From Candidatus Nitrosocaldus schleperae (GTDB lineage: Archaea; Thermoproteota; Nitrososphaeria; Nitrososphaerales; Nitrosocaldaceae): a stretch of DNA of 56,463 nucleotides. The translations under genes and the position numbers were made by a program. The stretch is from assembly GCA_013538805.1 (NCBI GenBank), contig JABXGR010000010.1, positions 1 through 56,463 on the forward strand, in the 5' to 3' direction. Below the pieces are notes generated by a model that saw only the letters and a list, made by a program, of their open reading frames with translations, was not told where the DNA came from and made no database searches. Shown here piece by piece: positions 1 to 56,463 of this stretch (positions within the stretch are counted from its first letter, which is position 1; the number at the start of each line of letters is the position of its first letter).

Positions 1-135
1 CTTAAGAGGAAGGTTGAACTCTACAGGAAGAGAGAGGGAAGAGATGTTAGCAGGGTTATGTTTGTAACACCATTCATAGATGATGAGGCTATAGATGCAT
101 GCAATAGATTTGGTATAGAGGTTTATAATGCATGA
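1..135 (+). CDS. C-terminal end of a PD-(D/E)XK-type (DUF3782-like) protein, partial
   Basis: The gene enters from outside the window; only its last 44 codons are visible, ending in TGA at 133-135. They read a basic helix (KVELYRKREGR), then a beta-strand with VTPFIDDEAID and the ending RFGIEVYNA. This layout matches the C-terminal tail of archaeal coiled-coil proteins with a restriction-endonuclease-like domain (DUF3782 type). The gene at 50608-50991 ends with a comparable stretch (AVAVNMDAEAVDKAKELGIE). The role in the cell is unknown, and the catalytic part lies outside the window, so activity cannot be judged. Confidence 0.55.
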   Translation, partial: LKRKVELYRKREGRDVSRVMFVTPFIDDEAIDACNRFGIEVYNA

Positions 136-261
136 TTAATGATATTATTACTTGCATTATATGCTATATGCTATAATAAAAACCTCTTTTAATAGATGGT
201 GATGAGAACATAATGTTAGGAGATTGTTTGCTAGCATTGTTTGAGAAAGCATAGACCTTAC

Positions 262-271
262 TTTAATATAT
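262..271 (+). promoter_or_regulatory. TATA-like box of the DUF763 gene
   Basis: TTTAATATAT is centred about 26 bases before the ATG at 292. That is the spacing expected for an archaeal TATA box when transcription starts at the start codon, so it supports a leaderless start at 292 over the in-frame TTG at 241. Confidence 0.6.
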
Positions 272-291
272 CTTCGCCTTTAATCATCCTT

Positions 292-1404
292 ATGCGTACT
301 GGTATGATACAACTTCCTTTACATGATGGTAAAGCGCCAAGGTGGCTCGTTGAGAGGATGAAGAACCTCTCCTACTTGATAACAAAGGCTATAGTGCTAG
401 AGCATGGTCATGGTACATTACTTGAAAGGTTATCAGATCCATTGTGGTTCCAAGCATTTGGATGTGTACTTGGATATGATTGGCACTCATCTGGAGTAAC
501 TACAGTAGTGATTGGTGTACTTAAGCATGCTTTAGCAGAGCATGCTTATGATCTAGGTGTTATGGTTGCTGGTGGCAAGGGTAGGAATGCACTTAAAGCA
601 AGCAATGAGATAGTTGAGATTTGTGATGCATTTGGGATAAGCAGTAGCAAGACCAATGAGCTATTGTATGCAAGTAGGATGGCAGCAAAGGTTGATAACA
701 CACTGCTTCAGGATGGGCATGAACTGTACCATCATTCATTCATCATTGCTGAGGATGGTAGATGGGCAGTTGTACAGCAGGGCATGGATGTAAATGCAAG
801 GACTGCAAGAAGGTATCATTGGCTCAATGCTAAAGGCTTCGTTGATGAGCCTAGGAGTGGCATAATAGGAAGTAGCATACTTGCTAACGTGCTAGATATG
901 ACTGCAAAGGAGTCTGAGGAGTGCAGAAGGGTATGTGTTGATATAGCAAATGATAGCAATACTGTATCATCTGTACAGTTACTCTATAAGCAGAGTACTC
1001 TAGATACATGGCTTGCTAATAACAATAATAATGCTACTACTTATAGGGATGTTGAGGTATATGCGATGCCTAAGCATATAGATTGGAGTATATTCAAGCG
1101 TATATATGATGTGCATCCTCGCAACTATGAGGAGTTGATAGCAGTAAGGGGTGTTGGTGCAGGTACTGTAAGGGCATTAGCATTGATAGCAGAGTTGATA
1201 TATGGTGCAAGGGCATCTTGGAGGGATCCTGTTAGGTTCACGTTTGCACATGGTGGCAAGGATGGAGTACCTTATCCAGTTGATAGAAGAACCTATGATG
1301 AGAGCATAAGAGTGCTCAAGGAGGCTATTGAAGGTTTGGATGTTGATGATAGGATGAGGAAGGATATGCTTGTTAGGCTTGCTAGATCATCCATTCTAGC
1401 ATAG
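292..1404 (+). CDS. DUF763 family protein
   Basis: A 370-residue protein of the DUF763 family, widespread in archaea and some thermophiles, with no established function. The start RTGMIQLPLHDGKAPRWL is the family N-terminus (RTG..LPLH.G.APRWL). A glycine-rich GGKGRNALKASNE motif follows near residue 95. Near residue 285, AVRGVGAGTVRALALIAEL looks like a helix-hairpin-helix, then comes FAHGGKDGVPYPVDRRTYD, which is also typical. The frame is open back to a TTG at 241, but family alignment and the TATA box favour ATG 292. A run of five Asn (about residue 243) is a low-complexity insertion. The helix-hairpin-helix suggests DNA contact; this is inference. Confidence 0.88.
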   Translation: MRTGMIQLPLHDGKAPRWLVERMKNLSYLITKAIVLEHGHGTLLERLSDPLWFQAFGCVLGYDWHSSGVTTVVIGVLKHALAEHAYDLGVMVAGGKGRNALKASNEIVEICDAFGISSSKTNELLYASRMAAKVDNTLLQDGHELYHHSFIIAEDGRWAVVQQGMDVNARTARRYHWLNAKGFVDEPRSGIIGSSILANVLDMTAKESEECRRVCVDIANDSNTVSSVQLLYKQSTLDTWLANNNNNATTYRDVEVYAMPKHIDWSIFKRIYDVHPRNYEELIAVRGVGAGTVRALALIAELIYGARASWRDPVRFTFAHGGKDGVPYPVDRRTYDESIRVLKEAIEGLDVDDRMRKDMLVRLARSSILA

Positions 1405-1485
1405 AAGTTCTAAATGATTCTAAATTCTCACTATAGAGAGGTTGCAAATAACACTTGCCATATCTTCATTAGGGTTTGTTTTAAC

Positions 1486-2649
1486 TCATTGATATGCCCT
1501 ATACTCCTTGCCCAATACACCTGATGCAATCTTCAACTTGAGTATCTCATCAGTACCCTCGTATATCCTGCATACCCTGTTATCTACAAGGTGCCTTGCT
1601 GGCCTGTAGAGATAGGACCACCCCCTCCCTCCAAATATCTGGAGTGCTCTATCAGCAGCATCATATGCAGCATTAACAGCAAACAACTTTGCCTCAGCAA
1701 CAGCCATATCTGCTGCCCTCTTCCTTGCCTCATCATCTACATCCTTATCCCATCTATCCTTCATGAGCGTAGCATGCCTTACCATGCTCCTTGATGCTGT
1801 ATAATCAAGCCTTATCATAGCAATATGCTCCTGCACAAGTTGGTGCTTTGCTATAGGCTTGCCATACTGTACCCTTGCCCTAGCATACCTTATAGCCTCG
1901 ATGAAGCAATCCTTTATGCTCCCAACACATCCAGCAGCAACACTCAACCTACCATCTATAAGCGCTTCTTTTGCAATCCTCCATCCTTCCCCTTCCTTGC
2001 CCAATAGATTGGCTTTAGGAACCTTGTAACCCTTGAGTTCAAACATGCCTGTATCTGTTGTTGGTGTACCCATCTTTGCAATTAGAGGCTCCCTCTCTAT
2101 CCCTTCCCTATCAGTATCGATTATGAATGCACTCATCCTCATGCTGTTAGCATTATGCCTTGCAAACACTATTATAGCATCTGCTATAGTAGCGTTTGTG
2201 ATAAGGTACTTTGTACCATTGAGCATGTACCCTCCATCCTCATCCTCCTTGTAGATGCTCCTCATCTCTAGAGGGTTGCTCCCAGCATCTGGCTCTGTTA
2301 ATGCAAATGCAAATATCTTATCCCCTCTAGCAGATGGCTTGAGGTAGCGCTCCTTCTGCTCCTCACTTCCATAGCGCATGAGCAGTCTTTGTGCTAGTGA
2401 TGTGTGCACAGAGAAGAAGGATCTTATACCACTCCCCTCCATGCCTATCCTCTCAAGTGCCTTAACATATGTAAGATTGCTTGCCTCTCTACCACCATAA
2501 TCCTTAGGCACTATCATGCCAAGCAGGTTGTACTTCTTTGCTAGAGGGATTAGCATATCGTTATGCTTCCTCTCAAGGTATGCTAGATCCTCTATAGGCC
2601 TTAACTCCTTGCAGAACCTATCAACATCCTCCAATATATCCCTCTGCAC
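1486..2649 (-). CDS. Acyl-CoA dehydrogenase (first copy)
   Basis: A flavin-dependent acyl-CoA dehydrogenase of normal length (387 residues) that introduces an alpha-beta double bond into an acyl-CoA and passes electrons to an electron-transfer flavoprotein. The FAD-site motif FALTEPDAGSNP lies near residue 115, ARARVQYGKPIAKHQL near 255, and IFGGRGWSYLYRPAR near 340. The catalytic base is the Glu of RIYEGTDEI, about residue 364. The start is GTG at 2649 with a TATA-like box about 26 bases upstream, so it appears leaderless. It diverges from the CoxG-like gene. A second dehydrogenase lies at 3272-4447, and the indolepyruvate oxidoreductase/thiolase cluster nearby suggests CoA-ester catabolism. 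Substrate chain type cannot be read from the sequence. Confidence 0.93.
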   Translation of the reverse strand: MQRDILEDVDRFCKELRPIEDLAYLERKHNDMLIPLAKKYNLLGMIVPKDYGGREASNLTYVKALERIGMEGSGIRSFFSVHTSLAQRLLMRYGSEEQKERYLKPSARGDKIFAFALTEPDAGSNPLEMRSIYKEDEDGGYMLNGTKYLITNATIADAIIVFARHNANSMRMSAFIIDTDREGIEREPLIAKMGTPTTDTGMFELKGYKVPKANLLGKEGEGWRIAKEALIDGRLSVAAGCVGSIKDCFIEAIRYARARVQYGKPIAKHQLVQEHIAMIRLDYTASRSMVRHATLMKDRWDKDVDDEARKRAADMAVAEAKLFAVNAAYDAADRALQIFGGRGWSYLYRPARHLVDNRVCRIYEGTDEILKLKIASGVLGKEYRAYQ

Positions 2650-2670
2650 AATACTTTTTTAGCCCTTGCA

Positions 2671-2680
2671 ATTATATATT
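2671..2680 (-). promoter_or_regulatory. TATA-like box of acyl-CoA dehydrogenase 1
   Basis: ATTATATATT is centred 26 bases upstream of the GTG at 2649 on the minus strand. The divergent gene starts at 2683, so the two transcription units share about 33 bases. Confidence 0.5.
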
Positions 2681-2682
2681 TT

Positions 2683-3141
2683 GTGCATATAGAGTTAGAG
2701 AAGAGGTACACATTTGATGGTATAGAGCCTAATATGCTCTGGAATACATTAAAGGATGCACAGATTATAGCAAGATGTATACCCCATGCAGAGGATGTGC
2801 ATGTTGAGGGTTCAGCCATCAAGGCAAAGGTTAAGCCACCATACTCATTCATCAGGGGAAGGTTAAGCATAGAGGGTGAGATCGTTGATGTTGATGATAC
2901 AACAAGGCAGTTGAAGGTGAAGGTTAAGGGTTCATCCATAGGCTCATCATTCGATGCCATGCTTACCATCTCTGTAATGCAGGAAGGGTTGATAACAAAG
3001 GTTGATGCTGATACACATGGGTTGTTTAGGACATTGCCTAGCTCTCTTATAAAGAAGGTTACAGAGGATGCTGCAGATAGGTTCATGTCATGCATAAGGG
3101 TAGAGATTGGTGGTAGTGCTGCTACTACTGCTGCTAGTTGA
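2683..3141 (+). CDS. CoxG-like SRPBCC-fold protein
   Basis: A 152-residue protein of the CoxG / carbon monoxide dehydrogenase subunit G family, which has the SRPBCC (START-like) ligand-binding fold. The family pattern is visible: the opening strand LEKRYTFDGIEPNMLWNTLKD, the turn ARCIPHAEDV, KAKVKPPYSFIRGRLSIEGE, and a C-terminal helix (SSLIKKVTEDAADRFM). CoxG proteins assist molybdenum-type CO dehydrogenase assembly or membrane attachment, but no coxMSL genes are in this window and the gene sits between two acyl-CoA dehydrogenases. It may instead bind a hydrophobic acyl or aryl ligand; this is inference. The start is GTG 2683, and no ATG alternative lies near it. The tail is Ser/Ala/Thr-rich. 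Confidence 0.75.
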   Translation: MHIELEKRYTFDGIEPNMLWNTLKDAQIIARCIPHAEDVHVEGSAIKAKVKPPYSFIRGRLSIEGEIVDVDDTTRQLKVKVKGSSIGSSFDAMLTISVMQEGLITKVDADTHGLFRTLPSSLIKKVTEDAADRFMSCIRVEIGGSAATTAAS

Positions 3142-3271
3142 GTGATGTTGTTATTCTGTTGTTATTGCTGCTGCTGATATAGGTTAGTGATGGCGATGAT
3201 GATGATTAGATGTTGATGAATCTCATTACTATTGATCATAACTACTATATTACTATACTACTACATAATCA

Positions 3272-4447
3272 TCATAACACATCGGATCTCAGTAGCCTGT
3301 GCGATATTATAAGCCTCATGATCTCAGATGTTCCCTCTCCTATGCTCATCATCCTTGCATCCCTCCAATGCCTATTAACATCGTACTCATCAACATAACC
3401 ATATGCACCATGTATCTGTATTGCTTCATCGCTAACCATCTTTGCTGTCTCTGATGCAAAGAGCTTTGCCTCTGCAGCTATCAATGCATAATCCAAGCCA
3501 TTATCCTTAGCCCATGCTGCACTCAACGTTAGATGCCTAGCAGCAGATATTGCAGTATGCATATCTGCAAGCTTCTGCCTTATCATCTGGAACTCTGCTA
3601 TAGGCTTGCCAAAGGCATACCTTCTCTTGCTATAGGCTAAAGACTTCTCGAATGCTATCTGTGCTATACCAGTTGAGAGTGCTGCTATCCCTATCCTACC
3701 AGTATGGAGCATCTCCATCGCATAATCATAACCCTTGCCCTCTTCCCCCAACAAGTTAGCCTTTGGAACTATACAATCGTTAAGATGCAACTCTGTTAGT
3801 GTAGAACCTCTTACACCCATCTTATCCATGTACTTACCAATCCTTAAGCCATTGCAATCCTTATCAACTAGGAATGCAGAGTATCCCTTCTCTGTTACAG
3901 CAAATACAAGGTAGAGATCAGCATAGCCTCCATTGGTTATGAACCTCTTCCTCCCATTTATTATGTAACTGTTATTATGCTCATCAAGCCTAGCCCTAGT
4001 CTGTATAGCCTTTGCATCTGAGCCAGCATCTGGCTCTGTTAATGCAAATGCACCAAGCATCTTACCATGTATCAATGGCTTGAGGTAGTGCTCTTTCTGC
4101 TCCTCGCTACCAAACATCTCTATGCCAGAGCATACTGTACAGTGTATTGCAAGTGAGAGCCCTGTACTTGCACATGCCATTCCAAGCATCTCAAGGGAAG
4201 CAATGTATACAGGGTATGGTAGTTCAAGCCCTCCATACCTTGATGGGAATGGGATCCTACACAATCCATGCTTGAAGAGCATATCAAGATTCTCCCTTGG
4301 GAATATCCTCTCAGCATCTATCCTCCTTGCATTTGGCATTATCTTGCTCTCCATGAGATCACCTAGGGACTCTAGAAGTTGCATGGCATCACTGCTAGAG
4401 TAGAGCATGCTCAAAGCATCTCTTAACTCCTTCCTGAAGAGTGTCAT
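3272..4447 (-). CDS. Acyl-CoA dehydrogenase (second copy)
   Basis: A second flavin acyl-CoA dehydrogenase, 391 residues, clearly a relative and not a copy of the gene at 1486-2649. It has FALTEPDAGSDAKAIQTRAR near residue 135, SKRRYAFGKPIAEFQMIRQK near 265, AIQIHGAYGYVDEYDVNRHW near 340, and the catalytic Glu (about E371) in SIGEGTSEIMR. It resembles short- and medium-chain or branched-chain enzymes more than the first copy does. The start is ATG 4447 with an AT-rich TTAATA-like box about 26 bases upstream. It diverges from iorA across a 201-base spacer. Having two paralogues beside IorAB and thiolase-like genes suggests two oxidation steps, or two substrates, in one pathway. Confidence 0.93.
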   Translation of the reverse strand: MTLFRKELRDALSMLYSSSDAMQLLESLGDLMESKIMPNARRIDAERIFPRENLDMLFKHGLCRIPFPSRYGGLELPYPVYIASLEMLGMACASTGLSLAIHCTVCSGIEMFGSEEQKEHYLKPLIHGKMLGAFALTEPDAGSDAKAIQTRARLDEHNNSYIINGRKRFITNGGYADLYLVFAVTEKGYSAFLVDKDCNGLRIGKYMDKMGVRGSTLTELHLNDCIVPKANLLGEEGKGYDYAMEMLHTGRIGIAALSTGIAQIAFEKSLAYSKRRYAFGKPIAEFQMIRQKLADMHTAISAARHLTLSAAWAKDNGLDYALIAAEAKLFASETAKMVSDEAIQIHGAYGYVDEYDVNRHWRDARMMSIGEGTSEIMRLIISHRLLRSDVL

Positions 4448-4648
4448 ATATTATATACAAGGATTAGGGTATTAACCTTTAGGGTACCCTTCCTCTCCAT
4501 TAGATTCTCATATATAATAGCGATAAATAACATAATATTCACAGAGATGTAATGATTTGCTGTGAAAGACAGCATATTGATTGTTGATGTAAGCATATCT
4601 TACAGTATTAAAGGTAACGTTAATGAATGGGAATAGCATAAATATATT

Positions 4649-6940
4649 ATGATAAGAGGGAAGTATATCCCTCCAAAGGGTGTTGAGGATAGGACAAGGA
4701 AGAGGAGAAATGCTATAGATCTACTTTTAGCAAGGAAGGGTGAGCGTATAGTGGTTGATGCTCCCCTTGCAATAATAAGGGCAGCATTGGAGTCAGGGAT
4801 AAGCTATGCTGCTGGCTACCCTGGGGCACCAACCGCTGATCTCATAGATATGCTCTCTGAGTCAAGTATGCTCCTTAACGATCTTGGCATATTCTTCGAG
4901 TCATCAACAAATGAAGCATCAGCAGCAACAAAACTCCTTGCATCTGTTTACGATAGGATACATGGGTTTGTTAACTGGAAGGTAGTTGGTAGCAATGTTG
5001 CAGCAGATGTACTTGCACACATAACATCATCTGGTACTCTAGGCTCTGCTGTTATAGTCGTTGGAGAAGATTATGAGACTGAGAGCACTACAGTTGAGAT
5101 GAAGAGTTACATGTATGGCAAGGGGTTCGCTATACCAGTTATAGACCCAATAGGGAGCCCTATGCATGTGTACAGGCTAGCAAAGCATGCATTTAGGCTC
5201 TCAGAGTACTCTAACATGCCAGTCATGCTACTCCTAAGGCCTATGGCAGCAAACTGCATAGGCTCAATAGTGTGTGAAGAGGATATAAAGAGGCCAGAGG
5301 TCAACGTTAAGGATAAGAAGGAGATATGGGAGCCAGATCTAAGCAGATATACACTAACAGAGACTGCAAAGTTGCATGCTGTAGAGAAGTATGCTGAGAG
5401 GATACCTAAAGCAATGGATTACATAGCAAGCAATAGGCTCAACGATTACATAAAGGGCGATGAGAATAGTAGCAATAGTAGTAGCAAGGTAGGGTTCATA
5501 ACCCATGGAAGCATATTCAACTCATTCATAACAGCAATGCATGAACTTGGTAGGGCAGATCTAACTGGTAGATGCTATTACGATATGCTTAACCTCAACG
5601 TTGTGCATCCAATAGTGCCTGAAGAGATCATCAGGTTTGCTTCTAGCAAGGATATGCTCTTCATAGTAGAGGAGGGTGCACCATTCTACATTGAGGAGAG
5701 TATAAGGAGCATACTACATGCTGCAGGTATAAACAGCAAGGTATATGGAAAGGTGAGCAATGGAGGGTTCATACCGCTCACTGGTGCATTGGATGTTGAT
5801 ACACTCCTTGAACCATTGGCAAGGATGCTCTCGCTTGTAGAGCCTTACTATACAGTGCCTAGAGAGAGGCTCTCGGAGATGATGAAGCATAGGGAGATGG
5901 CAGCAAGGGCTACCCTTAAGGTTATGGTTGCAAGGAACCCAACATTCTGCACTGGCTGCCCAGAGAGGCCTATATTCACAGCAGTAAGATGGCTGGATGA
6001 GCGCTTTGGGAGGAGCATATATGCTGGGGATAGTGGATGCTATACTATGGCCCATCTACCTCCATTCAATGCATCTGATACATTCACTGGAATGGGTACA
6101 TCTCTAGATGCTGCCCTTGGGCTATCCAAGTTGTATAGGAGGAGGGTTATAGCAGTAATGGGTGATGGTACATTCTTCCATAGGGGCATAACCAACGTTG
6201 ATAACCTGCTATACAATGTAAGTAATGATGATAGCGATGTTAACATAATCTTCATCATATTTGAGAACTACTGGACCGCAATGACTGGGCACCAACCAAA
6301 CCCTGCAAGCAAGGCTAACACTGCAGCAGGGAAGCATTTAAGCATAAACTATGCAGGTGAGTTCCCAGCAAGGGCAAGTATAGAGTCCATACTCAAGGCT
6401 CATGGGATAAGGTGGATAAGGAGGGTCAACCCATTCGACTTCTCTAGCACTCTTGAGGCTATGCTTGAGGCATACATGGTAGACAAGGGTGTACGTGTAA
6501 TAATATGCGATGGGGAATGCACTCTAGCAAGGATGAGGAGGGAGCAGCCTATGCTTGAGAGCATGATAGATGAGGGGAAGAGGGTTGAGGAGGTTAAGTA
6601 CAGGATAGATGAGGAGATATGCTCTGGCTGCTTCCCATGCGAGAAGTACTCTGGCTGCCCAAGCGTAACAATGGTTAGGAACCCAAACCCATTAAGAACA
6701 GGTTACATAAAGCAGATAGAGGATACATGCACTGGTTGTGGTATATGTGGTATAACAAGCATATTTGGGCTATGCCCATCAACATATAGGATAAGGATCG
6801 TTCATAACCCAACAAGATGGGAGAGGTTTATGCATAAACTGAACATGTATGCCATAAGGATGCTAAGAGGCAGTAGCAAGGAGCATGATTATGGTTATGG
6901 TTATGAGTATGAGAAGGAGGTGCAAGCATATGATGAGTAG
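4649..6940 (+). CDS. iorA: Indolepyruvate:ferredoxin oxidoreductase, alpha subunit
   Basis: The large subunit of the thiamine-diphosphate enzyme that converts aryl pyruvates plus CoA to aryl-acetyl-CoA, CO2 and reduced ferredoxin. It has 763 residues, somewhat longer than usual. In order: an N-terminal pyrimidine-binding domain (ISYAAGYPGAPTADLIDML near residue 50); the family hallmark FCTGCPERPIF near 430; the diphosphate/Mg site MGDGTFFHRGITNVDNLLYN from about 504; and two C-terminal 4Fe-4S clusters, C658-C661-C664-C670 and C694-C697-C700-C709. An Asn/Ser insertion (NSSNSSSK) near residue 272 is low complexity. The gene overlaps iorB by 11 bases. The start is ATG 4649. Confidence 0.93.
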   Translation: MIRGKYIPPKGVEDRTRKRRNAIDLLLARKGERIVVDAPLAIIRAALESGISYAAGYPGAPTADLIDMLSESSMLLNDLGIFFESSTNEASAATKLLASVYDRIHGFVNWKVVGSNVAADVLAHITSSGTLGSAVIVVGEDYETESTTVEMKSYMYGKGFAIPVIDPIGSPMHVYRLAKHAFRLSEYSNMPVMLLLRPMAANCIGSIVCEEDIKRPEVNVKDKKEIWEPDLSRYTLTETAKLHAVEKYAERIPKAMDYIASNRLNDYIKGDENSSNSSSKVGFITHGSIFNSFITAMHELGRADLTGRCYYDMLNLNVVHPIVPEEIIRFASSKDMLFIVEEGAPFYIEESIRSILHAAGINSKVYGKVSNGGFIPLTGALDVDTLLEPLARMLSLVEPYYTVPRERLSEMMKHREMAARATLKVMVARNPTFCTGCPERPIFTAVRWLDERFGRSIYAGDSGCYTMAHLPPFNASDTFTGMGTSLDAALGLSKLYRRRVIAVMGDGTFFHRGITNVDNLLYNVSNDDSDVNIIFIIFENYWTAMTGHQPNPASKANTAAGKHLSINYAGEFPARASIESILKAHGIRWIRRVNPFDFSSTLEAMLEAYMVDKGVRVIICDGECTLARMRREQPMLESMIDEGKRVEEVKYRIDEEICSGCFPCEKYSGCPSVTMVRNPNPLRTGYIKQIEDTCTGCGICGITSIFGLCPSTYRIRIVHNPTRWERFMHKLNMYAIRMLRGSSKEHDYGYGYEYEKEVQAYDE
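6914..6922 (+). promoter_or_regulatory. Ribosome binding site that fixes the iorB start
   Basis: AAGGAGGTG lies seven bases before the ATG at 6930, inside the 3' end of iorA. It shows that iorB starts at 6930 and not at the in-frame ATG at 6885, which would give an unlikely Met-rich leader. Confidence 0.75.
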
Positions 6941-8717
6941 CAGGTTAAGGGTGTATAGAGTGTTAGTACCATCTGTTGGAGGCCAAGGAGGGGGCACTAT
7001 AAGCGAGGTACTGTACAGGGCAGTGATGATAGAGAGGGAGAGGGTTGCGAAGGCAAATGGTATGCTTGATAGGATAGCATATAGGACAGACCTTGAGTAT
7101 AGATACATGATCCCTGGACTTGCACAGAGGAATGGCTCTGTGTACAGTGCTGTAGTCTTTGTATCTCCCCTTGAGCTTGATCTTCCTGAACAGATAGTTG
7201 TTGCTGAGAGGTTCCATACCTCTAGCGTTGATGTTATGATAGCACAAGAGCTTGCAGAGGCTGTAAGGTTTGCAGGCTCTGGTCTCCTCAATGCTGACTC
7301 TACTGCAATAGTCAATGAGCATAGATTCCTAACAACGGTTGAGAAGATGCCTACTACAAAGAGCCTCATCCCAATGGATGAGCAGATAGCAGCACTTAAG
7401 AGGCTAGTTGGGAGGTACGTTGGGATAGATGCACATGGACTTGCACTTACAAATGGTATGAAACCTCTTTATGCAAATGCAATACTGTTAGGTGCACTTG
7501 CAGCATCCAATGCACTGCCTATAAGCAAGGACTCATACATATCTGCAATAGAGGAGAGGTTCTCTGGCAAGGTCATGGATGAGAACATAAAAGCATTTGA
7601 GATAGGCTATAAGCATACCATCTCTGCTTATAGTGTATATTCTAGAAGGAATGTAGTATCAGATATAACTGAGCAGAGCATGGATGGGATAGTTGAGAGG
7701 AACCATAGAAGGCTTATGCTCTCAAGAGGCAAGAGGGATGCTGAGAGGTATGTAGAGTTGATCAAAGGCTTTGCAGATAACAATAGCAACAGTAACAGTA
7801 ATAGTAACAGTAAGTATGGCATTATACCAGAGGATCTCCTCAAGATACTTGCTGAAGGTATAGGACAGATGGTTGAGTTTGAAGGCTGGCACCATGCAGA
7901 TGCATACATGAGGAGGGTTATGGATATGCTAAGCATAGATAGGGAGAGAGGAGATGGTACGTTCAGGCTAAGCAAGGCATATGCTATGCACCTTGCTGGA
8001 AGGCTTATGAGATGGGAAGGTCCATTCGAGGTTGCAAGGATAAAGTCAAGGAAGATCATAAAAGATATGCTCCCCTATAGGGGTAGCAGGAGCAATGTTA
8101 TAGTTAAGGTTGAGGCACTGCTGCAACCAAACGTTGAGGAGATGTATGGCATGGTACCAAAGCGCATCCACGATATTATGTGTAGGATCATCCCTTCATG
8201 GCAGAGTTACATTGAGAGCAGGAGATACGATGGTAGACCAATCTCCATAGATCTAACAAGCATAGGAGGTTATATCAAACTCTGGCTACTCTGGAAGCTC
8301 TCATTCATGCAGAAGCACTCTTTAAGATATCATAGGGAGATGGAGTTAGTTGATTACTTCACAAGAGTAGTTAAGGATCTAGCAATGATAGATTATGAAC
8401 TTGCATGCATGGTTGCAGATTATGCTCAGTACATAAGGGGCTTTGCACATATCAGGGCAAGGAACATAGATGCATTCAAAACATTGGTTGAGTATGTTGT
8501 GATGAAGGGATTAGAGATGGATGGTGCATTGAAGGATGAAGAGCATAGGATAACAAAGGCAGCATTAAGGGCAGCGATGAACCTAATCACTCTAGATGGT
8601 GAAGGTAAGGATAAGGTGATCGAGTTCATTGATGAACTCTACACACTATTCAAAGAGGGTGAGTATAGCAGGATCTATACTAGGTTGGCATTAAGGCAGT
8701 TGGTACCTCTAGAGTAA
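6930..8717 (+). CDS. iorB: Indolepyruvate oxidoreductase, beta subunit family, long form
   Basis: The beta subunit partner of IorA. The N-terminal 190 residues are the gamma-type oxidoreductase domain (VYRVLVPSVGGQGGGTISEV, then the AQRNGSVYSAVVFVSPLELD region). At 595 residues it is about three times the length of the classical 200-residue archaeal IorB. The C-terminal part (about 300-590, all-alpha in appearance, including HLAGRLMRWEGPFEVARIKS) resembles the accessory domain of long bacterial IorB-family proteins (DUF6537-like; from memory, not searched). An Asn-Ser repeat at about 285-295 (7783-7815) splits the two parts and looks like a repeat-expanded linker. It is translated from a strong Shine-Dalgarno site overlapping iorA and followed after one base by the thiolase-like gene. 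Confidence 0.82.
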   Translation: MMSSRLRVYRVLVPSVGGQGGGTISEVLYRAVMIERERVAKANGMLDRIAYRTDLEYRYMIPGLAQRNGSVYSAVVFVSPLELDLPEQIVVAERFHTSSVDVMIAQELAEAVRFAGSGLLNADSTAIVNEHRFLTTVEKMPTTKSLIPMDEQIAALKRLVGRYVGIDAHGLALTNGMKPLYANAILLGALAASNALPISKDSYISAIEERFSGKVMDENIKAFEIGYKHTISAYSVYSRRNVVSDITEQSMDGIVERNHRRLMLSRGKRDAERYVELIKGFADNNSNSNSNSNSKYGIIPEDLLKILAEGIGQMVEFEGWHHADAYMRRVMDMLSIDRERGDGTFRLSKAYAMHLAGRLMRWEGPFEVARIKSRKIIKDMLPYRGSRSNVIVKVEALLQPNVEEMYGMVPKRIHDIMCRIIPSWQSYIESRRYDGRPISIDLTSIGGYIKLWLLWKLSFMQKHSLRYHREMELVDYFTRVVKDLAMIDYELACMVADYAQYIRGFAHIRARNIDAFKTLVEYVVMKGLEMDGALKDEEHRITKAALRAAMNLITLDGEGKDKVIEFIDELYTLFKEGEYSRIYTRLALRQLVPLE

Positions 8718-8718
8718 T

Positions 8719-10029
8719 ATGATACCTAAGGGAGAGAGGATAGGGATAGTTGGAGTTGGCTATGCTGGTCTTGCTGATACCAAGGTAAGATCAGCCCAAG
8801 AGCCATCCCATACTGCTTCTTCTACTACTAATACTGCTTCTGCTTCTACTAATACTACAACTACAACTACAACCCCAACCCCAACTGCTGCTACTAGCAT
8901 ACGCTACTCATACAAGGAACTCATGTTCCTTGCTGCAAGGATGGCTTATGAGGATGCAGGAATAGTAGATGTTAGGAGCAAAGATAGAATAAGTTTCATA
9001 TGCTCTACTGAGGACTTTTGGGAAGGTAACATGATCTCAGATGAGTACATGCCAGACCAACTTGGTGCTGTGCTTAGACCACTCTGCACAGTTGCTGCAG
9101 ATGGGCTCTATGGGTTGATAACTGGATTCATGCAGATAAGGTCAGGGCTTGTTGATGTTGCTGTTGTTGAGGCTCACAGCAAGCTCTCAGATGTTGTAAG
9201 CAAGAAGGAGATAGCAAGGTTTGCCCTAGATCCTGTATATGTTAGGGGCATCTATCCTGAGATAGATCCTTACTTCATTGCAGGTTTAGAGATGAACAGG
9301 TTCCTGTATGAGACTGGCAATAGCAGAGAGTCATGTGCAAAGGTTGTATCTAAGAATAAGGGTAATGCACTAGCAAACCCAAGGGCATGTTATGCTTCAA
9401 GTGTAGATATCAGTCTTGTTCTCTCATCCCCCATTGTTGCATACCCTCTAACAAGCATGGAGATCAGCAGTTATGCAGATGCATCTATAGTGGTTGTGCT
9501 TGCATCTGAGCATAAGGCAAGGATGCTAAAGGGTAGCACTGATGGCATTGTATGGATAGATGGTGTAGGTTGGTGCTCAGATACACCATGGATAAACGAT
9601 AGGAACCTTGCAGATGCTCTCTATGCATCCCTTGCTGCAGAGATGGCATACAAGATGGCTGGGATAGAGATGGATGAGCCTAGCAAGTACATTGATCTTG
9701 CTGAGATAGATGATACCTTCTCATACAAGGAGTTACAGCATATGGAGGCTCTAAGGTTATGCAGGAAGGGTGAAGCAAGTAGGTTGGTAGAGGATGGGTG
9801 TACAGCAATGGATGGCTATATGCCTGTTAACCCATCTGGTGGCTCGCTTGGTGTAGGTTACCTTGTTGAGGCTACAGGTCTACATAGGGTTCTTGAGGCT
9901 GTTCTACAACTTAGGGGCATGGCTGGGAGCATGCAGGTTCATGGTGCAAGGAGAGCAGTAGTGCAGAGTTGGAGAGGCTTACCAACAGCATCTGGTGCCG
10001 TTGCTATTCTAAGCAGTAATGATAGTTGA
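8719..10029 (+). CDS. Thiolase-like protein 1 (SCP-x type)
   Basis: A 436-residue thiolase-fold protein, related along most of its length to the next gene. After GERIGIVGVGYAGL comes a 35-residue Ser/Thr/Ala/Pro-rich insert (about 28-60). The usual nucleophile region reads LRPLCTVAADGLYG: a Cys (C123) is present, but two or three residues ahead of the usual CxSG position. Where DUF35-linked thiolases carry YDxF it has EIDDTFSYKEL (Asp at 331), and the histidine of the usual GHP motif is absent (MPVNPSGGSLGVGYLVEATG). It may be a structural or regulatory partner of thiolase-like 2, or act on an unusual substrate. It begins one base after the iorB stop, so the genes are cotranscribed. Confidence 0.82.
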   Translation: MIPKGERIGIVGVGYAGLADTKVRSAQEPSHTASSTTNTASASTNTTTTTTTPTPTAATSIRYSYKELMFLAARMAYEDAGIVDVRSKDRISFICSTEDFWEGNMISDEYMPDQLGAVLRPLCTVAADGLYGLITGFMQIRSGLVDVAVVEAHSKLSDVVSKKEIARFALDPVYVRGIYPEIDPYFIAGLEMNRFLYETGNSRESCAKVVSKNKGNALANPRACYASSVDISLVLSSPIVAYPLTSMEISSYADASIVVVLASEHKARMLKGSTDGIVWIDGVGWCSDTPWINDRNLADALYASLAAEMAYKMAGIEMDEPSKYIDLAEIDDTFSYKELQHMEALRLCRKGEASRLVEDGCTAMDGYMPVNPSGGSLGVGYLVEATGLHRVLEAVLQLRGMAGSMQVHGARRAVVQSWRGLPTASGAVAILSSNDS

Positions 10030-10066
10030 GTAAGAGGAAGGGGAAGGGGAAAGGAGGGAGAGGAGG

Positions 10067-11233
10067 ATGATCATCAAGCGTAAGGTTGCTGTAGTTGGTG
10101 CTGGTATGACACTCTTCAGGAGAAGGATGCTTGAGACTGGTAAGGAGATGTGTTTTGAGGCAGCAAGCATGGCAGTAGAGTCAGCAGGCGTATCTATAAG
10201 GGATGTGGATGCTGTAGTACTTGGCTCTGCACCAGATGCATTCGATGGTGTGCATATGAAGGGTGAGTATCTATTGGATGGTGCTGGGGCTGTTGGCAAG
10301 CCATACACAAGGGTATTCGTTGGTGGAGGCACTGGTGTCTTTGCACCAATAGCAGGATGGTGGCATGTTGCATCTGGCCTCTTCGATACATGCTTGGTTG
10401 TGTGTGAGGAGAAGATGTCATCATTGCATCCACATCCTCAACATGCCTTCTGGGGCATATTCGATCATACACTTGAGAGGCCTTTGGGTGTTAACCTCCT
10501 CTGGATATTTGCACTTGAGATGCGTAGGTATATGCATCTCTATGGGATAAGCGAGGAGGAGATAGCGTATGTTGCTGTTAAGAACAAGCGTAATGCACTT
10601 GACCATCCATGTGCACAACTTGCAGCAAGGATAACTGTTGAGGATGTGATGAGATCAGAGCCTATAGTATGGCCAATAAAGAGGTTAGATAGCAGCCCTC
10701 CAAGCGATGGTGCTGCTGCAGTACTCTTAGCATCTGAGGATACTGCAAGGAAGATATGCAAAGAGCCAGTATGGATAGATGGTGTAGGATGGAGCATAGA
10801 TAGTGCTTACTGGACCAATAGGGAACTGGCATATCCTGCATACCTTGCAGAGGCTGCAAGGATGGCATACAGGATGGCTGGGATAGAGGAGCCAAGAAGA
10901 GAGATAGATGTTGCTGAGGTTTATGATCCATTCTCATACAAAGAGTTGCACCATCTAGAAGGGTTAGGGCTTGCAGATAAGGGCAAGGCTGCAGAGATTA
11001 CAGTTGCTGGTATTACAGAAAGGGATGGTGATATGCCTGTTAACCCATCTGGTGGCTTGCTAGGTGTAGGTAACCCAATAGCAGCTGCAGGTATGATGAA
11101 GGTATGCGAGATATTCTGGCAGTTGAGTGGTAATGCAGGTAAGAGGCAGGTGAAGAAGGATGCAAGAACTGGATTGGCACAGGCATGGGGCGATCTGATG
11201 CAGTTCAGTTCAGTTATAATAATGAGGTCATGA
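10067..11233 (+). CDS. Thiolase-like protein 2 (SCP-x type, cysteine-less)
   Basis: A 388-residue thiolase-fold protein. Its nucleophile region reads TRVFVGGGTGVF, so the catalytic Cys of true thiolases is Gly. The C-terminal motif NPSGGLLGVGNPIAAAGM has Asn where thiolases have the His of GHP. It keeps Tyr286 in EVYDPFSYKELHHLEGLG, a motif of thiolase-fold proteins that pair with DUF35. Known cysteine-less members such as Ltp2 act as aldolases with a DUF35 partner, so an aldolase or retro-aldolase role on a CoA ester is possible (inference). A purine-rich leader holds AAGGAGG upstream of ATG 10067. Two DUF35 genes follow. Confidence 0.85.
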   Translation: MIIKRKVAVVGAGMTLFRRRMLETGKEMCFEAASMAVESAGVSIRDVDAVVLGSAPDAFDGVHMKGEYLLDGAGAVGKPYTRVFVGGGTGVFAPIAGWWHVASGLFDTCLVVCEEKMSSLHPHPQHAFWGIFDHTLERPLGVNLLWIFALEMRRYMHLYGISEEEIAYVAVKNKRNALDHPCAQLAARITVEDVMRSEPIVWPIKRLDSSPPSDGAAAVLLASEDTARKICKEPVWIDGVGWSIDSAYWTNRELAYPAYLAEAARMAYRMAGIEEPRREIDVAEVYDPFSYKELHHLEGLGLADKGKAAEITVAGITERDGDMPVNPSGGLLGVGNPIAAAGMMKVCEIFWQLSGNAGKRQVKKDARTGLAQAWGDLMQFSSVIIMRS

Positions 11234-11280
11234 TGCATGTTAATGGGAGACTGGGAAGGATAGATGAAGGGTAGGTAGGT

Positions 11281-11874
11281 ATGAGAGAGGAGGAAGGGGT
11301 AAAGGATGGGCAAGATATCAGTGCTAAAGGCATGGAACATGATCCAGTAGAGCATAATAATAGTAAGAGTAAGAGGAGTAGCAACAACTACGCTGGGATA
11401 GAGGTAAGGGAGGATGATCTAAGGGATGGCAGGTATATGAGCATAAGGTACTCAGCAAGGTTCAGATACAGATGGGATACAGGTATAGCAGTAGGCAGGT
11501 TCCTTGAGGGGTTGAGGAATGGCAAGATTGTAGGGAGTAGATGCAAGGTATGCAAGAGGGTACTTGTACCACCAAGGATATTCTGCGAACTTGACTTTGC
11601 TCAGGTTGATGAGTGGGTATATGTTGGTGATACTGGAAGCGTTAATACATACTCCATATCATATATAGATAAGCAGGCTAGGAGGATTAGCAATCCAGTT
11701 ATAGTTGCTGTTATAGAACTTGATGGTGCATCCCAAGGAATGGGTATAATGCATCTCCTTGGAGAGGTTAGGCCAGAGGATGTGCATATAGGTATGAGGG
11801 TTAAGGCTGTATGGAAGAGCAGGGAGGAGAGGAGAGGTGCTATAACCGATATAATGTACTTCAAACCATTATGA
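11281..11874 (+). CDS. DUF35 OB-fold/zinc-ribbon protein 1, thiolase partner
   Basis: A 197-residue DUF35 protein. These form complexes with thiolase-fold enzymes, holding the CoA substrate with an OB fold. Visible parts: RYRWDTGIAVGRFLEGLRNG near residue 63, the zinc-ribbon region GSRCKVCKRVLVPPRIFCEL near 85, and an OB-type strand region (TGSVNTYSISY). The fourth zinc ligand is Asp (FCELDF) in place of Cys, so metal binding may be altered. The first 40 residues are charged and low in complexity; an internal ATG at 11437 is an alternative start. It directly follows thiolase-like 2. Confidence 0.82.
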   Translation: MREEEGVKDGQDISAKGMEHDPVEHNNSKSKRSSNNYAGIEVREDDLRDGRYMSIRYSARFRYRWDTGIAVGRFLEGLRNGKIVGSRCKVCKRVLVPPRIFCELDFAQVDEWVYVGDTGSVNTYSISYIDKQARRISNPVIVAVIELDGASQGMGIMHLLGEVRPEDVHIGMRVKAVWKSREERRGAITDIMYFKPL

Positions 11875-11885
11875 TGTAATGTAAT

Positions 11886-12365
11886 GTGATGTATATGAGC
11901 AATATAGATGGTTACTGGCATGACAGCATAGCACTCGATTACATATATACTCTAGGGGTAGCAGGGGAGAGGTTCTTCAGGGAAGCATTGAATGGTAGGA
12001 TAATGGCAACTAGGTGTGATGAGTGTAGTGTAGCATACCTTCCTCCAAGGCTCTACTGTAGGAGATGCTTCAGGAGATTGGATAGATGGGTTGAGGTAGA
12101 GAAGAGGGGCATCATCTACTCATATACATATGTTAGTAGTGGCAATAGTGGTAATAGTGGTGGTAATGATGATGGTGATGGTGGTGATGATGAATATGAT
12201 GGCTATATAGCCTATGCCTTAGTTAGATTCGATGGTGTTGATGGTGGCTTGATATGCAGAATAATAAACAAGATTGAAGATCTCAAGATAGGTGTTGGAG
12301 TAGCAGTTGATATCAAGGTTAAGGAGATTGCAATAGTAGAGTTTGTTGCAGAGATAGCAGGATGA
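11886..12365 (+). CDS. DUF35 OB-fold/zinc-ribbon protein 2, thiolase partner
   Basis: A second DUF35 protein, about 159 residues. The zinc ribbon is complete (CDECSVAYLPPRLYCRRC, two CxxC pairs), unlike its neighbour, and is preceded by the helix GERFFREALNGRIMATR. The OB-fold part is interrupted by a Gly/Asn/Asp tract (GNSGNSGGNDDGDGGDD) encoded by a repetitive AGT/GGT/GAT stretch at about 12133-12195. Starts GTG 11886, ATG 11889 and ATG 11895 are in frame and equally possible. It is the last gene of the iorAB-thiolase-DUF35 unit. The two DUF35 and two thiolase-like subunits may form two pairs or one four-subunit complex. Confidence 0.82.
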   Translation: MMYMSNIDGYWHDSIALDYIYTLGVAGERFFREALNGRIMATRCDECSVAYLPPRLYCRRCFRRLDRWVEVEKRGIIYSYTYVSSGNSGNSGGNDDGDGGDDEYDGYIAYALVRFDGVDGGLICRIINKIEDLKIGVGVAVDIKVKEIAIVEFVAEIAG

Positions 12366-12373
12366 GATCATTA

Positions 12374-12395
12374 TTGCTAATATTAATATCAGCAA
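12374..12395. repeat. Near-perfect palindrome after the DUF35 operon
   Basis: TTGCTAATATTAATATCAGC plus AA forms a 22-base dyad with one mismatched pair, nine bases after the stop codon. It could be a transcript-end hairpin or a protein-binding site; nothing distinguishes these. The remaining 12396-12658 is AT-rich and holds no gene I can support. Confidence 0.4.
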
Positions 12396-12658
12396 TCTCA
12401 ATGGAGAAGGTTAAGGTTACTAACTAAGTTACTAGGAACTTGAGAGATACATTAGCAACATTTACATAAGTTGCTCCATAGGCATGGATCTAGTGTAAAT
12501 TACATCATATAGCATCTATACAGAATAAAGTTGTACTTACAAGATGAACTCATGCAATTAAGGTTGAACTTGATACACAAGTTAATTCTATTATTGGATT
12601 GTTGATGGTTTAGAGAGAGGAAAGAACCGTTATTTACCTGCTCCCCAATATCTTATGT

Positions 12659-13477
12659 ATGTCTAGGGTTAGAATGGTCAAGGATCATCCATTACTCATA
12701 CTGGAGCATGATGGTGAGGGTGTAGAGAGAGGGAAGGGAGATAGAGCAGTAAAGAGGGAGAGTAGAAGAACTTTAGAAAGGTACCTTATAGCAGCAGATC
12801 TACACATAGGATTTGAGCATGAACTTACTGCAAAGGGGATAAGGATGGATTCAAGTTATGTAAAGGAGATGTTGGATGAACTGCTATCTATAGCAAGGGA
12901 TGAGCATTGCAATGGCATGATACTCTTGGGCGATATAAAGGATAGTACAAGAGGAGTTAGCAGGGAGGAGTGGAGGAGCATACCATTATTCATAACCGAG
13001 CTTGCAAGGCATGTGGAACTTTATATAGTTCCTGGGAACCATGATTCATACCTTAGGAGGTTCATGCCAGACTCTGTAAGGTTGATGAGCAGTAAGGGTA
13101 TGATTATAGGCGATACTCTCCTCATCCATGGTCATGCAAGGCCAAGTGCTAAGATAACCACTGTTAGGAGGGTGATCATGGGTCATCTACATCCAACCAT
13201 TGCTAGTAGTTATAGCATAATCGATGGGGAGAGGGTATGGATGATAGTGAAGGTTGAGGCTAGTGGCAACATGCTTGATATAGTTGTTATGCCAAGCTTC
13301 AACAGGTATATGACGATGCTACATAGAAGGAGTAAGCATAGTAGTATTAGCAATATGATACAAGTGCTTAGAAGGTTGATGGGCAAGAACCTTACCATCA
13401 TGAAGGCTGTAGTACTAACACTTGATGGTTCAATAGTTGGTGATGAGAATACAATTATACAAGTGTATAGCCTCTGA
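12659..13477 (+). CDS. SbcD-related archaeal metallophosphoesterase
   Basis: A calcineurin-like metallophosphoesterase, 272 residues, of the archaeal SbcD-related type. All five metal-site blocks are present: AADLHIG (DxH), LLGDIKD (GDxKD), VPGNHDSYL (GNHD), LIHGHARP (HGH) and MGHLHP (GHxH). Members are predicted phosphodiesterases or nucleases without a firmly known substrate. The start is ATG 12659; a charged 40-residue leader (GVERGKGDRAVKRESRRTLER) precedes the core. Its last 23 bases overlap the end of the convergent carB gene. Confidence 0.86.
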   Translation: MSRVRMVKDHPLLILEHDGEGVERGKGDRAVKRESRRTLERYLIAADLHIGFEHELTAKGIRMDSSYVKEMLDELLSIARDEHCNGMILLGDIKDSTRGVSREEWRSIPLFITELARHVELYIVPGNHDSYLRRFMPDSVRLMSSKGMIIGDTLLIHGHARPSAKITTVRRVIMGHLHPTIASSYSIIDGERVWMIVKVEASGNMLDIVVMPSFNRYMTMLHRRSKHSSISNMIQVLRRLMGKNLTIMKAVVLTLDGSIVGDENTIIQVYSL

Positions 13478-16400
13478 TCGGGCTCACACTTGGCTCATTA
13501 CTCTTCATCCATTCAAGGGTCTTTATGAAGAGGTTTGCAACATCAAGGTTTGTGAATACAGGTATGCCCATCTCAACCGCCTTCCTCCTTATCATATACT
13601 CATCCTCAAGCATCTCAGCATACTTCTCTATGGTAAGAGTGCTTGGCACGTTTATTATGAAATCAACTGCTCTAGCATGGAGTAGATCAGATATGTTTGG
13701 CTTCCTGTTAGGCTCGCTTATCTTGTACACTATCTGCACATCCTTGAACCCATTCTCTATCAAGAACTCTGCTGTATGCTCAGTAGCATATATGCTGAAG
13801 TTCATTGCCTTGAGTGCAGATACTATTGGTAGCACTCTCCTCTTCATTGCTCCCCCTACAGTTATAAGCACTGAACCCCTTGATGCAAGGTTATACCCTG
13901 CTGCCATCAATGCTTTGGATAGTGCATCATAGAAGGTATCGCCAAAGCATGCAACCTCCCCAGTTGACTTCATCTCAACCCCAAGCACTATATCTGCACC
14001 CTCCAACTGCATGAATGAGAACTGTGGCACTTTAACAGCAAACCCCTTTACATTAAGCCATGGCTCATCTATCTCTGGCAATGCCTTGCCTGCTATAACC
14101 CCTGCTGCTAGAGTGATCAGGTTTATGCCAGTGAACTTCGATACATATGGCATAGATCTTGAGGCTCTAACATTACACTCTATAACGTATACATCATCAC
14201 CCTTGACTATGTACTGGATGTTGAATGGTCCCTTTACCCTCAACGCCCTTGCTATAGCATATGTGTACTCTCTAAGCTTATGTATATGCTTGCTACTCAA
14301 CCTCCATGGAGGGATGACCATCATAGCATCACCAGAGTGTATGCCAGCACTCTCTACATGCTCTATCATGGCACCTATCAGAACATTGCCATTGCCATCT
14401 GCAACACCATCAACCTCAACCTCTAATGCATCTGTTATGAACTTGCTTATCACTACAGGATGCTCAGGGCTAACCTCTGCTGCCATGCTAAGATAATGCT
14501 CAAGGTTGCTCTCATCCCATATCACACGCATAGCAGAACCACTAAGCACGTAAGATGGTCTAACAAGCACTGGGTAGCCTATGCTCCTACAGAAGACCTT
14601 AGCATTATCTATGCTTGTGAACTCCTGCCATGCTGGTTGCTTTATCCCTAGCATATCTAGAAGTGCACTGAACTTTGCCCTATCCTCTGCCCTATCTATA
14701 TCATCTTTGCTTGTGCCAAGGATCCTTGCACCATGCTCTGCAAGTTTAGGGGTTAGGTTGTTTGCTATCTGCCCTCCAACACAGGTTACTATCCCTTCTG
14801 GCATCTCCTTCTCATACACATCTAGAACCCTCTCTAGGGTTAGTTCCTCAAAGTATAGTCTATCGCTCACATCATAATCTGTAGATACAGTCTCTGGGTT
14901 ACAGTTTATCACAGCAACCTCCTTGAATCCATGCTCCTTAAGCCCCCAGACCATGTTAACAGTTGCCCAATCGAACTCAACGCTAGAGCCTATCCTATAC
15001 GTTCCTGCCCCAATAACTATAACCCTGCCATTACCATTATAGTTAGTAGTATTGGTATTGGTATCAGTACTGCTGGAAGTAGTGCTGGAGGCAGGAGCAT
15101 CAGCACCATCCCTTGCTACTACATCCCTAACCTGTATATCATCTGCAATCCCGCCATAGGTCATGTAGAGATAGTTTGTCTTTGCAGGCCACTCTGCTGC
15201 AAGTGTATCTATCTGCTTAACAACTGGCACTATCCCCCTTGCCTTCCTGAACATCCTTACATCATCCTCATCCATCCTTAGGTATCTTGCTATCTGCCTA
15301 TCTGAGAAGCCTAGCCTCTTTGCCTCCCTTATAACATCCTCATCTAGATGCTTAAGGTTCTTAAGCATATTCTCCATATCAACTATATTCTTGAGCCTGT
15401 AGATGAACCATGGATCTATAGGTGTTAACCTTGATATCCTCTCAACGCTCCATCCTAGCCTTAAAGCATCGATGATGTTAAGGAGTATCTCATCATCTGG
15501 ATTCATTATGGCATCCTCCAACTCCTCCTCACTTCTAAATACCTTAACCTCCTGCCTTAGCACCCCATCCAAGCCTATGTCAAGCATCCTGTATGCCTTC
15601 TGTATTGCTTCCTCAAATGTCCTTGCTATTGCCATAACCTCCCCTACAGACTTCATCTGTGTACCTAACTTCCTATTCGCTCTATCAAACTTCTTAAAGT
15701 CCCATCTAGGCACCTTTACAACAACATAATCAAGAGATGGTTCGAAGCATGCAGTTGTTACCTTTGTTATCCTGTTAAGCAGTTCATCAAGGGTATAGCC
15801 TAGAGCAAGCTTTGCTGCCATGTACGCTAATGGGTAGCCTGTTGCCTTGCTTGCTAGTGCTGATGACCTTGAGAGCCTTGGGTTTATCTCTATAACAGCG
15901 TAGCGCTCAGAGTTCGGCTCCAAAGCAAACTGTATGTTGCACTCTCCAACAACCTTACATGCTTCAACTGCCCTTATCCCTATACTCCTAAGCATATGGT
16001 ACTCATGGTTGTTTATGGTTTGAGATGGTGCAATTACAATGTTATCCCCTGTATGGACCCTCATTGCAAGTATATTCTCCATGTTGCATACTGTTATTGC
16101 ATTGCCCTTGTAATCCCTCATTATCTCATACTCTATCTGCTTCCAATGCCCAATGTACTCCTCAAGCATAACTTGGTGTATCATGCTTGCTGCCAATCCT
16201 CTCTGCACTATCTCATACAACTCATACTCATTGTGTGCAATCCCTGAGCCCTTGCCCCCAAGCGTGAATGCTACCCTAATCATGACTGGATAACCCAAAT
16301 CTTTTACTATTGCCAATGCCTCATCCATGCTATGTGCTGCTCTTCCTCTAACTATCTCTATTTTGTTGTTGTGCATAGTCTGCTTGAACAACTCCCTGTT

Positions 16401-16778
16401 GCTTGCAATCTCTATAGACTCTACTGAAGTGCCTAGAACCTTAACCCCATACTTATCAAGGATACCCTGCTTCTTGAGCGCTACACCACAGTTCAATGCT
16501 GTCTGCCCTCCAAACCCAAGCATTATACCATCTGGCCTCTCCTGCTCTATAACACGAGCAACCATTGCTGGTGTTACTGGCAGTAGATATACCTTGTCAG
16601 CAAGCCTTGTATCGGTCTGGATAGTTGCTACGTTTGGGTTAACAAGCACTGTCTGCACCCCCTCCTCTCTTATAGCCTTCAAGCATTGGCTCCCAGAGTA
16701 GTCGAACTCCCCTGCCTCCCCTATCTTTATGCCCCCGCTCCCAAGCACTAGGACCTTCCTTACACTCTGTAATGGCAT
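13455..16778 (-). CDS. carB: Carbamoyl-phosphate synthase, large subunit
   Basis: Synthesises carbamoyl phosphate from bicarbonate, glutamine-derived ammonia and two ATP, feeding pyrimidine and arginine synthesis. It has 1107 residues against a usual 1050-1075. It opens with VLVLGSGGIKIGEAGEFDYS, followed by the first ATP-grasp unit, the oligomerisation region, the second synthetase unit (VIVIGAGTYRIGSSVEFDWA) and a C-terminal MGS-like allosteric domain. The extra length is mostly a Ser/Thr/Asn linker (SSTTSSSTDTNTNTT, about residues 560-580) exactly between the two halves. A Shine-Dalgarno GGAGGT in the end of carA precedes the ATG by seven bases; carA ends four bases upstream. Confidence 0.97.
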   Translation of the reverse strand: MPLQSVRKVLVLGSGGIKIGEAGEFDYSGSQCLKAIREEGVQTVLVNPNVATIQTDTRLADKVYLLPVTPAMVARVIEQERPDGIMLGFGGQTALNCGVALKKQGILDKYGVKVLGTSVESIEIASNRELFKQTMHNNKIEIVRGRAAHSMDEALAIVKDLGYPVMIRVAFTLGGKGSGIAHNEYELYEIVQRGLAASMIHQVMLEEYIGHWKQIEYEIMRDYKGNAITVCNMENILAMRVHTGDNIVIAPSQTINNHEYHMLRSIGIRAVEACKVVGECNIQFALEPNSERYAVIEINPRLSRSSALASKATGYPLAYMAAKLALGYTLDELLNRITKVTTACFEPSLDYVVVKVPRWDFKKFDRANRKLGTQMKSVGEVMAIARTFEEAIQKAYRMLDIGLDGVLRQEVKVFRSEEELEDAIMNPDDEILLNIIDALRLGWSVERISRLTPIDPWFIYRLKNIVDMENMLKNLKHLDEDVIREAKRLGFSDRQIARYLRMDEDDVRMFRKARGIVPVVKQIDTLAAEWPAKTNYLYMTYGGIADDIQVRDVVARDGADAPASSTTSSSTDTNTNTTNYNGNGRVIVIGAGTYRIGSSVEFDWATVNMVWGLKEHGFKEVAVINCNPETVSTDYDVSDRLYFEELTLERVLDVYEKEMPEGIVTCVGGQIANNLTPKLAEHGARILGTSKDDIDRAEDRAKFSALLDMLGIKQPAWQEFTSIDNAKVFCRSIGYPVLVRPSYVLSGSAMRVIWDESNLEHYLSMAAEVSPEHPVVISKFITDALEVEVDGVADGNGNVLIGAMIEHVESAGIHSGDAMMVIPPWRLSSKHIHKLREYTYAIARALRVKGPFNIQYIVKGDDVYVIECNVRASRSMPYVSKFTGINLITLAAGVIAGKALPEIDEPWLNVKGFAVKVPQFSFMQLEGADIVLGVEMKSTGEVACFGDTFYDALSKALMAAGYNLASRGSVLITVGGAMKRRVLPIVSALKAMNFSIYATEHTAEFLIENGFKDVQIVYKISEPNRKPNISDLLHARAVDFIINVPSTLTIEKYAEMLEDEYMIRRKAVEMGIPVFTNLDVANLFIKTLEWMKSNEPSVSPIRGYTLV

Positions 16779-16782
16779 ACAA

Positions 16783-17943
16783 CTAACCTCCTCTCATCAT
16801 ATCAGCAAGCATATCGAAGATGTACATACAATCATATGGTCCTGGTGCTGCCTCTGGATGGAATTGGACTGCTATTATAGGCTTCTCTCTATGGATTATA
16901 CCCTCTACAGTCTTATCATCAGCGTTAAGGAACCATACATCGAAGTTGGTGCCTTTAAGGGTATCTGGATCTACACAGTAGCCATGGTTCTGGCTTGTTA
17001 TGTAGCATCTCTTATCCTTCAGGTTTATGCATGGCTTGTTCTGCCCCCTATGCCCATACTGTAACTTGTACGTCTCTGCACCAGATGCAAGTGCAAGTAT
17101 CTGCTCCCCCAAGCATATCCCAAGCACTGGTATATCTCTATCAAGGAGGTCTCTAGCAAGTTCTATAGTCTCCTTGCATAGTTTTGGATCACCTGGACCA
17201 TTGCTTAAAAGCACACCATCAGGCTTGTATGAGAGCACATCTGATATGCTAGAGTTGTATGGAAGCCTAACAACACTGTAGCCAGTACGGAGCAGGTTCC
17301 TTATTATGCTGTACTTTGTGCCAGTATCTATCAGCACTACAGTACCATTAGACTCATCTACACTGTACTTTATAACCTGCTTGCTAGATACCTCATGCAC
17401 AAAGTTTATCTCATCATACCTCTTAGCATTGTTAAGTTCGCTCTTGAGATCCTCAATGCTTATATCATCTTTAGATACTTCTAGCACTCCCATCATAACA
17501 CCTTTAACCCTTAGACGCTTGGTCAACTCCCTAGTATCTATCCCATGTATCCCTGGGATATGCTCTTCATAGAGCCATTGATCTAGCGTTTTTGATGCTG
17601 CCCAATGACTAGCATATGGTGAGAGTTCATGTATTATCAATGCTTTAGCCTGTATGCTATCAGCCTCGAAGTACTTTGGTAGCCCAAACCCATCCTTTAC
17701 GCTATAGGATGGTACACCATAGTTCCCTACCAATGGGTATGTTAGGCATAACATCTGCCCTCTATATGATGGGTCTGTTAATGCTTCAGTATACCCAACC
17801 ATGCCTGTGTTGAATACAACCTCACCAACAACCCTGCATGGGTATCCAAACCCAATACCCTTGAATATGCTCCCATCCTCAAGCATCAGAACAGCCTTGT
17901 AGCCATCATACACCTTACGCATCGCTTGAATTTTGACCCTCAT
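16783..17943 (-). CDS. carA: Carbamoyl-phosphate synthase, small (glutaminase) subunit
   Basis: The class I glutamine amidotransferase subunit that supplies ammonia to CarB; 386 residues, normal length. The N-terminal domain has GFGYPCRVVGEVVFNTGMVG and LTYPLVGNYG. The triad is C277 (GICLGEQ), H362 and E364 (QFHPEA). The start is ATG 17943 with TTAAATAA some 22 bases upstream; an in-frame ATG at 17922 fits the family N-terminus slightly better. It is the first gene of a carA-carB operon. Confidence 0.97.
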   Translation of the reverse strand: MRVKIQAMRKVYDGYKAVLMLEDGSIFKGIGFGYPCRVVGEVVFNTGMVGYTEALTDPSYRGQMLCLTYPLVGNYGVPSYSVKDGFGLPKYFEADSIQAKALIIHELSPYASHWAASKTLDQWLYEEHIPGIHGIDTRELTKRLRVKGVMMGVLEVSKDDISIEDLKSELNNAKRYDEINFVHEVSSKQVIKYSVDESNGTVVLIDTGTKYSIIRNLLRTGYSVVRLPYNSSISDVLSYKPDGVLLSNGPGDPKLCKETIELARDLLDRDIPVLGICLGEQILALASGAETYKLQYGHRGQNKPCINLKDKRCYITSQNHGYCVDPDTLKGTNFDVWFLNADDKTVEGIIHREKPIIAVQFHPEAAPGPYDCMYIFDMLADMMRGG

Positions 17944-18026
17944 CCACTTCTATACGCCTTTTATTTAATCATTTCTAGCATCTTGTAAGATAGTTCACTT
18001 ATAAAGAATAAGCATAGTTAGAGAAT

Positions 18027-18542
18027 ATGGGCTTCTTTCAAGCAAGAGGGGATGCTAACCAACTGCTCATCGATGTTGCTAGATATATTGCGTTAAGGAC
18101 CTTCTTCTCTCTAGGCATAATAGAGGGGATAAGGCTTGCTATGAAGAGTGAACTTGTTGTATGCAGGCAGGATAGCATAACCCAATTTGCAAATGTTAGT
18201 GAAGGCTATAGATCTGTTTATGGTTTATGCAGCAAGCATGGTAGAAGGTATACCATTGCTATATGCCTTGATAGGGATCTCTCTATACACTCATATCTAG
18301 ATATGCTTGAATTAGCAAGAAGGGTATCGCATGAGATCACCCATCTCTACGCATTTGAGAACTATGCTGAGGATGCTAGGAGCATACACTACTACATAGA
18401 TAGTGCAGTGAATGAAGGGAGGGAGGTTGAGATGATAGCATATAGGGATATGCAGGTAAAGATCAATGGCAAGGTTATAAACCTCAAGGTATATGATGTG
18501 AAGGAGACTTGTAAGAGAGCACTTAGCACTAACTATGACTAA
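18027..18542 (+). CDS. Uncharacterised protein with an HEXXH motif
   Basis: A 171-residue soluble protein I do not recognise. It carries H102-E-I-T-H106 in the helix RRVSHEITHLYAFENYAED, the zinc-binding pattern of gluzincin-type metallopeptidases, with downstream Glu residues as candidate third ligands. The N-terminal half has a long helix (LIDVARYIALRTFFSLGI) and Cys residues without a CxxC pattern. TTATAAAG lies about 25 bases before ATG 18027, giving a leaderless start. Its 3' end lies 11 bases from the end of the convergent vapC. Peptidase function is inference from one motif. Confidence 0.7.
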   Translation: MGFFQARGDANQLLIDVARYIALRTFFSLGIIEGIRLAMKSELVVCRQDSITQFANVSEGYRSVYGLCSKHGRRYTIAICLDRDLSIHSYLDMLELARRVSHEITHLYAFENYAEDARSIHYYIDSAVNEGREVEMIAYRDMQVKINGKVINLKVYDVKETCKRALSTNYD

Positions 18543-18553
18543 CGCATAACCAA

Positions 18554-18916
18554 TCATGTATCTGAAGCAAGCCTTACCCTCTCTATTCCTAACTCATCAT
18601 ATACATCATCAGAACTTATTATCTTGCAATTGCAGTATGCTGCATGGAATGCATCGAATACACTTACACCATCCCTTATAAAGATAGCTGCCTTTAGCAA
18701 CCTTCCATCATCAATGTTACATATACTCATAACGCTACTGGTAAGCCTTACAGGGTCCAAGGAGTACCTCTTTGCAAGGAGCATAAGCTCTATGAATGTA
18801 ATCAGCGATGTGGTTATCTGACCCTTGTGCTGCTCATACAGCATAACTGCAGAATCCCTTAACCTATCATTAGGCTTCAGTAAGGCTAGGAAGAAGTCAG
18901 TATCTGCATATATCAT
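18554..18916 (-). CDS. vapC: VapC-type PIN-domain ribonuclease toxin
   Basis: A 120-residue PIN domain. The acidic metal-site residues are in place: D5/D7 (YADTDFFLAL), E43 (TFIELMLL), D88 (SVFDAFHAAY) and D103/D104 (ISSDDVYDELGI). VapC toxins cleave specific RNAs, often tRNA or rRNA, and are held in check by the cognate VapB. It overlaps vapB by four bases (ATGA), the usual toxin-antitoxin arrangement with the antitoxin first. Confidence 0.88.
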   Translation of the reverse strand: MIYADTDFFLALLKPNDRLRDSAVMLYEQHKGQITTSLITFIELMLLAKRYSLDPVRLTSSVMSICNIDDGRLLKAAIFIRDGVSVFDAFHAAYCNCKIISSDDVYDELGIERVRLASDT

Positions 18917-19143
18917 GCTAGCTCCCTCATAGCCTGCTCCTCTATATCCCTCTTCAATTCATGCAAGGTCTTCTTTGGTAATACTCTACCTATCTCCTCC
19001 AGTTCCCTTACTGGGTCTTCAGGTTTTGGGATTAGTAGTATCGTTCCATCGTTCATCTCAAGGAGGTATGCTTCTCCCTTTATCTTCCCCCTGACTCTGC
19101 TTGGAAGGTAGAATCTACCCTTTTTATCCACTTTTATGATCAT
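18913..19143 (-). CDS. vapB: VapB antitoxin, AbrB/SpoVT type
   Basis: A 76-residue protein with an N-terminal swapped-hairpin AbrB DNA-binding domain (MIIKVDKKGRFYLPSRVRGK) and a C-terminal charged helix (LHELKRDIEEQAMRELA) that should wrap the VapC toxin. Such antitoxins repress their own promoter; an inverted repeat sits immediately upstream of the ATG at 19143. An ATTTAAAT box at about 19174-19181 is the probable promoter. Confidence 0.87.
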   Translation of the reverse strand: MIIKVDKKGRFYLPSRVRGKIKGEAYLLEMNDGTILLIPKPEDPVRELEEIGRVLPKKTLHELKRDIEEQAMRELA

Positions 19144-19145
19144 CT

Positions 19146-19170
19146 TCCCACTATATTAGGAATAGTGGGA
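19146..19170. promoter_or_regulatory. Operator-like palindrome of vapBC
   Basis: TCCCACTAT and ATAGTGGGA form a perfect 9-base inverted repeat with a 7-base spacer. It starts two bases upstream of the vapB ATG and lies between it and the ATTTAAAT box, so a bound protein would cover the transcription start. This fits autorepression by VapB dimers. Confidence 0.6.
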
Positions 19171-19362
19171 TAGATTTAAATCTTTCTTGTACGAGTATAA
19201 TATAGCAATAAGTGCAATATAACAACTAAACCATCATTAAAATGGGATTTACGCTCTACAAATGCTACTATGAGTGAGGATATTACAAACATCTATACAC
19301 AATGCATGCTTGATTTAACCATACTGAATCCATAAAGTTGGAGATAATAAATAAAAGGTTAG

Positions 19363-20106
19363 TTAGCGTATGCTCTCTGCTATCTTGAGCATCTCCTCAA
19401 CTGGGAAGATTGATTCTATAGTATAAATAGTTCTATCCTCCTCATGGTAGAATGTTACAAAGCCTGGACGTAACCCCTCAGACTCTTCAACGATCTTCTC
19501 TACCTTCTCCACATCATTTATTATAAATACGCTGTACCCTTTCATAGGCTCTCTAGCAACACCAACATGCCCATTAACCTCTATCATCCTTACCAATGGT
19601 ATCGTGCTCTCTGGCTTATCTATGAGTTTGGCAGCATCTGGTATAACACTATTGTATGATTCTACCTCCCTCTTAAAGTATTCAACTGGATCATTGATAA
19701 CCATCTGAGCGTATTTATCACCATTATTTGCTTGTTGCTCCACATCACTTACCACCATAACTATAACATCATTTGAAGAGCCTCGTGATGTTCCATGACA
19801 CATCTCATGCTTTGCATAGTACAATGTAGCAACATTATCTGCTCCTGGAGGCATAGAGTATGAGAATACATCTACTACTTGCAGTCTATACCCTTCAGGT
19901 AGATACGTTGGTTCCCTTACTGGGAAGTTAAGTTTAACCTGCTCTAAGGATTTTGGATCACATCCATATACATTAGCATCTGCACTTACATTGGTTGGTG
20001 ATGTTGTAGGCAGTAATGCACTATTATCACTATCTATAATTGCTAGTGCCATTACTAACAACGCTGATGCTATAACTGGTATTACAAATATTATAGGCTT
20101 CATCAT
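19363..20106 (-). CDS. Exported protein with a DUF4367-like element
   Basis: A 247-residue secreted or membrane-anchored protein. One hydrophobic N-terminal segment (PIIFVIPVIASALLVMALAI) is followed by a Ser/Thr linker and a domain starting FPVREPTYLPEGYRLQVVDV. That PxYLPEGY pattern is typical of DUF4367-type extracytoplasmic sensor domains. Two Cys (about residues 49 and 103) could form a disulfide. It follows the gene at 20125-20901 after 18 bases, so the two are probably one operon. Function unknown; the domain assignment is tentative. Confidence 0.65.
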   Translation of the reverse strand: MMKPIIFVIPVIASALLVMALAIIDSDNSALLPTTSPTNVSADANVYGCDPKSLEQVKLNFPVREPTYLPEGYRLQVVDVFSYSMPPGADNVATLYYAKHEMCHGTSRGSSNDVIVMVVSDVEQQANNGDKYAQMVINDPVEYFKREVESYNSVIPDAAKLIDKPESTIPLVRMIEVNGHVGVAREPMKGYSVFIINDVEKVEKIVEESEGLRPGFVTFYHEEDRTIYTIESIFPVEEMLKIAESIR

Positions 20107-20124
20107 CTCTCACCTACCATGTGG

Positions 20125-20901
20125 TTATTCTCCATATGGTCTCCACGTATCTTGATCATTACTGCAATCATCAGTAGTGTATGTCCTTGGACCTGTGCCT
20201 ACCTTGTCTATCTGAGCATTGCCAGAAGCATTGCTATACTTTGCAAGCCAATCAAGTACATATCCTCCAGTACTTGAGCACTTGTAGTTGTTACTCTCAC
20301 TGAAGAACTTCCAACCCCTTATATTCCAATCATAGAACTTCAACTGATCAAATAGACCTGGCATATCACTAACCCCTCTGCTATACAACTCTTTTGATCT
20401 TGCATTGCTTCCTGCTGCTATGCCATTAGTCAGACTTGAATCGAAGCACCAGTTGTATGTTTGCCCATAGGTTGATGCTGACCAGCAGTTACTATTAACT
20501 GCATTCTGTCTTACAGTAGCATTTATCGAGGTTCGAGATGATACATCAACTGTTAGATTATGAACTGCTGCTGGATAGCGTGAATCACCAACATACACAA
20601 GTGATAACTTCCTTATTATATTGCTGCTATCCTTATATGCTAGCCAGCCAGCACCTATGGTACCTGTCTTATTATCCTTAGTTAGATACACATAAACCAT
20701 GTAATCCCTATGCCCATTGGTAAAACCCTGTGCACTTATATAAGGAGATGTTATACTTATCTTGCCTGTTACACCTCCAACTCCTGGATAGCCAATAGAT
20801 ACTGCATTGGATGAGTCATATGATACAGCATGAGCAGTTACCGCACTTACTACTGCCATGATGATACTTATTACTGCTACTTTTATTAAATCTTCCTTCA
20901 T
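20125..20901 (-). CDS. Secreted protein of unknown function
   Basis: A 258-residue exported protein. It has a Sec-type signal (KVAVISIIMAVVSAVTAHA, probable cut after AHA), then a domain rich in Ser, Tyr, Asn and Trp with five Cys, one pair flanking NSNCWSASTYGQTYNWC. The frame opens at 20964, but ATG 20901 follows a TATATATATA box by about 26 bases and begins a proper signal peptide. I do not recognise the domain; a surface or extracellular role in an oxidising environment is inferred. The gene at 19363-20106 is its likely operon partner. Confidence 0.65.
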   Translation of the reverse strand: MKEDLIKVAVISIIMAVVSAVTAHAVSYDSSNAVSIGYPGVGGVTGKISITSPYISAQGFTNGHRDYMVYVYLTKDNKTGTIGAGWLAYKDSSNIIRKLSLVYVGDSRYPAAVHNLTVDVSSRTSINATVRQNAVNSNCWSASTYGQTYNWCFDSSLTNGIAAGSNARSKELYSRGVSDMPGLFDQLKFYDWNIRGWKFFSESNNYKCSSTGGYVLDWLAKYSNASGNAQIDKVGTGPRTYTTDDCSNDQDTWRPYGE

Positions 20902-20924
20902 TAAAGTAGAGAAGTAGCAGGTGA

Positions 20925-20934
20925 TATATATATA
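20925..20934 (-). promoter_or_regulatory. TATA box of the secreted-protein operon
   Basis: TATATATATA lies 24-33 bases before ATG 20901 on the minus strand. It decides the start in favour of 20901 over 20964, which lies upstream of the box. Confidence 0.6.
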
Positions 20935-21071
20935 GTAGATTAGTAAATTATACACACAAATCAAGAAGATTATACTATAATAATCACTGGTTAAATGGTA
21001 TAAGATGCTAGATCTTATGCTATGCTAATTGTATTGGTTTTTAACTAACCTTATTCTTTCACTACGACATA

Positions 21072-22301
21072 ATGACTATGGATAAGCATAGTGATCTGAA
21101 GGATAGGTTATTCTGGATTGCTAAGGAAGAGGAGATAGTGCAAGGCAAGACTACAGATGTATACTTCCTCTACACCCAGCAGGTTCTAAAGCATACTAAT
21201 AGAAACCCTAGAGTTACCATAGAGGTCTTTGCAAGGCATCTCCCACTAGAGGGTAACTGGGGTATAGTGCTTGGCATATACGAAGTAGCAAAGTTGCTAG
21301 AAGGGAAGAGAGGTGTTAACGTAAAGGCTATGGATGAGGGCGAGATCTTCCAGATCTCATCAACAGTTTATGAGCCAGTGCTCCAGATAGAGGCTGATTA
21401 TGCTGATATTGCTACGCTAGAGAACCCTATTCTAGGATTCCTATGCTCATCATCTGGCATAGCAAGCAAGGCAGCAAGGGTAAGGTTAGCAGCAGGGGAT
21501 AGACTGCTCTTCTCCTTTGGCACAAGAAGGGCTCATCCTGCTCTAGCACCAATGATAGAGAGGGCAATATACATAGCAGGGTTCGATGCTGTATCCAACA
21601 TGCTTGCTGGTGAACTCATGAATATAAAGCCTATAGGTACCATGCCACATGCTCTCATCCTTGCATTTGGGAGCCAGAAGGATGCTTGGAAGGCTTTTGA
21701 TTCTGCCATGCCAGAGGATGTGAAGAGGATAATGCTTGTAGATACATTATATGATGAGAAGGCTGAAGCAATAATGGCACTTGAACTCTTGGGCTCTAGG
21801 CTGTATGGTGTTAGGCTTGATACCCCATCCAGTAGAAGGGGTAATAGGAGGAGGATAATAGAGGAGGTTAGATGGGAGTTGAGCATAAGAGGAGGTAGAG
21901 ATGTGAAGATCTTCGTATCTGGAGGCTTGGATGAGCATGAGATAGAAGAGTTGAGGGATGTGGTTGATGGCTTTGGTGTTGGTACTAGTGTTAGTGCTGC
22001 TCCCCCTGTAGACTTTTCGTTCAAGGTGGTTGAGGTTGATGGTAGGGCAATAGCAAAGAGGGGTGATATGGCTGGTAGGAAGCAGGTATACAGGCTAGGC
22101 TATAGGGATGTTGTAACACTTGCAGGCTGTGAAGCAGCAGCAAGGCTTGAGGAGCAAGGCTACAGGGCACTGCTCAAGGATCTTATAGTTGATGGAAGGA
22201 TGGTGCAGGAGTTCAAGAGTGTTGAGATGCTAAGATCTGATGTTATAGGCAGGTTGAACAGACTCTCTACAGAGGAGAGGAGTGTAACATGGCTTTGCTA
22301 G
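21072..22301 (+). CDS. pncB: Nicotinate phosphoribosyltransferase
   Basis: Joins nicotinate to PRPP to give nicotinate mononucleotide, the salvage route to NAD. It has 409 residues with the type II phosphoribosyltransferase barrel: EEEIVQGKTTDVYFLYTQ at the start, FSFGTRRAHPALAPMIERA near residue 155, IKPIGTMPHALILAFGSQ near 185, and VRLDTPSSRRGN then VSGGLDEHEI in the barrel. A Thr-His-type phosphorylation site is not obvious. ATG 21072 is the start. The end overlaps the convergent zinc-finger gene by four bases. NadM, the next enzyme of the route, is at 27293. Confidence 0.9.
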   Translation: MTMDKHSDLKDRLFWIAKEEEIVQGKTTDVYFLYTQQVLKHTNRNPRVTIEVFARHLPLEGNWGIVLGIYEVAKLLEGKRGVNVKAMDEGEIFQISSTVYEPVLQIEADYADIATLENPILGFLCSSSGIASKAARVRLAAGDRLLFSFGTRRAHPALAPMIERAIYIAGFDAVSNMLAGELMNIKPIGTMPHALILAFGSQKDAWKAFDSAMPEDVKRIMLVDTLYDEKAEAIMALELLGSRLYGVRLDTPSSRRGNRRRIIEEVRWELSIRGGRDVKIFVSGGLDEHEIEELRDVVDGFGVGTSVSAAPPVDFSFKVVEVDGRAIAKRGDMAGRKQVYRLGYRDVVTLAGCEAAARLEEQGYRALLKDLIVDGRMVQEFKSVEMLRSDVIGRLNRLSTEERSVTWLC

Positions 22302-22672
22302 ATGTAGTGAGACCTCATGTGTATGCTTAGTATATCAGCATACTCTGTGGTATAGTTACAGTGTGGGCATATGAATAGACCTTGAGTATCATGCTCATAG
22401 CCTCTCTCAGTCTCAGTTACCTTGCTACTACCTTCTATGTAGATTGTAACCTCCCTTTTAGGATTGTTAACATGCATGGAATAGTTAACCCTTCTAATGC
22501 TCATGAATGATCTTATGCTTGAGCATACCTCCTCTACATCTATATGGGCAAGTTCATCAAGCACTATTCTATCTTGCTTGAGTACTGGTAGAGCAGGAAG
22601 ATGCTCAGCAATGTATGTAGCAAGGTCTAGCATGAGCCTCCTATCCTTGAGGTTTAGGATTATGCTGATCAT
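22298..22672 (-). CDS. Small protein with a C-terminal C2H2 zinc finger
   Basis: A 124-residue protein. Residues 1-90 form a mixed alpha/beta region (LMLDLATYIAEHLPALP, then SMHVNNPKREVTIYIEG) resembling the nucleic-acid or subunit-binding folds of small archaeal RNA-associated proteins, without a firm family. The C-terminus is a classical C2H2 finger, FICPHCNYTTEYADILSIHM then RSH (Cys-x2-Cys-x12-His-x3-His). Nucleic-acid binding is likely. It is convergent with pncB (four-base overlap). Confidence 0.78.
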   Translation of the reverse strand: MISIILNLKDRRLMLDLATYIAEHLPALPVLKQDRIVLDELAHIDVEEVCSSIRSFMSIRRVNYSMHVNNPKREVTIYIEGSSKVTETERGYEHDTQGLFICPHCNYTTEYADILSIHMRSHYI

Positions 22673-22717
22673 GATCGATCTATCAATATATTCAACTAAT
22701 GCTTAACCTCTCACTAA

Positions 22718-23023
22718 TTATAACTCAACATATATCTCATCCCCTCTAACCTCAACCCTATACGTCTCAAGCCTAACACCCTTTACATGATCTAATAACC
22801 TTCCATCCTTAACGTTGTAATGCCATCTATGCATGAAGCATTCTAGAACATCACCATAAAGGGTACCATCAGCAAGTGGTGCATCCTGATGCCTACAGTA
22901 TGCCTCTGTAGCATAGTAATTGCCATTAACGTTGAATACTGCTATATCCTTCCCCTCTACTCTAAACTGCTTGCCTCTGCCTATGGGTATCTCATCCCTC
23001 CTTGCTACCCTGAAGAGTGGCAT
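22718..23023 (-). CDS. Rieske [2Fe-2S] ferredoxin-type protein
   Basis: A 101-residue soluble Rieske protein. The cluster ligands are C43-x-H45 (AYCRHQDAPLADG) and C62-x2-H65 (LECFMHRWHYN). There is no membrane anchor, so it is an electron carrier or oxygenase-type ferredoxin of the NirD/biphenyl-dioxygenase class. It is divergent from ahcY across only 37 bases; the start is ATG 23023 with TTTTATTAAT about 26 bases upstream. Confidence 0.88.
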   Translation of the reverse strand: MPLFRVARRDEIPIGRGKQFRVEGKDIAVFNVNGNYYATEAYCRHQDAPLADGTLYGDVLECFMHRWHYNVKDGRLLDHVKGVRLETYRVEVRGDEIYVEL

Positions 23024-23060
23024 ATGAAAGGTTTAATATGCCATTAATAAAACCATTCGC
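23024..23060. promoter_or_regulatory. 37-base bidirectional promoter, Rieske gene / ahcY
   Basis: TTTAATATG (23032-23040) is about 25 bases before the ahcY ATG. TTTTATTAAT, read on the minus strand at 23043-23052, is about 25 bases before the Rieske ATG. Both genes should be leaderless, and the two boxes lie within the same 21 bases, so initiation on one side probably interferes with the other. Confidence 0.55.
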
Positions 23061-24302
23061 ATGCCCAAGGTTGCAGATCCCAAACTTGCAGATAAAGGAA
23101 GGTTAGCATATGAGTGGGCTAGTAAGCATATGCCCATACTTGCTAAGAGCATAGATAGGCTTAAGGATGAGAGGCCATTGCATGGCATAAAGGTAGCATT
23201 CTGCCTCCATGTTACAAAGGAGACATCCATGCTTGTTATGGGTGCAAAGAGACTTGGGGCAGATGTGAGCCTTTGTGCTGCTAATCCATTGAGTACACAG
23301 GATGATGTTGCAGCATTCCTTGCTTCTCAAGGCATAGATGTTTATGCATGGAGGGATGAGAGCATGGATGAGTACTACTCTTGCATAAGATCAGTACTTG
23401 CAAATAGACCTGATACCATAACAGATGATGGCTCTGATATGCATGTACTCTACCATAAGGAGTTCAAGGGCAAGAGCAACTACAAGCCAATTGGGGGCAC
23501 TGAAGAGACAACAACTGGTGTTATAAGGTTGAGGGCATTGGCATCTGAAGGGAAACTAGCATATCCTGTTATAGCAGTCAACAATGCATACACTAAGCAT
23601 CTATTCGATAATAGATATGGTACAGGGCAGAGCACTATAGATGGTATATTGAGAGCAGCAGGCATACTCCTTGCTGGGAAGGTTGTTGTTGTAGCAGGGT
23701 ATGGGTGGGTTGGTAAGGGTATAGCAAGTAGGGCAAGGGGCATGGGTGCTAGGGTTATAGTTACAGAGGTTGATCCAATCAAGGCTTTAGAGGCACACAT
23801 GGATGGGTTTGCTGTTATGCCAATGGATGAGGCAGCAAGGTATGCTGATGTAGTAGTTACTGCTACTGGGCAGATAAACGTTGTTAGGCAAGAGCATATC
23901 AAGGCTATGAGGGATGGTGTTATCCTTGCAAATGCTGGGCACTTCGATGTTGAGATAGATGTTAGATGGCTTGAGAGCAATGCTATGGAGAGGAGGGTTG
24001 TTAGGGATAACCTTGAGGAGTACAGGATAGATGGGAAGAGCATATACCTAATAGGTAAGGGTAGGATAGCAAACCTTGTTGCTGCTGAGGGGCATCCACC
24101 AGAGGTTATGGCTTTATCCTTTGCAAACCAGTTGCTCTCAATAGTGTATGTGGTGAAGAACCATGCTAAGATGGAGAATAAGGTGTATGATGTGCCAGAG
24201 GAGATAGATAGGCAGGTTGCTATCAATGCTCTAGAGGCTATGGGCATAAGGATAGATGAGCCTACTAGGGAGCAGTTGGAGTATGCAAAGAGATGGCTAT
24301 AG
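23061..24302 (+). CDS. ahcY: Adenosylhomocysteinase
   Basis: Hydrolyses S-adenosylhomocysteine to adenosine and homocysteine, relieving product inhibition of methyltransferases. It has 413 residues, the archaeal length. Motifs: FCLHVTKETSMLVMGAKRLG near 53, TDDGSDMHVLYH near 123, EETTTGVIRLRAL near 148, VAVNNAYTKHLFDNRYGTGQS near 170-190, the NAD site VVVAGYGWVGKGIASRARGMG near 212, and NAGHFDVEI near 290. Homocysteine produced here would feed the MetE-type methionine synthases at 35.6-39 kb. Confidence 0.96.
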   Translation: MPKVADPKLADKGRLAYEWASKHMPILAKSIDRLKDERPLHGIKVAFCLHVTKETSMLVMGAKRLGADVSLCAANPLSTQDDVAAFLASQGIDVYAWRDESMDEYYSCIRSVLANRPDTITDDGSDMHVLYHKEFKGKSNYKPIGGTEETTTGVIRLRALASEGKLAYPVIAVNNAYTKHLFDNRYGTGQSTIDGILRAAGILLAGKVVVVAGYGWVGKGIASRARGMGARVIVTEVDPIKALEAHMDGFAVMPMDEAARYADVVVTATGQINVVRQEHIKAMRDGVILANAGHFDVEIDVRWLESNAMERRVVRDNLEEYRIDGKSIYLIGKGRIANLVAAEGHPPEVMALSFANQLLSIVYVVKNHAKMENKVYDVPEEIDRQVAINALEAMGIRIDEPTREQLEYAKRWL

Positions 24303-24374
24303 ATGATATAGATGATATAGATAGATGGATGGATGGATAGGAGAGGAGTTGAATTATGATGCTGATGCTGGGTG

Positions 24375-25316
24375 ATGAATATGATACTCAATAGCATAGA
24401 TATTGATAATGGTAGAGGCAAGGTATACCTTGTTGATACAGTTGCTTTAGGGAATGCAAGGGCAGTAGCCTGCTATCTAATAGTTGATAGTACTGGCAGG
24501 GTAGCACTAGTTGATACTGGCTATGCATCAAGCATAGATGAACTGCTAAGATCCCTTGCTACCTTGAATATAAGCATCGAGGATATAGATTGGATAGTGC
24601 CAACCCATCTCCATCTAGATCATGCTGGTGCTGTTGGGCATATAACTAGAGGTAGCAAGGGTAAGGGTAAGGGTAAGATAGTTGCACATGAGAGGGCTGT
24701 TAAGCATCTTATAGACCCTAGCAGGTTGATAGCAAGTGTGAAGCAGGTGTTTGGGGATTATGCAGAGTCATTCGGCTATCCTATACCTGTTGATCCAGAG
24801 GATAATACAATAATAGGTGTAAGCAAGGGTGGTGATGGGCATACAATAAACCTAGGCAGTGTTGAGTTAAGGTGCATCACTGCAGAAGGGCATGCACCAC
24901 ACCAGATAGCAGTGTATATAAATTGTAACAAACCTATGCTTATTACTGCTGATTCTGTAAGCATGCTCTACCCAGACTATCAATGCTACATACCTACAAC
25001 CCCTCCTCCATCATTCGATGCAGAGCAGGCAATAGCAACGGTTGAGAGGTTAAGCAGTAGGCTGGATGTTAAGATGCTCTTGATGCCACACTTTGGTATA
25101 AGCAGTGAGCCAGATGCTGTATTCAATGCAACAAAGGAGGGGATCAATGAGTGGGTTGGTATAATAAGGCAGTTACTGAGCGAGGGCTACTCACATAAAG
25201 CAATAGAGGATAGGATGGTAGAGCATGTTAAGAAGGGTGGCATGCCTCCTCCCTCCTATATAATCAACTCAATAAGGAATAGTGTCAAGGGCATAATAAC
25301 ATACCTTACAAGGTGA
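24375..25316 (+). CDS. Metallo-beta-lactamase-fold hydrolase
   Basis: A 313-residue MBL-fold enzyme. It has the binuclear metal motif PTHLHLDHAG (near residue 78), GHAPHQIAVYI with a metal His near 170, ADSVSMLYPDYQ, and the late His in LLMPHFGI near 238. The substrate is unknown; the size and pattern resemble general MBL hydrolases rather than glyoxalase II or RNase J. A short GKGKGKGK run near residue 96 is low complexity. GTG 24372, ATG 24375 and ATG 24381 are all possible starts. It is probably its own transcript between ahcY and metG. Confidence 0.84.
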   Translation: MNMILNSIDIDNGRGKVYLVDTVALGNARAVACYLIVDSTGRVALVDTGYASSIDELLRSLATLNISIEDIDWIVPTHLHLDHAGAVGHITRGSKGKGKGKIVAHERAVKHLIDPSRLIASVKQVFGDYAESFGYPIPVDPEDNTIIGVSKGGDGHTINLGSVELRCITAEGHAPHQIAVYINCNKPMLITADSVSMLYPDYQCYIPTTPPPSFDAEQAIATVERLSSRLDVKMLLMPHFGISSEPDAVFNATKEGINEWVGIIRQLLSEGYSHKAIEDRMVEHVKKGGMPPPSYIINSIRNSVKGIITYLTR

Positions 25317-25345
25317 TCTATTGGTTTATTTAACGTATCTGTGCT

Positions 25346-27058
25346 ATGTGTATGAAGATGAATAGTAGCAATAACAAGGATGAGAAGAAGAGGGTAATAG
25401 TGACTAGTGCACTCCCATATGCTAATGGTGAGATCCATCTAGGGCATGTAGCATCAACCTACCTTCCAGCAGATATAATGACTAGGTACCTTAGGCTCAA
25501 GGGTTATGAGGCATACCATGTATGTGCTAGTGATGACTTTGGCACACCAATACTCATAAAGGCTGAGCAAGAAGGCAAGAGTCCAGAGGAGTATGTTAAG
25601 CATTGGCATGATAGGGATGAGCAAGACTTTAGAGCCTTTGGCATCTCATTCGATATATTCCATAGCACAAGTTCTAAGGAGAATGTTGAGTTCGTGCAGA
25701 GGTTCTTCCTTAGCCTCTACAGCAAAGGCTACATATACGAGAGGGAGGTTATTCAATACTACTGCCCATACGATAAGAAGTTCCTCCCAGATAGATATGT
25801 TATAGGAAGGTGCCCATACTGCAATGCAGATAACCAGTACTCAGATTCATGCGAGAGTTGTGGTAGAGTACCAGAGCAGATCCTTGAGCCCAAATGTGCT
25901 ATATGCAAGAGGGAACCTGTGAAGAGGGCTAGCATACACTACTTCTTTAGGTTATCTGCATTTGCTGATAGGCTCAAGGAATGGCTCAACACCAATGGTA
26001 ACCTACAGCAGGATGTTAAGAATTACGTACTTAGATGGATAGAGCAAGGGTTACAGGACTGGGATATAACTAGGGATATAACATGGGGTGTTAGGATCCC
26101 TATAGATGGTGAGGGTAAGGTACTCTATGGCTGGTTCGATAACCACCTATGCTACATATCAACTGCACTACTCCTAGCAAGGATGAACGGGCTTGTAGAT
26201 GATGATAATGCAAGGGATTTCTGGAACTCAAGCATAATATACCACTTCATAGGCAAGGATATAGTATATCATCACTACCTCTTCCTGCCTGCCATGAGGC
26301 TTGGTGATGGCAATTACAAACTCCCAGATTACATACCTACTAGAGGGCATCTAATGCTGCAAGGGCAGAAGATCTCAAAGAGCAGGAACTGGTACATAAG
26401 CCTTAGGGAGTTCATGAATGCATTCAACCCAGACTACCTTAGATTCTATCTAGCATTGATAACACCGTACAGCCAAGAGGATCTTAACTTTGATTGGGAT
26501 GAGTTTGCATCAAGGGTTAATACTGAGTTGATAGACAATATTGGTAACTTCATAAATAGAGCACTCAACCTTGCAAAGAGGTATGGTATAGCAAACAACC
26601 CAACTCAATACGATGATTCTGATAGAGAGAGCATAAGGGCTATAGAGCATATAGCGCAAGATGTTGGCTCACTAGTAGAGAGGAATGAGATAGATAAGGG
26701 TTTGAGGAGGATAGTTGCGTTTGCATCACACTTCAACCAGTACTTCCAGAGCAAGGAACCATGGGCAAAGGTTAAGAGTTCAAGCATGGATGATAAGGCA
26801 AGTGCATACAACTGCATATACATATCTGTTAATGCTGTAGCATCACTAGCAGTACTGCTAGAGCCATACATACCATTCTCTGCAGAGAGGATATGGGAGC
26901 AACTCAACATGCAAGGTTCTGTACATGAGCAGAGATGGGATGATGCATCAAGGCTAATGGTAAGAGAAGGGCATTCTGTTGGTGATGTAAAGCCATTGTT
27001 CAAGAAGATAACTAGAGAGGAGGTTGAGGCTCAGAAGAGCAGGTTGGGCAAGATATAG
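25346..27058 (+). CDS. metG: Methionyl-tRNA synthetase
   Basis: Charges tRNA-Met. It has 570 residues. The class I signatures are HLGH (31-34, in PYANGEIHLGH) and KISKS (342-346, in QGQKISKSRN). The connective domain contains zinc knuckles (CPYCNADNQYSDSCESCG and CAICKRE). WGVRIPIDGEGKVLYGWFD and an all-alpha anticodon domain follow. No C-terminal tRNA-binding EMAP-like domain is attached. ATGs at 25346, 25352 and 25358 are in frame; a TTTATTTAAC box at about 25325-25334 favours one of the later two. Confidence 0.96.
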   Translation: MCMKMNSSNNKDEKKRVIVTSALPYANGEIHLGHVASTYLPADIMTRYLRLKGYEAYHVCASDDFGTPILIKAEQEGKSPEEYVKHWHDRDEQDFRAFGISFDIFHSTSSKENVEFVQRFFLSLYSKGYIYEREVIQYYCPYDKKFLPDRYVIGRCPYCNADNQYSDSCESCGRVPEQILEPKCAICKREPVKRASIHYFFRLSAFADRLKEWLNTNGNLQQDVKNYVLRWIEQGLQDWDITRDITWGVRIPIDGEGKVLYGWFDNHLCYISTALLLARMNGLVDDDNARDFWNSSIIYHFIGKDIVYHHYLFLPAMRLGDGNYKLPDYIPTRGHLMLQGQKISKSRNWYISLREFMNAFNPDYLRFYLALITPYSQEDLNFDWDEFASRVNTELIDNIGNFINRALNLAKRYGIANNPTQYDDSDRESIRAIEHIAQDVGSLVERNEIDKGLRRIVAFASHFNQYFQSKEPWAKVKSSSMDDKASAYNCIYISVNAVASLAVLLEPYIPFSAERIWEQLNMQGSVHEQRWDDASRLMVREGHSVGDVKPLFKKITREEVEAQKSRLGKI

Positions 27059-27070
27059 CATGATAAGTTG

Positions 27071-27241
27071 TTAAGCATCTATTCCTAACCTTGTAGAGTC
27101 CTCATCATACACCTTATCTCTAATCATCCCTTTGATCCTCTCAAGATTAGCCTTATGCTCATCACTACCAACATGCTCATCAACTATTGCATCATCAATC
27201 TCAATATTGCATATGTTGCACTTCACAATCATAACCACCAT
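27071..27241 (-). CDS. 56-residue zinc-finger protein (U1/matrin-like)
   Basis: A very short gene, divergent from nadM. The product has a single finger, KCNICNIEIDDAIVDEHVGS then DEH (Cys-x2-Cys ... His-x5-His), followed by a charged helix KANLERIKGMIRDKVYDE. The His spacing is closer to U1/matrin-type RNA-associated fingers than to classical C2H2. AAATAAATAAA on the minus strand sits about 25 bases before ATG 27241, so it would be leaderless; ATG 27232 is an alternative. Codon use matches its neighbours. Function unknown, probably nucleic-acid contact. Confidence 0.65.
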   Translation of the reverse strand: MVVMIVKCNICNIEIDDAIVDEHVGSDEHKANLERIKGMIRDKVYDEDSTRLGIDA

Positions 27242-27258
27242 CAATCATCTAATGCAAC

Positions 27259-27270
27259 TTTTATTTATTT
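27259..27270. promoter_or_regulatory. Shared TATA element between the 56-aa gene and nadM
   Basis: The AT run TTTTATTTATTT lies about 25 bases from both flanking start codons (27241 minus, 27293 plus), so one symmetric element may serve two divergent leaderless genes. Confidence 0.45.
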
Positions 27271-27292
27271 CCAGTAGATAGTTAGTTGGTGT

Positions 27293-27838
27293 ATGGAGAG
27301 GGCTTTGATAATAGGAAGGTTCCAACCATTCCATAATGGGCATCTAATGCTTGCTAGAGATGTGCTCAAGGAGTGCGACGAACTTATAATAGCAGTAGCA
27401 AGTGCACAGTTCAACTATCTTGAGAAGGATCCGTTCACTGCTGGGGAGAGGGTATGGATGATACATGATGCTTTAAGGGATGAGCAGATAGATGGACTAA
27501 GCATGGTTGAGAGATGCTATATACTTGCTATACCAAACGATGAGAATAATGCTAGATGGTATGCGCATCTAAGATCTTATCTACCTCCATTCCATATCGT
27601 GTATACAGGGAACGAGTATGTTGCTATGCTCTTAAGCAGGGAAGGGATAAAGGTTAAGGCTCCAAGGTTATTCAAGAGGGATGAGTACAATGCAAGTAGG
27701 ATAAGAGCATTGATGCTTGAAGGTAAGGAGTGGAGGCATCTTGTGCCAAAAGCAGTTGCTAAGGTTATAGATGAGATAGATGGGGTTGAGAGGCTAAGGA
27801 TAATTGCTAGGGCTGAGAGCAAGCCTCAGGAATGGTAA
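27293..27838 (+). CDS. nadM: Nicotinamide-nucleotide adenylyltransferase
   Basis: Adenylates NMN or nicotinate mononucleotide to give NAD or its deamido form. It has 181 residues, the archaeal NadM size. The nucleotidyltransferase signature is GRFQPFHNGH (8-17), with KDPFTAGERVWMI near 45 and YNASRIRALML near 140, the position of the family's second phosphate-binding motif. It is the downstream partner of pncB at 21072. It is flanked on both sides by tiny zinc-protein genes. Confidence 0.93.
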   Translation: MERALIIGRFQPFHNGHLMLARDVLKECDELIIAVASAQFNYLEKDPFTAGERVWMIHDALRDEQIDGLSMVERCYILAIPNDENNARWYAHLRSYLPPFHIVYTGNEYVAMLLSREGIKVKAPRLFKRDEYNASRIRALMLEGKEWRHLVPKAVAKVIDEIDGVERLRIIARAESKPQEW

Positions 27839-27869
27839 ATGCTAATAATATGTTGATGTATAGATTGAT

Positions 27870-28007
27870 GTGGATAAGGCTAAAGGGGTTAGGGCATGTC
27901 CTATATGCTCTATATGCAATAGCAAGAAGTTCAGGATAGTTGCTAAATATGATGATGGTAGTATTATGCTTGAATGCTTAAGATGCTCAAATAGAATAAT
28001 TGTATGA
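27870..28007 (+). CDS. 45-residue zinc-ribbon protein
   Basis: A very short gene starting at GTG 27870, 31 bases after nadM. The product has ACPICSICNSKKFRIVAKYD and then LECLRCSNRIIV, two CxxC pairs that make a complete zinc ribbon and little else. TAATAATAT at 27843-27851 is about 23 bases upstream, giving a leaderless start. Its end overlaps the end of the convergent 150-residue gene by 21 bases. Such mini-ribbons are common in archaea; a role in transcription or RNA binding is guesswork. Confidence 0.6.
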   Translation: MDKAKGVRACPICSICNSKKFRIVAKYDDGSIMLECLRCSNRIIV

Positions 28008-28439
28008 TCTTAACTTATTTATCAGCGATTCATGGCAACTCATTGGTACAACCTTCTCTCTGTAAGTCTTGCGTGACTTTAGCAGTCTGGCAGTACTAGC
28101 ATCTATGCTAGTATAATGAAGCACTTTCGCTATCTTTGTATTACTATTATTACAGCGTTTGAAGATGAATTCTATTGTAGGTTCAAACTGTCTTATCTTC
28201 TGAGGAGATTTTGCTTTACTAGTAATTTCAACAAATATATAGAATGTGCTATCTATTACTATAACTGCATCACAATGGGGTTTGCTTATATCATTTAACT
28301 CTGGCTTGCTATTATAATCATATATATTATATTTAGTTATACCTGCTTGTGTGAGCATCTTCTTGCACATCTGCTTTACATGCTTATAATCAGAAGAATC
28401 AGGTTTCTCTAGTATATACACTATTGCATTCATACTCAT
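27987..28439 (-). CDS. Small protein paired with an AAA ATPase, possible PD-(D/E)XK nuclease
   Basis: A 150-residue protein I cannot place with certainty. After an N-terminal helix (HVKQMCKKMLTQAGI) it shows PHCDAVIVIDSTFYIFVEIT then SK: an acidic residue (D57), two strands and E71 with K75. This resembles the PD-(D/E)XK nuclease core, though Lys is two positions later than the canonical ExK. A basic segment follows (RLLKSRKTYREK). It overlaps the upstream ATPase gene by four bases (ATGA), so translation is coupled. The region is by eye more AT-rich than its neighbours. The pair could be an effector/sensor defence module. Confidence 0.6.
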   Translation of the reverse strand: MSMNAIVYILEKPDSSDYKHVKQMCKKMLTQAGITKYNIYDYNSKPELNDISKPHCDAVIVIDSTFYIFVEITSKAKSPQKIRQFEPTIEFIFKRCNNSNTKIAKVLHYTSIDASTARLLKSRKTYREKVVPMSCHESLINKLRSYNYSI

Positions 28440-29812
28440 ATATCAGTTATATGACTTATCCTTGCATGTGTCTCACCCATAGCTAATGCTACTTGCGTTA
28501 GATCTTCTTGTGGTATCCCTTCATCTTCTGTTACATTCAATTCCATTGTCGTGTAACCATGTAGTTGATCATCGTATTTGAAAAGATAAGCACTTAGATG
28601 GTCCATGGGCAGATACTCATCATCCATATAACCTAACTCTCTTCTCTTATCTTTACTAACCTTGTTTAATCGCATCAATATGTTAAACTCTTCCAGCAGA
28701 ATATCGCTATGAGTTGTGATAAGCACTCTAACACCACTCCTAGCAAGCATTGCTAATAATCTTGCAACCTTCCTCTGCAACTCAGGATGGAGGTGTGATT
28801 CAGGTTCTTCAAGTATTAGTATACTGTTAGGTATTACTACGTATTTGAGGTAGAGAGCAAGAGGAGCAAGTTCTGCTATGCCAGATGCAGCCTTTACAAT
28901 CGGTAATGTTAGATCAAACTTCTTATCTCTATATACAAACTCTGTAATTACGCCCTTTTTATCCATAACATTAATATCTATACTGCCTTCAAGTATCTGA
29001 GTATCAAGGAAGTCTATTATTCTTTGAAATTCTTTAGGTCTCCTATAGTTACCATAATACTTATTTGGTAGTAGTATTAATTGTGCAAGGAAATCTGCTG
29101 ATACTCCTGTAAGTCGTGGCATCTCTATAGATGATATTGATAGCTTTGCAGCAGATTCTATTATTGCACTTGCAACAGCTCTATATGCTTGTAATAATCC
29201 AGAACGTGATGCAGGCATATAGTTAATTGGATATGATACCAGTAGTTCATTACGTAGTATGTATTCTATCGTGACGGCCTTCTCTTCCCTAGGAATTCTA
29301 CCAGGTTTTATTATATCTTTTATTACATCGTTCAAAATATTAATAAGATCTTCCTTGGTTGGTAACTTCTCTATTCTTATCTTGTGACTACTTCCGATGC
29401 TTATCCTGTAATTAATTATCGATGTTGATACACCTATATTTACTCTCTTCGTGTTAGTATTTATTATGGAAGATATATCGCCAAATACCCCTACAAGACC
29501 CTTGTATATATCATCTTTAATAATGTTATTCAATACAGCGTACATATAATTATAGTAATCGTTTTTTGTTCTTAACTTCTTAAACCTTTTATGATTAATG
29601 GTCCTTAAATTATAAAAGTATTCTGTTGATCTACCTATCCCCTTGTACAATGCATATAGAAGCATAGCAGTATATGACTTGCCAGAGCCATTTGGCCCTA
29701 TGAAGACCGTTAAGGGTTTTATCTCAACGCTGCCTCTAACAAGAGGGCCCAAGCCTTCAAACTCAAGCCTAATATTACCTTTGCTTATAGTTCTAGCAGC
29801 CTTTACAGCCAC
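28436..29812 (-). CDS. AAA-type ATPase, OLD/DUF3696-like, in a two-gene unit
   Basis: A 458-residue P-loop ATPase of the SMC/OLD-like class. Walker A is FIGPNGSGKSYTAM (G39-S46), the mid-protein landmark PASRSGLLQAYRA is near residue 207, the Walker B block is SILILEEPESHLHPELQRK (catalytic Glu about 336), and the H-loop is VLITTHSDILLEE. The central 200 residues are variable and Ile/Asn/Lys-rich. There is no Toprim domain in the protein. Similar single ATPases occur in anti-phage systems with a separate effector, here the overlapping 150-residue gene. The start is GTG 29812; AATTTAAGT lies about 25 bases upstream. Confidence 0.85.
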   Translation of the reverse strand: MAVKAARTISKGNIRLEFEGLGPLVRGSVEIKPLTVFIGPNGSGKSYTAMLLYALYKGIGRSTEYFYNLRTINHKRFKKLRTKNDYYNYMYAVLNNIIKDDIYKGLVGVFGDISSIINTNTKRVNIGVSTSIINYRISIGSSHKIRIEKLPTKEDLINILNDVIKDIIKPGRIPREEKAVTIEYILRNELLVSYPINYMPASRSGLLQAYRAVASAIIESAAKLSISSIEMPRLTGVSADFLAQLILLPNKYYGNYRRPKEFQRIIDFLDTQILEGSIDINVMDKKGVITEFVYRDKKFDLTLPIVKAASGIAELAPLALYLKYVVIPNSILILEEPESHLHPELQRKVARLLAMLARSGVRVLITTHSDILLEEFNILMRLNKVSKDKRRELGYMDDEYLPMDHLSAYLFKYDDQLHGYTTMELNVTEDEGIPQEDLTQVALAMGETHARISHITDI

Positions 29813-29918
29813 AGCATAATTTGCCTACCCTTACTTAAATTCATTTATATTGTTGCTTATATATTAGCAGGGAAATCTGCTATAGGCAATTGGTATTAAT
29901 AGGCTCTACTTCTATGCT

Positions 29919-30956
29919 ATGGCTATGGCAATGGCTACAAGTAAAGCAACACAATCAAGCAAGGAAGCAAGGCAATGGATGGATGATCAAGTCACCCTAG
30001 AGCCTATAAGGAATGAGACTGTAGCAGTGCTAGGCTATGGGATACAAGGCAATGCACAAGCAAACAACCTTAGAGATTCAGGCATAAGGGTGATTGTAGG
30101 GTTAAGGAAGGGCAAGAGTTATGAGCAGGCAGTGAAGGATGGACATGATGTAAGATCTGTTAGCGAGGCTGTCAAGGCTGCAGATATTATAATGGTCCTC
30201 ATCCCAGATATGGAGCAGGCTAGAGTATACAAGGAGGAGATAGAACCTTATCTGAAGGATGGGAAGGCTTTATGCTTTGCACATGGTGCTGCAATACACT
30301 GGAGATGGATTGTGCCTCCAAAGAGCGTTGATGTCTTCATGGTTGCACCAAAGGCACCAGGGCAGAGGCTAAGAGAGCTCTACCTTGAGAACTTTGGTAC
30401 CCCAGCACTTGTAGCAGTTGAGCAGGATGCAACTGGTAGGGCATGGGATAGATGCTTGGCTATAGCAAAGGGTATAGGATGCACAAGAGCAGGGGTTATA
30501 GAGACTACATTCAAGGAGGAGGTTGAGACTGACTGGTTTGGTGAGCAGGTTAACCTCTGTGGAGGTGCACACTCCCTCATACTTGCTGCATTCGAGACAC
30601 TGGTAGAGGCAGGTTACAGGCCAGAGGTGGCATACTTTGAGTGCTTGCATGAACTCAAACTCATAGTTGATCTCATCCAGAGGTATGGGATAACTGGGAT
30701 GTATGCTAGGGTAAGCGAGACAGCAAGGTATGGAGGTTTGACCAGGGGACCTTACGTTATAGATGCTAGCGTAAAGGCAAGGATGAAGGAAGTGTTAAAG
30801 GATATACAGGAAGGAAGGTTTGCTGAGGAGTGGGTTAGCATATACAAGAAGGAGGGCAAGAATGCATTTGAGAAGTACATTAAAGCATTAGATGAGCATG
30901 AGATTGAGAAGGTTGGGAAGAGGATAAGGTCAATGATATGGAGAGAAAACACCTAA
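29919..30956 (+). CDS. ilvC: Ketol-acid reductoisomerase
   Basis: The second step of valine/isoleucine synthesis: isomerisation and NAD(P)H reduction of acetolactate. It has 345 residues, the short class I form. The Rossmann motif is VLGYGIQGNAQANNLRDSG (residues 38-56). FAHGAAIHWRWIVPPKSVDV is near 125 and VAPKAPGQRLR near 148. Metal ligands are in TTFKEEVETDWFGEQ and YFECLHELKLIVDL, and YARVSETARYGG is near 267. The start has three closely spaced ATGs (29919, 29925, 29931); TATTAATAG at 29893-29901 favours a leaderless start at one of them. No other ilv gene is in the window. Confidence 0.97.
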   Translation: MAMAMATSKATQSSKEARQWMDDQVTLEPIRNETVAVLGYGIQGNAQANNLRDSGIRVIVGLRKGKSYEQAVKDGHDVRSVSEAVKAADIIMVLIPDMEQARVYKEEIEPYLKDGKALCFAHGAAIHWRWIVPPKSVDVFMVAPKAPGQRLRELYLENFGTPALVAVEQDATGRAWDRCLAIAKGIGCTRAGVIETTFKEEVETDWFGEQVNLCGGAHSLILAAFETLVEAGYRPEVAYFECLHELKLIVDLIQRYGITGMYARVSETARYGGLTRGPYVIDASVKARMKEVLKDIQEGRFAEEWVSIYKKEGKNAFEKYIKALDEHEIEKVGKRIRSMIWRENT

Positions 30957-30973
30957 TCTATCATCCTTATCAT

Positions 30974-31213
30974 TTATTTTATCTTCCTTAGCAGATTCTT
31001 TGGTACATCTAAATCCACTACAGGTTGTGAGTTTATTACATATATTGGCTCGCCAAACAGATCATATTTGGATGATCTCTTTATTGATGTTATTATGAGT
31101 TTAATCTTTAACGTTGCTCCATTATCTAAACTGTAAGTATTCCAGTTATCTATAAGAGGCTTGCTTATACTTACATCACTAACATAATCTAACAGCTCTG
31201 AAGGATCTGGCAA
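30974..31213 (-). CDS. Small single-domain protein, relative of the one at 46098
   Basis: A 79-residue protein, TTG start at 31213. The core reads YSLDNGATLKIKLIITSIKR, then KYDLFGEPIYVINSQPVVDL and a basic end (PKNLLRKIK). The same pattern (DG..lK.k.vi..i...yG.P.Y.v) appears twice in the 148-residue protein at 46098-46544. It looks like a small all-beta archaeal family that sits near toxin-antitoxin or mobile genes; function unknown. It lies 17 bases from the end of ilvC on the opposite strand. Confidence 0.55.
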   Translation of the reverse strand: MPDPSELLDYVSDVSISKPLIDNWNTYSLDNGATLKIKLIITSIKRSSKYDLFGEPIYVINSQPVVDLDVPKNLLRKIK

Positions 31214-31419
31214 TGGTATAGTAGGGTAGGAGTACCTTTGAGTTCTTTAGGTGCACGAACTACAAAGAGTGTTGTATGAGTGCTGGTATATTGGTTTACC
31301 TAAATCATATACTTGCTAATGTTAAGTACGTTAAGCAATACTAGTCTAGCATGCAATCTACTCCTATGAGAGTTAATTACATGGTTAGTTTAATACAAAG
31401 TTATATAACCTGCTGGCAC

Positions 31420-31873
31420 GCTTATTATCTCATGCACCTATCATCTCTCACTTGCTTTGCATTGATTATTGCATCGGATGCATCACATTCGGTTATATTT
31501 GTCCTCAGATTAATCAGCATCATTCCTCGTATTGCAAAGGTCCTTCAGTATATTAACAGTAGTGAGTGATCAATCCTATCCTTACTTATAGTCGAGGAAG
31601 CACTGTGCCTTACTCTCAAAGAAATGTACTATAATATGATCTACTTATTACTATCTCAACAAGTCAATTGGAGTAAATCATGAAATATCATTAATTAGTA
31701 CATCCTCTATTCTGCTCTCCTTGTCTGCAATATTGCATAATTAATTCCATACTCTGAATCTCTTATCGGTATTTTTATCTTCATATACTATCTTCAGCGT
31801 TCCATCTTCAACATCCTTGCTTACCCTAATCTCTATACCTTCAGTTCACCTCTTCTAGCCTCTTCTCAACCTA
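31420..31873 (-). pseudogene. Decayed gene of unknown identity
   Basis: Read on the minus strand, this stretch yields coding-like peptides in alternating frames: VEKRLEEVN (31873 side), then EGIEIRVSKDVEDGTLKIVY and EDKNTDKRFRVWN ending at 31741, then CNIADKESRIEDVLINDIS, IIVHFFESKAQCFLDYK and TECDASDAIINAKQVRDDR, separated by stops and shifts. The codons resemble those of intact neighbours. I cannot name the original protein. The flanks (31214-31419 and 31874-31987) show no gene. Confidence 0.4.
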
Positions 31874-31987
31874 TGTAATATATCTTGCTATCACTTAATT
31901 TAGATGCCTCTCCTTTACAGGAAGAAAAATATCTAATCTGGGATATTATATTATATTTGGTAGATCCTCTTCACAACTGCTAGAACT

Positions 31988-32191
31988 TTATGTGCTAGAA
32001 AACATTGCCTTGAACCTACTCCATAGAGATCTGAACTCCTCTTCGCTTATCCTATCATCGTAAAGTGCATCATCAAGTGTATCTATGAACTGCCTCACTG
32101 TATGCAGCCTTCTCTTGAATGTATAGTATGAGTAGATGCCAACTACTCCACCTATTATAGGGGATATGTATGTAAGTAGGGTATCAATCAT
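31988..32191 (-). CDS. Small membrane protein with a SHOCT-like tail
   Basis: A 67-residue protein: one N-terminal membrane helix (TYISPIIGGVVGIYSYYTF), basic residues KRR, then a helical tail DDALYDDRISEEEFRSLWSR whose acidic short-helix pattern resembles SHOCT-type oligomerisation motifs. ATG 32191, with TTTATAG on the minus strand about 26 bases upstream. Function unknown. Confidence 0.6.
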   Translation of the reverse strand: MIDTLLTYISPIIGGVVGIYSYYTFKRRLHTVRQFIDTLDDALYDDRISEEEFRSLWSRFKAMFSST

Positions 32192-32322
32192 ACCATATCT
32201 TCACCATCCTACTATAAATCAAGTAATGTTAATAATCAATACAGATATAGCAGCAGTAAGAGTAGCAATAGTAGTAGATTGATGTATATAGCATCTAACT
32301 TAAGAGGTTTATAAAAGAGCCA

Positions 32323-32754
32323 TCACTTATTCGATCTCTTCTTCTTCTCTACCTCTCCCCTAATGAACTCTATTATCCTGCTTAAAGGTGTGCCAGGGCC
32401 GAAGTTTCCCAATATACCTTCCTTCTCAAGCAGTGGCTTATCCTGCTCTGGTATTATGCCTCCTCCTACAAGCAGTATATCATCCCTACCCTTCTCCCTT
32501 AGCAGTCTTGCAACCCTTGGGAATAGCGTTAGATGTGCTCCATTCAAGAGGCTCATTGCTACAGCATCCACATCCTCATCTATTGCCATCTTCACTACCT
32601 GCTCTGGAGTGCAGAATAAGCCTGAGTATATAACCTCCATACCAGCATCCCTGAACGCTCTAGCAAGCACTAAAGCACCTCTATCATGCCCATCAAGCCC
32701 TAGTTTTGCTACAAGTATCCTTATAGGCCTCTTCTCTTGCTCCTGTTTCTGCAT
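32323..32754 (-). CDS. mcmA2: Methylmalonyl-CoA mutase, B12-binding (small) subunit
   Basis: The cobalamin-binding subunit of methylmalonyl-CoA mutase, 143 residues, as in archaea with split mutase. The B12 motif DGHDRG (D21, H23, G26) supplies the cobalt-ligand His; SLLNGAH and VGGGIIPEQD line the nucleotide tail, and GTPLSRIIEFI ends the fold. The large catalytic subunit is not in the window. In ammonia-oxidising Thaumarchaeota this enzyme serves the 3-hydroxypropionate/4-hydroxybutyrate carbon-fixation cycle, and elsewhere propionate metabolism; which applies here cannot be decided. The end is basic (EKKKRSNK). Confidence 0.92.
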   Translation of the reverse strand: MQKQEQEKRPIRILVAKLGLDGHDRGALVLARAFRDAGMEVIYSGLFCTPEQVVKMAIDEDVDAVAMSLLNGAHLTLFPRVARLLREKGRDDILLVGGGIIPEQDKPLLEKEGILGNFGPGTPLSRIIEFIRGEVEKKKRSNK

Positions 32755-32775
32755 AGATATAGCAGAGGCTAGATG

Positions 32776-32783
32776 ATATATAT
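32776..32783 (-). promoter_or_regulatory. TATA box of the mutase small subunit
   Basis: ATATATAT is centred 25-26 bases before ATG 32754 on the minus strand, indicating a leaderless transcript. Confidence 0.55.
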
Positions 32784-32856
32784 CTCTTTATTAACATGGA
32801 AGCTTATCTATGCTGTTAATGAATAAACTTAAATCATTAATGCCTGTAATATTATT

Positions 32857-33195
32857 ATGCTCTACCTTGTGATAGATAAGGTAAGGATAAACTTTGAGCC
32901 GACAGATGTCTCGCTAGCACAGTTGAAGATGCTTGCACAGACATTCAAGATGTACGAGGATTACAAGGCTGCAGGGAAGTTGAAGGCTGCATATGCATTT
33001 GCTGATACGCCTGGGGGAATAAGTATATGGGATGTTGAGAGCAACGAGGAGTTGCAGAGGATACTCTTCCTCCTTCCAAGCATGCCAGTAGTGGATAGAG
33101 AGGTTAAGCCATTAACCAGTATGGAGAGTGTAAGCAGTATAGTGCATGAGTTAGCAGAGATAGTTAAGAGCATGCCAAGTAAGCCTAGTGTATAG
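32857..33195 (+). CDS. Muconolactone-isomerase-like small protein
   Basis: A 112-residue protein with the ferredoxin-like dimeric alpha/beta fold of muconolactone delta-isomerase and YciI-like relatives. LKAAYAFADTPGGISIWDVE followed by SNEELQRILFLLPSMPVVDR and EVKPL is the family core. Many archaeal members are not catabolic and have no assigned reaction. ATG 32857 has an ACTTAAATCA box about 26 bases upstream, and a hairpin with a T run follows the stop, so it looks like a single-gene transcript. Confidence 0.72.
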   Translation: MLYLVIDKVRINFEPTDVSLAQLKMLAQTFKMYEDYKAAGKLKAAYAFADTPGGISIWDVESNEELQRILFLLPSMPVVDREVKPLTSMESVSSIVHELAEIVKSMPSKPSV

Positions 33196-33196
33196 A

Positions 33197-33219
33197 GTTG
33201 TATAGCATACAACTTTTTT
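33197..33219 (+). terminator. Hairpin plus T-run terminator
   Basis: GTTGTAT-AGC-ATACAAC is a perfect 7-base stem with a 3-base loop, followed directly by six T. It begins one base after the TAG of the preceding gene. The T run alone would suffice for archaeal termination; the perfect stem is unusual here. Confidence 0.6.
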
Positions 33220-33404
33220 ATATAAAACAAGCAAATACTCTAGAGTATAGGAATCATCATCACATACTACTATCCCTACCTATCTTTATTAGAAAAAGAA
33301 CGATCAAATATGTGTTAATTCAGGTTTCCTACCTTACTTTGCTTTCATGAATAAGCAAGCCTGTGGCACATCTTCAAATGCTAAACGCTCATAAGCCATA
33401 TATC

Positions 33405-33902
33405 TCATGTATAGATGCCTAACCTACTGCAGTCATTATTCCCATCATGCCTTACCATGTTTAACATCTCCATCCTAATCAACTCCATGCTGCTTCTTGC
33501 TATATCTCTCATATATAATGTGTAGAGCTTCTGCTGTAGTTGGAATAATGCTATGAACATCTCCCCGTATGTTGGCTTATACTCATTGAATGCTCTATAG
33601 AGTGCATGATCTAACATATTGAAGAGTTCCTGCACTTTGGTGGCACTTGGTAGTGCATCTTTGCTTGTGTTTGGATAATGCCTTTCATCTCTCTTATTAA
33701 CATCTATACCCTCTCCATCTGATCCATGCTCATATTCATAACCATCCTCTACACCACCATGCCCGTTAACAGCCTGTTTACAACAGTTTTCATCACAACC
33801 ATTGCATATACAGTTATCCTTTTTACATCCTACCATTGAATATAGTATGTTGATGATGATAATTAAGAATAATATAGGATAGAATAGCATTATATTTCTC
33901 AT
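33405..33902 (-). CDS. Cys-rich anchored protein of unknown function
   Basis: A 165-residue protein with a hydrophobic N-terminus (MLFYPILFLIIIINILYSM) ending at VGC, which could be a lipobox-like or simple anchor site. A cysteine cluster CKKDNCICNGCDENCC follows at once, then a Gly/Asp/Glu-rich linker and a helical domain (KVQELFNMLDHALYRAFNEY, then FIALFQLQQKLYTLYMRDIA). The clustered Cys could bind metal or form disulfides outside the membrane. Not recognised; unlike its neighbours it is Asn/Tyr/Met-rich. Confidence 0.5.
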   Translation of the reverse strand: MRNIMLFYPILFLIIIINILYSMVGCKKDNCICNGCDENCCKQAVNGHGGVEDGYEYEHGSDGEGIDVNKRDERHYPNTSKDALPSATKVQELFNMLDHALYRAFNEYKPTYGEMFIALFQLQQKLYTLYMRDIARSSMELIRMEMLNMVRHDGNNDCSRLGIYT

Positions 33903-34222
33903 TACTGCCTTATTCTATAATTATTGTGATAGCTCTAGGATAGTATTGTAAGGATTACATAATAGTTGGTGGATACCCTGTAGTATGCTAACCACATATA
34001 CACAATACTGATGCAATGCTGAACCTATGCAAGTACCATTGGTTGCTCTCTACTCAACACATGCTCCTTCCCTCCCTCTACTCTAGTTGTCATAAATAAA
34101 CATTGTAGGTATATTCCGATCCTTCCTTCTTCCTACATTTCTTACAATACATGTCCTTGCCTTACCTTACAATGCTTCTTTTTATCCATTAGCATATCCA
34201 TCTATCCATAATCTACCTATTA
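33903..34222. other. Gene-poor spacer
   Basis: No gene of useful length. On the minus strand 34090-34152 reads a 20-residue peptide beginning MYCKKCRKKEG, which could be a remnant of a zinc-ribbon protein. The rest is AT-rich with many stops in all frames. Confidence 0.4.
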
Positions 34223-34438
34223 TCAGCTTTGTTTGTCATCATGAACGTTAATATCAATAACCAACTTATCTAGATATGCTAATTCATCTATGGCATCTGG
34301 ACTAACATTAGTGTATGATCTAACCATTCTTCTTATATCATGTTTGAGTATAGCAATTCTTATCTCCAATGGCGAGTATCTTGTATCATACATCTTCATC
34401 TTAGCCATGTTCATCACCATTACCATCATCATAATCAA
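34223..34438 (-). CDS. Small helical protein of unknown function
   Basis: Up to 71 residues, but the first ten are a Met/Val run from an ATG-rich stretch; the more likely start is ATG 34408, preceded by GGTGAT, giving 61 residues (MAKMKMYDTRYSPLEIRIA...). The sequence is helical and charged, ending VIDINVHDDKQS. It follows the gene at 34442-34681 after three bases, so the two are probably cotranscribed. No family recognised. Confidence 0.45.
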   Translation of the reverse strand: MIMMMVMVMNMAKMKMYDTRYSPLEIRIAILKHDIRRMVRSYTNVSPDAIDELAYLDKLVIDINVHDDKQS

Positions 34439-34441
34439 TAC

Positions 34442-34681
34442 TCATCTATCTATCCCATTATAGAATCTGTTACATTCAATTATCCTGTTACGTATATCAG
34501 AGGATAGGTATGAAACCCATGAGTAAGCATCATCTATAAGCATGCGAGTATTTGGGTCTGATGATCTAGCAAGGTATCTCAGTATTGATTGGAGATGGAG
34601 CAATGCATTACTCCATCTAATCAGTTGTGATTCTGGTATTGTTGCTATATGCTCCTTCATACATATTAATTCTACAACCAT
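34442..34681 (-). CDS. Small helical protein of unknown function
   Basis: A 79-residue protein made of two or three amphipathic helices (WSNALLHLQSILRYLARSSD; IDDAYSWVSYLSSDIRNRII). ATG 34681. It forms a pair with the downstream gene at 34223. The composition is consistent with a real protein, but I recognise no family, and the surroundings are gene-poor. Confidence 0.45.
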   Translation of the reverse strand: MVVELICMKEHIATIPESQLIRWSNALLHLQSILRYLARSSDPNTRMLIDDAYSWVSYLSSDIRNRIIECNRFYNGIDR

Positions 34682-34765
34682 CCATAATTATTGTATTGTA
34701 GGTTGATCATGATCATGACTAGAATAATGTAGATGAGAAATAAAATGGTCATTGCAACATCATCA

Positions 34766-34951
34766 TTATATCTTCATCCTTCTCAACATCCATGCAGCTG
34801 CCTTCTTCTTCCTTACAAACTCTCTTGCTCTTCTGCTATTGTATTCTACTGCAGATATCTTTGCATCAAACTCGCTTCTATTGGCTTGAATGTACATGTA
34901 AGCCTCAAAGAATGGGTTACCATTAATGCTTGTGAACTTGATACTCTTCAT
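34766..34951 (-). CDS. 61-residue basic protein
   Basis: MKSIKFTSINGNPFFEAYMY, then a helical basic tail (RRAREFVRKKKAAAWMLRRM). The strongly basic C-terminus suggests nucleic-acid or ribosome contact. ATG 34951, with a CTAATAACTC box about 26 bases upstream on the minus strand. The opposite-strand open frame here is Cys/Leu/Ser-rich and looks like a shadow. Confidence 0.4.
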   Translation of the reverse strand: MKSIKFTSINGNPFFEAYMYIQANRSEFDAKISAVEYNSRRAREFVRKKKAAAWMLRRMKI

Positions 34952-35407
34952 ATGATTTAATTACTAGAGTAGAGTTATTAGCAGATTCTTTAGTTAATGT
35001 ACTCACTCATCACTATCATTATCCTCCTCTTCCTCTTTCTTCCATTACCTATGATCTTCATAATCATCAGACCTAGCAACTCCTACCATATACAAGTATA
35101 TACTTCTCATATCATGGGTCATTCTACAACTCAATGATATCCATAGCCTTTACAGTTAGCATGCCGATTATCATCTACCCTTATGCTACATCAAGTATGT
35201 TATTTTTAGCCAGAGTCTTACTACTGCTAGTATGCCTTGCTTTATACAGCATTATGCTCTGATAATCATATCATCTTACTCATCTGCATCATCATATACC
35301 TTAGAGCATCAACCACCGCTTAAGGTATAACAACATACCTTTAGAAATGATAATATATTAATTATCCTTGCTCGAATGGTTGATTAATGGCTTGAATAGA
35401 TATAATC
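34952..35407. other. Gene-poor spacer before the guide RNA
   Basis: About 450 bases without a supportable gene. Frames are broken by many stops on both strands. An AT-rich stretch (AATATATTAATTAT, about 35350-35363) could be the promoter of the RNA at 35408, though it is further away than usual. Confidence 0.35.
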
Positions 35408-35474
35408 ATGCGATGATGAGACCTGGGGTAGCAGAGCAGAAGCGATGATGCATATACGATGGTCTCCTGAGCAT
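35408..35474 (+). ncRNA. Candidate C/D-box guide RNA
   Basis: A 67-base element with the order of an archaeal C/D sRNA: terminal stem ATGC, box C ATGATGA (35413-35419), a 12-base guide GACCTGGGGTAG, D'-like CAGA (35432-35435 or 35437-35440), C'-like ATGATGC (35445-35451), a 15-base guide ATATACGATGGTCTC, box D CTGA (35467-35470) and closing stem GCAT, exactly complementary to ATGC. Such RNAs direct ribose 2'-O-methylation of rRNA or tRNA with L7Ae, Nop5 and fibrillarin. Box D' is not canonical, and GAGACC/GGTCTC inside the boxes could pair, so a stand-alone kink-turn is the alternative. Confidence 0.6.
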
Positions 35475-35560
35475 TAATCAACTAGTTGAGATGGTATATA
35501 AAAACAGTATAAATCATAAATAAATTTAATAATAATTAGAATTATTTATCTATAGTATTC

Positions 35561-36568
35561 TTATTCAAATGCCTTCCTTGCAAGCTCAGTACCCTTGACC
35601 ATGACCCTCAACTTCTCTACTGCTATACTCCTGCTCCTTGTCCTAAGTCCACAGTCAGGGTTAACGTATATGTTCTCAGCACCAAGGATCTTTGCCGCAT
35701 ACACTATCCTATCCCTAATCAGTTCTGGACTCTCTATATCATCAACATGCACATCTACAACGCCTAAGCCTATCTCCTTGCTATAGCCATACTCCTTGAA
35801 CTCTTTGAGTACTTTATAGCCTCTCCTTGAATCATCATCTAGCCCAAGGTTCCACGTATCCCTGTTTGCAAACTCTAATGCGAACTGTTGAGCATTTATA
35901 TCCATTGCATATGGTATCAATGCTCTATACTCATTCCCACTATAGCATATATGCACTATGAACTTTGCATCTATACCATTTGTGCATTCATTTATTGCAT
36001 CAACAGCAATCCTCATCTCTGATGGATGTGTAGTCATAGCAGGCTCATCTATCTGGATGATCCTTGCACCATGCTTAACAAGGTCCTGTATAAGTGGTCT
36101 GATGATCTCCCTTGCTATATCCATGACAAACTCCTCCTTGCTGTTGTAGAACTCGTTATATGACCAATCAGCAAGTGTGTATGGTCCAGTTATTGGTATC
36201 TTGACATCCTTCCTTGCATTTGCCTTGACGAAGAGGAACTCGTTGAGATGATAGTTGTCCCTCAACGCTACCTTCGTTACACATCTAGCCTTCTTATAGT
36301 ACTTGTTATCAAAACTTCTTACTTCCCCAGCAAATATGAAGCCCTTGACATATCTTATAGGATACTCATACATCTCCACCCTCCTAACCTCTCCATCATA
36401 AACTATATCAAGCCCTATATCCTCCAGCAGCCTTATGTTTATGTAGGCAGCATCGTTCCTTGCCCTCTCTTTATCCTCCTCACTTACCCTGTTATGCTTA
36501 ACATAGTCAAGTAGCCATGCTGGCTTCTTGAGTGAGCCTATCTCTTGGCATGGGAATAACATTGGCAT
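35561..36568 (-). CDS. metE: Methionine synthase, cobalamin-independent type (zinc-site protein)
   Basis: Transfers a methyl group to homocysteine. It has 335 residues, equal to the C-terminal catalytic barrel of bacterial MetE, the archaeal short form. The zinc ligands are visible: H206 and C208 in KFIVHICYSG, and C306 in YVNPDCGLRTRS. IPITGPYTLADWSYNEFY near 132 and IIQIDEPAMTTHPSEM near 175 bind substrate. In archaea the methyl donor may be a corrinoid protein or a folate/pterin. It works with the MTHFR and second MetE-like gene at 38-40 kb and with ahcY. The start is ATG 36568; ATG 36562 is an alternative. Confidence 0.93.
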   Translation of the reverse strand: MPMLFPCQEIGSLKKPAWLLDYVKHNRVSEEDKERARNDAAYINIRLLEDIGLDIVYDGEVRRVEMYEYPIRYVKGFIFAGEVRSFDNKYYKKARCVTKVALRDNYHLNEFLFVKANARKDVKIPITGPYTLADWSYNEFYNSKEEFVMDIAREIIRPLIQDLVKHGARIIQIDEPAMTTHPSEMRIAVDAINECTNGIDAKFIVHICYSGNEYRALIPYAMDINAQQFALEFANRDTWNLGLDDDSRRGYKVLKEFKEYGYSKEIGLGVVDVHVDDIESPELIRDRIVYAAKILGAENIYVNPDCGLRTRSRSIAVEKLRVMVKGTELARKAFE

Positions 36569-36653
36569 GGATGCTTCTCTGGCATGCTAGAAAATAAACT
36601 TATTGCTATAATGTGTATGCTATAACTATTTCAACCTCCTCTTCCTACTATGC

Positions 36654-38006
36654 ATGATGATACTATTTAGAAGAAAGAAGGGGGATTCCAAAGGAGATGA
36701 AGTCAAAGAGGATGAGGAGGTTAGATCTCAACCTAGATCTCAACCCAAGCATCAGTCCTATGTGGAGGTAAACCTCGAAGGGTTAATCGCTATGCTCGAT
36801 AAGCTGGGTATGGAAGGTGATGATGATGGTAGCAAGAGCAGGGATAATGCCTATGCCTATGCTGGTGTTAGAGAGGCTGCAAAGATAGCAAGTAGGTTTA
36901 ACCAGCATATAGACTCATTGAAGGGTGTATCTGAGGGGTTGAAGAGAAGAGCAATAAGGGGCGAACTTACCCCACAACTCAAAGGCATAGTAGAGAGGGC
37001 AAGGGATACTGTGGTATCAGTTATAGTTGAGGTTAGCAAACCATTGCCTGAGCCAAAGGGCATGAGCGACATAACGCTTATTCAGGATAAGGCTAGAAGG
37101 GTACTGAACAGGATAGGTGATGTCTCAGGCTCCCATAGGAGGATACTGTACGAGTTCTTCCCTGCTGAGGCTAGAGCATTGAAGGATATACTCATGGCAA
37201 TGAAGAGGGATGCTGATGCACTGGATGGTATTGCAAGGAGTGTAGATGAACATGCATCATCATACTCTAAGTGCAGGGATAGAATTGCAAGGCTTGTGCA
37301 GATGGAGCAGGAGATGAAGACCTTCTATGCAAAGATGAAGGAGATGAGGGATTCATTTGCTACCCTTGAGCAGGAGAGGGCAGAGGTTGAGAGGATGAGA
37401 GAAGTTATACTCAACACAAATGAGTACATAGAAGTTGATAGGATGCTCTCCAACGTAAGGATGGAGTATGATAGGCTCCTAGCAGAGATAGCAAGGGACT
37501 TCTCTAGGCTAAATAAGGCTATAAGCAAGTATGAATATGAGGTAGGGTTTGAAAGGGATGAGTACGCTATACTCAAGGCTGTTATTGATGAGCCATCAAG
37601 GTTGAAGGATGTTGAAGCAGATGTGATAAGGGATATGCTTGGAAGGTTGAGCGATATTATAGCATCTGGAAGACTGTATTTGAAGAACCCTGAGAAGGAT
37701 ATAGAGAATGTGCATACACTAATAGATAGGCTTGAGCACTACATAGGCAAGTGTAGGGAGTATGAAGGTATGCTCAAGATATACATGGAGAAGATCACTC
37801 CATATCAAGATAGGCTTAAGGTTATCGATGCTGATCTGGAGCGTATAAAGAGGGAGATGGATAGGGTGAGAGGCATGCTTGAGGAGTATGCTAAGAGGGC
37901 TTCTTCCCTCAAATCGGCCATGGATGAAGAGATCAAACAACTTACTAGCGATATATACAGGATATATGGATTAAATGTTAGGATAAGATTAGATTACCTG
38001 GATTAA
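36654..38006 (+). CDS. Long coiled-coil protein (SbcC-annotated type)
   Basis: A 450-residue, highly charged protein, almost entirely helical with long coiled coils (about 195-280 and 370-435; for example KMKEMRDSFATLEQERAEVE). A basic N-terminus (FRRKKGDSKGD) is followed by a Pro/Gln-rich linker. There is no Walker motif, so although such thaumarchaeal proteins are sometimes labelled SbcC-like they cannot be ATPases by themselves. A role in chromosome or membrane scaffolding is inference. It is convergent with the MetE-like gene at 38023 (16-base gap) and lies between the two methionine-synthase genes. Confidence 0.8.
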   Translation: MMILFRRKKGDSKGDEVKEDEEVRSQPRSQPKHQSYVEVNLEGLIAMLDKLGMEGDDDGSKSRDNAYAYAGVREAAKIASRFNQHIDSLKGVSEGLKRRAIRGELTPQLKGIVERARDTVVSVIVEVSKPLPEPKGMSDITLIQDKARRVLNRIGDVSGSHRRILYEFFPAEARALKDILMAMKRDADALDGIARSVDEHASSYSKCRDRIARLVQMEQEMKTFYAKMKEMRDSFATLEQERAEVERMREVILNTNEYIEVDRMLSNVRMEYDRLLAEIARDFSRLNKAISKYEYEVGFERDEYAILKAVIDEPSRLKDVEADVIRDMLGRLSDIIASGRLYLKNPEKDIENVHTLIDRLEHYIGKCREYEGMLKIYMEKITPYQDRLKVIDADLERIKREMDRVRGMLEEYAKRASSLKSAMDEEIKQLTSDIYRIYGLNVRIRLDYLD

Positions 38007-38022
38007 CTTAACCATCGCTTAA

Positions 38023-39051
38023 TTATAGAATTAGACCATCCTGTTTTGCATTCAATAACTTGGTTATATTACCTAGCACACTAACCTTCTTGACAGCAAA
38101 CTTGTAAGGCAGGTACTCAAGGCTGTTACTTGTAGTAAGTATTATATGCTTAGCATCCAACCTCTCAAACATAAAGTTCAGTGCACTTGCCATGCTCTTA
38201 ACCTCTTCCATCTTTGTGTTCATTGCATCAACTATACCTATAACCATATCCTTATCGATGCTGTAGTCGATCAGGGATAATAGTTTGGTGCTAGATGTAT
38301 CTATACCTAGTCCATCAACCTTTATATCTAGTAGTTCATCAAATATACCTGCTATATTACCAAAGTAGAAGTAGAGGTACACCTTGCTACTAACACCCTT
38401 CTTGACCCTGGCCATGGCATCCTTTATAAGTTCAAGTTTATCCTTAGCCTTATCTACCTCATATGCTATAGATGGTGCATTAAACTGTATTATCTCAACC
38501 CCTTCCTTAGCAAGTGTCTTTGCCTCAGCATTGAGCATATCTGCTACAGCAAATAGGTAATCCTCATAACTCTTGTAGTACCTATTCTCATTCAGCATGG
38601 TGAATGTGTATGGGTCTGGAAGTGATGCAACCTTCCTATCCCCCTTAATAAGATCTAGGGCAAGCATAGACTTTGCTATGCTACCGTAACCATCAAGTGC
38701 ATCATGAACTATCAACCTTCTGTAGAATGTGTTGGTCTCAAAGAACCTGTTCAATGGTCCAAGTGATATACCCTTAACCTTTGCAAATGGCCTGAATATA
38801 TCATCCCAGTCTATCATTGGGTCTGCTATGTAGGTTAACCCAGCACGCCTCTGTGTATTAATCCAGGACTGCTTGCCCTTCCTGAACACCTCTGCTAGGT
38901 TTGGGTGATTCTTCCTTGTTGCTGTAACTAGTAGTTGTGATCTAGGATATATGCCTACAGCATAGCTCTCTATCCTCCCATCTAAGGGGGTTCTTCTTTT
39001 ACCTTTACCTCCACCTTTAACCATACCATCCTTCACCAAAGGTTCATACAT
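38023..39051 (-). CDS. MetE-like protein lacking the zinc ligands
   Basis: A 342-residue MetE-superfamily barrel. The N-terminal ITGPYT-like block reads LPDPYTFTMLNENRYYKSYE, IQFNAPSIAYEVDKAK stands where IQIDEPA stands in true MetE, and VYLYFYFGNIAGI replaces the zinc-binding VHxCYG. All catalytic ligands are therefore lost. It resembles the N-terminal half of full-length MetE and probably forms the folate-binding or structural partner of the zinc protein at 35561. It follows the MTHFR gene after 30 bases in one operon. The first 25 residues are Lys/Gly-rich. Confidence 0.82.
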   Translation of the reverse strand: MYEPLVKDGMVKGGGKGKRRTPLDGRIESYAVGIYPRSQLLVTATRKNHPNLAEVFRKGKQSWINTQRRAGLTYIADPMIDWDDIFRPFAKVKGISLGPLNRFFETNTFYRRLIVHDALDGYGSIAKSMLALDLIKGDRKVASLPDPYTFTMLNENRYYKSYEDYLFAVADMLNAEAKTLAKEGVEIIQFNAPSIAYEVDKAKDKLELIKDAMARVKKGVSSKVYLYFYFGNIAGIFDELLDIKVDGLGIDTSSTKLLSLIDYSIDKDMVIGIVDAMNTKMEEVKSMASALNFMFERLDAKHIILTTSNSLEYLPYKFAVKKVSVLGNITKLLNAKQDGLIL

Positions 39052-39081
39052 CTTTGGAGTAGAGTGTGATCTCCTTCTTCA

Positions 39082-39981
39082 TCATCTTATCATCCCATTT
39101 TTACCCTCTTCCCCTTTGTACTCTACTCCTACGGTATTGCTTCCCCTTTGCATGGTGCCTTTCTTGTATACTTTTCCATACATCAACCTTTTAAGTGTAT
39201 CTATACCATCATTAAAACTATTTGGTGATGTTATCATAACCTCCCCACATAGCCTGTATGCTTCAAGCACAAACGATTCTAGATCATGCTCATATCTACT
39301 CCAATCAAGGTTTATGCTTTCTGCGCTTGCCCTGTTCTTTGGAGATGGTACCATTATACATGGCACTATACACATATTATTAGCCTTTACCTTATCTGCA
39401 AGCAATACTAAAGGCTCAAGCGAAGAGATGCTCTGCGTTATCAGACCATGAGGCTCTGCACTGATCTTCCTGTTCAACTCATCCTCGCTGTAGTTCTCAG
39501 CATCTATCGAGAGATAGAGCCTTATATGCTTGGAGAAGCCATGCTCGTTCATGAATCTAACAACGCTACTAGGCTTCAATGCAGAGTCTATGCTTGAATG
39601 CTTTGGTTCATCACCCTTGATAACAAGCAATCCATCTATGCCAGCAAGGATAGCATCTGTAACAAGTTGGAGGATAGCATTAGTATTCCTATCCCTAACC
39701 CTTATGCTACACCTTGTCCTCAACTTATGCTTGTGCACTATCTCTCTTCCTATGCTTATACTTGAGAGTCTTGGGATACCAAGTACTGAATCTGTAACAT
39801 GGATCATGTATGCTAAGCCAGAGAGTGCTCTTACCCTAGAGTAGAACCTTGCAAGGTCACTATTCAACGATTGGAGATCGAACCTCTCTATCTGGGATGT
39901 ATTGGGATAGTTACAATTGCTATGGCTATTGCTAGTCATTATCCTTGGTGGGTTCATCTCGTATGTTATCTTCATCCTCAT
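39082..39981 (-). CDS. metF: Methylenetetrahydrofolate (or pterin) reductase
   Basis: An FAD-dependent TIM-barrel reductase making the methyl donor for methionine synthesis. Family blocks: MKITYEMNPPRI at the start, RALSGLAYMIHVTDSVLGIP (carrier-binding), GIDGLLVIKGDEPKH (the LRGDxP block), KISAEPHGLITQSI (the Gln block), and CIVPCIMVPSPKNR. The frame is open to 40014, but that Met lies in the TATATAG box (about 40013-40019); ATG 39981 or 39975 downstream fits both the promoter and the family. The C-terminus (GVEYKGEEGKNGMIR) extends beyond the barrel. First gene of an operon with the zinc-free MetE-like gene. Confidence 0.87.
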   Translation of the reverse strand: MRMKITYEMNPPRIMTSNSHSNCNYPNTSQIERFDLQSLNSDLARFYSRVRALSGLAYMIHVTDSVLGIPRLSSISIGREIVHKHKLRTRCSIRVRDRNTNAILQLVTDAILAGIDGLLVIKGDEPKHSSIDSALKPSSVVRFMNEHGFSKHIRLYLSIDAENYSEDELNRKISAEPHGLITQSISSLEPLVLLADKVKANNMCIVPCIMVPSPKNRASAESINLDWSRYEHDLESFVLEAYRLCGEVMITSPNSFNDGIDTLKRLMYGKVYKKGTMQRGSNTVGVEYKGEEGKNGMIR

Positions 39982-40253
39982 CCTTATGATGCAACCAATG
40001 GCTAATGCATCCAACTATATAATGCTTAGTGCACCCACAGATAGGGCAACGCCTTGTTACTCTTTGCATGTAATAGGTTATATATCAACGCTTATTAGTT
40101 TTAACAACCTAGAGGGTAATAGAGAGTACAAGTGGTATATTAAAATTAAGGTTGTAAATGTCTATCAATCTTCTACTGCATCCTATACTATAGGCTAGAA
40201 TGCAAACAAGCCTTCATGCATGGACCAGCAATACCATGCATTACTATATGTAC

Positions 40254-40376
40254 TCAACCATGGTTGATTACACTACACTGTAGTGCTTGTAGCATCTCAA
40301 TGAACCCTTGCATATTACCATTAACAGTAACTTTTGCAACATCTCTGCTGCATTGTACAATGTTAACATACATCAT
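40254..40376 (-). CDS. Possible 40-residue peptide
   Basis: Read on the minus strand from ATG 40376: MMYVNIVQCSRDVAKVTVNG, then NMQGFIEMLQALQCSVINHG. Codon choice resembles that of real genes here (GTT GCA AAA GTT ACT GTT AAT GGT), but there is no clear promoter and no recognised family. It may be the tail of a decayed gene. Confidence 0.25.
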   Translation of the reverse strand: MMYVNIVQCSRDVAKVTVNGNMQGFIEMLQALQCSVINHG

Positions 40377-40778
40377 CGATTGTAGTAAACGCCTGCTGCA
40401 TACAGGAGCATGACCTTAGCATGGTAACTGCTACTACTATCGTGAAGCCTGTTACTGCAAGTTGATCGTTAAAATTAATAAATATTATATGGTAAAACGT
40501 GTAACATAGATCATAAATCAATCATATCGTTGCTAGTCCTTATAATATTTATCGTATATTATTCAGATAAACTATTAATTATTACGCAAGATAACATAAG
40601 TAGAGAAGATGGATTACTAAGAGAATCTCTATTGTTAGTATTAATGCAAGATATTGTATGAGCAGAGCGTTAGAGATTAAAAGAATGTTCATGGATAAGC
40701 AGGCATTATAATTTGTTAATTAATCTCTTATTATAGATTAAGGTGAAAGACTTCAGACAAAATGGAATAAAAACTTTT

Positions 40779-40803
40779 ATTAACGAATTTATATATATTA
40801 ACG
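40779..40803. repeat. Direct repeat ATTAACG upstream of the island operon
   Basis: ATTAACG occurs at 40779-40785 and 40797-40803, 18 bases apart, immediately upstream of the TTTAAATATT box (40810-40819) that serves ATG 40841. The spacing of nearly two helical turns suits a dimeric regulator on one face of the DNA. Confidence 0.35.
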
Positions 40804-40840
40804 TTATAGTTTAAATATTTTGACAATTTTGAGAAAAAAT

Positions 40841-41323
40841 ATGAGTATAGTCTCCATATTTGGAGATGAATATACCAAAGATGCCATTATACGATATACA
40901 TCGAGAGCAGGGTATGCTATTAACACCTCTATCCATGAGCGGATAGAAACCTACCCTGGCCGATCCATATCTCCTATGGTTCACCTTGCAAGGAGAGTAC
41001 AGATAGTTCATTCATCATATCCTCTGAGAAATAAACTGCATATGAATACGGATACCATAACTAGGCTCATGAACCTAGGTATTGTGGAAGAGGATGGGGG
41101 AGTTTTAACATTAACAGGAAAGTACATGAAGTATATAGATGAGGTATGCTACAGACTATTAAGCAATGAATACAAGGATGCATATGTTGATGATCCATAC
41201 TCGCTAATGCTTGATAGCAATGCATATGCAATAACCTCCTGGGTAGGTATCATAAGGGAGAGTGAACTTGTTGAGATGCTTAATACTGTTATGAGCATAT
41301 GGGGTGAGATGCTGCTATGGTAG
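40841..41323 (+). CDS. Uncharacterised protein, first gene of the island operon
   Basis: A 160-residue protein I do not recognise. Its middle (KLHMNTDTITRLMNLGIVEE, then DGGVLTLTGKYMKYID) looks like a winged helix: recognition helix, then a strand-turn-strand wing. A regulator or replication/partition accessory is possible. The frame continues upstream to a TTG at 40820, but TTTAAATATT ends 21 bases before ATG 40841, which fits a leaderless start. Its last seven bases overlap the next gene. Confidence 0.6.
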   Translation: MSIVSIFGDEYTKDAIIRYTSRAGYAINTSIHERIETYPGRSISPMVHLARRVQIVHSSYPLRNKLHMNTDTITRLMNLGIVEEDGGVLTLTGKYMKYIDEVCYRLLSNEYKDAYVDDPYSLMLDSNAYAITSWVGIIRESELVEMLNTVMSIWGEMLLW

Positions 41324-41541
41324 CATTCATGCATGCACTAAATGAGGATCTAAGGATACAGATAGCATACATACTAGGTGTATTGGTAGGCAAGGGCTTG
41401 GATGATCCAAAGGCTATATGCATGCTCTTACAGGAGTGGGTAAGGATAAATGAGCCAGAGGTTGAAGAGAAGGATATAACTGCAACAATAGCAGAGATAG
41501 TGCAGGTAGTGAAGAGGATAGAATGCTGGAGGTACTGCTAG
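41317..41541 (+). CDS. 74-residue helical protein
   Basis: MVAFMHALNEDLRIQIAYIL, then GKGLDDPKAICMLLQEWVRI and ITATIAEIVQVVKRIECWRY. Entirely helical and acidic, with no known family. It overlaps the preceding gene by seven bases and is followed after 13 bases by a zinc-ribbon gene, so it is an internal member of the operon. Confidence 0.55.
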   Translation: MVAFMHALNEDLRIQIAYILGVLVGKGLDDPKAICMLLQEWVRINEPEVEEKDITATIAEIVQVVKRIECWRYC

Positions 41542-41554
41542 GAGGTGCAGAAAC

Positions 41555-41722
41555 ATGGTAAATAATATTAACGTTCCCCATATTAGGAGATGTAAATCAT
41601 GTTCTTGCATAAGAGAGATCTATGCCAGTGATTTATGCAAAAGATGTTACTATAGATTCTATATGCGCTGGTGGAGGACAAAAAACAAGAAAGTTCCCAT
41701 AACTAAGGAGGATGAAGTATAA
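41555..41722 (+). CDS. 55-residue zinc-ribbon protein
   Basis: A short gene with a strong Shine-Dalgarno site (GGAGGTG at 41541-41547) before ATG 41555. The product has RRCKSCSCIREIYASDLCKR and then CYYRFYMRWWR, two CxxC pairs giving a zinc ribbon followed by an aromatic and basic tail, as in small transcription- or DNA-binding ribbons of archaeal plasmids and viruses. It ends two bases before the helix-turn-helix gene. Confidence 0.65.
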   Translation: MVNNINVPHIRRCKSCSCIREIYASDLCKRCYYRFYMRWWRTKNKKVPITKEDEV

Positions 41723-41724
41723 GC

Positions 41725-42573
41725 ATGACTCTGGAGGCTTTAGCATCCTATAACATAAAGAAACACAAACTACTTGAGGAGTATAGGAGGTTCAATAGAT
41801 TAAAGGCTAATGATATAGCAGAACTTGCAGAGGAGTTAGAGCTTATGGGCTATCCCATAGATAGGATAGTTGATAAGCTGCTTAGGGATCTAGGAGAGGA
41901 GATCTCCAAAGCAGTGATACTCAAGGCATTGCCAGAGAAGTATCTGAAGGCAAAGAACAACAACAGTAGTAGTAGCAGGATGATGAGCAATGATAACTAT
42001 TCAGAAGTGTATTATGATGGAAATGGTGCAAGAGGCGAGACTATTGATATTGAGTATGGAGATGGAGCAGCAGTTGAATATGATAATGATGGTAGAAGTA
42101 GCAAGGAGATACTCCTAGCAATAATTGATGCCCAGATAACTGTGGAGGATCTACTAACCATGATTAAGGATCTTGCAAGCAAGTTAAGGAACAACCCTGC
42201 TCTCTTAAAGCAACTAGAACAGGAGCAGGAGGAGGTTAGATCACATGTAACAGGAATGAATGAGAGTATCAAGGCTATACGCTCAATACTTGATGAGATA
42301 AAGAGCAATAAGGATCTTGATATGAGATCATACATAAGGGAGTTGCAGACATTATGCATACACCTACTCTCACTATCATACTCCTATAGGCATATAGCGA
42401 AGGTCTTTGGTATATCAGCAAAGTGGGTTAGCAAGATAGTGAGAGAGCGAAGTATAGAGCATCTCCCAAGTGTGTATATAAAGGTTGATAGGGATGTGAA
42501 GGCAGGAGAGGAGATAGATATCCTGCCATATGCTGTAGCACTGTACAAGAAGAGGCAGCAGCAGGAAGAGTAA
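41725..42573 (+). CDS. Helix-turn-helix protein of the island operon
   Basis: A 282-residue protein. The N-terminal part is helical (YNIKKHKLLEEYRRFNRLKA). A low-complexity Asn/Ser and Asp/Gly-rich linker spans about 75-125, followed by a coiled segment (KQLEQEQEEVRSHVTGMNES). Near residue 215-240 there is a clear helix-turn-helix, SYSYRHIAKVFGISAKWVSK IVRE in layout (first helix YRHIAKVF, recognition helix SAKWVSKIVRE). It is preceded by GGAGG about 14 bases upstream. Plausibly the operon's DNA-binding regulator or partition-site binder; this is inference. Confidence 0.62.
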   Translation: MTLEALASYNIKKHKLLEEYRRFNRLKANDIAELAEELELMGYPIDRIVDKLLRDLGEEISKAVILKALPEKYLKAKNNNSSSSRMMSNDNYSEVYYDGNGARGETIDIEYGDGAAVEYDNDGRSSKEILLAIIDAQITVEDLLTMIKDLASKLRNNPALLKQLEQEQEEVRSHVTGMNESIKAIRSILDEIKSNKDLDMRSYIRELQTLCIHLLSLSYSYRHIAKVFGISAKWVSKIVRERSIEHLPSVYIKVDRDVKAGEEIDILPYAVALYKKRQQQEE

Positions 42574-42650
42574 GTAAAGTAAGTAAACATCTACTATAAT
42601 CAAACATATTTTTCTTCTCTCAATACACTTTTTATAATGAATGATCCCTC

Positions 42651-43304
42651 ATGCTATTCTCCATAGATGCTGTATTCGAGCAAGGTTATCCTAGAACAGA
42701 GAGAGCAATAGATGTTGCTCAGGCATTTGGGATAGCACTTAACACAAGGATATTCAAGGTGCTTGATGGTGTTGAGGTTAATATTGAACCTGGGGATGTT
42801 GTATACATAACTGGTGAGTCTGGATCAGGCAAGTCTATACTGCTTAGAACACTTGCAGAACATATCTCTAAACATAAGATCTTCGGCAAGGTATGCATTG
42901 CTGATAACATCAAGATAGATGAGGATGAGATACTTGTAGAGAGAATAGGCTCTAGCACAGATGAGGCTATAAGGCTGCTCAGTAGTGTTGGACTTAACGA
43001 TGCATACCTATTCCTTAGATGCTACAAGGAGTTGAGTGATGGGCAGAAGTACAGGTATAGAGTAGCAAAGGTTCTAGCAAGAGGGAGCAGGTATGGAGTG
43101 CTTGTATTCGATGAGTTCTGCTCAACCCTAGACAGGGATACTGCGAAGGTTGTTGCATACATGCTCCAGAAGATTGTAAGGGCAAATGGGAAGACCCTGT
43201 TGATTGCAACTGCACATGATGACCTTGCTGATGATCTCAAGCCAGATGTGATTATACGCAAAGGCTATGGTTCAAGGATAAGCATAGAGTATTGTAGAAG
43301 ATGA
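42651..43304 (+). CDS. ABC-type ATPase, N-terminal half of a COG2401-like protein
   Basis: A 217-residue P-loop ATPase of the ABC class: Walker A TGESGSGKSILLRTL (G55-S62), a signature-like ELSDGQKYRYRVAKVLARG, Walker B YGVLVFDEFCSTLD, and the H-loop TAHDDLADDL. There is no transporter partner. Together with the overlapping acetyltransferase it matches the family of ABC-type ATPases fused to a predicted acetyltransferase (COG2401), here as two proteins. Those families occur in archaea, plasmids and phages without known function. The stop codon overlaps the next start by four bases (ATGA). Confidence 0.78.
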   Translation: MLFSIDAVFEQGYPRTERAIDVAQAFGIALNTRIFKVLDGVEVNIEPGDVVYITGESGSGKSILLRTLAEHISKHKIFGKVCIADNIKIDEDEILVERIGSSTDEAIRLLSSVGLNDAYLFLRCYKELSDGQKYRYRVAKVLARGSRYGVLVFDEFCSTLDRDTAKVVAYMLQKIVRANGKTLLIATAHDDLADDLKPDVIIRKGYGSRISIEYCRR

Positions 43305-44083
43305 GGGAGTTGGATGGTATGAGTGGTTGCTTGAATAGTATGAAGGGCTATGGTTCAGATCATGAATGCTCCCTCCTCAAGCATGTTAGGATAGAGAGAG
43401 GCTGTATAGATGATTGGAAGATGCTAGAGGAGTACCATTACAGAGGAAATAGACCTTATGGAATAAAGTATGTATTCAATGCAGTACTCAAAGGGGAGGT
43501 TATAGGCATAATACTCTACAGCATGCCTGTACCATCTTGCAGGGGAAGGAACATAGCCCTTGGGAGAGTACCTAGCATAGAGGAGGTTAATAGAGACTTT
43601 ATAACTATAAGTAGGGTAGTTGTACTACCAAGGTTTAGAGGCATAGGTATAGCAAAGATGCTTGTAAGGCATACAATGCCTCTAGTAGGGAAGAGGTACG
43701 TTGAGAGCATCGCTGTTATGGGTAGATACAATCCATTCTTCATCAAGGCAGGGATGAGGGAGATAGTATATGAGCCTGATAGGAAGTATGTTAGAGCATT
43801 GAAGGGGTTGGAAGGTTATGGGTTCAATAGTAGGTTAGCAGCAAGTAGAGATTACTGTTACTCTATTCTGCAGAGCATGGATGATGATGCAGTTGAGGAT
43901 GTGCTGAATGTAGTGAGCAAGGTAAGGTTTGCTGTAATGAATGCAATTGGTAGAAGTAAAGAGTACTCCAAGACTATGCTATATGATAAGCATATACTTG
44001 CAAAGGCAATAGCAAACATTGCAATGCTTGCTCAAGAGAAGCACTACTACATATGGGAGAATCCTGAATATCTTCCAAGCTAA
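43301..44083 (+). CDS. GNAT acetyltransferase, C-terminal half of a COG2401-like protein
   Basis: A 260-residue protein with a GNAT fold: KMLEEYHYRGNRPYGIKYVF, then VISRVVV-type strand ISRVVVLPRFRGIGIAKMLV, which carries the acetyl-CoA loop RxxGIGxA, then GRYNPFFIKAGMREIVYEPD. The FIKAGM element is the typical GNAT C-terminal motif. The C-terminal 90 residues are helical. It is translationally coupled to the ATPase. The joint action (ATP-driven modification of a nucleic acid or protein) is inference. Confidence 0.78.
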   Translation: MRELDGMSGCLNSMKGYGSDHECSLLKHVRIERGCIDDWKMLEEYHYRGNRPYGIKYVFNAVLKGEVIGIILYSMPVPSCRGRNIALGRVPSIEEVNRDFITISRVVVLPRFRGIGIAKMLVRHTMPLVGKRYVESIAVMGRYNPFFIKAGMREIVYEPDRKYVRALKGLEGYGFNSRLAASRDYCYSILQSMDDDAVEDVLNVVSKVRFAVMNAIGRSKEYSKTMLYDKHILAKAIANIAMLAQEKHYYIWENPEYLPS

Positions 44084-44216
44084 GGTTTAATAGCAACAGG
44101 ACTATACGATTATAGTAAGATGAGGTTATCTTATCAAAAACAGAAGATTAATGGTGTACATGAATATGTTATACTAAATTTCGAAACATACAAAATTACA
44201 TACATATCCTAATATA

Positions 44217-44390
44217 ATGGGAGAGGCAAATCACATTGCATATATCCTTAACTATCTTAAGGATCGTAGAGTAGTAGATGTTGATTATGAGTTGAACATG
44301 ATGATAACAAAGGATACTGTAGAGGAGGTTCTAGATAAGGCAGATGATGCCTACAGGATACTTCTAAACCTTTCCCAACAGATATTATGA
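44217..44390 (+). CDS. 57-residue helical protein upstream of the ParB pseudogene
   Basis: MGEANHIAYILNYLKDRRVV, then DVDYELNMMITKDTVEEVLD and a helical end. It starts at ATG 44217 and ends one base before the GTG of the ParB-like gene, so it was probably cotranscribed with it. No family recognised; it could be a small partition or regulatory partner. Confidence 0.45.
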   Translation: MGEANHIAYILNYLKDRRVVDVDYELNMMITKDTVEEVLDKADDAYRILLNLSQQIL

Positions 44391-44391
44391 T

Positions 44392-45426
44392 GTGAATAAT
44401 AATAAGGTAGGTGTAAATAGGTATCAGGTAAACTGGATTGATGTAAACTCAATACATAAGGATGAGAGCAATCCTAATGCGATGGATGAGCATGAGTTCA
44501 ATGCCCTAGAGGGGTAAGCATTCATGGTATAATTCAGCCTATAATAACAAGACCGTGTACATGCGATCTCATAAGGGGAGAGGATGCATAGTTGATTAGG
44601 GAAGGTGGAGAGCAGCAAGCAATTCAGGATGAATGGGGTACCATGCATAGATAAGCATAGATGACATTCAAGCAAAGATACTCATGATCAACCTGAACAG
44701 CAGAAGCCTGCTAACCTTATAGTTGATCTAAAAAGGAGCATACCAATGGAGGAGATAATAAGATCTAGGCTATATCTCAACAAGGATTGCCTTGGGAGCA
44801 TAGTCAAGAGGAGAGGGATCGATGATCCATATGATAATTACTTACCTTGAATTGAGAGAGCAAGAGAGTGCTATGAGGGTAGTAGATGGTAGAATATGTA
44901 ATGACACTAACCAGAGCAATGCTCATAGCACAGTGAACCATGATACAGATAGTGTTAATATCAAGACAAGCATCATGTTGAGCAAGCAACAGTATGATAT
45001 GATAGTGAGTATTCTTGATGATACTGCTAGATATAGATGTACTAGGGGAGATGCTTTGCTTATCCTCTGCAGGATGCATTATCAAGCAGCAACAGGCAGT
45101 ATTCTTCAGGCTTAGGGATCAGGACAGGGTAAGAAGGCTATTGAGCGTTACATACATAGCAAAAACAAATGTACATAGTCTGGGTCTCAACACTTAGAGG
45201 TAGAGTAGGGGCATTCTACGAGATATATAAGGATGTGCAGATGGTAAGAATGGTTACCATGCAATAACGCTACCATATACAGTTGCTCTCAACACACTTC
45301 TGGATGAGCATTACATAGAGGTGCAGAAGAGGGTTAAAGGCAGGCTCTTCAGATAGGAGTACTGCTGAGTTCCTTGATGAGGCAAGTGCATTCAGCATGG
45401 ATGATATCAAGGATCTGCTTATCTAA
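44392..45426 (+). pseudogene. Frameshifted ParB-like nuclease-domain gene
   Basis: ParB-type pieces appear in order but in different frames: VNWIDVNSIHKDESNPNAMD then EHEFNALEG, ending at a stop at 44515; IQPIITRPCTCDLIRGEDA; GRWRAA; ISIDDIQAKILMINLN; NLIVDLKRSIPMEEIIRSRL; a longer open stretch (about 44822-45115, ELREQESAMRVV ... KQQYDMIVSILDD); VSTLRGRVGAFYEIYKDVQM; NGYHAITLPYTVALNTLLDE; and FLDEASAFSMDDIKDLLI with the final stop at 45424. Intact proteins of this type bind DNA and help segregation or regulation. At least six shifts or stops show decay. Adjacent genes are intact, so sequencing error is unlikely. Confidence 0.7.
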
Positions 45427-45533
45427 GACTCATTAAAGGTATATGCTATTGTTATATTGTAATACTTGATTAGCATGACATATGGTTTATCATGGAAGTG
45501 TTTGTTTGTTTATCCCTAGTAAATATTCTACTA

Positions 45534-45545
45534 TGTTTATATTAT
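45534..45545 (+). promoter_or_regulatory. TATA box of hicBA
   Basis: GTTTATATTATG is centred about 26 bases before ATG 45566. It supports that start over the ATG at 45482, which would add a hydrophobic, Tyr-rich leader unlike HicB. Confidence 0.5.
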
Positions 45546-45565
45546 GGTACAATTGTTATAATAAT

Positions 45566-45838
45566 ATGAGTATGAACCTGACTCATGCTTTTGATAATAA
45601 TACTCAGTATGCATCAACTGTCATAACTACAAAAATAAAGTCTTATACCATTATACTTGAGCAGGGGCTGGATGGATATATAGTGGTAAGATGTCTAGAA
45701 TTGCCAGTGGTAACTCAAGGAAAGGATGAGAATGAGGCTATAAGGAATGCCATAGAGGCTATTGAACTTGTGATCGAGGAGCTGGGTATTAATGATAGAT
45801 TCAACCTGATAATAAGGAGATTATACACTAAAATATAA
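45566..45838 (+). CDS. hicB: HicB-type antitoxin
   Basis: A 90-residue HicB (UPF0150) protein. The partial RNase-H-like fold is clear: SYTIILEQGLDGYIVVRCLE, LPVVTQGKDENEAIRNAIEA, then IELVIEEL. There is no added DNA-binding domain, so autorepression would need another factor. It is followed after 22 bases by hicA. The order antitoxin-first is the less common one for hicBA but well known in archaea. Confidence 0.85.
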   Translation: MSMNLTHAFDNNTQYASTVITTKIKSYTIILEQGLDGYIVVRCLELPVVTQGKDENEAIRNAIEAIELVIEELGINDRFNLIIRRLYTKI

Positions 45839-45860
45839 ATGCAAACCCAATCCCCTCTAG

Positions 45861-46073
45861 ATGGTGTATAGACTACCTAGGATAGGTGGTAAGGATCTTA
45901 TAAAATACTTATCCAAAAAATGTTACAAACCGACTAGGCAGAGGGGTAGCCACGTTGTGCTAAGATCTGAGCATGATAACAGGATAGTTGTTGTACCCTT
46001 GCATAATGAGCTTGATCGTGGTACACTGTTAGCAATACTTGAGCAAGCAGGTATAGATAGGGATCCTTTATAA
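45861..46073 (+). CDS. hicA: HicA-type mRNA-interferase toxin
   Basis: A 70-residue double-stranded-RNA-binding-fold toxin: LPRIGGKDLIKYLSKKCYKP, the catalytic His31 in RGSHVVLRSE, and the hallmark VVVPLHNELDRGTLLAILEQ. HicA toxins degrade mRNA when not bound by HicB. Transcribed with hicB and probably with the gene at 46098. Confidence 0.87.
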   Translation: MVYRLPRIGGKDLIKYLSKKCYKPTRQRGSHVVLRSEHDNRIVVVPLHNELDRGTLLAILEQAGIDRDPL

Positions 46074-46097
46074 GAGAGGTTAGAGGCTAGAGTAACG

Positions 46098-46544
46098 ATG
46101 CAAAGTGTAGAGGATCTACAGGAGGTAGATTTTACGGTCCTCAAAGAGGATTACAGCAGGTGGCGTATCAGCGATGGGGCAATAATAAAGGCCAAGGTCG
46201 TTGTGAAGAAGATATTCTTCTCTACTTTAAGAACGCCAGAGGGTTATCCCCAATCCTTCAGCATAGATAGTATAAACAGCGTAACTGCACTCGTACCACC
46301 ATCATTAAAGGGTAAGCCATCCAACGAGCCAGTAGATCCTAGCAAAGATAAAGGCGAAGAGATGGTGTTCGATGAACTGGATGTTAAGAAGCAGGAGTAT
46401 ATGACAAACAATGGTTACAGGATAGAGATCAAGCCTGTGATAACCAAAGTATTCAAATACAGTAAGAGGGATATATACGGTTATCCTGTATATAATGTTA
46501 TTATTCAAATGATAACCAACATCTACAAGATTGAAAGCATATAA
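46098..46544 (+). CDS. Two-repeat protein following hicBA
   Basis: A 148-residue protein built from two copies of one small beta domain: copy 1 WRISDGAIIKAKVVVKKIFF, then PEGYPQSFSIDSINSVTALV (about 19-70), and copy 2 NNGYRIEIKPVITKVFKYSK, then DIYGYPVYNVIIQMITNIYK (about 98-146), joined by a charged Pro/Asp/Glu linker. The single-copy version is at 30974-31213. It starts 24 bases after hicA and may belong to that transcript. Function unknown; its place suggests a partner or hitch-hiker of the toxin-antitoxin module. Confidence 0.6.
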   Translation: MQSVEDLQEVDFTVLKEDYSRWRISDGAIIKAKVVVKKIFFSTLRTPEGYPQSFSIDSINSVTALVPPSLKGKPSNEPVDPSKDKGEEMVFDELDVKKQEYMTNNGYRIEIKPVITKVFKYSKRDIYGYPVYNVIIQMITNIYKIESI

Positions 46545-46654
46545 TAAATAAGGATGAGGTAAGTGTATTCAGCATCGATAGTCAATCTATCTATGTGTAA
46601 GTAACAGTGCGTATTTATGTGATTATCTAACTTCATTATAATACATTTTACTCT

Positions 46655-47392
46655 TTAATCCTCATCCTCCTCATCCCCTCTTCTATATACTGAATTCATC
46701 ATGTATGCTCTATATACACTTGCCAATGCAAGTGTTATGCTTAAAGCACTCATAGATGCTACTATGGGATCCAGCCTTATACCCCATGGGCTGTAGTTCA
46801 ATAGGAAGCCTGTTAATGGGACAACGGCAAGGCTCAAGCCTATACTCAAGGCTACCCTCTCTATGATATCCATCTCTCTGCTAGGGAAGAGCAGATGCAC
46901 TAAAGCATAGCCAGGGATGAAGAGTACGAAGGCTCCTCCTACAACTATCCTTACAATGCTCCATGGCAGTGCATCTGGAAGCACATATATTGTTAATATC
47001 GTTACAGCAGTAACTATTGTAGTTATCCAGAGTGTCATGCTCAGATACATATTCTTCAGGTAATCCTTGAATGATGTTATGCTTGAGTTGTATAACATTA
47101 TAGCCTTCTTGTGTGCAAGCCTCCTAACAGCATCTAAGATATCATCTATGGTTATTGATGGTGAAGAGACGAGCCTTGACTTGATAAAGTCATTGCCCAT
47201 AAGCATATCAACTATATCCTTAACCTTGGTACAGTTATTCCTTACTGCATATAGCACTAGTTGCTCAAGCATCTCATCCCTATCCTCTATCTTGAGGATC
47301 TGCTCTATACTCTTGATCTTATCCTTGTCCTTGCCCTTGCCTATCCTTATCCCTTCCTCTTCTACTTTACGTTGAACCATATCTGATTCCAC
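46655..47392 (-). CDS. DUF1616-type membrane protein (transmembrane half)
   Basis: A 245-residue protein (GTG 47392, or ATG 47380). A cytoplasmic charged N-terminus with a small helical domain (about 25-95) is followed by four membrane segments: MTLWITTIVTAVTILTIYVL, SIVRIVVGGAFVLFIPGYAL, VALSIGLSLAVVPLTGFLLN and a last one near 215. The motif FIPGYALVHLLFPSREMDII ERVALSIGLS in layout is diagnostic for DUF1616. The extracellular half normally fused in archaeal DUF1616 proteins is the next gene upstream (overlap 31 bases). Role probably in surface assembly; not established. Confidence 0.75.
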   Translation of the reverse strand: MESDMVQRKVEEEGIRIGKGKDKDKIKSIEQILKIEDRDEMLEQLVLYAVRNNCTKVKDIVDMLMGNDFIKSRLVSSPSITIDDILDAVRRLAHKKAIMLYNSSITSFKDYLKNMYLSMTLWITTIVTAVTILTIYVLPDALPWSIVRIVVGGAFVLFIPGYALVHLLFPSREMDIIERVALSIGLSLAVVPLTGFLLNYSPWGIRLDPIVASMSALSITLALASVYRAYMMNSVYRRGDEEDED

Positions 47393-48015
47393 ACACTCCT
47401 CCTCTCCTTCATACTATCTAGCCATGAGAACTCAAACTCCTTGCTATCAGGGTTGTACCTCCAGAGCTCCATGATGAGCCTGAAGTTCTTTCCATCCTTG
47501 CTCTTAACATCAGTGCTTACCCTCTCGCCATTGATGAGCAACTCCTTCACAGCAACATAGATGCTCCCATCCTCACCACTCTCCCTTGCGACACTTGCTA
47601 TGCTCCATCGTAATGGTATAGTTATAGTTGAGTCATGAGCAACCACCTGCCTCATCTCATACAGATGCTCAACAGGGCTTGGAGTATGCATGTTATCATC
47701 TGGTATTGGCATATCAGCATTGAGCAACTTCACCCTTATGGCTATGTACTCTGCCTCCCCCATCCTGTTATACACCTGAATATGCCATAGCACCTCATCC
47801 CCCAAGCCTATATCAGGAGTGTTTGAAGGGTAGTAATCAGATGCCATCATCCCTCTACCTAAAGTGCTGAGGCTCATGAACCTCTCATAATCCCTAGGCA
47901 CTGATGCAACGTATGCTATGCTCATGCTTACTGCTATAAGCACTGCTAGGATTAGCAGGAACTGCCTAGACCTTAATGGTCTAATCATGTATGAATCAAC
48001 TACTCTCCATGCCAT
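47362..48015 (-). CDS. Membrane-anchored partner of the DUF1616 protein
   Basis: A 217-residue protein: one N-terminal membrane helix (QFLLILAVLIAVSMSIAYVA) then an outside beta-rich domain (LGDEVLWHIQVYNRMGEAEY, IRVKLLNADMP, TITIPLRWSI). This resembles the extracellular domain found at the C-terminus of many DUF1616 proteins. The frame opens with GTG 48024, but GGAGG (48025-48029) is correctly spaced for ATG 48015, so that start is chosen. It overlaps the DUF1616 gene downstream by 31 bases in another frame. Confidence 0.7.
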   Translation of the reverse strand: MAWRVVDSYMIRPLRSRQFLLILAVLIAVSMSIAYVASVPRDYERFMSLSTLGRGMMASDYYPSNTPDIGLGDEVLWHIQVYNRMGEAEYIAIRVKLLNADMPIPDDNMHTPSPVEHLYEMRQVVAHDSTITIPLRWSIASVARESGEDGSIYVAVKELLINGERVSTDVKSKDGKNFRLIMELWRYNPDSKEFEFSWLDSMKERRSVWNQIWFNVK

Positions 48016-48020
48016 ACAAC

Positions 48021-48659
48021 TCACTCCTCCTTTACCTCTCTAACATCCATCTCCATCATCCTTGCCTGCATGTAACCCTTCAAGTTCACATACACTAGCG
48101 TAGAGGCTATAGATGATACTAAAGCGCTTATAGGTGCATATACAAGTATGTTCATATAGAACCTCTCTGTATTCTCCCTTACCTTCTGCTTATATAATGT
48201 TACAGCATCGCCTGCTATAGAGTTAAGCATATCTGCAGCATTTGCAAGGCACTCATCCCTGCTTAAGCATGATTCTGGTAGATTGCCATGCTCAACCTGC
48301 CTTATCATGCTGATTACGGTGTTAAGCCTCTCAACCAGATGTGAGGTATCTGCACCAGCAGAGTCTGCCTCCCTTATCTTCACTAGGGCTTGATGAACAA
48401 GATCATCTATAGTAGATGCGTATGCAAATGGAGTAGTAAGAATAGGAGGAGTTGTAGTGATGAAACTGATGAGATTATAATTATTAGGATGATGATCTTG
48501 ATGGATTACTGTTAGTTGTGCAAGTAGTACTGGTAAGGCAAGTACCATCAAGTAATGATGGTAGTGGTATTGTACTCCCATCCTTGTTGTCATTGCCCTC
48601 ATCTGTAGCAACTTCTTCATACCTACCCTATCAATGCACCCTCTTTCTACCTTAACCAT
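48021..48659 (-). CDS. Membrane protein of the surface operon
   Basis: A 212-residue protein with an N-terminal signal-like helix (YLMVLALPVLLAQLTVI), a His/Asn-rich spacer, an outside helical domain (DDLVHQALVKIREADSAGAD, with a Cys pair CLSRDEC) and a C-terminal membrane helix (FYMNILVYAPISALVSSIAS). The domain predicted as outside could bind a surface polymer. No family recognised. The flanking genes are seven and five bases away or less, so it is firmly part of the operon. Confidence 0.65.
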   Translation of the reverse strand: MVKVERGCIDRVGMKKLLQMRAMTTRMGVQYHYHHYLMVLALPVLLAQLTVIHQDHHPNNYNLISFITTTPPILTTPFAYASTIDDLVHQALVKIREADSAGADTSHLVERLNTVISMIRQVEHGNLPESCLSRDECLANAADMLNSIAGDAVTLYKQKVRENTERFYMNILVYAPISALVSSIASTLVYVNLKGYMQARMMEMDVREVKEE

Positions 48660-48666
48660 CTCTACA

Positions 48667-48900
48667 TCACCCTATTATCGTTGATATCCTTATTGCTGCT
48701 ATAACAAGGAATGTTAGACCAGAGCCTATGGCAACTATCCTAAGCCTCTTAACATCGATGAGCATCTTCATCCTCCCGTAGTATGGTGCAAGCAGTTCAG
48801 ATGTTATGAGTAGTATTATTGAGGATACAGCAAGCCATAAACCTATATCCCAAAGGTTGAATGCAAATGCATACATCTCTCTATACCACCAACCAACCAT
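48667..48900 (-). CDS. Small two-helix membrane protein
   Basis: A 77-residue protein with two membrane helices (DIGLWLAVSSIILLITSELL and RIVAIGSGLTFLVIAAIRIS) joined by a basic loop (YGRMKMLIDVKRLR). Its size and place suggest an accessory subunit of the membrane complex encoded by this operon. Confidence 0.62.
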   Translation of the reverse strand: MVGWWYREMYAFAFNLWDIGLWLAVSSIILLITSELLAPYYGRMKMLIDVKRLRIVAIGSGLTFLVIAAIRISTIIG

Positions 48901-48909
48901 AACCCTATG

Positions 48910-49863
48910 CTACACAATCTCAAGCAGGGAGTACACTGTATCAACCCTCCTCTTCCCAATGCTGCTCTCCTTAACCATGACAGCCTTGCCTGTACTCTTG
49001 CTTATTGCTAGTGCTATAGTTGAGCATATTGGGCATAGTGCTATGCTTATATCATGCATGTTGGAGCATATCTTTGCAGTATCTCTACCCTTCACAGTAA
49101 CCCTTATAGTATTATCATCCTCCTCATCCTTCTTGATATCAACGCTATCTGCAAGCATGAACTCCTCCATGAAGAGCCTCTCTATGCTCATGCTTAACTC
49201 ATCAATGCTCATTAGGGCAAAGTTAGTATCAAGCCTACTCTCGAAGAGGTCTATCAAGCCTTGTGATGGTGCCTTTATGATCATGCCTTGCTGCTTATCT
49301 GCAGGTATGGAGGTTATAGGGGCTGCTGTACCCCTAGCAGGTATATCAATGTCAATGCTATTGCCTTTACCATCTTCATCCAACCTCTCAAGGTATTGGG
49401 TAAGTTTGATCATCTTCCCTTCTGGCTCTACCCCATCCTTGTATATGAAGAGGTATCCCTGCGTAAGACCCCCTAGCCTAAGCTGCCTTGGGTAGAAGAG
49501 CATTACTCTTGCATCTCTACTCCCTATAGTATAGCCAAGGGTTGATAGTGTATTGATTATGCCCTTGCTGTATGCCTCTACCGCTACCCTAAATAACTCA
49601 TCAGGGTAGTAACGAGATGAGGTTATGTAGTATAGTACTGAGCCCCAGAATACAAGCCCTAAGCCTATGAATGTTAGGATGAGCGAACTGTATATGTAGG
49701 AGAAGAGTAGTGCTATACTCCCTACTACAAGCATGGGAAGTGCAAATACAAGCCTCCTCTTATCATGACTGTTAAGCCTTACTATACTTGCTTTATGATA
49801 TTGGTTATAGTCTTCATTAATAGTATGATGATGGTCTTGCTTATGCTCAAGCTGTTCAGTCAT
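48910..49863 (-). CDS. Membrane protein, first gene of the surface operon
   Basis: A 317-residue protein. A His/Asp-rich cytoplasmic leader is followed by two adjacent membrane helices (LVFALPMLVVGSIALLFSYI and LILTFIGLGLVFWGSVLYYI), then a 230-residue soluble domain beginning YYPDELFRVAVEAYSKGIIN. CPIC occurs near residue 278. ATG 49863; AATAATAAATA about 35 bases upstream on the minus strand marks the promoter of the five-gene unit. Function unknown; it is divergent from a surface-protein gene. Confidence 0.65.
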   Translation of the reverse strand: MTEQLEHKQDHHHTINEDYNQYHKASIVRLNSHDKRRLVFALPMLVVGSIALLFSYIYSSLILTFIGLGLVFWGSVLYYITSSRYYPDELFRVAVEAYSKGIINTLSTLGYTIGSRDARVMLFYPRQLRLGGLTQGYLFIYKDGVEPEGKMIKLTQYLERLDEDGKGNSIDIDIPARGTAAPITSIPADKQQGMIIKAPSQGLIDLFESRLDTNFALMSIDELSMSIERLFMEEFMLADSVDIKKDEEDDNTIRVTVKGRDTAKICSNMHDISIALCPICSTIALAISKSTGKAVMVKESSIGKRRVDTVYSLLEIV

Positions 49864-49967
49864 TATTATACTTACCTCTTCTACACTTACCCATATTTAT
49901 TATTAAGCCTTATGTGTGTTATTTGCCATACTTTATTCTTCAATATACCATAAGCAATTATAACATT

Positions 49968-50540
49968 ATGTCAAGCAATAATAGCGTTAACATACCTACA
50001 GGAGGAGTTGGTGAGGGTGAGCATACTGTTGAGTTCTATGCTGCAGATATGCTTACTACAAAGGGTAGTGTAAGGCTTCTAAGGTTCACAAGGATATCGC
50101 TAGATGCTGTAAGTATAGAGTTGGGCAATCCTACAGTTGTTAATGATGGTGTAACGTTTGTATCCTCAGCAACCCCAATAACCATAAGCACGCCATATGC
50201 CTTGCTTAAGGTACAGTACCAGATAGTGCCTGCTGGAAGCAGTCCATCAAGTACAGCATGGATAACCTCTACTAGCAGTAGTGTAACATTCAACATGCCC
50301 TCAACACTACAGGATGGTTCATATACAATATTCTACAGGGCTACAACTGGCAACAGGTTTGGTAGCGTTAAGAGCATAACCGTAGCATTGGATAACACGC
50401 CCCCAACTGTTAGCGTAAACATAGAGGATGGTGCCATGCTAACTGATGAGGATGTTATAACTATAACTGCTACTGATGATGGTTCTGGGGTAGCAAAGAT
50501 ATTCTACAGGATAGATGGGGGAGAGTGGTTATCTAGTTAG
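49968..50540 (+). CDS. Truncated surface protein with Ig/OmpL47-like repeats
   Basis: A 190-residue protein with no signal peptide. It begins inside a repeat (GEGEHTVEFYAADMLTTKGS), continues with a beta-sandwich (SSSVTFNMPSTLQDGSYTIF) and ends inside another repeat, DDGSGVAKIFYRIDGGEWLS then S and a TAG, where the rest of the repeat is missing. Both ends are cut mid-domain, so it looks like an internal piece of a larger secreted protein that has gained a start by chance or deletion. AATATAC at 49942-49948 gives a leaderless start at ATG 49968. The gene starting at 56252 begins in a similar way. Confidence 0.6.
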   Translation: MSSNNSVNIPTGGVGEGEHTVEFYAADMLTTKGSVRLLRFTRISLDAVSIELGNPTVVNDGVTFVSSATPITISTPYALLKVQYQIVPAGSSPSSTAWITSTSSSVTFNMPSTLQDGSYTIFYRATTGNRFGSVKSITVALDNTPPTVSVNIEDGAMLTDEDVITITATDDGSGVAKIFYRIDGGEWLSS

Positions 50541-50556
50541 GCTAATAACTAACTAG
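50533..50556 (+). terminator. Hairpin at the end of the truncated surface-protein gene
   Basis: CTAGTTAG-GCTAATAA-CTAACTAG is a perfect 8-base stem with an 8-base loop spanning the stop codon; six T follow at 50573-50578. It could be a terminator or the scar of a rearrangement that created the early stop. Confidence 0.4.
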
Positions 50557-50607
50557 CCAAAGCCTCATCACCTTTTTTATACTTTTAATTATATTCTCTC
50601 ATTTGTA

Positions 50608-50991
50608 TCAATCTCTAATAACATGACCATATATACACTCTATCCCTAACTCTTTGGCCTTATCTACTGCCTCTGCATCCATATTCACTGCTACTGCTAT
50701 AAGCCTCTTTATGTTGTAGCCTATAACTGGTCTTATGCTGTTCACCTTCTCGTAAAACGTTACTATATCCTCTTCACTTATAGGGTTCTTAACCTCTATT
50801 ATATCAGCATAGCCATTACTAACAATTATATCAAACTCGTACTTCTTCCCCTTTGTTCCGTATAACCCTTCCTTATCGATATACTCAAACCTCCTAGCCT
50901 TATCCTTGTCTATGCCTATCTGCATCAACTGATCTCTATATATGTTAAGGATTAGTCTCTCAAGATCCTTACCTAGTATGTCCATACCCAT
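50608..50991 (-). CDS. PD-(D/E)XK nuclease-like protein (DUF3782 type), N-truncated
   Basis: A 127-residue protein with the core of a restriction-like fold: KYEFDIIVSNGYADIIEVKN (Asp, then Glu-x-Lys), a helix, IKRLIAVAVNMDAEAVDKAK, and ELGIECIYGHVI. This is the C-terminal domain of archaeal DUF3782-like proteins, which normally carry an N-terminal coiled coil. Upstream in another frame (50992-51050) the sequence reads ESIDELRKKYLEAKAYEKEW, a coiled-coil-like remnant, so this copy may have lost its N-terminus by frameshift. Active-site residues are intact. A relative ends at 1-135. Confidence 0.65.
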   Translation of the reverse strand: MGMDILGKDLERLILNIYRDQLMQIGIDKDKARRFEYIDKEGLYGTKGKKYEFDIIVSNGYADIIEVKNPISEEDIVTFYEKVNSIRPVIGYNIKRLIAVAVNMDAEAVDKAKELGIECIYGHVIRD

Positions 50992-51045
50992 TCCTTCTCA
51001 TAAGCCTTTGCTTCCAGATATTTCTTCCTTAACTCATCTATACTT

Positions 51046-51807
51046 TCATAATAACATCAACCCTCTTTCTATATCATATGCTATCTTCATTGCATTGTTA
51101 AGATCCTCTATAGTATCTATCTCAATACATGGTAAACCTTTGGTACTACACTTGTAGAAGCAATCCTCTCTATTAGCAACCAATCTCATAGCATCCTCAT
51201 AATAAAGGTTATATCTACCTTCTTTGAAGAGCGATTCTATGCTCCTTATAACCTTGCTTGCATCATCACTTGTAAGTCTCATAACGCCTATATACTCACC
51301 ATCAGCCTCCTCTATAGGGATGTTCTTGCTTATATCCTTGATTATACCGTTACCATTAACCTTGACCTTCATCTCCTCTTCACCAAGTTGCTTATGATCA
51401 TCTACTACAAGTGCTGAACCATCAAGCATTAAGAGATATTCAAGTATCTTTGGATGGAAGAGTACATCGCTGTTAAGCAGTATGAAATCTCTATCCATAT
51501 AATCTCTAGCAGTATAGAATGAATATATATTACCTAAAGTAGGTTTATCGTTCCTTACAAATCTGAATATTATACCCTTATCATTATAGTTCATTTTTAT
51601 ATGCTCTTCAAGTACATCAGCAGCATGCCCAGTAACAACTATTATGTTATTTATCCCAAGGTTAATAAGAGATGATATAGCCATATCAAATATGGTTAAC
51701 CTTCCAACCTTGAGCAGAGTCTTTGGTATGTTATTTGTTAGTGGTCTTAGTCTAGTGCTTGATCCTGCTGCAAGTATTACTGCTTGATTCATTATTGTCT
51801 TTGGCAT
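51046..51807 (-). CDS. Sugar- or polyol-phosphate nucleotidyltransferase
   Basis: An NTP-transferase of the GlmU/RmlA/cytidylyltransferase superfamily, about 253 residues. The nucleotide loop is AVILAAGSSTRLRPLTNNIP then KTLLKVG, the metal Asp is in FILLNSDVLF, and EADGEYIGVMRL and YNLYYEDAMRLV are further family blocks. The pattern is closest to CTP:phosphocholine or inositol-1-phosphate cytidylyltransferases. Beside a glycerol-1-phosphate-dehydrogenase-like gene it may make a CDP-polyol for the surface polymer (inference). Starts: ATG 51807 has GGTGAT about ten bases upstream; GTG 51822 and ATG 51792 are alternatives. Confidence 0.82.
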   Translation of the reverse strand: MPKTIMNQAVILAAGSSTRLRPLTNNIPKTLLKVGRLTIFDMAISSLINLGINNIIVVTGHAADVLEEHIKMNYNDKGIIFRFVRNDKPTLGNIYSFYTARDYMDRDFILLNSDVLFHPKILEYLLMLDGSALVVDDHKQLGEEEMKVKVNGNGIIKDISKNIPIEEADGEYIGVMRLTSDDASKVIRSIESLFKEGRYNLYYEDAMRLVANREDCFYKCSTKGLPCIEIDTIEDLNNAMKIAYDIERGLMLL

Positions 51808-51824
51808 AAATAGTATAATCACCC

Positions 51825-52112
51825 TTATCCATTTCTTCTAGCAAGTATATGATATCTATCTATTGAGCCCCTGGTATAGTCTATTGCTCTATGATGGTAA
51901 CCATCATCAGGTAAGAAGAGACTGGCGATTCTAGGCTCGTATGCATAGAATAGTATTGCTCTTTCTCCATCTAATAATCCATTACTTAATTCAAATAACA
52001 CATTATAGCATCTTCCTCTCGATGCGTTTGTAACCATCTCATAACATCTACCAATAATAGGATCAAACTTGTAGCGTATCTTGCCAATGAAACTATTAAG
52101 TAATCTTATCAT
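51825..52112 (-). CDS. 95-residue protein between the dehydrogenase and transferase genes
   Basis: A small protein, LNSFIGKIRYKFDPIIGRCY, then ASRGRCYNVLFELSNGLLDG, ERAILFYAYEP and a basic end. Not recognised. It is packed between its neighbours (three bases after the dehydrogenase gene, a few bases before the transferase), so it is probably a functional part of the same pathway, perhaps a subunit or small transferase. Confidence 0.55.
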   Translation of the reverse strand: MIRLLNSFIGKIRYKFDPIIGRCYEMVTNASRGRCYNVLFELSNGLLDGERAILFYAYEPRIASLFLPDDGYHHRAIDYTRGSIDRYHILARRNG

Positions 52113-52115
52113 ATC

Positions 52116-53252
52116 TTACACCAGATGATTAAGATTGTAAGCCGATCGTAGAGCATTCATGATCATCGCCTTATCCTCTCTAACCAGATCTAGAATAGTG
52201 AACCTGCCCTTCCTTGTGTATGGAGCAAGCCTTACAGCCTCTAAGAACTTCTCTATAGGTATACCTAGAGAGTTGAATGTTGTAGGGAATCCAAGCATAT
52301 CATAGACCTTGATTATATCTGTGAACTCTGATCCTCTTAATGCCATTGCAAATATCGTTGCAAAACCAACCTGAATACCATGTGGCTTTGGTTGTTCCAA
52401 TATCCTATCAAGGGCATGGCTTATAAGATGCTCAGCCCCACTTGCTGGTCTTGATGACCCTGCTATGCTCATAGCTATCCCACTCTGTATCAGCCCTTCT
52501 GCAAGGCAGATGAGGAACTTGTTATCCTGTATTATGTTAGAATCTCTGCATCTACTATTATTATAGTTGTTATTACTGCTATTATTATTAACCTTCCCAT
52601 TCTTTAGCACATAGTAGATGAACCTCTCAGCAGCGTTCCTTGCTAAGATCTCAGCAAACCTATCTATCTCTTCTCCTCTATGCTCATATGCAAGCCTCCA
52701 GTCCTCAACTGCAGATATATTTGAGATCAGATCTCCTACACCAGCAAGTATTGTATACTTTGGTGCGTTCTTCACCACATCTATATCAACTACTATGCCT
52801 ATTGGAGGCTTTGCTCCTTTGCTCTCAATACTCTCAAGCCTAACAACTGCTATAGGTGAAGAGATGCCATCATTTGATAATGCTGTAGGGAATGCCAGCA
52901 TTGGTTTATGTTGATTACTACATGCATACTTTACTGTGTCCAATACCTTGCCTCCTCCAACAGCAACAACTACAGATACTTCATCCTTTGCTATAGCATG
53001 TTCTATGCTGTTTATAGCATGTGTATCATTACTGTTTATGCATAACCTAACTATCTTATCTGAACCTGAATCTAGCCTCCTTGCTATACCATCTGCTATG
53101 CTACATGTATACCCTGTACCAGATACTATCAAGCATCTATCTATTGCTATACCTTCCCTGCAAAGTATATCTTCAAGTTTATCCCTAGCATTCTCTTCTA
53201 TGTAGAAGAAGTTTGGTATGCCTATACTTCTTACCGTACTACTCATATTCAT
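52116..53252 (-). CDS. Glycerol-1-phosphate dehydrogenase-like (AraM/EgsA family)
   Basis: A 378-residue iron- or zinc-dependent polyol dehydrogenase. NAD site VSVVVAVGGGKVLDTVKYA, then LAFPTALSNDGISSPIAVVR; metal ligands are Asp of GVGDLISN, and His in SGAEHLISHAL and KPHGIQVGFAT. True archaeal G1P dehydrogenases make the lipid backbone; this one sits in a surface-glycan cluster with a nucleotidyltransferase and has an Asn/Ser insert (NNNSSNNNYNNS, about 222-233), so it may be a paralogue serving a CDP-glycerol or related head group. Whether it is the lipid enzyme cannot be decided here. Confidence 0.82.
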   Translation of the reverse strand: MNMSSTVRSIGIPNFFYIEENARDKLEDILCREGIAIDRCLIVSGTGYTCSIADGIARRLDSGSDKIVRLCINSNDTHAINSIEHAIAKDEVSVVVAVGGGKVLDTVKYACSNQHKPMLAFPTALSNDGISSPIAVVRLESIESKGAKPPIGIVVDIDVVKNAPKYTILAGVGDLISNISAVEDWRLAYEHRGEEIDRFAEILARNAAERFIYYVLKNGKVNNNSSNNNYNNSRCRDSNIIQDNKFLICLAEGLIQSGIAMSIAGSSRPASGAEHLISHALDRILEQPKPHGIQVGFATIFAMALRGSEFTDIIKVYDMLGFPTTFNSLGIPIEKFLEAVRLAPYTRKGRFTILDLVREDKAMIMNALRSAYNLNHLV

Positions 53253-53255
53253 GCA

Positions 53256-54779
53256 TCACCTACCTCTTGTTATTATAACGCTTATTATGGTTGATATCTC
53301 CTTTCTGGTTATAGCCTTAACTGCTAGAGAGAGGAGTGCATGCACTGCTAATGCTAATATCAATGCTATTAATGTGTTACTATACACAACAAGCACTATA
53401 TAGCCTAAGGTGAATGCTGCTGCTATAGACAATGGTGCCCTATAAACATCCATATGAATAGTGAATCCTTGCTTGTTGATTAGCATGTATGAGAGTATTA
53501 GATTGGTTAACGAACCTATTAGTAGGGCAAGGGCAGCACCCTCCATACCCAATATAGGTACAAGTACAGGTGTTAATGCTATTATTATAGCAGAAGCAAC
53601 GCTCTCCCTTACTGCTATATCCTTTGCCCTGTTTATAGCATTAAGCAAAGATGCCATAATATTGCTGGTTGAGTTTATAAGGTATGCTATAACCAGTAAC
53701 CTTAATGCATCACTAGCCTCAACATATGAGTGTGATATCATCCTTAGTATATAAGTTGGTTCTATGAGCAGTAGAAGGACGAGGAAGCCATTAAGCACTA
53801 ATGCTATCCTCATCGCTATGCTGAAGAGATGCTTAACACCATCCTTGTTACCCTTTGTTATCTCCTCTGATGCAGTTGGTAACATCATGCTAGCAATGGA
53901 TAGCATAACTTGACCAACAACATTAGCGATGAGGGATGAGATGCCATAGAATGCTGATAACTCTATGCTGGATGTTCCAACAGTAAGCACCCCTATCTGG
54001 TTCCTTAAGGTTCTTAACCCTGTAGCAATATAGTTGAAGCCAGAGAATGCTAGTAGAGCCTTTACATTTATCCTGCTATCTATACCATCATCTTCCTCTT
54101 CTTCTCCTACTTCTACCCTTCTCTCCCTCTTAACCTTCTCTCTCGCATAATCATGCTTTGATATTCTTTGCATTATCACATAACCTATAACAGCATTGAT
54201 GATTGATGCTATAGAGAAGCCAGCGATTATGGCAAGTGAGTAGAATCCATATGATGCTAATGCTATGGATGCTGTAAGCCTTGATGCTTGAAATATCGTA
54301 GTTGTAAGAAGTACATATTGTGTTCTGTGATATGCTGTGTATATTGATGATATAGATGCTACAACTGCGTTTGCAGGTATGTATGAGAGAGAGGCAAATG
54401 CTATTAAGAATGCTATACCTTCGCTACTGCCATAGATCGTGCTTATGCTATCTGAGAGGAAGAAGAGTATAATGCCTACAACAGTACTTATCAGCAATGA
54501 GAGGATGAGACCCATCTTTATTACCCTCCTAGTCTTGGCATACTCGCCTTTTGCATTGTACTCAGAGATGTACTTTGCAAGTGCTGTCTGCATACCTGAG
54601 CTAGCAAAGGCTATTATGGATGCTGTAAATGCTATAACTATCATTGCTTGCCCTATATGCTCAGCATCCAACATCTTTGCAAGAACTATCCAGAATAATG
54701 CACCAACTATGGATGTTATTATATTACCTAGCAATAGATACAGTGAACCCCTTGCAAGTCTTTCAAATGGTTTATCCAT
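53256..54779 (-). CDS. Oligosaccharide flippase (MOP/Wzx type)
   Basis: A 507-residue polytopic membrane protein with about 12-14 helices, of the polysaccharide-transporter group: FERLARGSLYLLLGNIITSI at the start, LAKMLDAEHIGQAMIVIAFT, then SSGMQTALAKYISEYNAKGE. A charged loop (EVGEEEEDDGID, near 245) divides the two halves. It moves lipid-linked glycans across the membrane. The frame opens at 54818, but ATG 54779 has GGAGG upstream and begins the family N-terminus. It leads an operon with the G1P-dehydrogenase-like gene three bases downstream. Confidence 0.85.
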   Translation of the reverse strand: MDKPFERLARGSLYLLLGNIITSIVGALFWIVLAKMLDAEHIGQAMIVIAFTASIIAFASSGMQTALAKYISEYNAKGEYAKTRRVIKMGLILSLLISTVVGIILFFLSDSISTIYGSSEGIAFLIAFASLSYIPANAVVASISSIYTAYHRTQYVLLTTTIFQASRLTASIALASYGFYSLAIIAGFSIASIINAVIGYVIMQRISKHDYAREKVKRERRVEVGEEEEDDGIDSRINVKALLAFSGFNYIATGLRTLRNQIGVLTVGTSSIELSAFYGISSLIANVVGQVMLSIASMMLPTASEEITKGNKDGVKHLFSIAMRIALVLNGFLVLLLLIEPTYILRMISHSYVEASDALRLLVIAYLINSTSNIMASLLNAINRAKDIAVRESVASAIIIALTPVLVPILGMEGAALALLIGSLTNLILSYMLINKQGFTIHMDVYRAPLSIAAAFTLGYIVLVVYSNTLIALILALAVHALLSLAVKAITRKEISTIISVIITRGR

Positions 54780-54851
54780 TGAGCCTCTCCTCCTCAATAT
54801 TAATTGAATCTGTAGCATCTTTGCTCATTGTGCATCTAACGCCCATTATGT

Positions 54852-55061
54852 TTATAGTAGATAGGTAGGTATAACCATCTCCTTCTCATTTGGAGGCAAA
54901 GAATACCAGATAGTATCAATAGCCACTCTACTAAACCTAGACTCTTCCCATGGATAGTTAATACTCCAATTACATGCATATATAAAGCCTTTACCCTTAT
55001 TAGCATGATGCCTATTAGATCTTGTATTTGCCCATCCAACGTTACCAGGTAACTCAAACAA
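54852..55061 (-). CDS. 69-residue frame, probably a gene fragment
   Basis: From TTG 55061 it reads LPGNVGWANTRSNRHHANKG, then KGFIYACNWSINYPWEESRF and WYSLPPNEKEMVIPTYLL. It is aromatic-rich and protein-like; the frame stays open upstream for a dozen codons without a good start, suggesting the C-terminal remnant of a longer protein. A second overlapping frame (54836-55057) is less protein-like. Identity unknown. Confidence 0.35.
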   Translation of the reverse strand: MFELPGNVGWANTRSNRHHANKGKGFIYACNWSINYPWEESRFSRVAIDTIWYSLPPNEKEMVIPTYLL

Positions 55062-55172
55062 GTATATAAGTCTCTTGTGGTAAGAGATATGTATTATCTG
55101 TTATATAACTAATGTTATGTAACTCTAGAACTACATATATTTAAATACAAGATACGTTGCTACCTCTCTAGC

Positions 55173-55347
55173 ATGAGATTACTTGTTATAGGCTTAGACT
55201 CTATGCCTGCAGATCTGCTAAGCATGAAGGATGAGTTGCCAAACATAGGTAGGATGATGAGCAATGGTATAGCAGGAGTGCTTGAGAGTTGTCATCCTCC
55301 CATAACTATACCAGCATGGATGGTAATGATGACTAGCAAGAGCCCTA
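55173..55347 (+). pseudogene. 5' fragment of a type I phosphodiesterase (alkaline phosphatase superfamily)
   Basis: MRLLVIGLDSMPADLLSMKD then ELPNIGRMMSNGIAGVLESC, HPPITIPAWMVMMTSKSP is the unmistakable N-terminus of the phosphodiesterase/nucleotide-pyrophosphatase family: metal Asp in GLDS and the nucleophile Thr in PPITIPAW. Family similarity stops after SKSP (about 55343); the frame then runs through unrelated codons to a stop at 55397. About 400 further residues are absent. In related archaea such enzymes accompany glycan clusters. Confidence 0.68.
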
Positions 55348-55506
55348 CTTATCCTTGCCAACACTCATGTAGAAGTACTTACCCTTCATATGCCTAGACT
55401 TCTCATCCCATATTATAACATTGCCAACACTCTCATTTATAAGATCCTCTATAGAGTGCAATATGTTAGTTGTAGAGATATTGGTATTGCTTGTATTGCT
55501 TGTCAT
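55345..55506 (-). CDS. 53-residue frame ending at the phosphodiesterase breakpoint
   Basis: From ATG 55506: MTSNTSNTNISTTNILHSIE, then DLINESVGNVIIWDEKSRHM and KGKYFYMSVGKDK. The second half is protein-like with normal codons; the start is a Thr/Asn/Ser repeat. Its stop coincides with the point where the opposite-strand phosphodiesterase loses similarity, so it is more likely the end of an inserted, decayed gene than a complete one. Confidence 0.35.
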   Translation of the reverse strand: MTSNTSNTNISTTNILHSIEDLINESVGNVIIWDEKSRHMKGKYFYMSVGKDK

Positions 55507-55574
55507 ATAACTCAATTAATAGTATTAACGATCTACTATTTTCTTCCTTCTCCTCTTCTTCTCTACTCTTACTC

Positions 55575-56138
55575 TTACCTTTGCTTTGCATCACTCCTCC
55601 TCTCTTCTATCAATGTATTTATATAACCTAGTTGATGTAATCTAGCAAGTATTGTATCAACACACTCATCAACACTCTGCCTATCAGTATCTACTGTAAC
55701 CTCTGGGTTTAAAGGCTCTTCATATGGATCCTGTATGCCAGTCATATCTTGTATCTCTCCATTCAATGCCTTCTTGTAGAGACCTTTTGGATCCCTCTTT
55801 ATGCATGTATCTATTGAGCATTTAACATATACCTCAACAAAATCTTTTAGCTCTTCCCTAGCATATGCTCTAAACGCTCTATATGGTGATATCAGAGATA
55901 CTATAGAGATTATGCCATTCCTTGTTAGTAACTTGCTTATGTACACAACCCTTTTAGCATGCATCTCTCTATCCTGCTTGCTGAAGCCTAGATCTGGACT
56001 AAGGTTCCTCCTAACCTCATCACCATCTAGGAGTTCTGCTTTATAGCCTAACATTAGAAGCTTCTTCTGAAGTTCTTTAGCAATAGTTGTCTTGCCAGAG
56101 CCTGATAAGCCTGTAAGCCATATAGTGAAGCCTTTCAC
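55575..56138 (-). CDS. cysC: Adenylylsulfate (APS) kinase
   Basis: Phosphorylates APS to PAPS, the sulfate donor. It has 187 residues, full length. P-loop TGLSGSGKTT (G10-T18), LLDGDEVRRNLSPDLGFSKQ then DRE, the Phe/Arg lid FRAYAREELKDF, and IQDMTGIQDPYEEPLNPEV (the family's GIDxPYEPP block). In a surface locus PAPS would serve sulfation of glycans; no sulfotransferase is visible here. The Walker B-like strand reads GIISIVSLISPYR. ATG 56138. Confidence 0.93.
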   Translation of the reverse strand: MKGFTIWLTGLSGSGKTTIAKELQKKLLMLGYKAELLDGDEVRRNLSPDLGFSKQDREMHAKRVVYISKLLTRNGIISIVSLISPYRAFRAYAREELKDFVEVYVKCSIDTCIKRDPKGLYKKALNGEIQDMTGIQDPYEEPLNPEVTVDTDRQSVDECVDTILARLHQLGYINTLIEERRSDAKQR

Positions 56139-56251
56139 GGACTGAAGTTTGGATCAACTAGATAATAAAGATTTGTGCCTGTAAAATTGTACATTGTTTT
56201 CTTCAAGGGTAAGAATAATATTTTTTACCCTATATAGGCTAAAATATACAT

Positions 56252-56463
56252 ATGTCTGGAGAGAATAATAATAGCAACGGCCAATTAATACAATCGTCAT
56301 CACCACCATTATCCACTCTAGGCTATGGTACACATCGCCTAGAGTTCTATGCTATAGATAGAGCAAATAATAGGAGTAGTAGTAACATAACCTCTATACA
56401 ATTTACAATCCATAAGGTCTTCAATGTAAAAGACTATGGTGCTAAGGGTGATGGTATAACAGA
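56252..56463 (+). CDS. Pectate-lyase-superfamily protein, N-terminal part
   Basis: The gene runs out of the window; 70 codons are visible from ATG 56252. A Ser/Asn-rich start is followed by a partial Ig/OmpL47-like repeat (LGYGTHRLEFYAIDRANNRS) and then FNVKDYGAKGDGIT, the classic entry of pectate-lyase-3/GH28-type right-handed beta-helix proteins (phage tail spikes and glycan hydrolases). No signal peptide is visible. It would act on or display surface polysaccharide. The beginning mirrors the truncated gene at 49968. Confidence 0.7.
   Translation, partial: MSGENNNSNGQLIQSSSPPLSTLGYGTHRLEFYAIDRANNRSSSNITSIQFTIHKVFNVKDYGAKGDGIT

Follow-up and report, generated by a model that had tools for sequence, protein, structure and literature searches.

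An OLD-type ABC ATPase and a PD-(D/E)XK-like partner lacking the ExK lysine form a candidate immune module in Candidatus Nitrosocaldus schleperae

The gene pair and its ATPase

The window analysed here is a stretch of 56,463 nucleotides from Candidatus Nitrosocaldus schleperae, a heat-loving ammonia-oxidising archaeon. An original prediction, made from the sequence alone, had placed an OLD-like ATPase gene and a small nuclease-like gene at 27987-29812, joined by an ATGA overlap, and both open reading frames (ORFs) were indeed found there on the minus strand, together with the features listed below.

28436..29812, minus strand: OLD-type ABC ATPase, proposed sensor or regulator (ORF of 458 aa with a GTG start; Pfam, PADLOC, congener homologues)
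29675..29698, minus strand: Walker A, GPNGSGKS, ATPase residues 39-46 (sequence motif)
29198..29215, minus strand: PASRSG, ATPase residues 200-205 (sequence motif, alignment)
28799..28819, minus strand: Walker B, LILEEPE, ATPase residues 332-338 (sequence motif)
28703..28717, minus strand: H-loop, TTHSD, ATPase residues 366-370 (sequence motif)
28436..28439, minus strand: ATGA stop/start overlap of 4 nt between the ATPase gene and the small gene (sequence)
27987..28439, minus strand: PD-(D/E)XK-fold-like protein of 150 aa, proposed effector, with Thr73 at the position of the ExK lysine (ORF, hhalign, AlphaFold2, fold matches)
28269..28277, minus strand: effector H55-C-D57, Asp conserved in 21/22 (alignment, sequence)
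28221..28232, minus strand: effector V-E71-I-T73 where E-x-K is expected, Glu in 22/22 and Lys in 0/22 (alignment, sequence)
28116..28127, minus strand: effector KVLH108, His in 21/22 of the branch (alignment, sequence)
28029..28043, minus strand: effector MSC135HE, a C-terminal Cys motif common to partners elsewhere, Cys in 20/21 (alignments, sequence)

The immediate neighbours of the pair are housekeeping genes, and the pair is more AT-rich than nadM and ilvC, as had been judged by eye: GC content is 32.5% in the effector gene and 35.7% in the ATPase gene, compared with 46.4% in ilvC, 43.4% in nadM and 41.1% across the window. Among the 35 window ORFs that reach 200 aa (mean GC 0.426, sd 0.028), the ATPase gene ranks second lowest, the only one below it lying at 51046-51822 (34.7%). 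A promoter scan returned 9 sites against 10.7 expected, using a bacterial sigma-70 consensus in what is an archaeal host. Following nadM on the plus strand, a small zinc-ribbon-like ORF (CPICSIC...CLRC; 27870-28007) meets the 150-aa gene tail to tail and overlaps its 3' end, and counterparts follow nadM in a congener (G003) and in a genome from another family (G007).

The larger protein matches the Pfam families AAA_21 (6.1e-23) and AAA_15 (2.1e-20), and its top PADLOC model is PD-T4-4_A (1.7e-41), with PDC-M47A, NsnB and AriA ranking below; among models of OLD-type cores, AriA scored 4.6e-23, GajA 5.2e-11 and Old 1.8e-10. PD-T4-4_A is likewise the top PADLOC match for the related ATPases at loci L117 and L141, and at L145 NsnB matches better. 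The similarity extends past the H-loop into a C-terminal extension, with residues 263-436 aligning to positions 267-438 of the 460 in PD-T4-4_A, and a signature-like motif, ASGIAEL, is found at residues 309-315. These results bear out the assignment to an OLD-like ATPase with Walker A, Walker B (EEP) and H-loop motifs, and also the earlier remark that the second gene is not the Toprim of OLD, Gabija or PARIS, as a search of Pfam with E up to 1 found no Toprim family in either protein.

Fold and active site of the small protein

Scans of Pfam, NCBIfam, PADLOC and PHROGs yielded no convincing match for the small protein. Weak ones comprised NCBIfam PurS (0.0071, under its cut-off), PADLOC CARF3 (0.021) and a PHROG (0.14), with none in Pfam; PD-T4-4_B was unmatched at E up to 1, and a search of solved structures by sequence reached E 0.81 at best. 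When genome contigs were scanned with an alignment of the ATPase, 88 relatives emerged; 80 were kept, and 36 of these were examined. Directly after the ATPase, 32 of the 36 loci carry an ORF of at least 134 aa, which in many cases shares a few bases with the ATPase gene; the remaining four are a decayed locus (L033), one with no such ORF (L043) and two with shorter ORFs of 74 aa (L057) and 109 aa (L058). Twelve of these partners were aligned, eight with E-x-K and four with E-x-S or E-x-T (L041, L046, L048, L050), and these partners have the C-terminal Cys motif in common with the Nitrosocaldus protein. Comparison by hhalign linked four Nitrosocaldus sequences to the twelve partners at 3.7e-7, and the wider archaeal branch to them at 4.1e-9 (probability 96; 112 columns, collinear to the C-terminus), against a probability of 1.3 for an unrelated control profile. 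The bacterial partner at L036 reached PD-T4-4_B at 0.021 at best. Thus, of the profile searches suggested for the 150-aa protein, comparison with other partners gave a clear relationship and the library scans gave weak matches.

An AlphaFold2 model of the small protein, built from 16 sequences, was confident (mean pLDDT 88.7, pTM 0.85). Its elements (H16-31, E36-40, E58-62, E66-76, H79-95, E102-112) form an alpha-beta-beta-beta-alpha-beta core with the layout of a PD-(D/E)XK fold, with D57 where one strand begins and E71 in the next. Foldseek placed the nickase Nt.BspD6I at the top (E 4.3e-3) and NucS, EndoMS and MUS81 lower; no row reached E 0.001, and thioredoxins and tautomerases also occurred among the rows. 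Structural alignment with VIA-align ranked Can2 best (Z 6.3, rmsd 3.6, 113 aligned), ahead of Nt.BspD6I (Z 6.1), NucS (Z 5.7) and EndoMS (Z 5.5), all rows lying below Z 8. Modelled alone, the ExK partner from Moorella (L036) had the strands and helices of its core in the same order (pLDDT 86.0, pTM 0.83) and also matched Can2-type nucleases, BspD6I, NucS, BsmI, Bse634I and HamA. The matched structures, from Can2, BspD6I, NucS and EndoMS to BsmI, Bse634I and HamA, are presumably all PD-(D/E)XK enzymes. The case for a PD-(D/E)XK-like fold, which the original prediction had proposed and had suggested examining by structure prediction, is good but not proven: the profile relationship, the confident model and the top structural rows, mostly nucleases at Z <8, agree with it.

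To describe the active site, 22 small proteins of the branch were aligned, excluding truncated, duplicate or ATPase-less loci (L126/L142, L128-L130, L151, L153, L155-L157, plus L143, the decayed copy of G001); the set was collected by a seeded profile and is possibly biased towards its seed. The ExK lysine is present in none of the 22, its position being taken by Thr (17), Val (3) or Ala (2). The position of His55 holds His in 16, Arg in 5 and Tyr in 1, and Cys135 is kept in 20 of 21. At the His108 column, His occurs in 0/12 of the aligned bacterial and marine partners. The branch is not representative of all archaea, as two marine thaumarchaeal partners (L042 and L045) have the lysine in an E-L-K motif. 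A Pfam scan of nine branch proteins gave nothing above cut-off.

The residues CDAVIVID, FVEIT and K75 that had been singled out from the sequence all exist, but K75, proposed as a shifted catalytic lysine, was rejected because it is not conserved, being Arg in the G002 copy and Leu in that of G004; Asp57, Glu71 and His108 are the conserved residues. The idea that His108 is a plain substitute for the lysine was weakened by a second Nitrosocaldus pair that combines a canonical E-V-K with an IIFH/IILH stretch, a line-up with His108 made by eye, the hhalign match of that partner to the branch being weak (probability 14, 32 columns). This second pair, an ATPase with a 126-130-aa partner, was seen in three of the six Nitrosocaldus genomes (L020:751-2393 in G002, L019 in G004, and G003:C33) and was not found in G000, the genome described here; at L019 and L020 it is flanked by threonine dehydratase-like and cyclo-ligase-like ORFs (by eye).

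In WonAB, a phage-defence pair from a Vibrio prophage, lysine K71 of the small protein WonB is reported as essential (PMC12137116, main text); since the corresponding lysine is absent here, the effector site is either rewired or without nuclease activity. The latter would make the small protein a dead nuclease that keeps its fold to bind nucleic acid or the ATPase, leaving the work to the ATPase or a host factor. The uniform replacement of the lysine by Thr, Val or Ala and the need for it in WonB both suit this reading, which we nevertheless consider somewhat unlikely: a dead, decaying site would not be expected to keep Asp57 (21/22), Glu71 (22/22) and His108 (21/22), and the lone loss of Asp57 sits in the G003 copy, in which neither gene is intact. 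Conservation of these three residues speaks for some chemistry or metal binding. We tentatively propose, at rather less than even confidence, that Thermoproteota harbour a two-gene immune branch that keeps the PD-(D/E)XK fold, replaces the lysine and carries a conserved Asp-Glu-Thr-His site, often with His or Arg two residues before the Asp, acting as a rewired nuclease or through other chemistry.

Distribution of the pair and its history within the genus

Related pairs, which the original prediction had suggested seeking elsewhere in archaea, were found in marine thaumarchaea and other Thermoproteota. A Nitrosocaldus-seeded profile detected relatives of the small protein in 9 of 81 genomes from another class of the same phylum, and an enlarged profile did so in 26 of 398 phylum genomes, patchily spread over 17 of 163 genera. 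An ATPase-like ORF lies directly upstream in 9 of 11 loci from the first search and in 13 of 18 re-examined loci from the enlarged one; L151 is a frameshifted pair, and L153, L155, L156 and L157 showed no upstream ATPase-like ORF. A tree of 44 ATPases unites the three Nitrosocaldus rows in one group (89/96), 14 other archaeal rows in another (100/100) and five bacterial lysine-less rows in a third (100/100), with ExK rows falling between the lysine-less groups. Support is good for only 17 of its 41 inner branches, and long branches lead to three of the rows. The lysine-less state may, on this tree, have arisen more than once or a single time.

Several loci from these searches have features of their own. 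An IMG/VR viral contig (L158:4025-6029) carries a related ATPase with an E-M-K partner, followed by a resolvase-like ORF (by eye). G310 and G446 carry the pair a second time, partly truncated, near the first copy (L120, L129, L130); an ATPase ORF of 337 aa lies between these copies or next to them. Genomic context was read from the ORF lists of eleven 16-kb regions; in one of them, at L171, the pair sits among several short ORFs whose starts, judged by eye, resemble those of HEPN/nucleotidyltransferase and PIN genes. A 183-aa archaeal ORF at L155:1408-1956 (minus strand), bearing 'KADLF...GEVK', matches the branch profile at 3.4e-4, with no ATPase near and no Pfam match above cut-off.

Within the genus, all six genomes (G000 and 5/5 congeners) have the pair, or what is left of it, between ilvC and nadM, and both genes are open in just two, G000 and G004. 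In G002 the ATPase gene is open and the effector gene has lost its N-terminal part and its frame; in G003 both genes are broken, on a MAG contig whose coverage of ~5x leaves room for sequence errors; both have decayed in G001, which is a single-contig genome; and in G005 an effector remnant persists with the ATPase gone. ATPase homologues were found in 4/5 congeners and in one further genome, G010, among the other relatives; the small protein was found in 0/55 of the latter. In G007, an unrelated 335-aa ORF is flanked by nadM and ilvC. Universal conservation at the locus, named beforehand as an outcome that would speak against a defence role, therefore holds for position within the genus but not for intact genes or for the wider lineage. 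A housekeeping DNA-repair or RNA-processing pair could explain the fixed position in 6/6 and the presence of NucS and EndoMS repair nucleases among the structural rows, but is highly improbable given that the pair is broken or deleted in 4/6, including the single-contig G001, and that all 55 other relatives lack the small protein.

The same decay bears on whether the pair is a selfish toxin-antitoxin system, with the small protein as toxin and the ATPase as antidote, rather than an immune one. An open ATPase gene beside a broken effector gene, as in G002, is the order expected if a toxin were lost first, and the pair has decayed repeatedly at a fixed site; on the other side, WonB is reported to be toxic only in the presence of WonA, its ATPase, which argues against a simple antitoxin role (PMC12137116, main text). 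We judge this explanation unlikely, although the toxin-antitoxin and immune readings can overlap.

Divergence at the locus is uneven. Between G000 and G004, the ATPase dS is 1.40, compared with 0.15-0.39 in six neighbouring genes (3.6–9.4 times; a seventh neighbour, sahH, was dropped as a paralogue match), the effector dS is 2.23 (near saturation), and flank identity drops sharply at the pair. For G001, the ATPase value is 0.99 against 0.15-0.44 in the neighbours, with the effector (0.44) within that range, and for G002 the values are 1.56 (ATPase) and 2.14 (effector) against 0.61-1.27. The excess is thus clear for G004 only, weaker for G001 and G002, and absent for G003 and G005. ATPase dN/dS is 0.22-0.28 among G000, G002 and G004. 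We read these comparisons of gene sequences as a function kept for long and, in some lineage, the arrival of a divergent allele in place of the old one, G004 being the clearest case; faster change in place is a possible alternative. Repeated decay and allele divergence at one housekeeping locus offer a natural series for the loss or swap of a module.

Likeness to known systems and a proposed mechanism

WonAB is among the closest designs described: like the Nitrosocaldus pair, it is a two-gene operon of a Toprim-less OLD-ABC ATPase and a small partner of PD-(D/E)xK fold (PMC12137116, main text). According to the same text, WonA and WonB are both needed for phage defence, which is abolished by K34A, R182A, E300A or H333A in WonA and by K71A in WonB; once replication of phage DNA has begun the infection is aborted, translation is inhibited, and tRNA or rRNA is suggested as the target of WonB (PMC12137116). 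The PASRSG motif of the Nitrosocaldus ATPase may, from the alignment, be the counterpart of the WonA R182 region. The two systems, compared by description, differ in that K71 is essential in WonB whereas the Nitrosocaldus protein has Thr73 and an additional His108.

A second relative is PD-T4-4, described as a PF13175 protein with a PD(D/E)XK nuclease (PMC10952713; PD-T4-4 also PMC9519451, as far as these texts were available). Its A subunit is the top library match of the ATPase, whereas the small protein has no match to PD-T4-4_B at E up to 1. Of the traits that characterise WonAB and PD-T4-4, the Nitrosocaldus pair shows an OLD-class ABC ATPase without a fused Toprim and an adjacent partner of predicted PD-(D/E)XK fold (Z below 8), and lacks the catalytic lysine of E-x-K, where it has Thr73. 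We class the pair as an archaeal variant of a system type already known, one that lacks the lysine. The original prediction of a possible ATPase-plus-effector plan, translationally coupled and reminiscent of anti-phage systems, is accordingly matched by similarity to the WonAB and PD-T4-4 pairs, the function itself being predicted.

By analogy, the pair is probably, in our assessment, an immune module of an OLD-ABC ATPase and a protein of the PD-(D/E)XK kind, working broadly like WonAB. The PD-T4-4_A match, the profile link to partners that include ExK proteins, the confident model, the patchy spread, the divergence from G004 and the related pair on a viral contig speak for this reading; the missing lysine, the unmatched PD-T4-4_B, the modest fold matches, the housekeeping neighbours, the single locus within the genus, the lack of a clear divergence excess outside G004 and the NsnB match at L145 speak against it. 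A dimer of the ATPase would hold the small protein; on sensing infection, as the analogy with WonAB suggests, the ATPase would activate or license it, and the small protein would then attack nucleic acid, possibly tRNA or rRNA, thereby aborting the infection. Instead of using ExK, the effector of the archaeon would cut through a rewired site built from Asp57 and Glu71, with His55, His108 or some basic residue close by as possible further members. If the pair is indeed an immune module, a rewired nuclease and a non-cutting protein are about evenly matched as accounts of its effector. Catalysis by ExK is the one step of the WonAB mechanism that is not transferable to it.

Immune systems of archaea other than CRISPR and restriction are, by one account, poorly characterised (PMC12988326, in the part available), and the pair carries a phage-tested design over to thermophilic archaea. 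As its effector is without a residue that is essential in WonB, catalysis without an ExK lysine becomes directly testable. The word 'archaea' is absent from the main text of the WonAB paper (PMC12137116), and neither 'old' nor 'PD-T4' occurs in the available part of the survey of archaeal immunity (PMC12988326). This archaeal branch was not found described in the literature searched, outside which lay most subscription papers and supplements, and none of the scanned PADLOC-DB 2.0.0 models covers the lysine-less branch.

Further likenesses connect the pair with wider families. OLD-ABC ATPases with HNH, PD-(D/E)XK or PIN nucleases are a known class, recorded in 594 taxa and in BREX and related contexts (PMC12839542, in the part available); compared with the OLD-ABC and PD-(D/E)XK-REase dyads of that class, the Nitrosocaldus pair has a lysine-less effector, and no BREX context was noticed around it. 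OLD, Gabija and PARIS have an OLD-type ATPase core in common with the Nitrosocaldus ATPase, their Toprim being unmatched here. The CARF nucleases Can2 and Card1 have a similar predicted PD-(D/E)XK domain (Z 6.3 for Can2), but differ from the Nitrosocaldus protein, in which no CARF domain was matched and which pairs with an ATPase; its weak PADLOC match to CARF3 spans residues 57-131.

Follow-up and report, generated by a model that had tools for sequence, protein, structure and literature searches.

Why should an archaeal chromosome pair an ABC-type ATPase with a GNAT acyltransferase, and on what would such a pair act? The question is raised by a cluster of six genes in Candidatus Nitrosocaldus schleperae, an ammonia oxidiser from hot springs, located on a 56,463-nucleotide stretch of contig JABXGR010000010.1 that was analysed as a whole and is called the window below. 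In the papers found, the function of ABC-ATPase/GNAT pairs is a matter of prediction: GNATs coupled to ABC ATPases are predicted to acylate a DNA base (Iyer, Aravind and colleagues, as cited in PMC7824862). A literature search for COG2401, the family to which the pair had been assigned, gave nothing. We propose that the locus is a relic of a tailed provirus, from which the host kept an operon encoding an ATP-dependent DNA acyltransferase. To this account, taken as a whole, we assign about an even chance.

Organization of the gene cluster

The six open reading frames that the original prediction placed in series were all present on the forward strand and are conserved. Genes A to D overlap or are tightly packed, and 77 nucleotides separate D from E. 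Transcription of E may therefore be separate, as a leaderless start ahead of it is possible. Gene A (40841-41323) encodes 160 amino acids, of which the C-terminal two thirds are conserved and the N-terminal 52 or so are variable; because the first 52 codons vary (dN/dS 0.66, with a wide interval), the true start may lie further in. Gene B (41317-41541, 74 aa) has no known domain, and a match to P2 GpR (8e-4, under the gathering score) was judged to be due to chance. The 55-aa product of gene C (41555-41722) contains four invariant cysteines, C13, C16, C28 and C31, arranged as two CxxC pairs, and is zinc-ribbon-like, as had been proposed. Gene D (41725-42573) encodes a putative DNA-binding protein of 282 aa with weak signals for a coiled coil and a C-terminal helix-turn-helix. 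The latter agrees in kind with the helix-turn-helix protein that was expected here but stays below threshold, and the predicted structure of D (pLDDT 48) was unusable. Domain searches with A, B and D gave no significant match, leaving the suggested winged-helix-like nature of A unconfirmed.

The leader is indeed AT-rich (31.6% GC vs 41.9%), but the repeats attributed to it were reduced to weak two-copy matches in a repeat search. Upstream of gene A, a TATA-like element TTTATATATAT and a near-invariant block ATATTAACGTTATAGTTTAAATATT occupy positions 40788-40820 on the forward strand. In a noncoding alignment of five Nitrosocaldus species, the TATA-like element and the sequence up to about 30 bases beyond it are nearly invariant, and we regard this stretch as a putative promoter/operator. 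A regulon search at up to three mismatches found no further copies in the same genome, so the block is single-copy.

The ATPase and the acyltransferase as halves of one protein

Gene E (42651-43304) encodes an ABC-type ATPase (ABC_tran, PF00005, E 1.5e-12; phrog_293, E 2.7e-33) that corresponds to the N-terminal half of an ABC-GNAT protein, with Walker A (GESGSGKS), signature (LSDGQ), Walker B (VFDEF) and H-switch intact. Gene F (43301-44083) supplies the C-terminal half, a GNAT acyltransferase (Acetyltransf_1, PF00583, E 1.9e-5; phrog_886, E 5.9e-22) with an intact acyl-CoA motif, the R113-G114-I115-G116 (RGIG) loop. Both assignments agree with the original prediction. That E is the ATPase subunit of an ABC transporter, as the ABC_tran match and phage homologues labelled 'ABC transporter' might suggest, is highly improbable: the operon lacks a gene for a transmembrane partner, as had been noted before, archaeal relatives of E are fused to a GNAT, and their neighbours are packaging genes. 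Other labels given to homologues in phages include 'ABC-type ATPase fused to a predicted acyltransferase domain'. The MADS defence system was rejected as a candidate, since in PADLOC the ATPase alone matches it (mad3, 2.3e-17, and mad8), with no match for D, F or the neighbours that were tested.

E and F are coupled through the ATGA overlap described earlier. They do correspond to the N- and C-terminal halves of an ABC-ATPase/GNAT fusion, but their separation is special to the window genome rather than the general state: the fused open reading frame of about 480-505 aa is found in four congeners, and most archaeal relatives likewise encode one fused protein. The junction in the window falls in a hypervariable, low-complexity linker, where the frame changes. 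Judged from the sequence, the split is a recent, lineage-specific break in this linker. A sequencing or assembly error hiding a fused gene is rather unlikely; every intact congener has the fusion and the analysis covered one assembly of the window strain, but the break sits in a linker whose length varies among species, each half is complete, and phages of the SSU5 type have the halves as separate proteins. Both complete halves keep a dN/dS near 0.2. Separate chains appear workable, since SSU5 and nickie each encode the ATPase and the GNAT as two proteins. The fission may weaken the enzyme in the window strain.

The island as a provirus relic

The order A-B-C-D-ATPase/GNAT recurs at the same chromosomal site in four other Nitrosocaldus genomes, between orthologues of the host genes at 39082-40014 and 46655-47392. 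A fifth (G002) has a decayed copy in which D, E and F have degenerated, and its flanking host genes lie on two contigs; in the sister genus (G006), the orthologues of the flanking genes are also on different contigs. In one congener (G001) only about 55 bases lie between the end of the fused gene and the flanking host gene, leaving no other part of the island there.

Downstream of the operon in the window follow a small open reading frame of 57 aa (44217-44390, +), 89% identical to the gene preceding ParB in Ca. N. tengchongensis, and the ParB-like pseudogene that the original prediction had correctly placed here (44395-45085, +), with stops, frameshifts and a dN/dS of about 0.8. It is followed by a remnant that the prediction had missed (45075-45423, +). 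This remnant derives from the C-terminal part of the large-terminase (TerL) fragment seen in Ca. N. tengchongensis; the window has lost the upstream part of TerL along with the small-terminase-like gene. Downstream of its ABC-GNAT gene, Ca. N. tengchongensis (L027/L181) carries in turn a gene for 56 aa, ParB (PF02195, E 5.5e-13), a small HTH protein where a small terminase would be expected, and a TerL fragment (PF03237, E 5.3e-10) with a longer open frame that keeps most of the gene. Because ParB, the small-terminase-like gene and most of TerL are retained there, the island (about 40,100-46,650) is almost certainly what a tailed (Caudoviricetes) provirus left behind. No capsid, portal or tail genes were identified in the window between the host genes on either side, which makes it a relic and not a complete virus. 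The provirus would have integrated before the sampled Nitrosocaldus species split, with most virion and packaging genes then lost or left to decay.

Other thaumarchaeal proviruses, Nvie-Pro1, NCAV2-Pro1 and CalSub-Pro, are Caudoviricetes-derived chromosomal loci that have been suggested to be possibly domesticated (PMC6563490, PMC5797428). The window island resembles them in being such a locus in a thaumarchaeal chromosome. Whereas they were found via TerL and kept morphogenesis genes, it consists only of the ABC-GNAT operon and pseudogenes, and relics of this kind escape TerL-based provirus searches. The window genome has a second, longer TerL with an open frame of 422 aa (G000:C8:202420-203007), perhaps belonging to an NCAV2-Pro1-type provirus. 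Right after the TerL remnant, at 45482-46073 (+), the window carries HicB-like and HicA (PF07927, E 1.2e-16) genes; in Ca. N. tengchongensis HicB is 95% identical to that of the window and HicA is broken by stops.

ABC-GNAT genes in tailed viruses

Among 61 genomes, genes A, C and D were found in Nitrosocaldus only, and on this ground a stand-alone acetylation operon conserved across taxa was rejected. Co-occurrence of all six families thus held for the four congeners but, for A, C and D, not outside the genus in this set. A scan of viral contigs for B, C and D gave nothing, a weak negative as few peptide patterns were used.

The ABC-GNAT protein itself is widespread. As a viral query, E alone found nothing and an alignment of the fused protein worked; a degenerate-pattern scan yielded relatives in IMG/VR (at least 564 contigs) and in genome assemblies (222 contigs). 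A class-wide ATPase tally (248 of 250 genomes) reflected generic ABC ATPases and was set aside. The TerL profile matched 64 of the 80 best viral loci; in 58 of these 80, TerL was encoded on the same strand no more than 400 bases away, and in 55 it stood immediately upstream. In other Nitrososphaeria the fused gene adjoins TerL and tail genes, and at several genome loci where TerL was not detected it stands beside genes for portal, head maturation protease, major capsid and connector/head-tail adaptor proteins. In the archaea Geocrenenecus (L222, 3736-10789) and Calditenuaceae (L258, 7453-10750), it lies within a proviral head cluster, surrounded by protease, capsid, head-tail adaptor and tail tube genes. 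The bacteriophages SSU5, nickie and BUCTxx99 share the gene order ParB(-like)-ABC-GNAT, followed in nickie and BUCTxx99 by terminase, portal and capsid. The ABC-GNAT gene thus belongs to tailed viruses, archaeal and bacterial, where it adjoins genes for packaging and the capsid or stands in their midst.

These neighbourhoods bear on the proposed stand-alone operon with DNA-binding partners, which did not hold: A, C and D are genus-specific and elsewhere the neighbours are packaging and head genes. Its other element, nucleic-acid acylation, coincides with the published prediction. The Nitrosocaldus protein has the same domain pair in the same order as the COG2401-type phage proteins (PHROG 293 and 886), which also have ParB beside them. 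It differs from the phage versions in being host-resident, in having genes A to D upstream, in its lost or decaying packaging genes and, for the window copy, in being split. In a quick tree the Nitrosocaldus proteins form one fully supported clade. A 3-kb contig of an Anaerolineaceae (bacterial) MAG (L234) carries a bathyarchaeal-type ABC-GNAT, probably through a binning error.

Selection on the operon

Genes B to F show dN/dS values of 0.08-0.26 across five genomes, at dS up to about 1.8, similar to a flanking metabolic gene, which supports their coding status. Bootstrapped values were 0.16-0.19 for E, 0.10-0.24 for F and 0.18 for D. The corresponding values in the same island were 0.78 (bootstrap interval 0.58-1.13) for ParB and 0.52 (0.32-0.84) for TerL. 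Values of dS for the operon follow those of the flanking gene, in keeping with vertical descent. Purifying selection on E, F and D while ParB and TerL decay points to domestication, and the short operon, comprising ABC-GNAT and A to D, was probably domesticated by the host. It is not essential, as the congener G002 lost it by decay.

This loss of D, E and F would also fit plain provirus decay, with an operon that is functionless for the host and merely slower to degenerate, and so would the split copy and the broken ParB and TerL of the window. We consider such decay improbable, because B to F have dN/dS values far under those of the adjacent pseudogenes at that depth of divergence, and the promoter block is near-invariant. 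The Nitrosocaldus loci present a case of an enzyme outliving its virus under selection.

DNA or protein as the substrate

Several features connect the GNAT with Mom, the GNAT for N6-adenine modification in phage Mu. Gene F matched the Mom family phrog_1384 weakly (E 3.3e-4), and an hhalign comparison gave a weak but colinear alignment (probability 27%, P 6.6e-4) with an HY motif common to both, which in the ABC-GNAT protein is an invariant His-Tyr pair. A search of PDB sequences with the GNAT gave nothing at E 0.01. With the model of the GNAT (pLDDT 83), Foldseek ranked the crystal structure of Mu Mom (8bv8) fourth in the PDB, among many ordinary GNATs with similar scores, and phage Mom was among the top matches in viral structure models. 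A conserved arginine before the acyl-CoA loop is a further likeness, and ParB-Mom gene pairs of actinophages parallel the ParB found beside ABC-GNAT: in Bush (L049, 4469-5621) and Wyborn (L050, 2408-3564), a ParB-like nuclease gene directly precedes a Mom-like GNAT that has no ABC ATPase. The two families also differ. Mom lacks the ATPase, profile similarity is weak, and the NxES loop of Mom, whose serine is mutated in the inactive S124A structure, is absent from the ABC-GNAT family, which has the common RGxG acyl-CoA loop. The missing NxES loop places the GNAT outside the Mom family, but by analogy it may work like Mom. The mom gene of phage Mu is a late gene that acts before packaging, which matches the packaging setting of ABC-GNAT.

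Modification of DNA by ABC-GNAT has, in our judgement, slightly less than an even chance. The ABC ATPase would dimerise on DNA in an ATP-dependent manner, and the attached GNAT domain would acylate a base with acyl-CoA as donor, in the way Mom does in phage Mu. During viral growth, progeny genomes would receive this mark at a late stage, around the time of packaging, and so escape restriction. For the archaeon, the kept operon would label host DNA or counter incoming viruses, perhaps with the DNA-binding candidate D directing it. We infer DNA as the target, base acylation as the reaction and the role of A to D, and, from selection alone, a benefit to the host.

The position of ABC-GNAT beside TerL, portal, protease and capsid genes would also suit an enzyme acting on a packaging, head or host protein, with TerL, portal or a chromatin protein as examples of what it might acetylate. 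The ATPase would then be a motor or switch, and the host would have kept the enzyme for protein acetylation. The top fold matches include protein N-acetyltransferases such as NAA60 (5icw), and a phage GNAT that acetylates host proteins is known (Rac, as cited in PMC7824862). Against a protein target, the ParB nuclease neighbour and the Mom-like features favour DNA, and in Nitrosocaldus the enzyme persists after the loss of TerL; we regard a protein target as a minority possibility. For DNA as the target, the most specific version, a packaging-coupled DNA base acyltransferase of archaeal and bacterial tailed viruses that was domesticated in Nitrosocaldus with DNA-binding partners A to D and marks the genome, is a tentative proposal. 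If true, a thermophilic ammonia oxidiser would carry a base mark on its genome. The adjacency to terminase and head genes, together with the ParB-terminase setting in phages, provides a testable context.

Other loci in the window

On the reverse strand at 27987-29812, an OLD/AAA_21-like ATPase of 458 aa (PADLOC PD-T4-4_A, E 1.7e-41) overlaps a 150-aa protein without domain match, and from its sequence this looks like a two-gene defence-type pair. A 127-aa protein encoded at 50608-50991, also on the reverse strand, has a weak match to PDDEXK-type nucleases.
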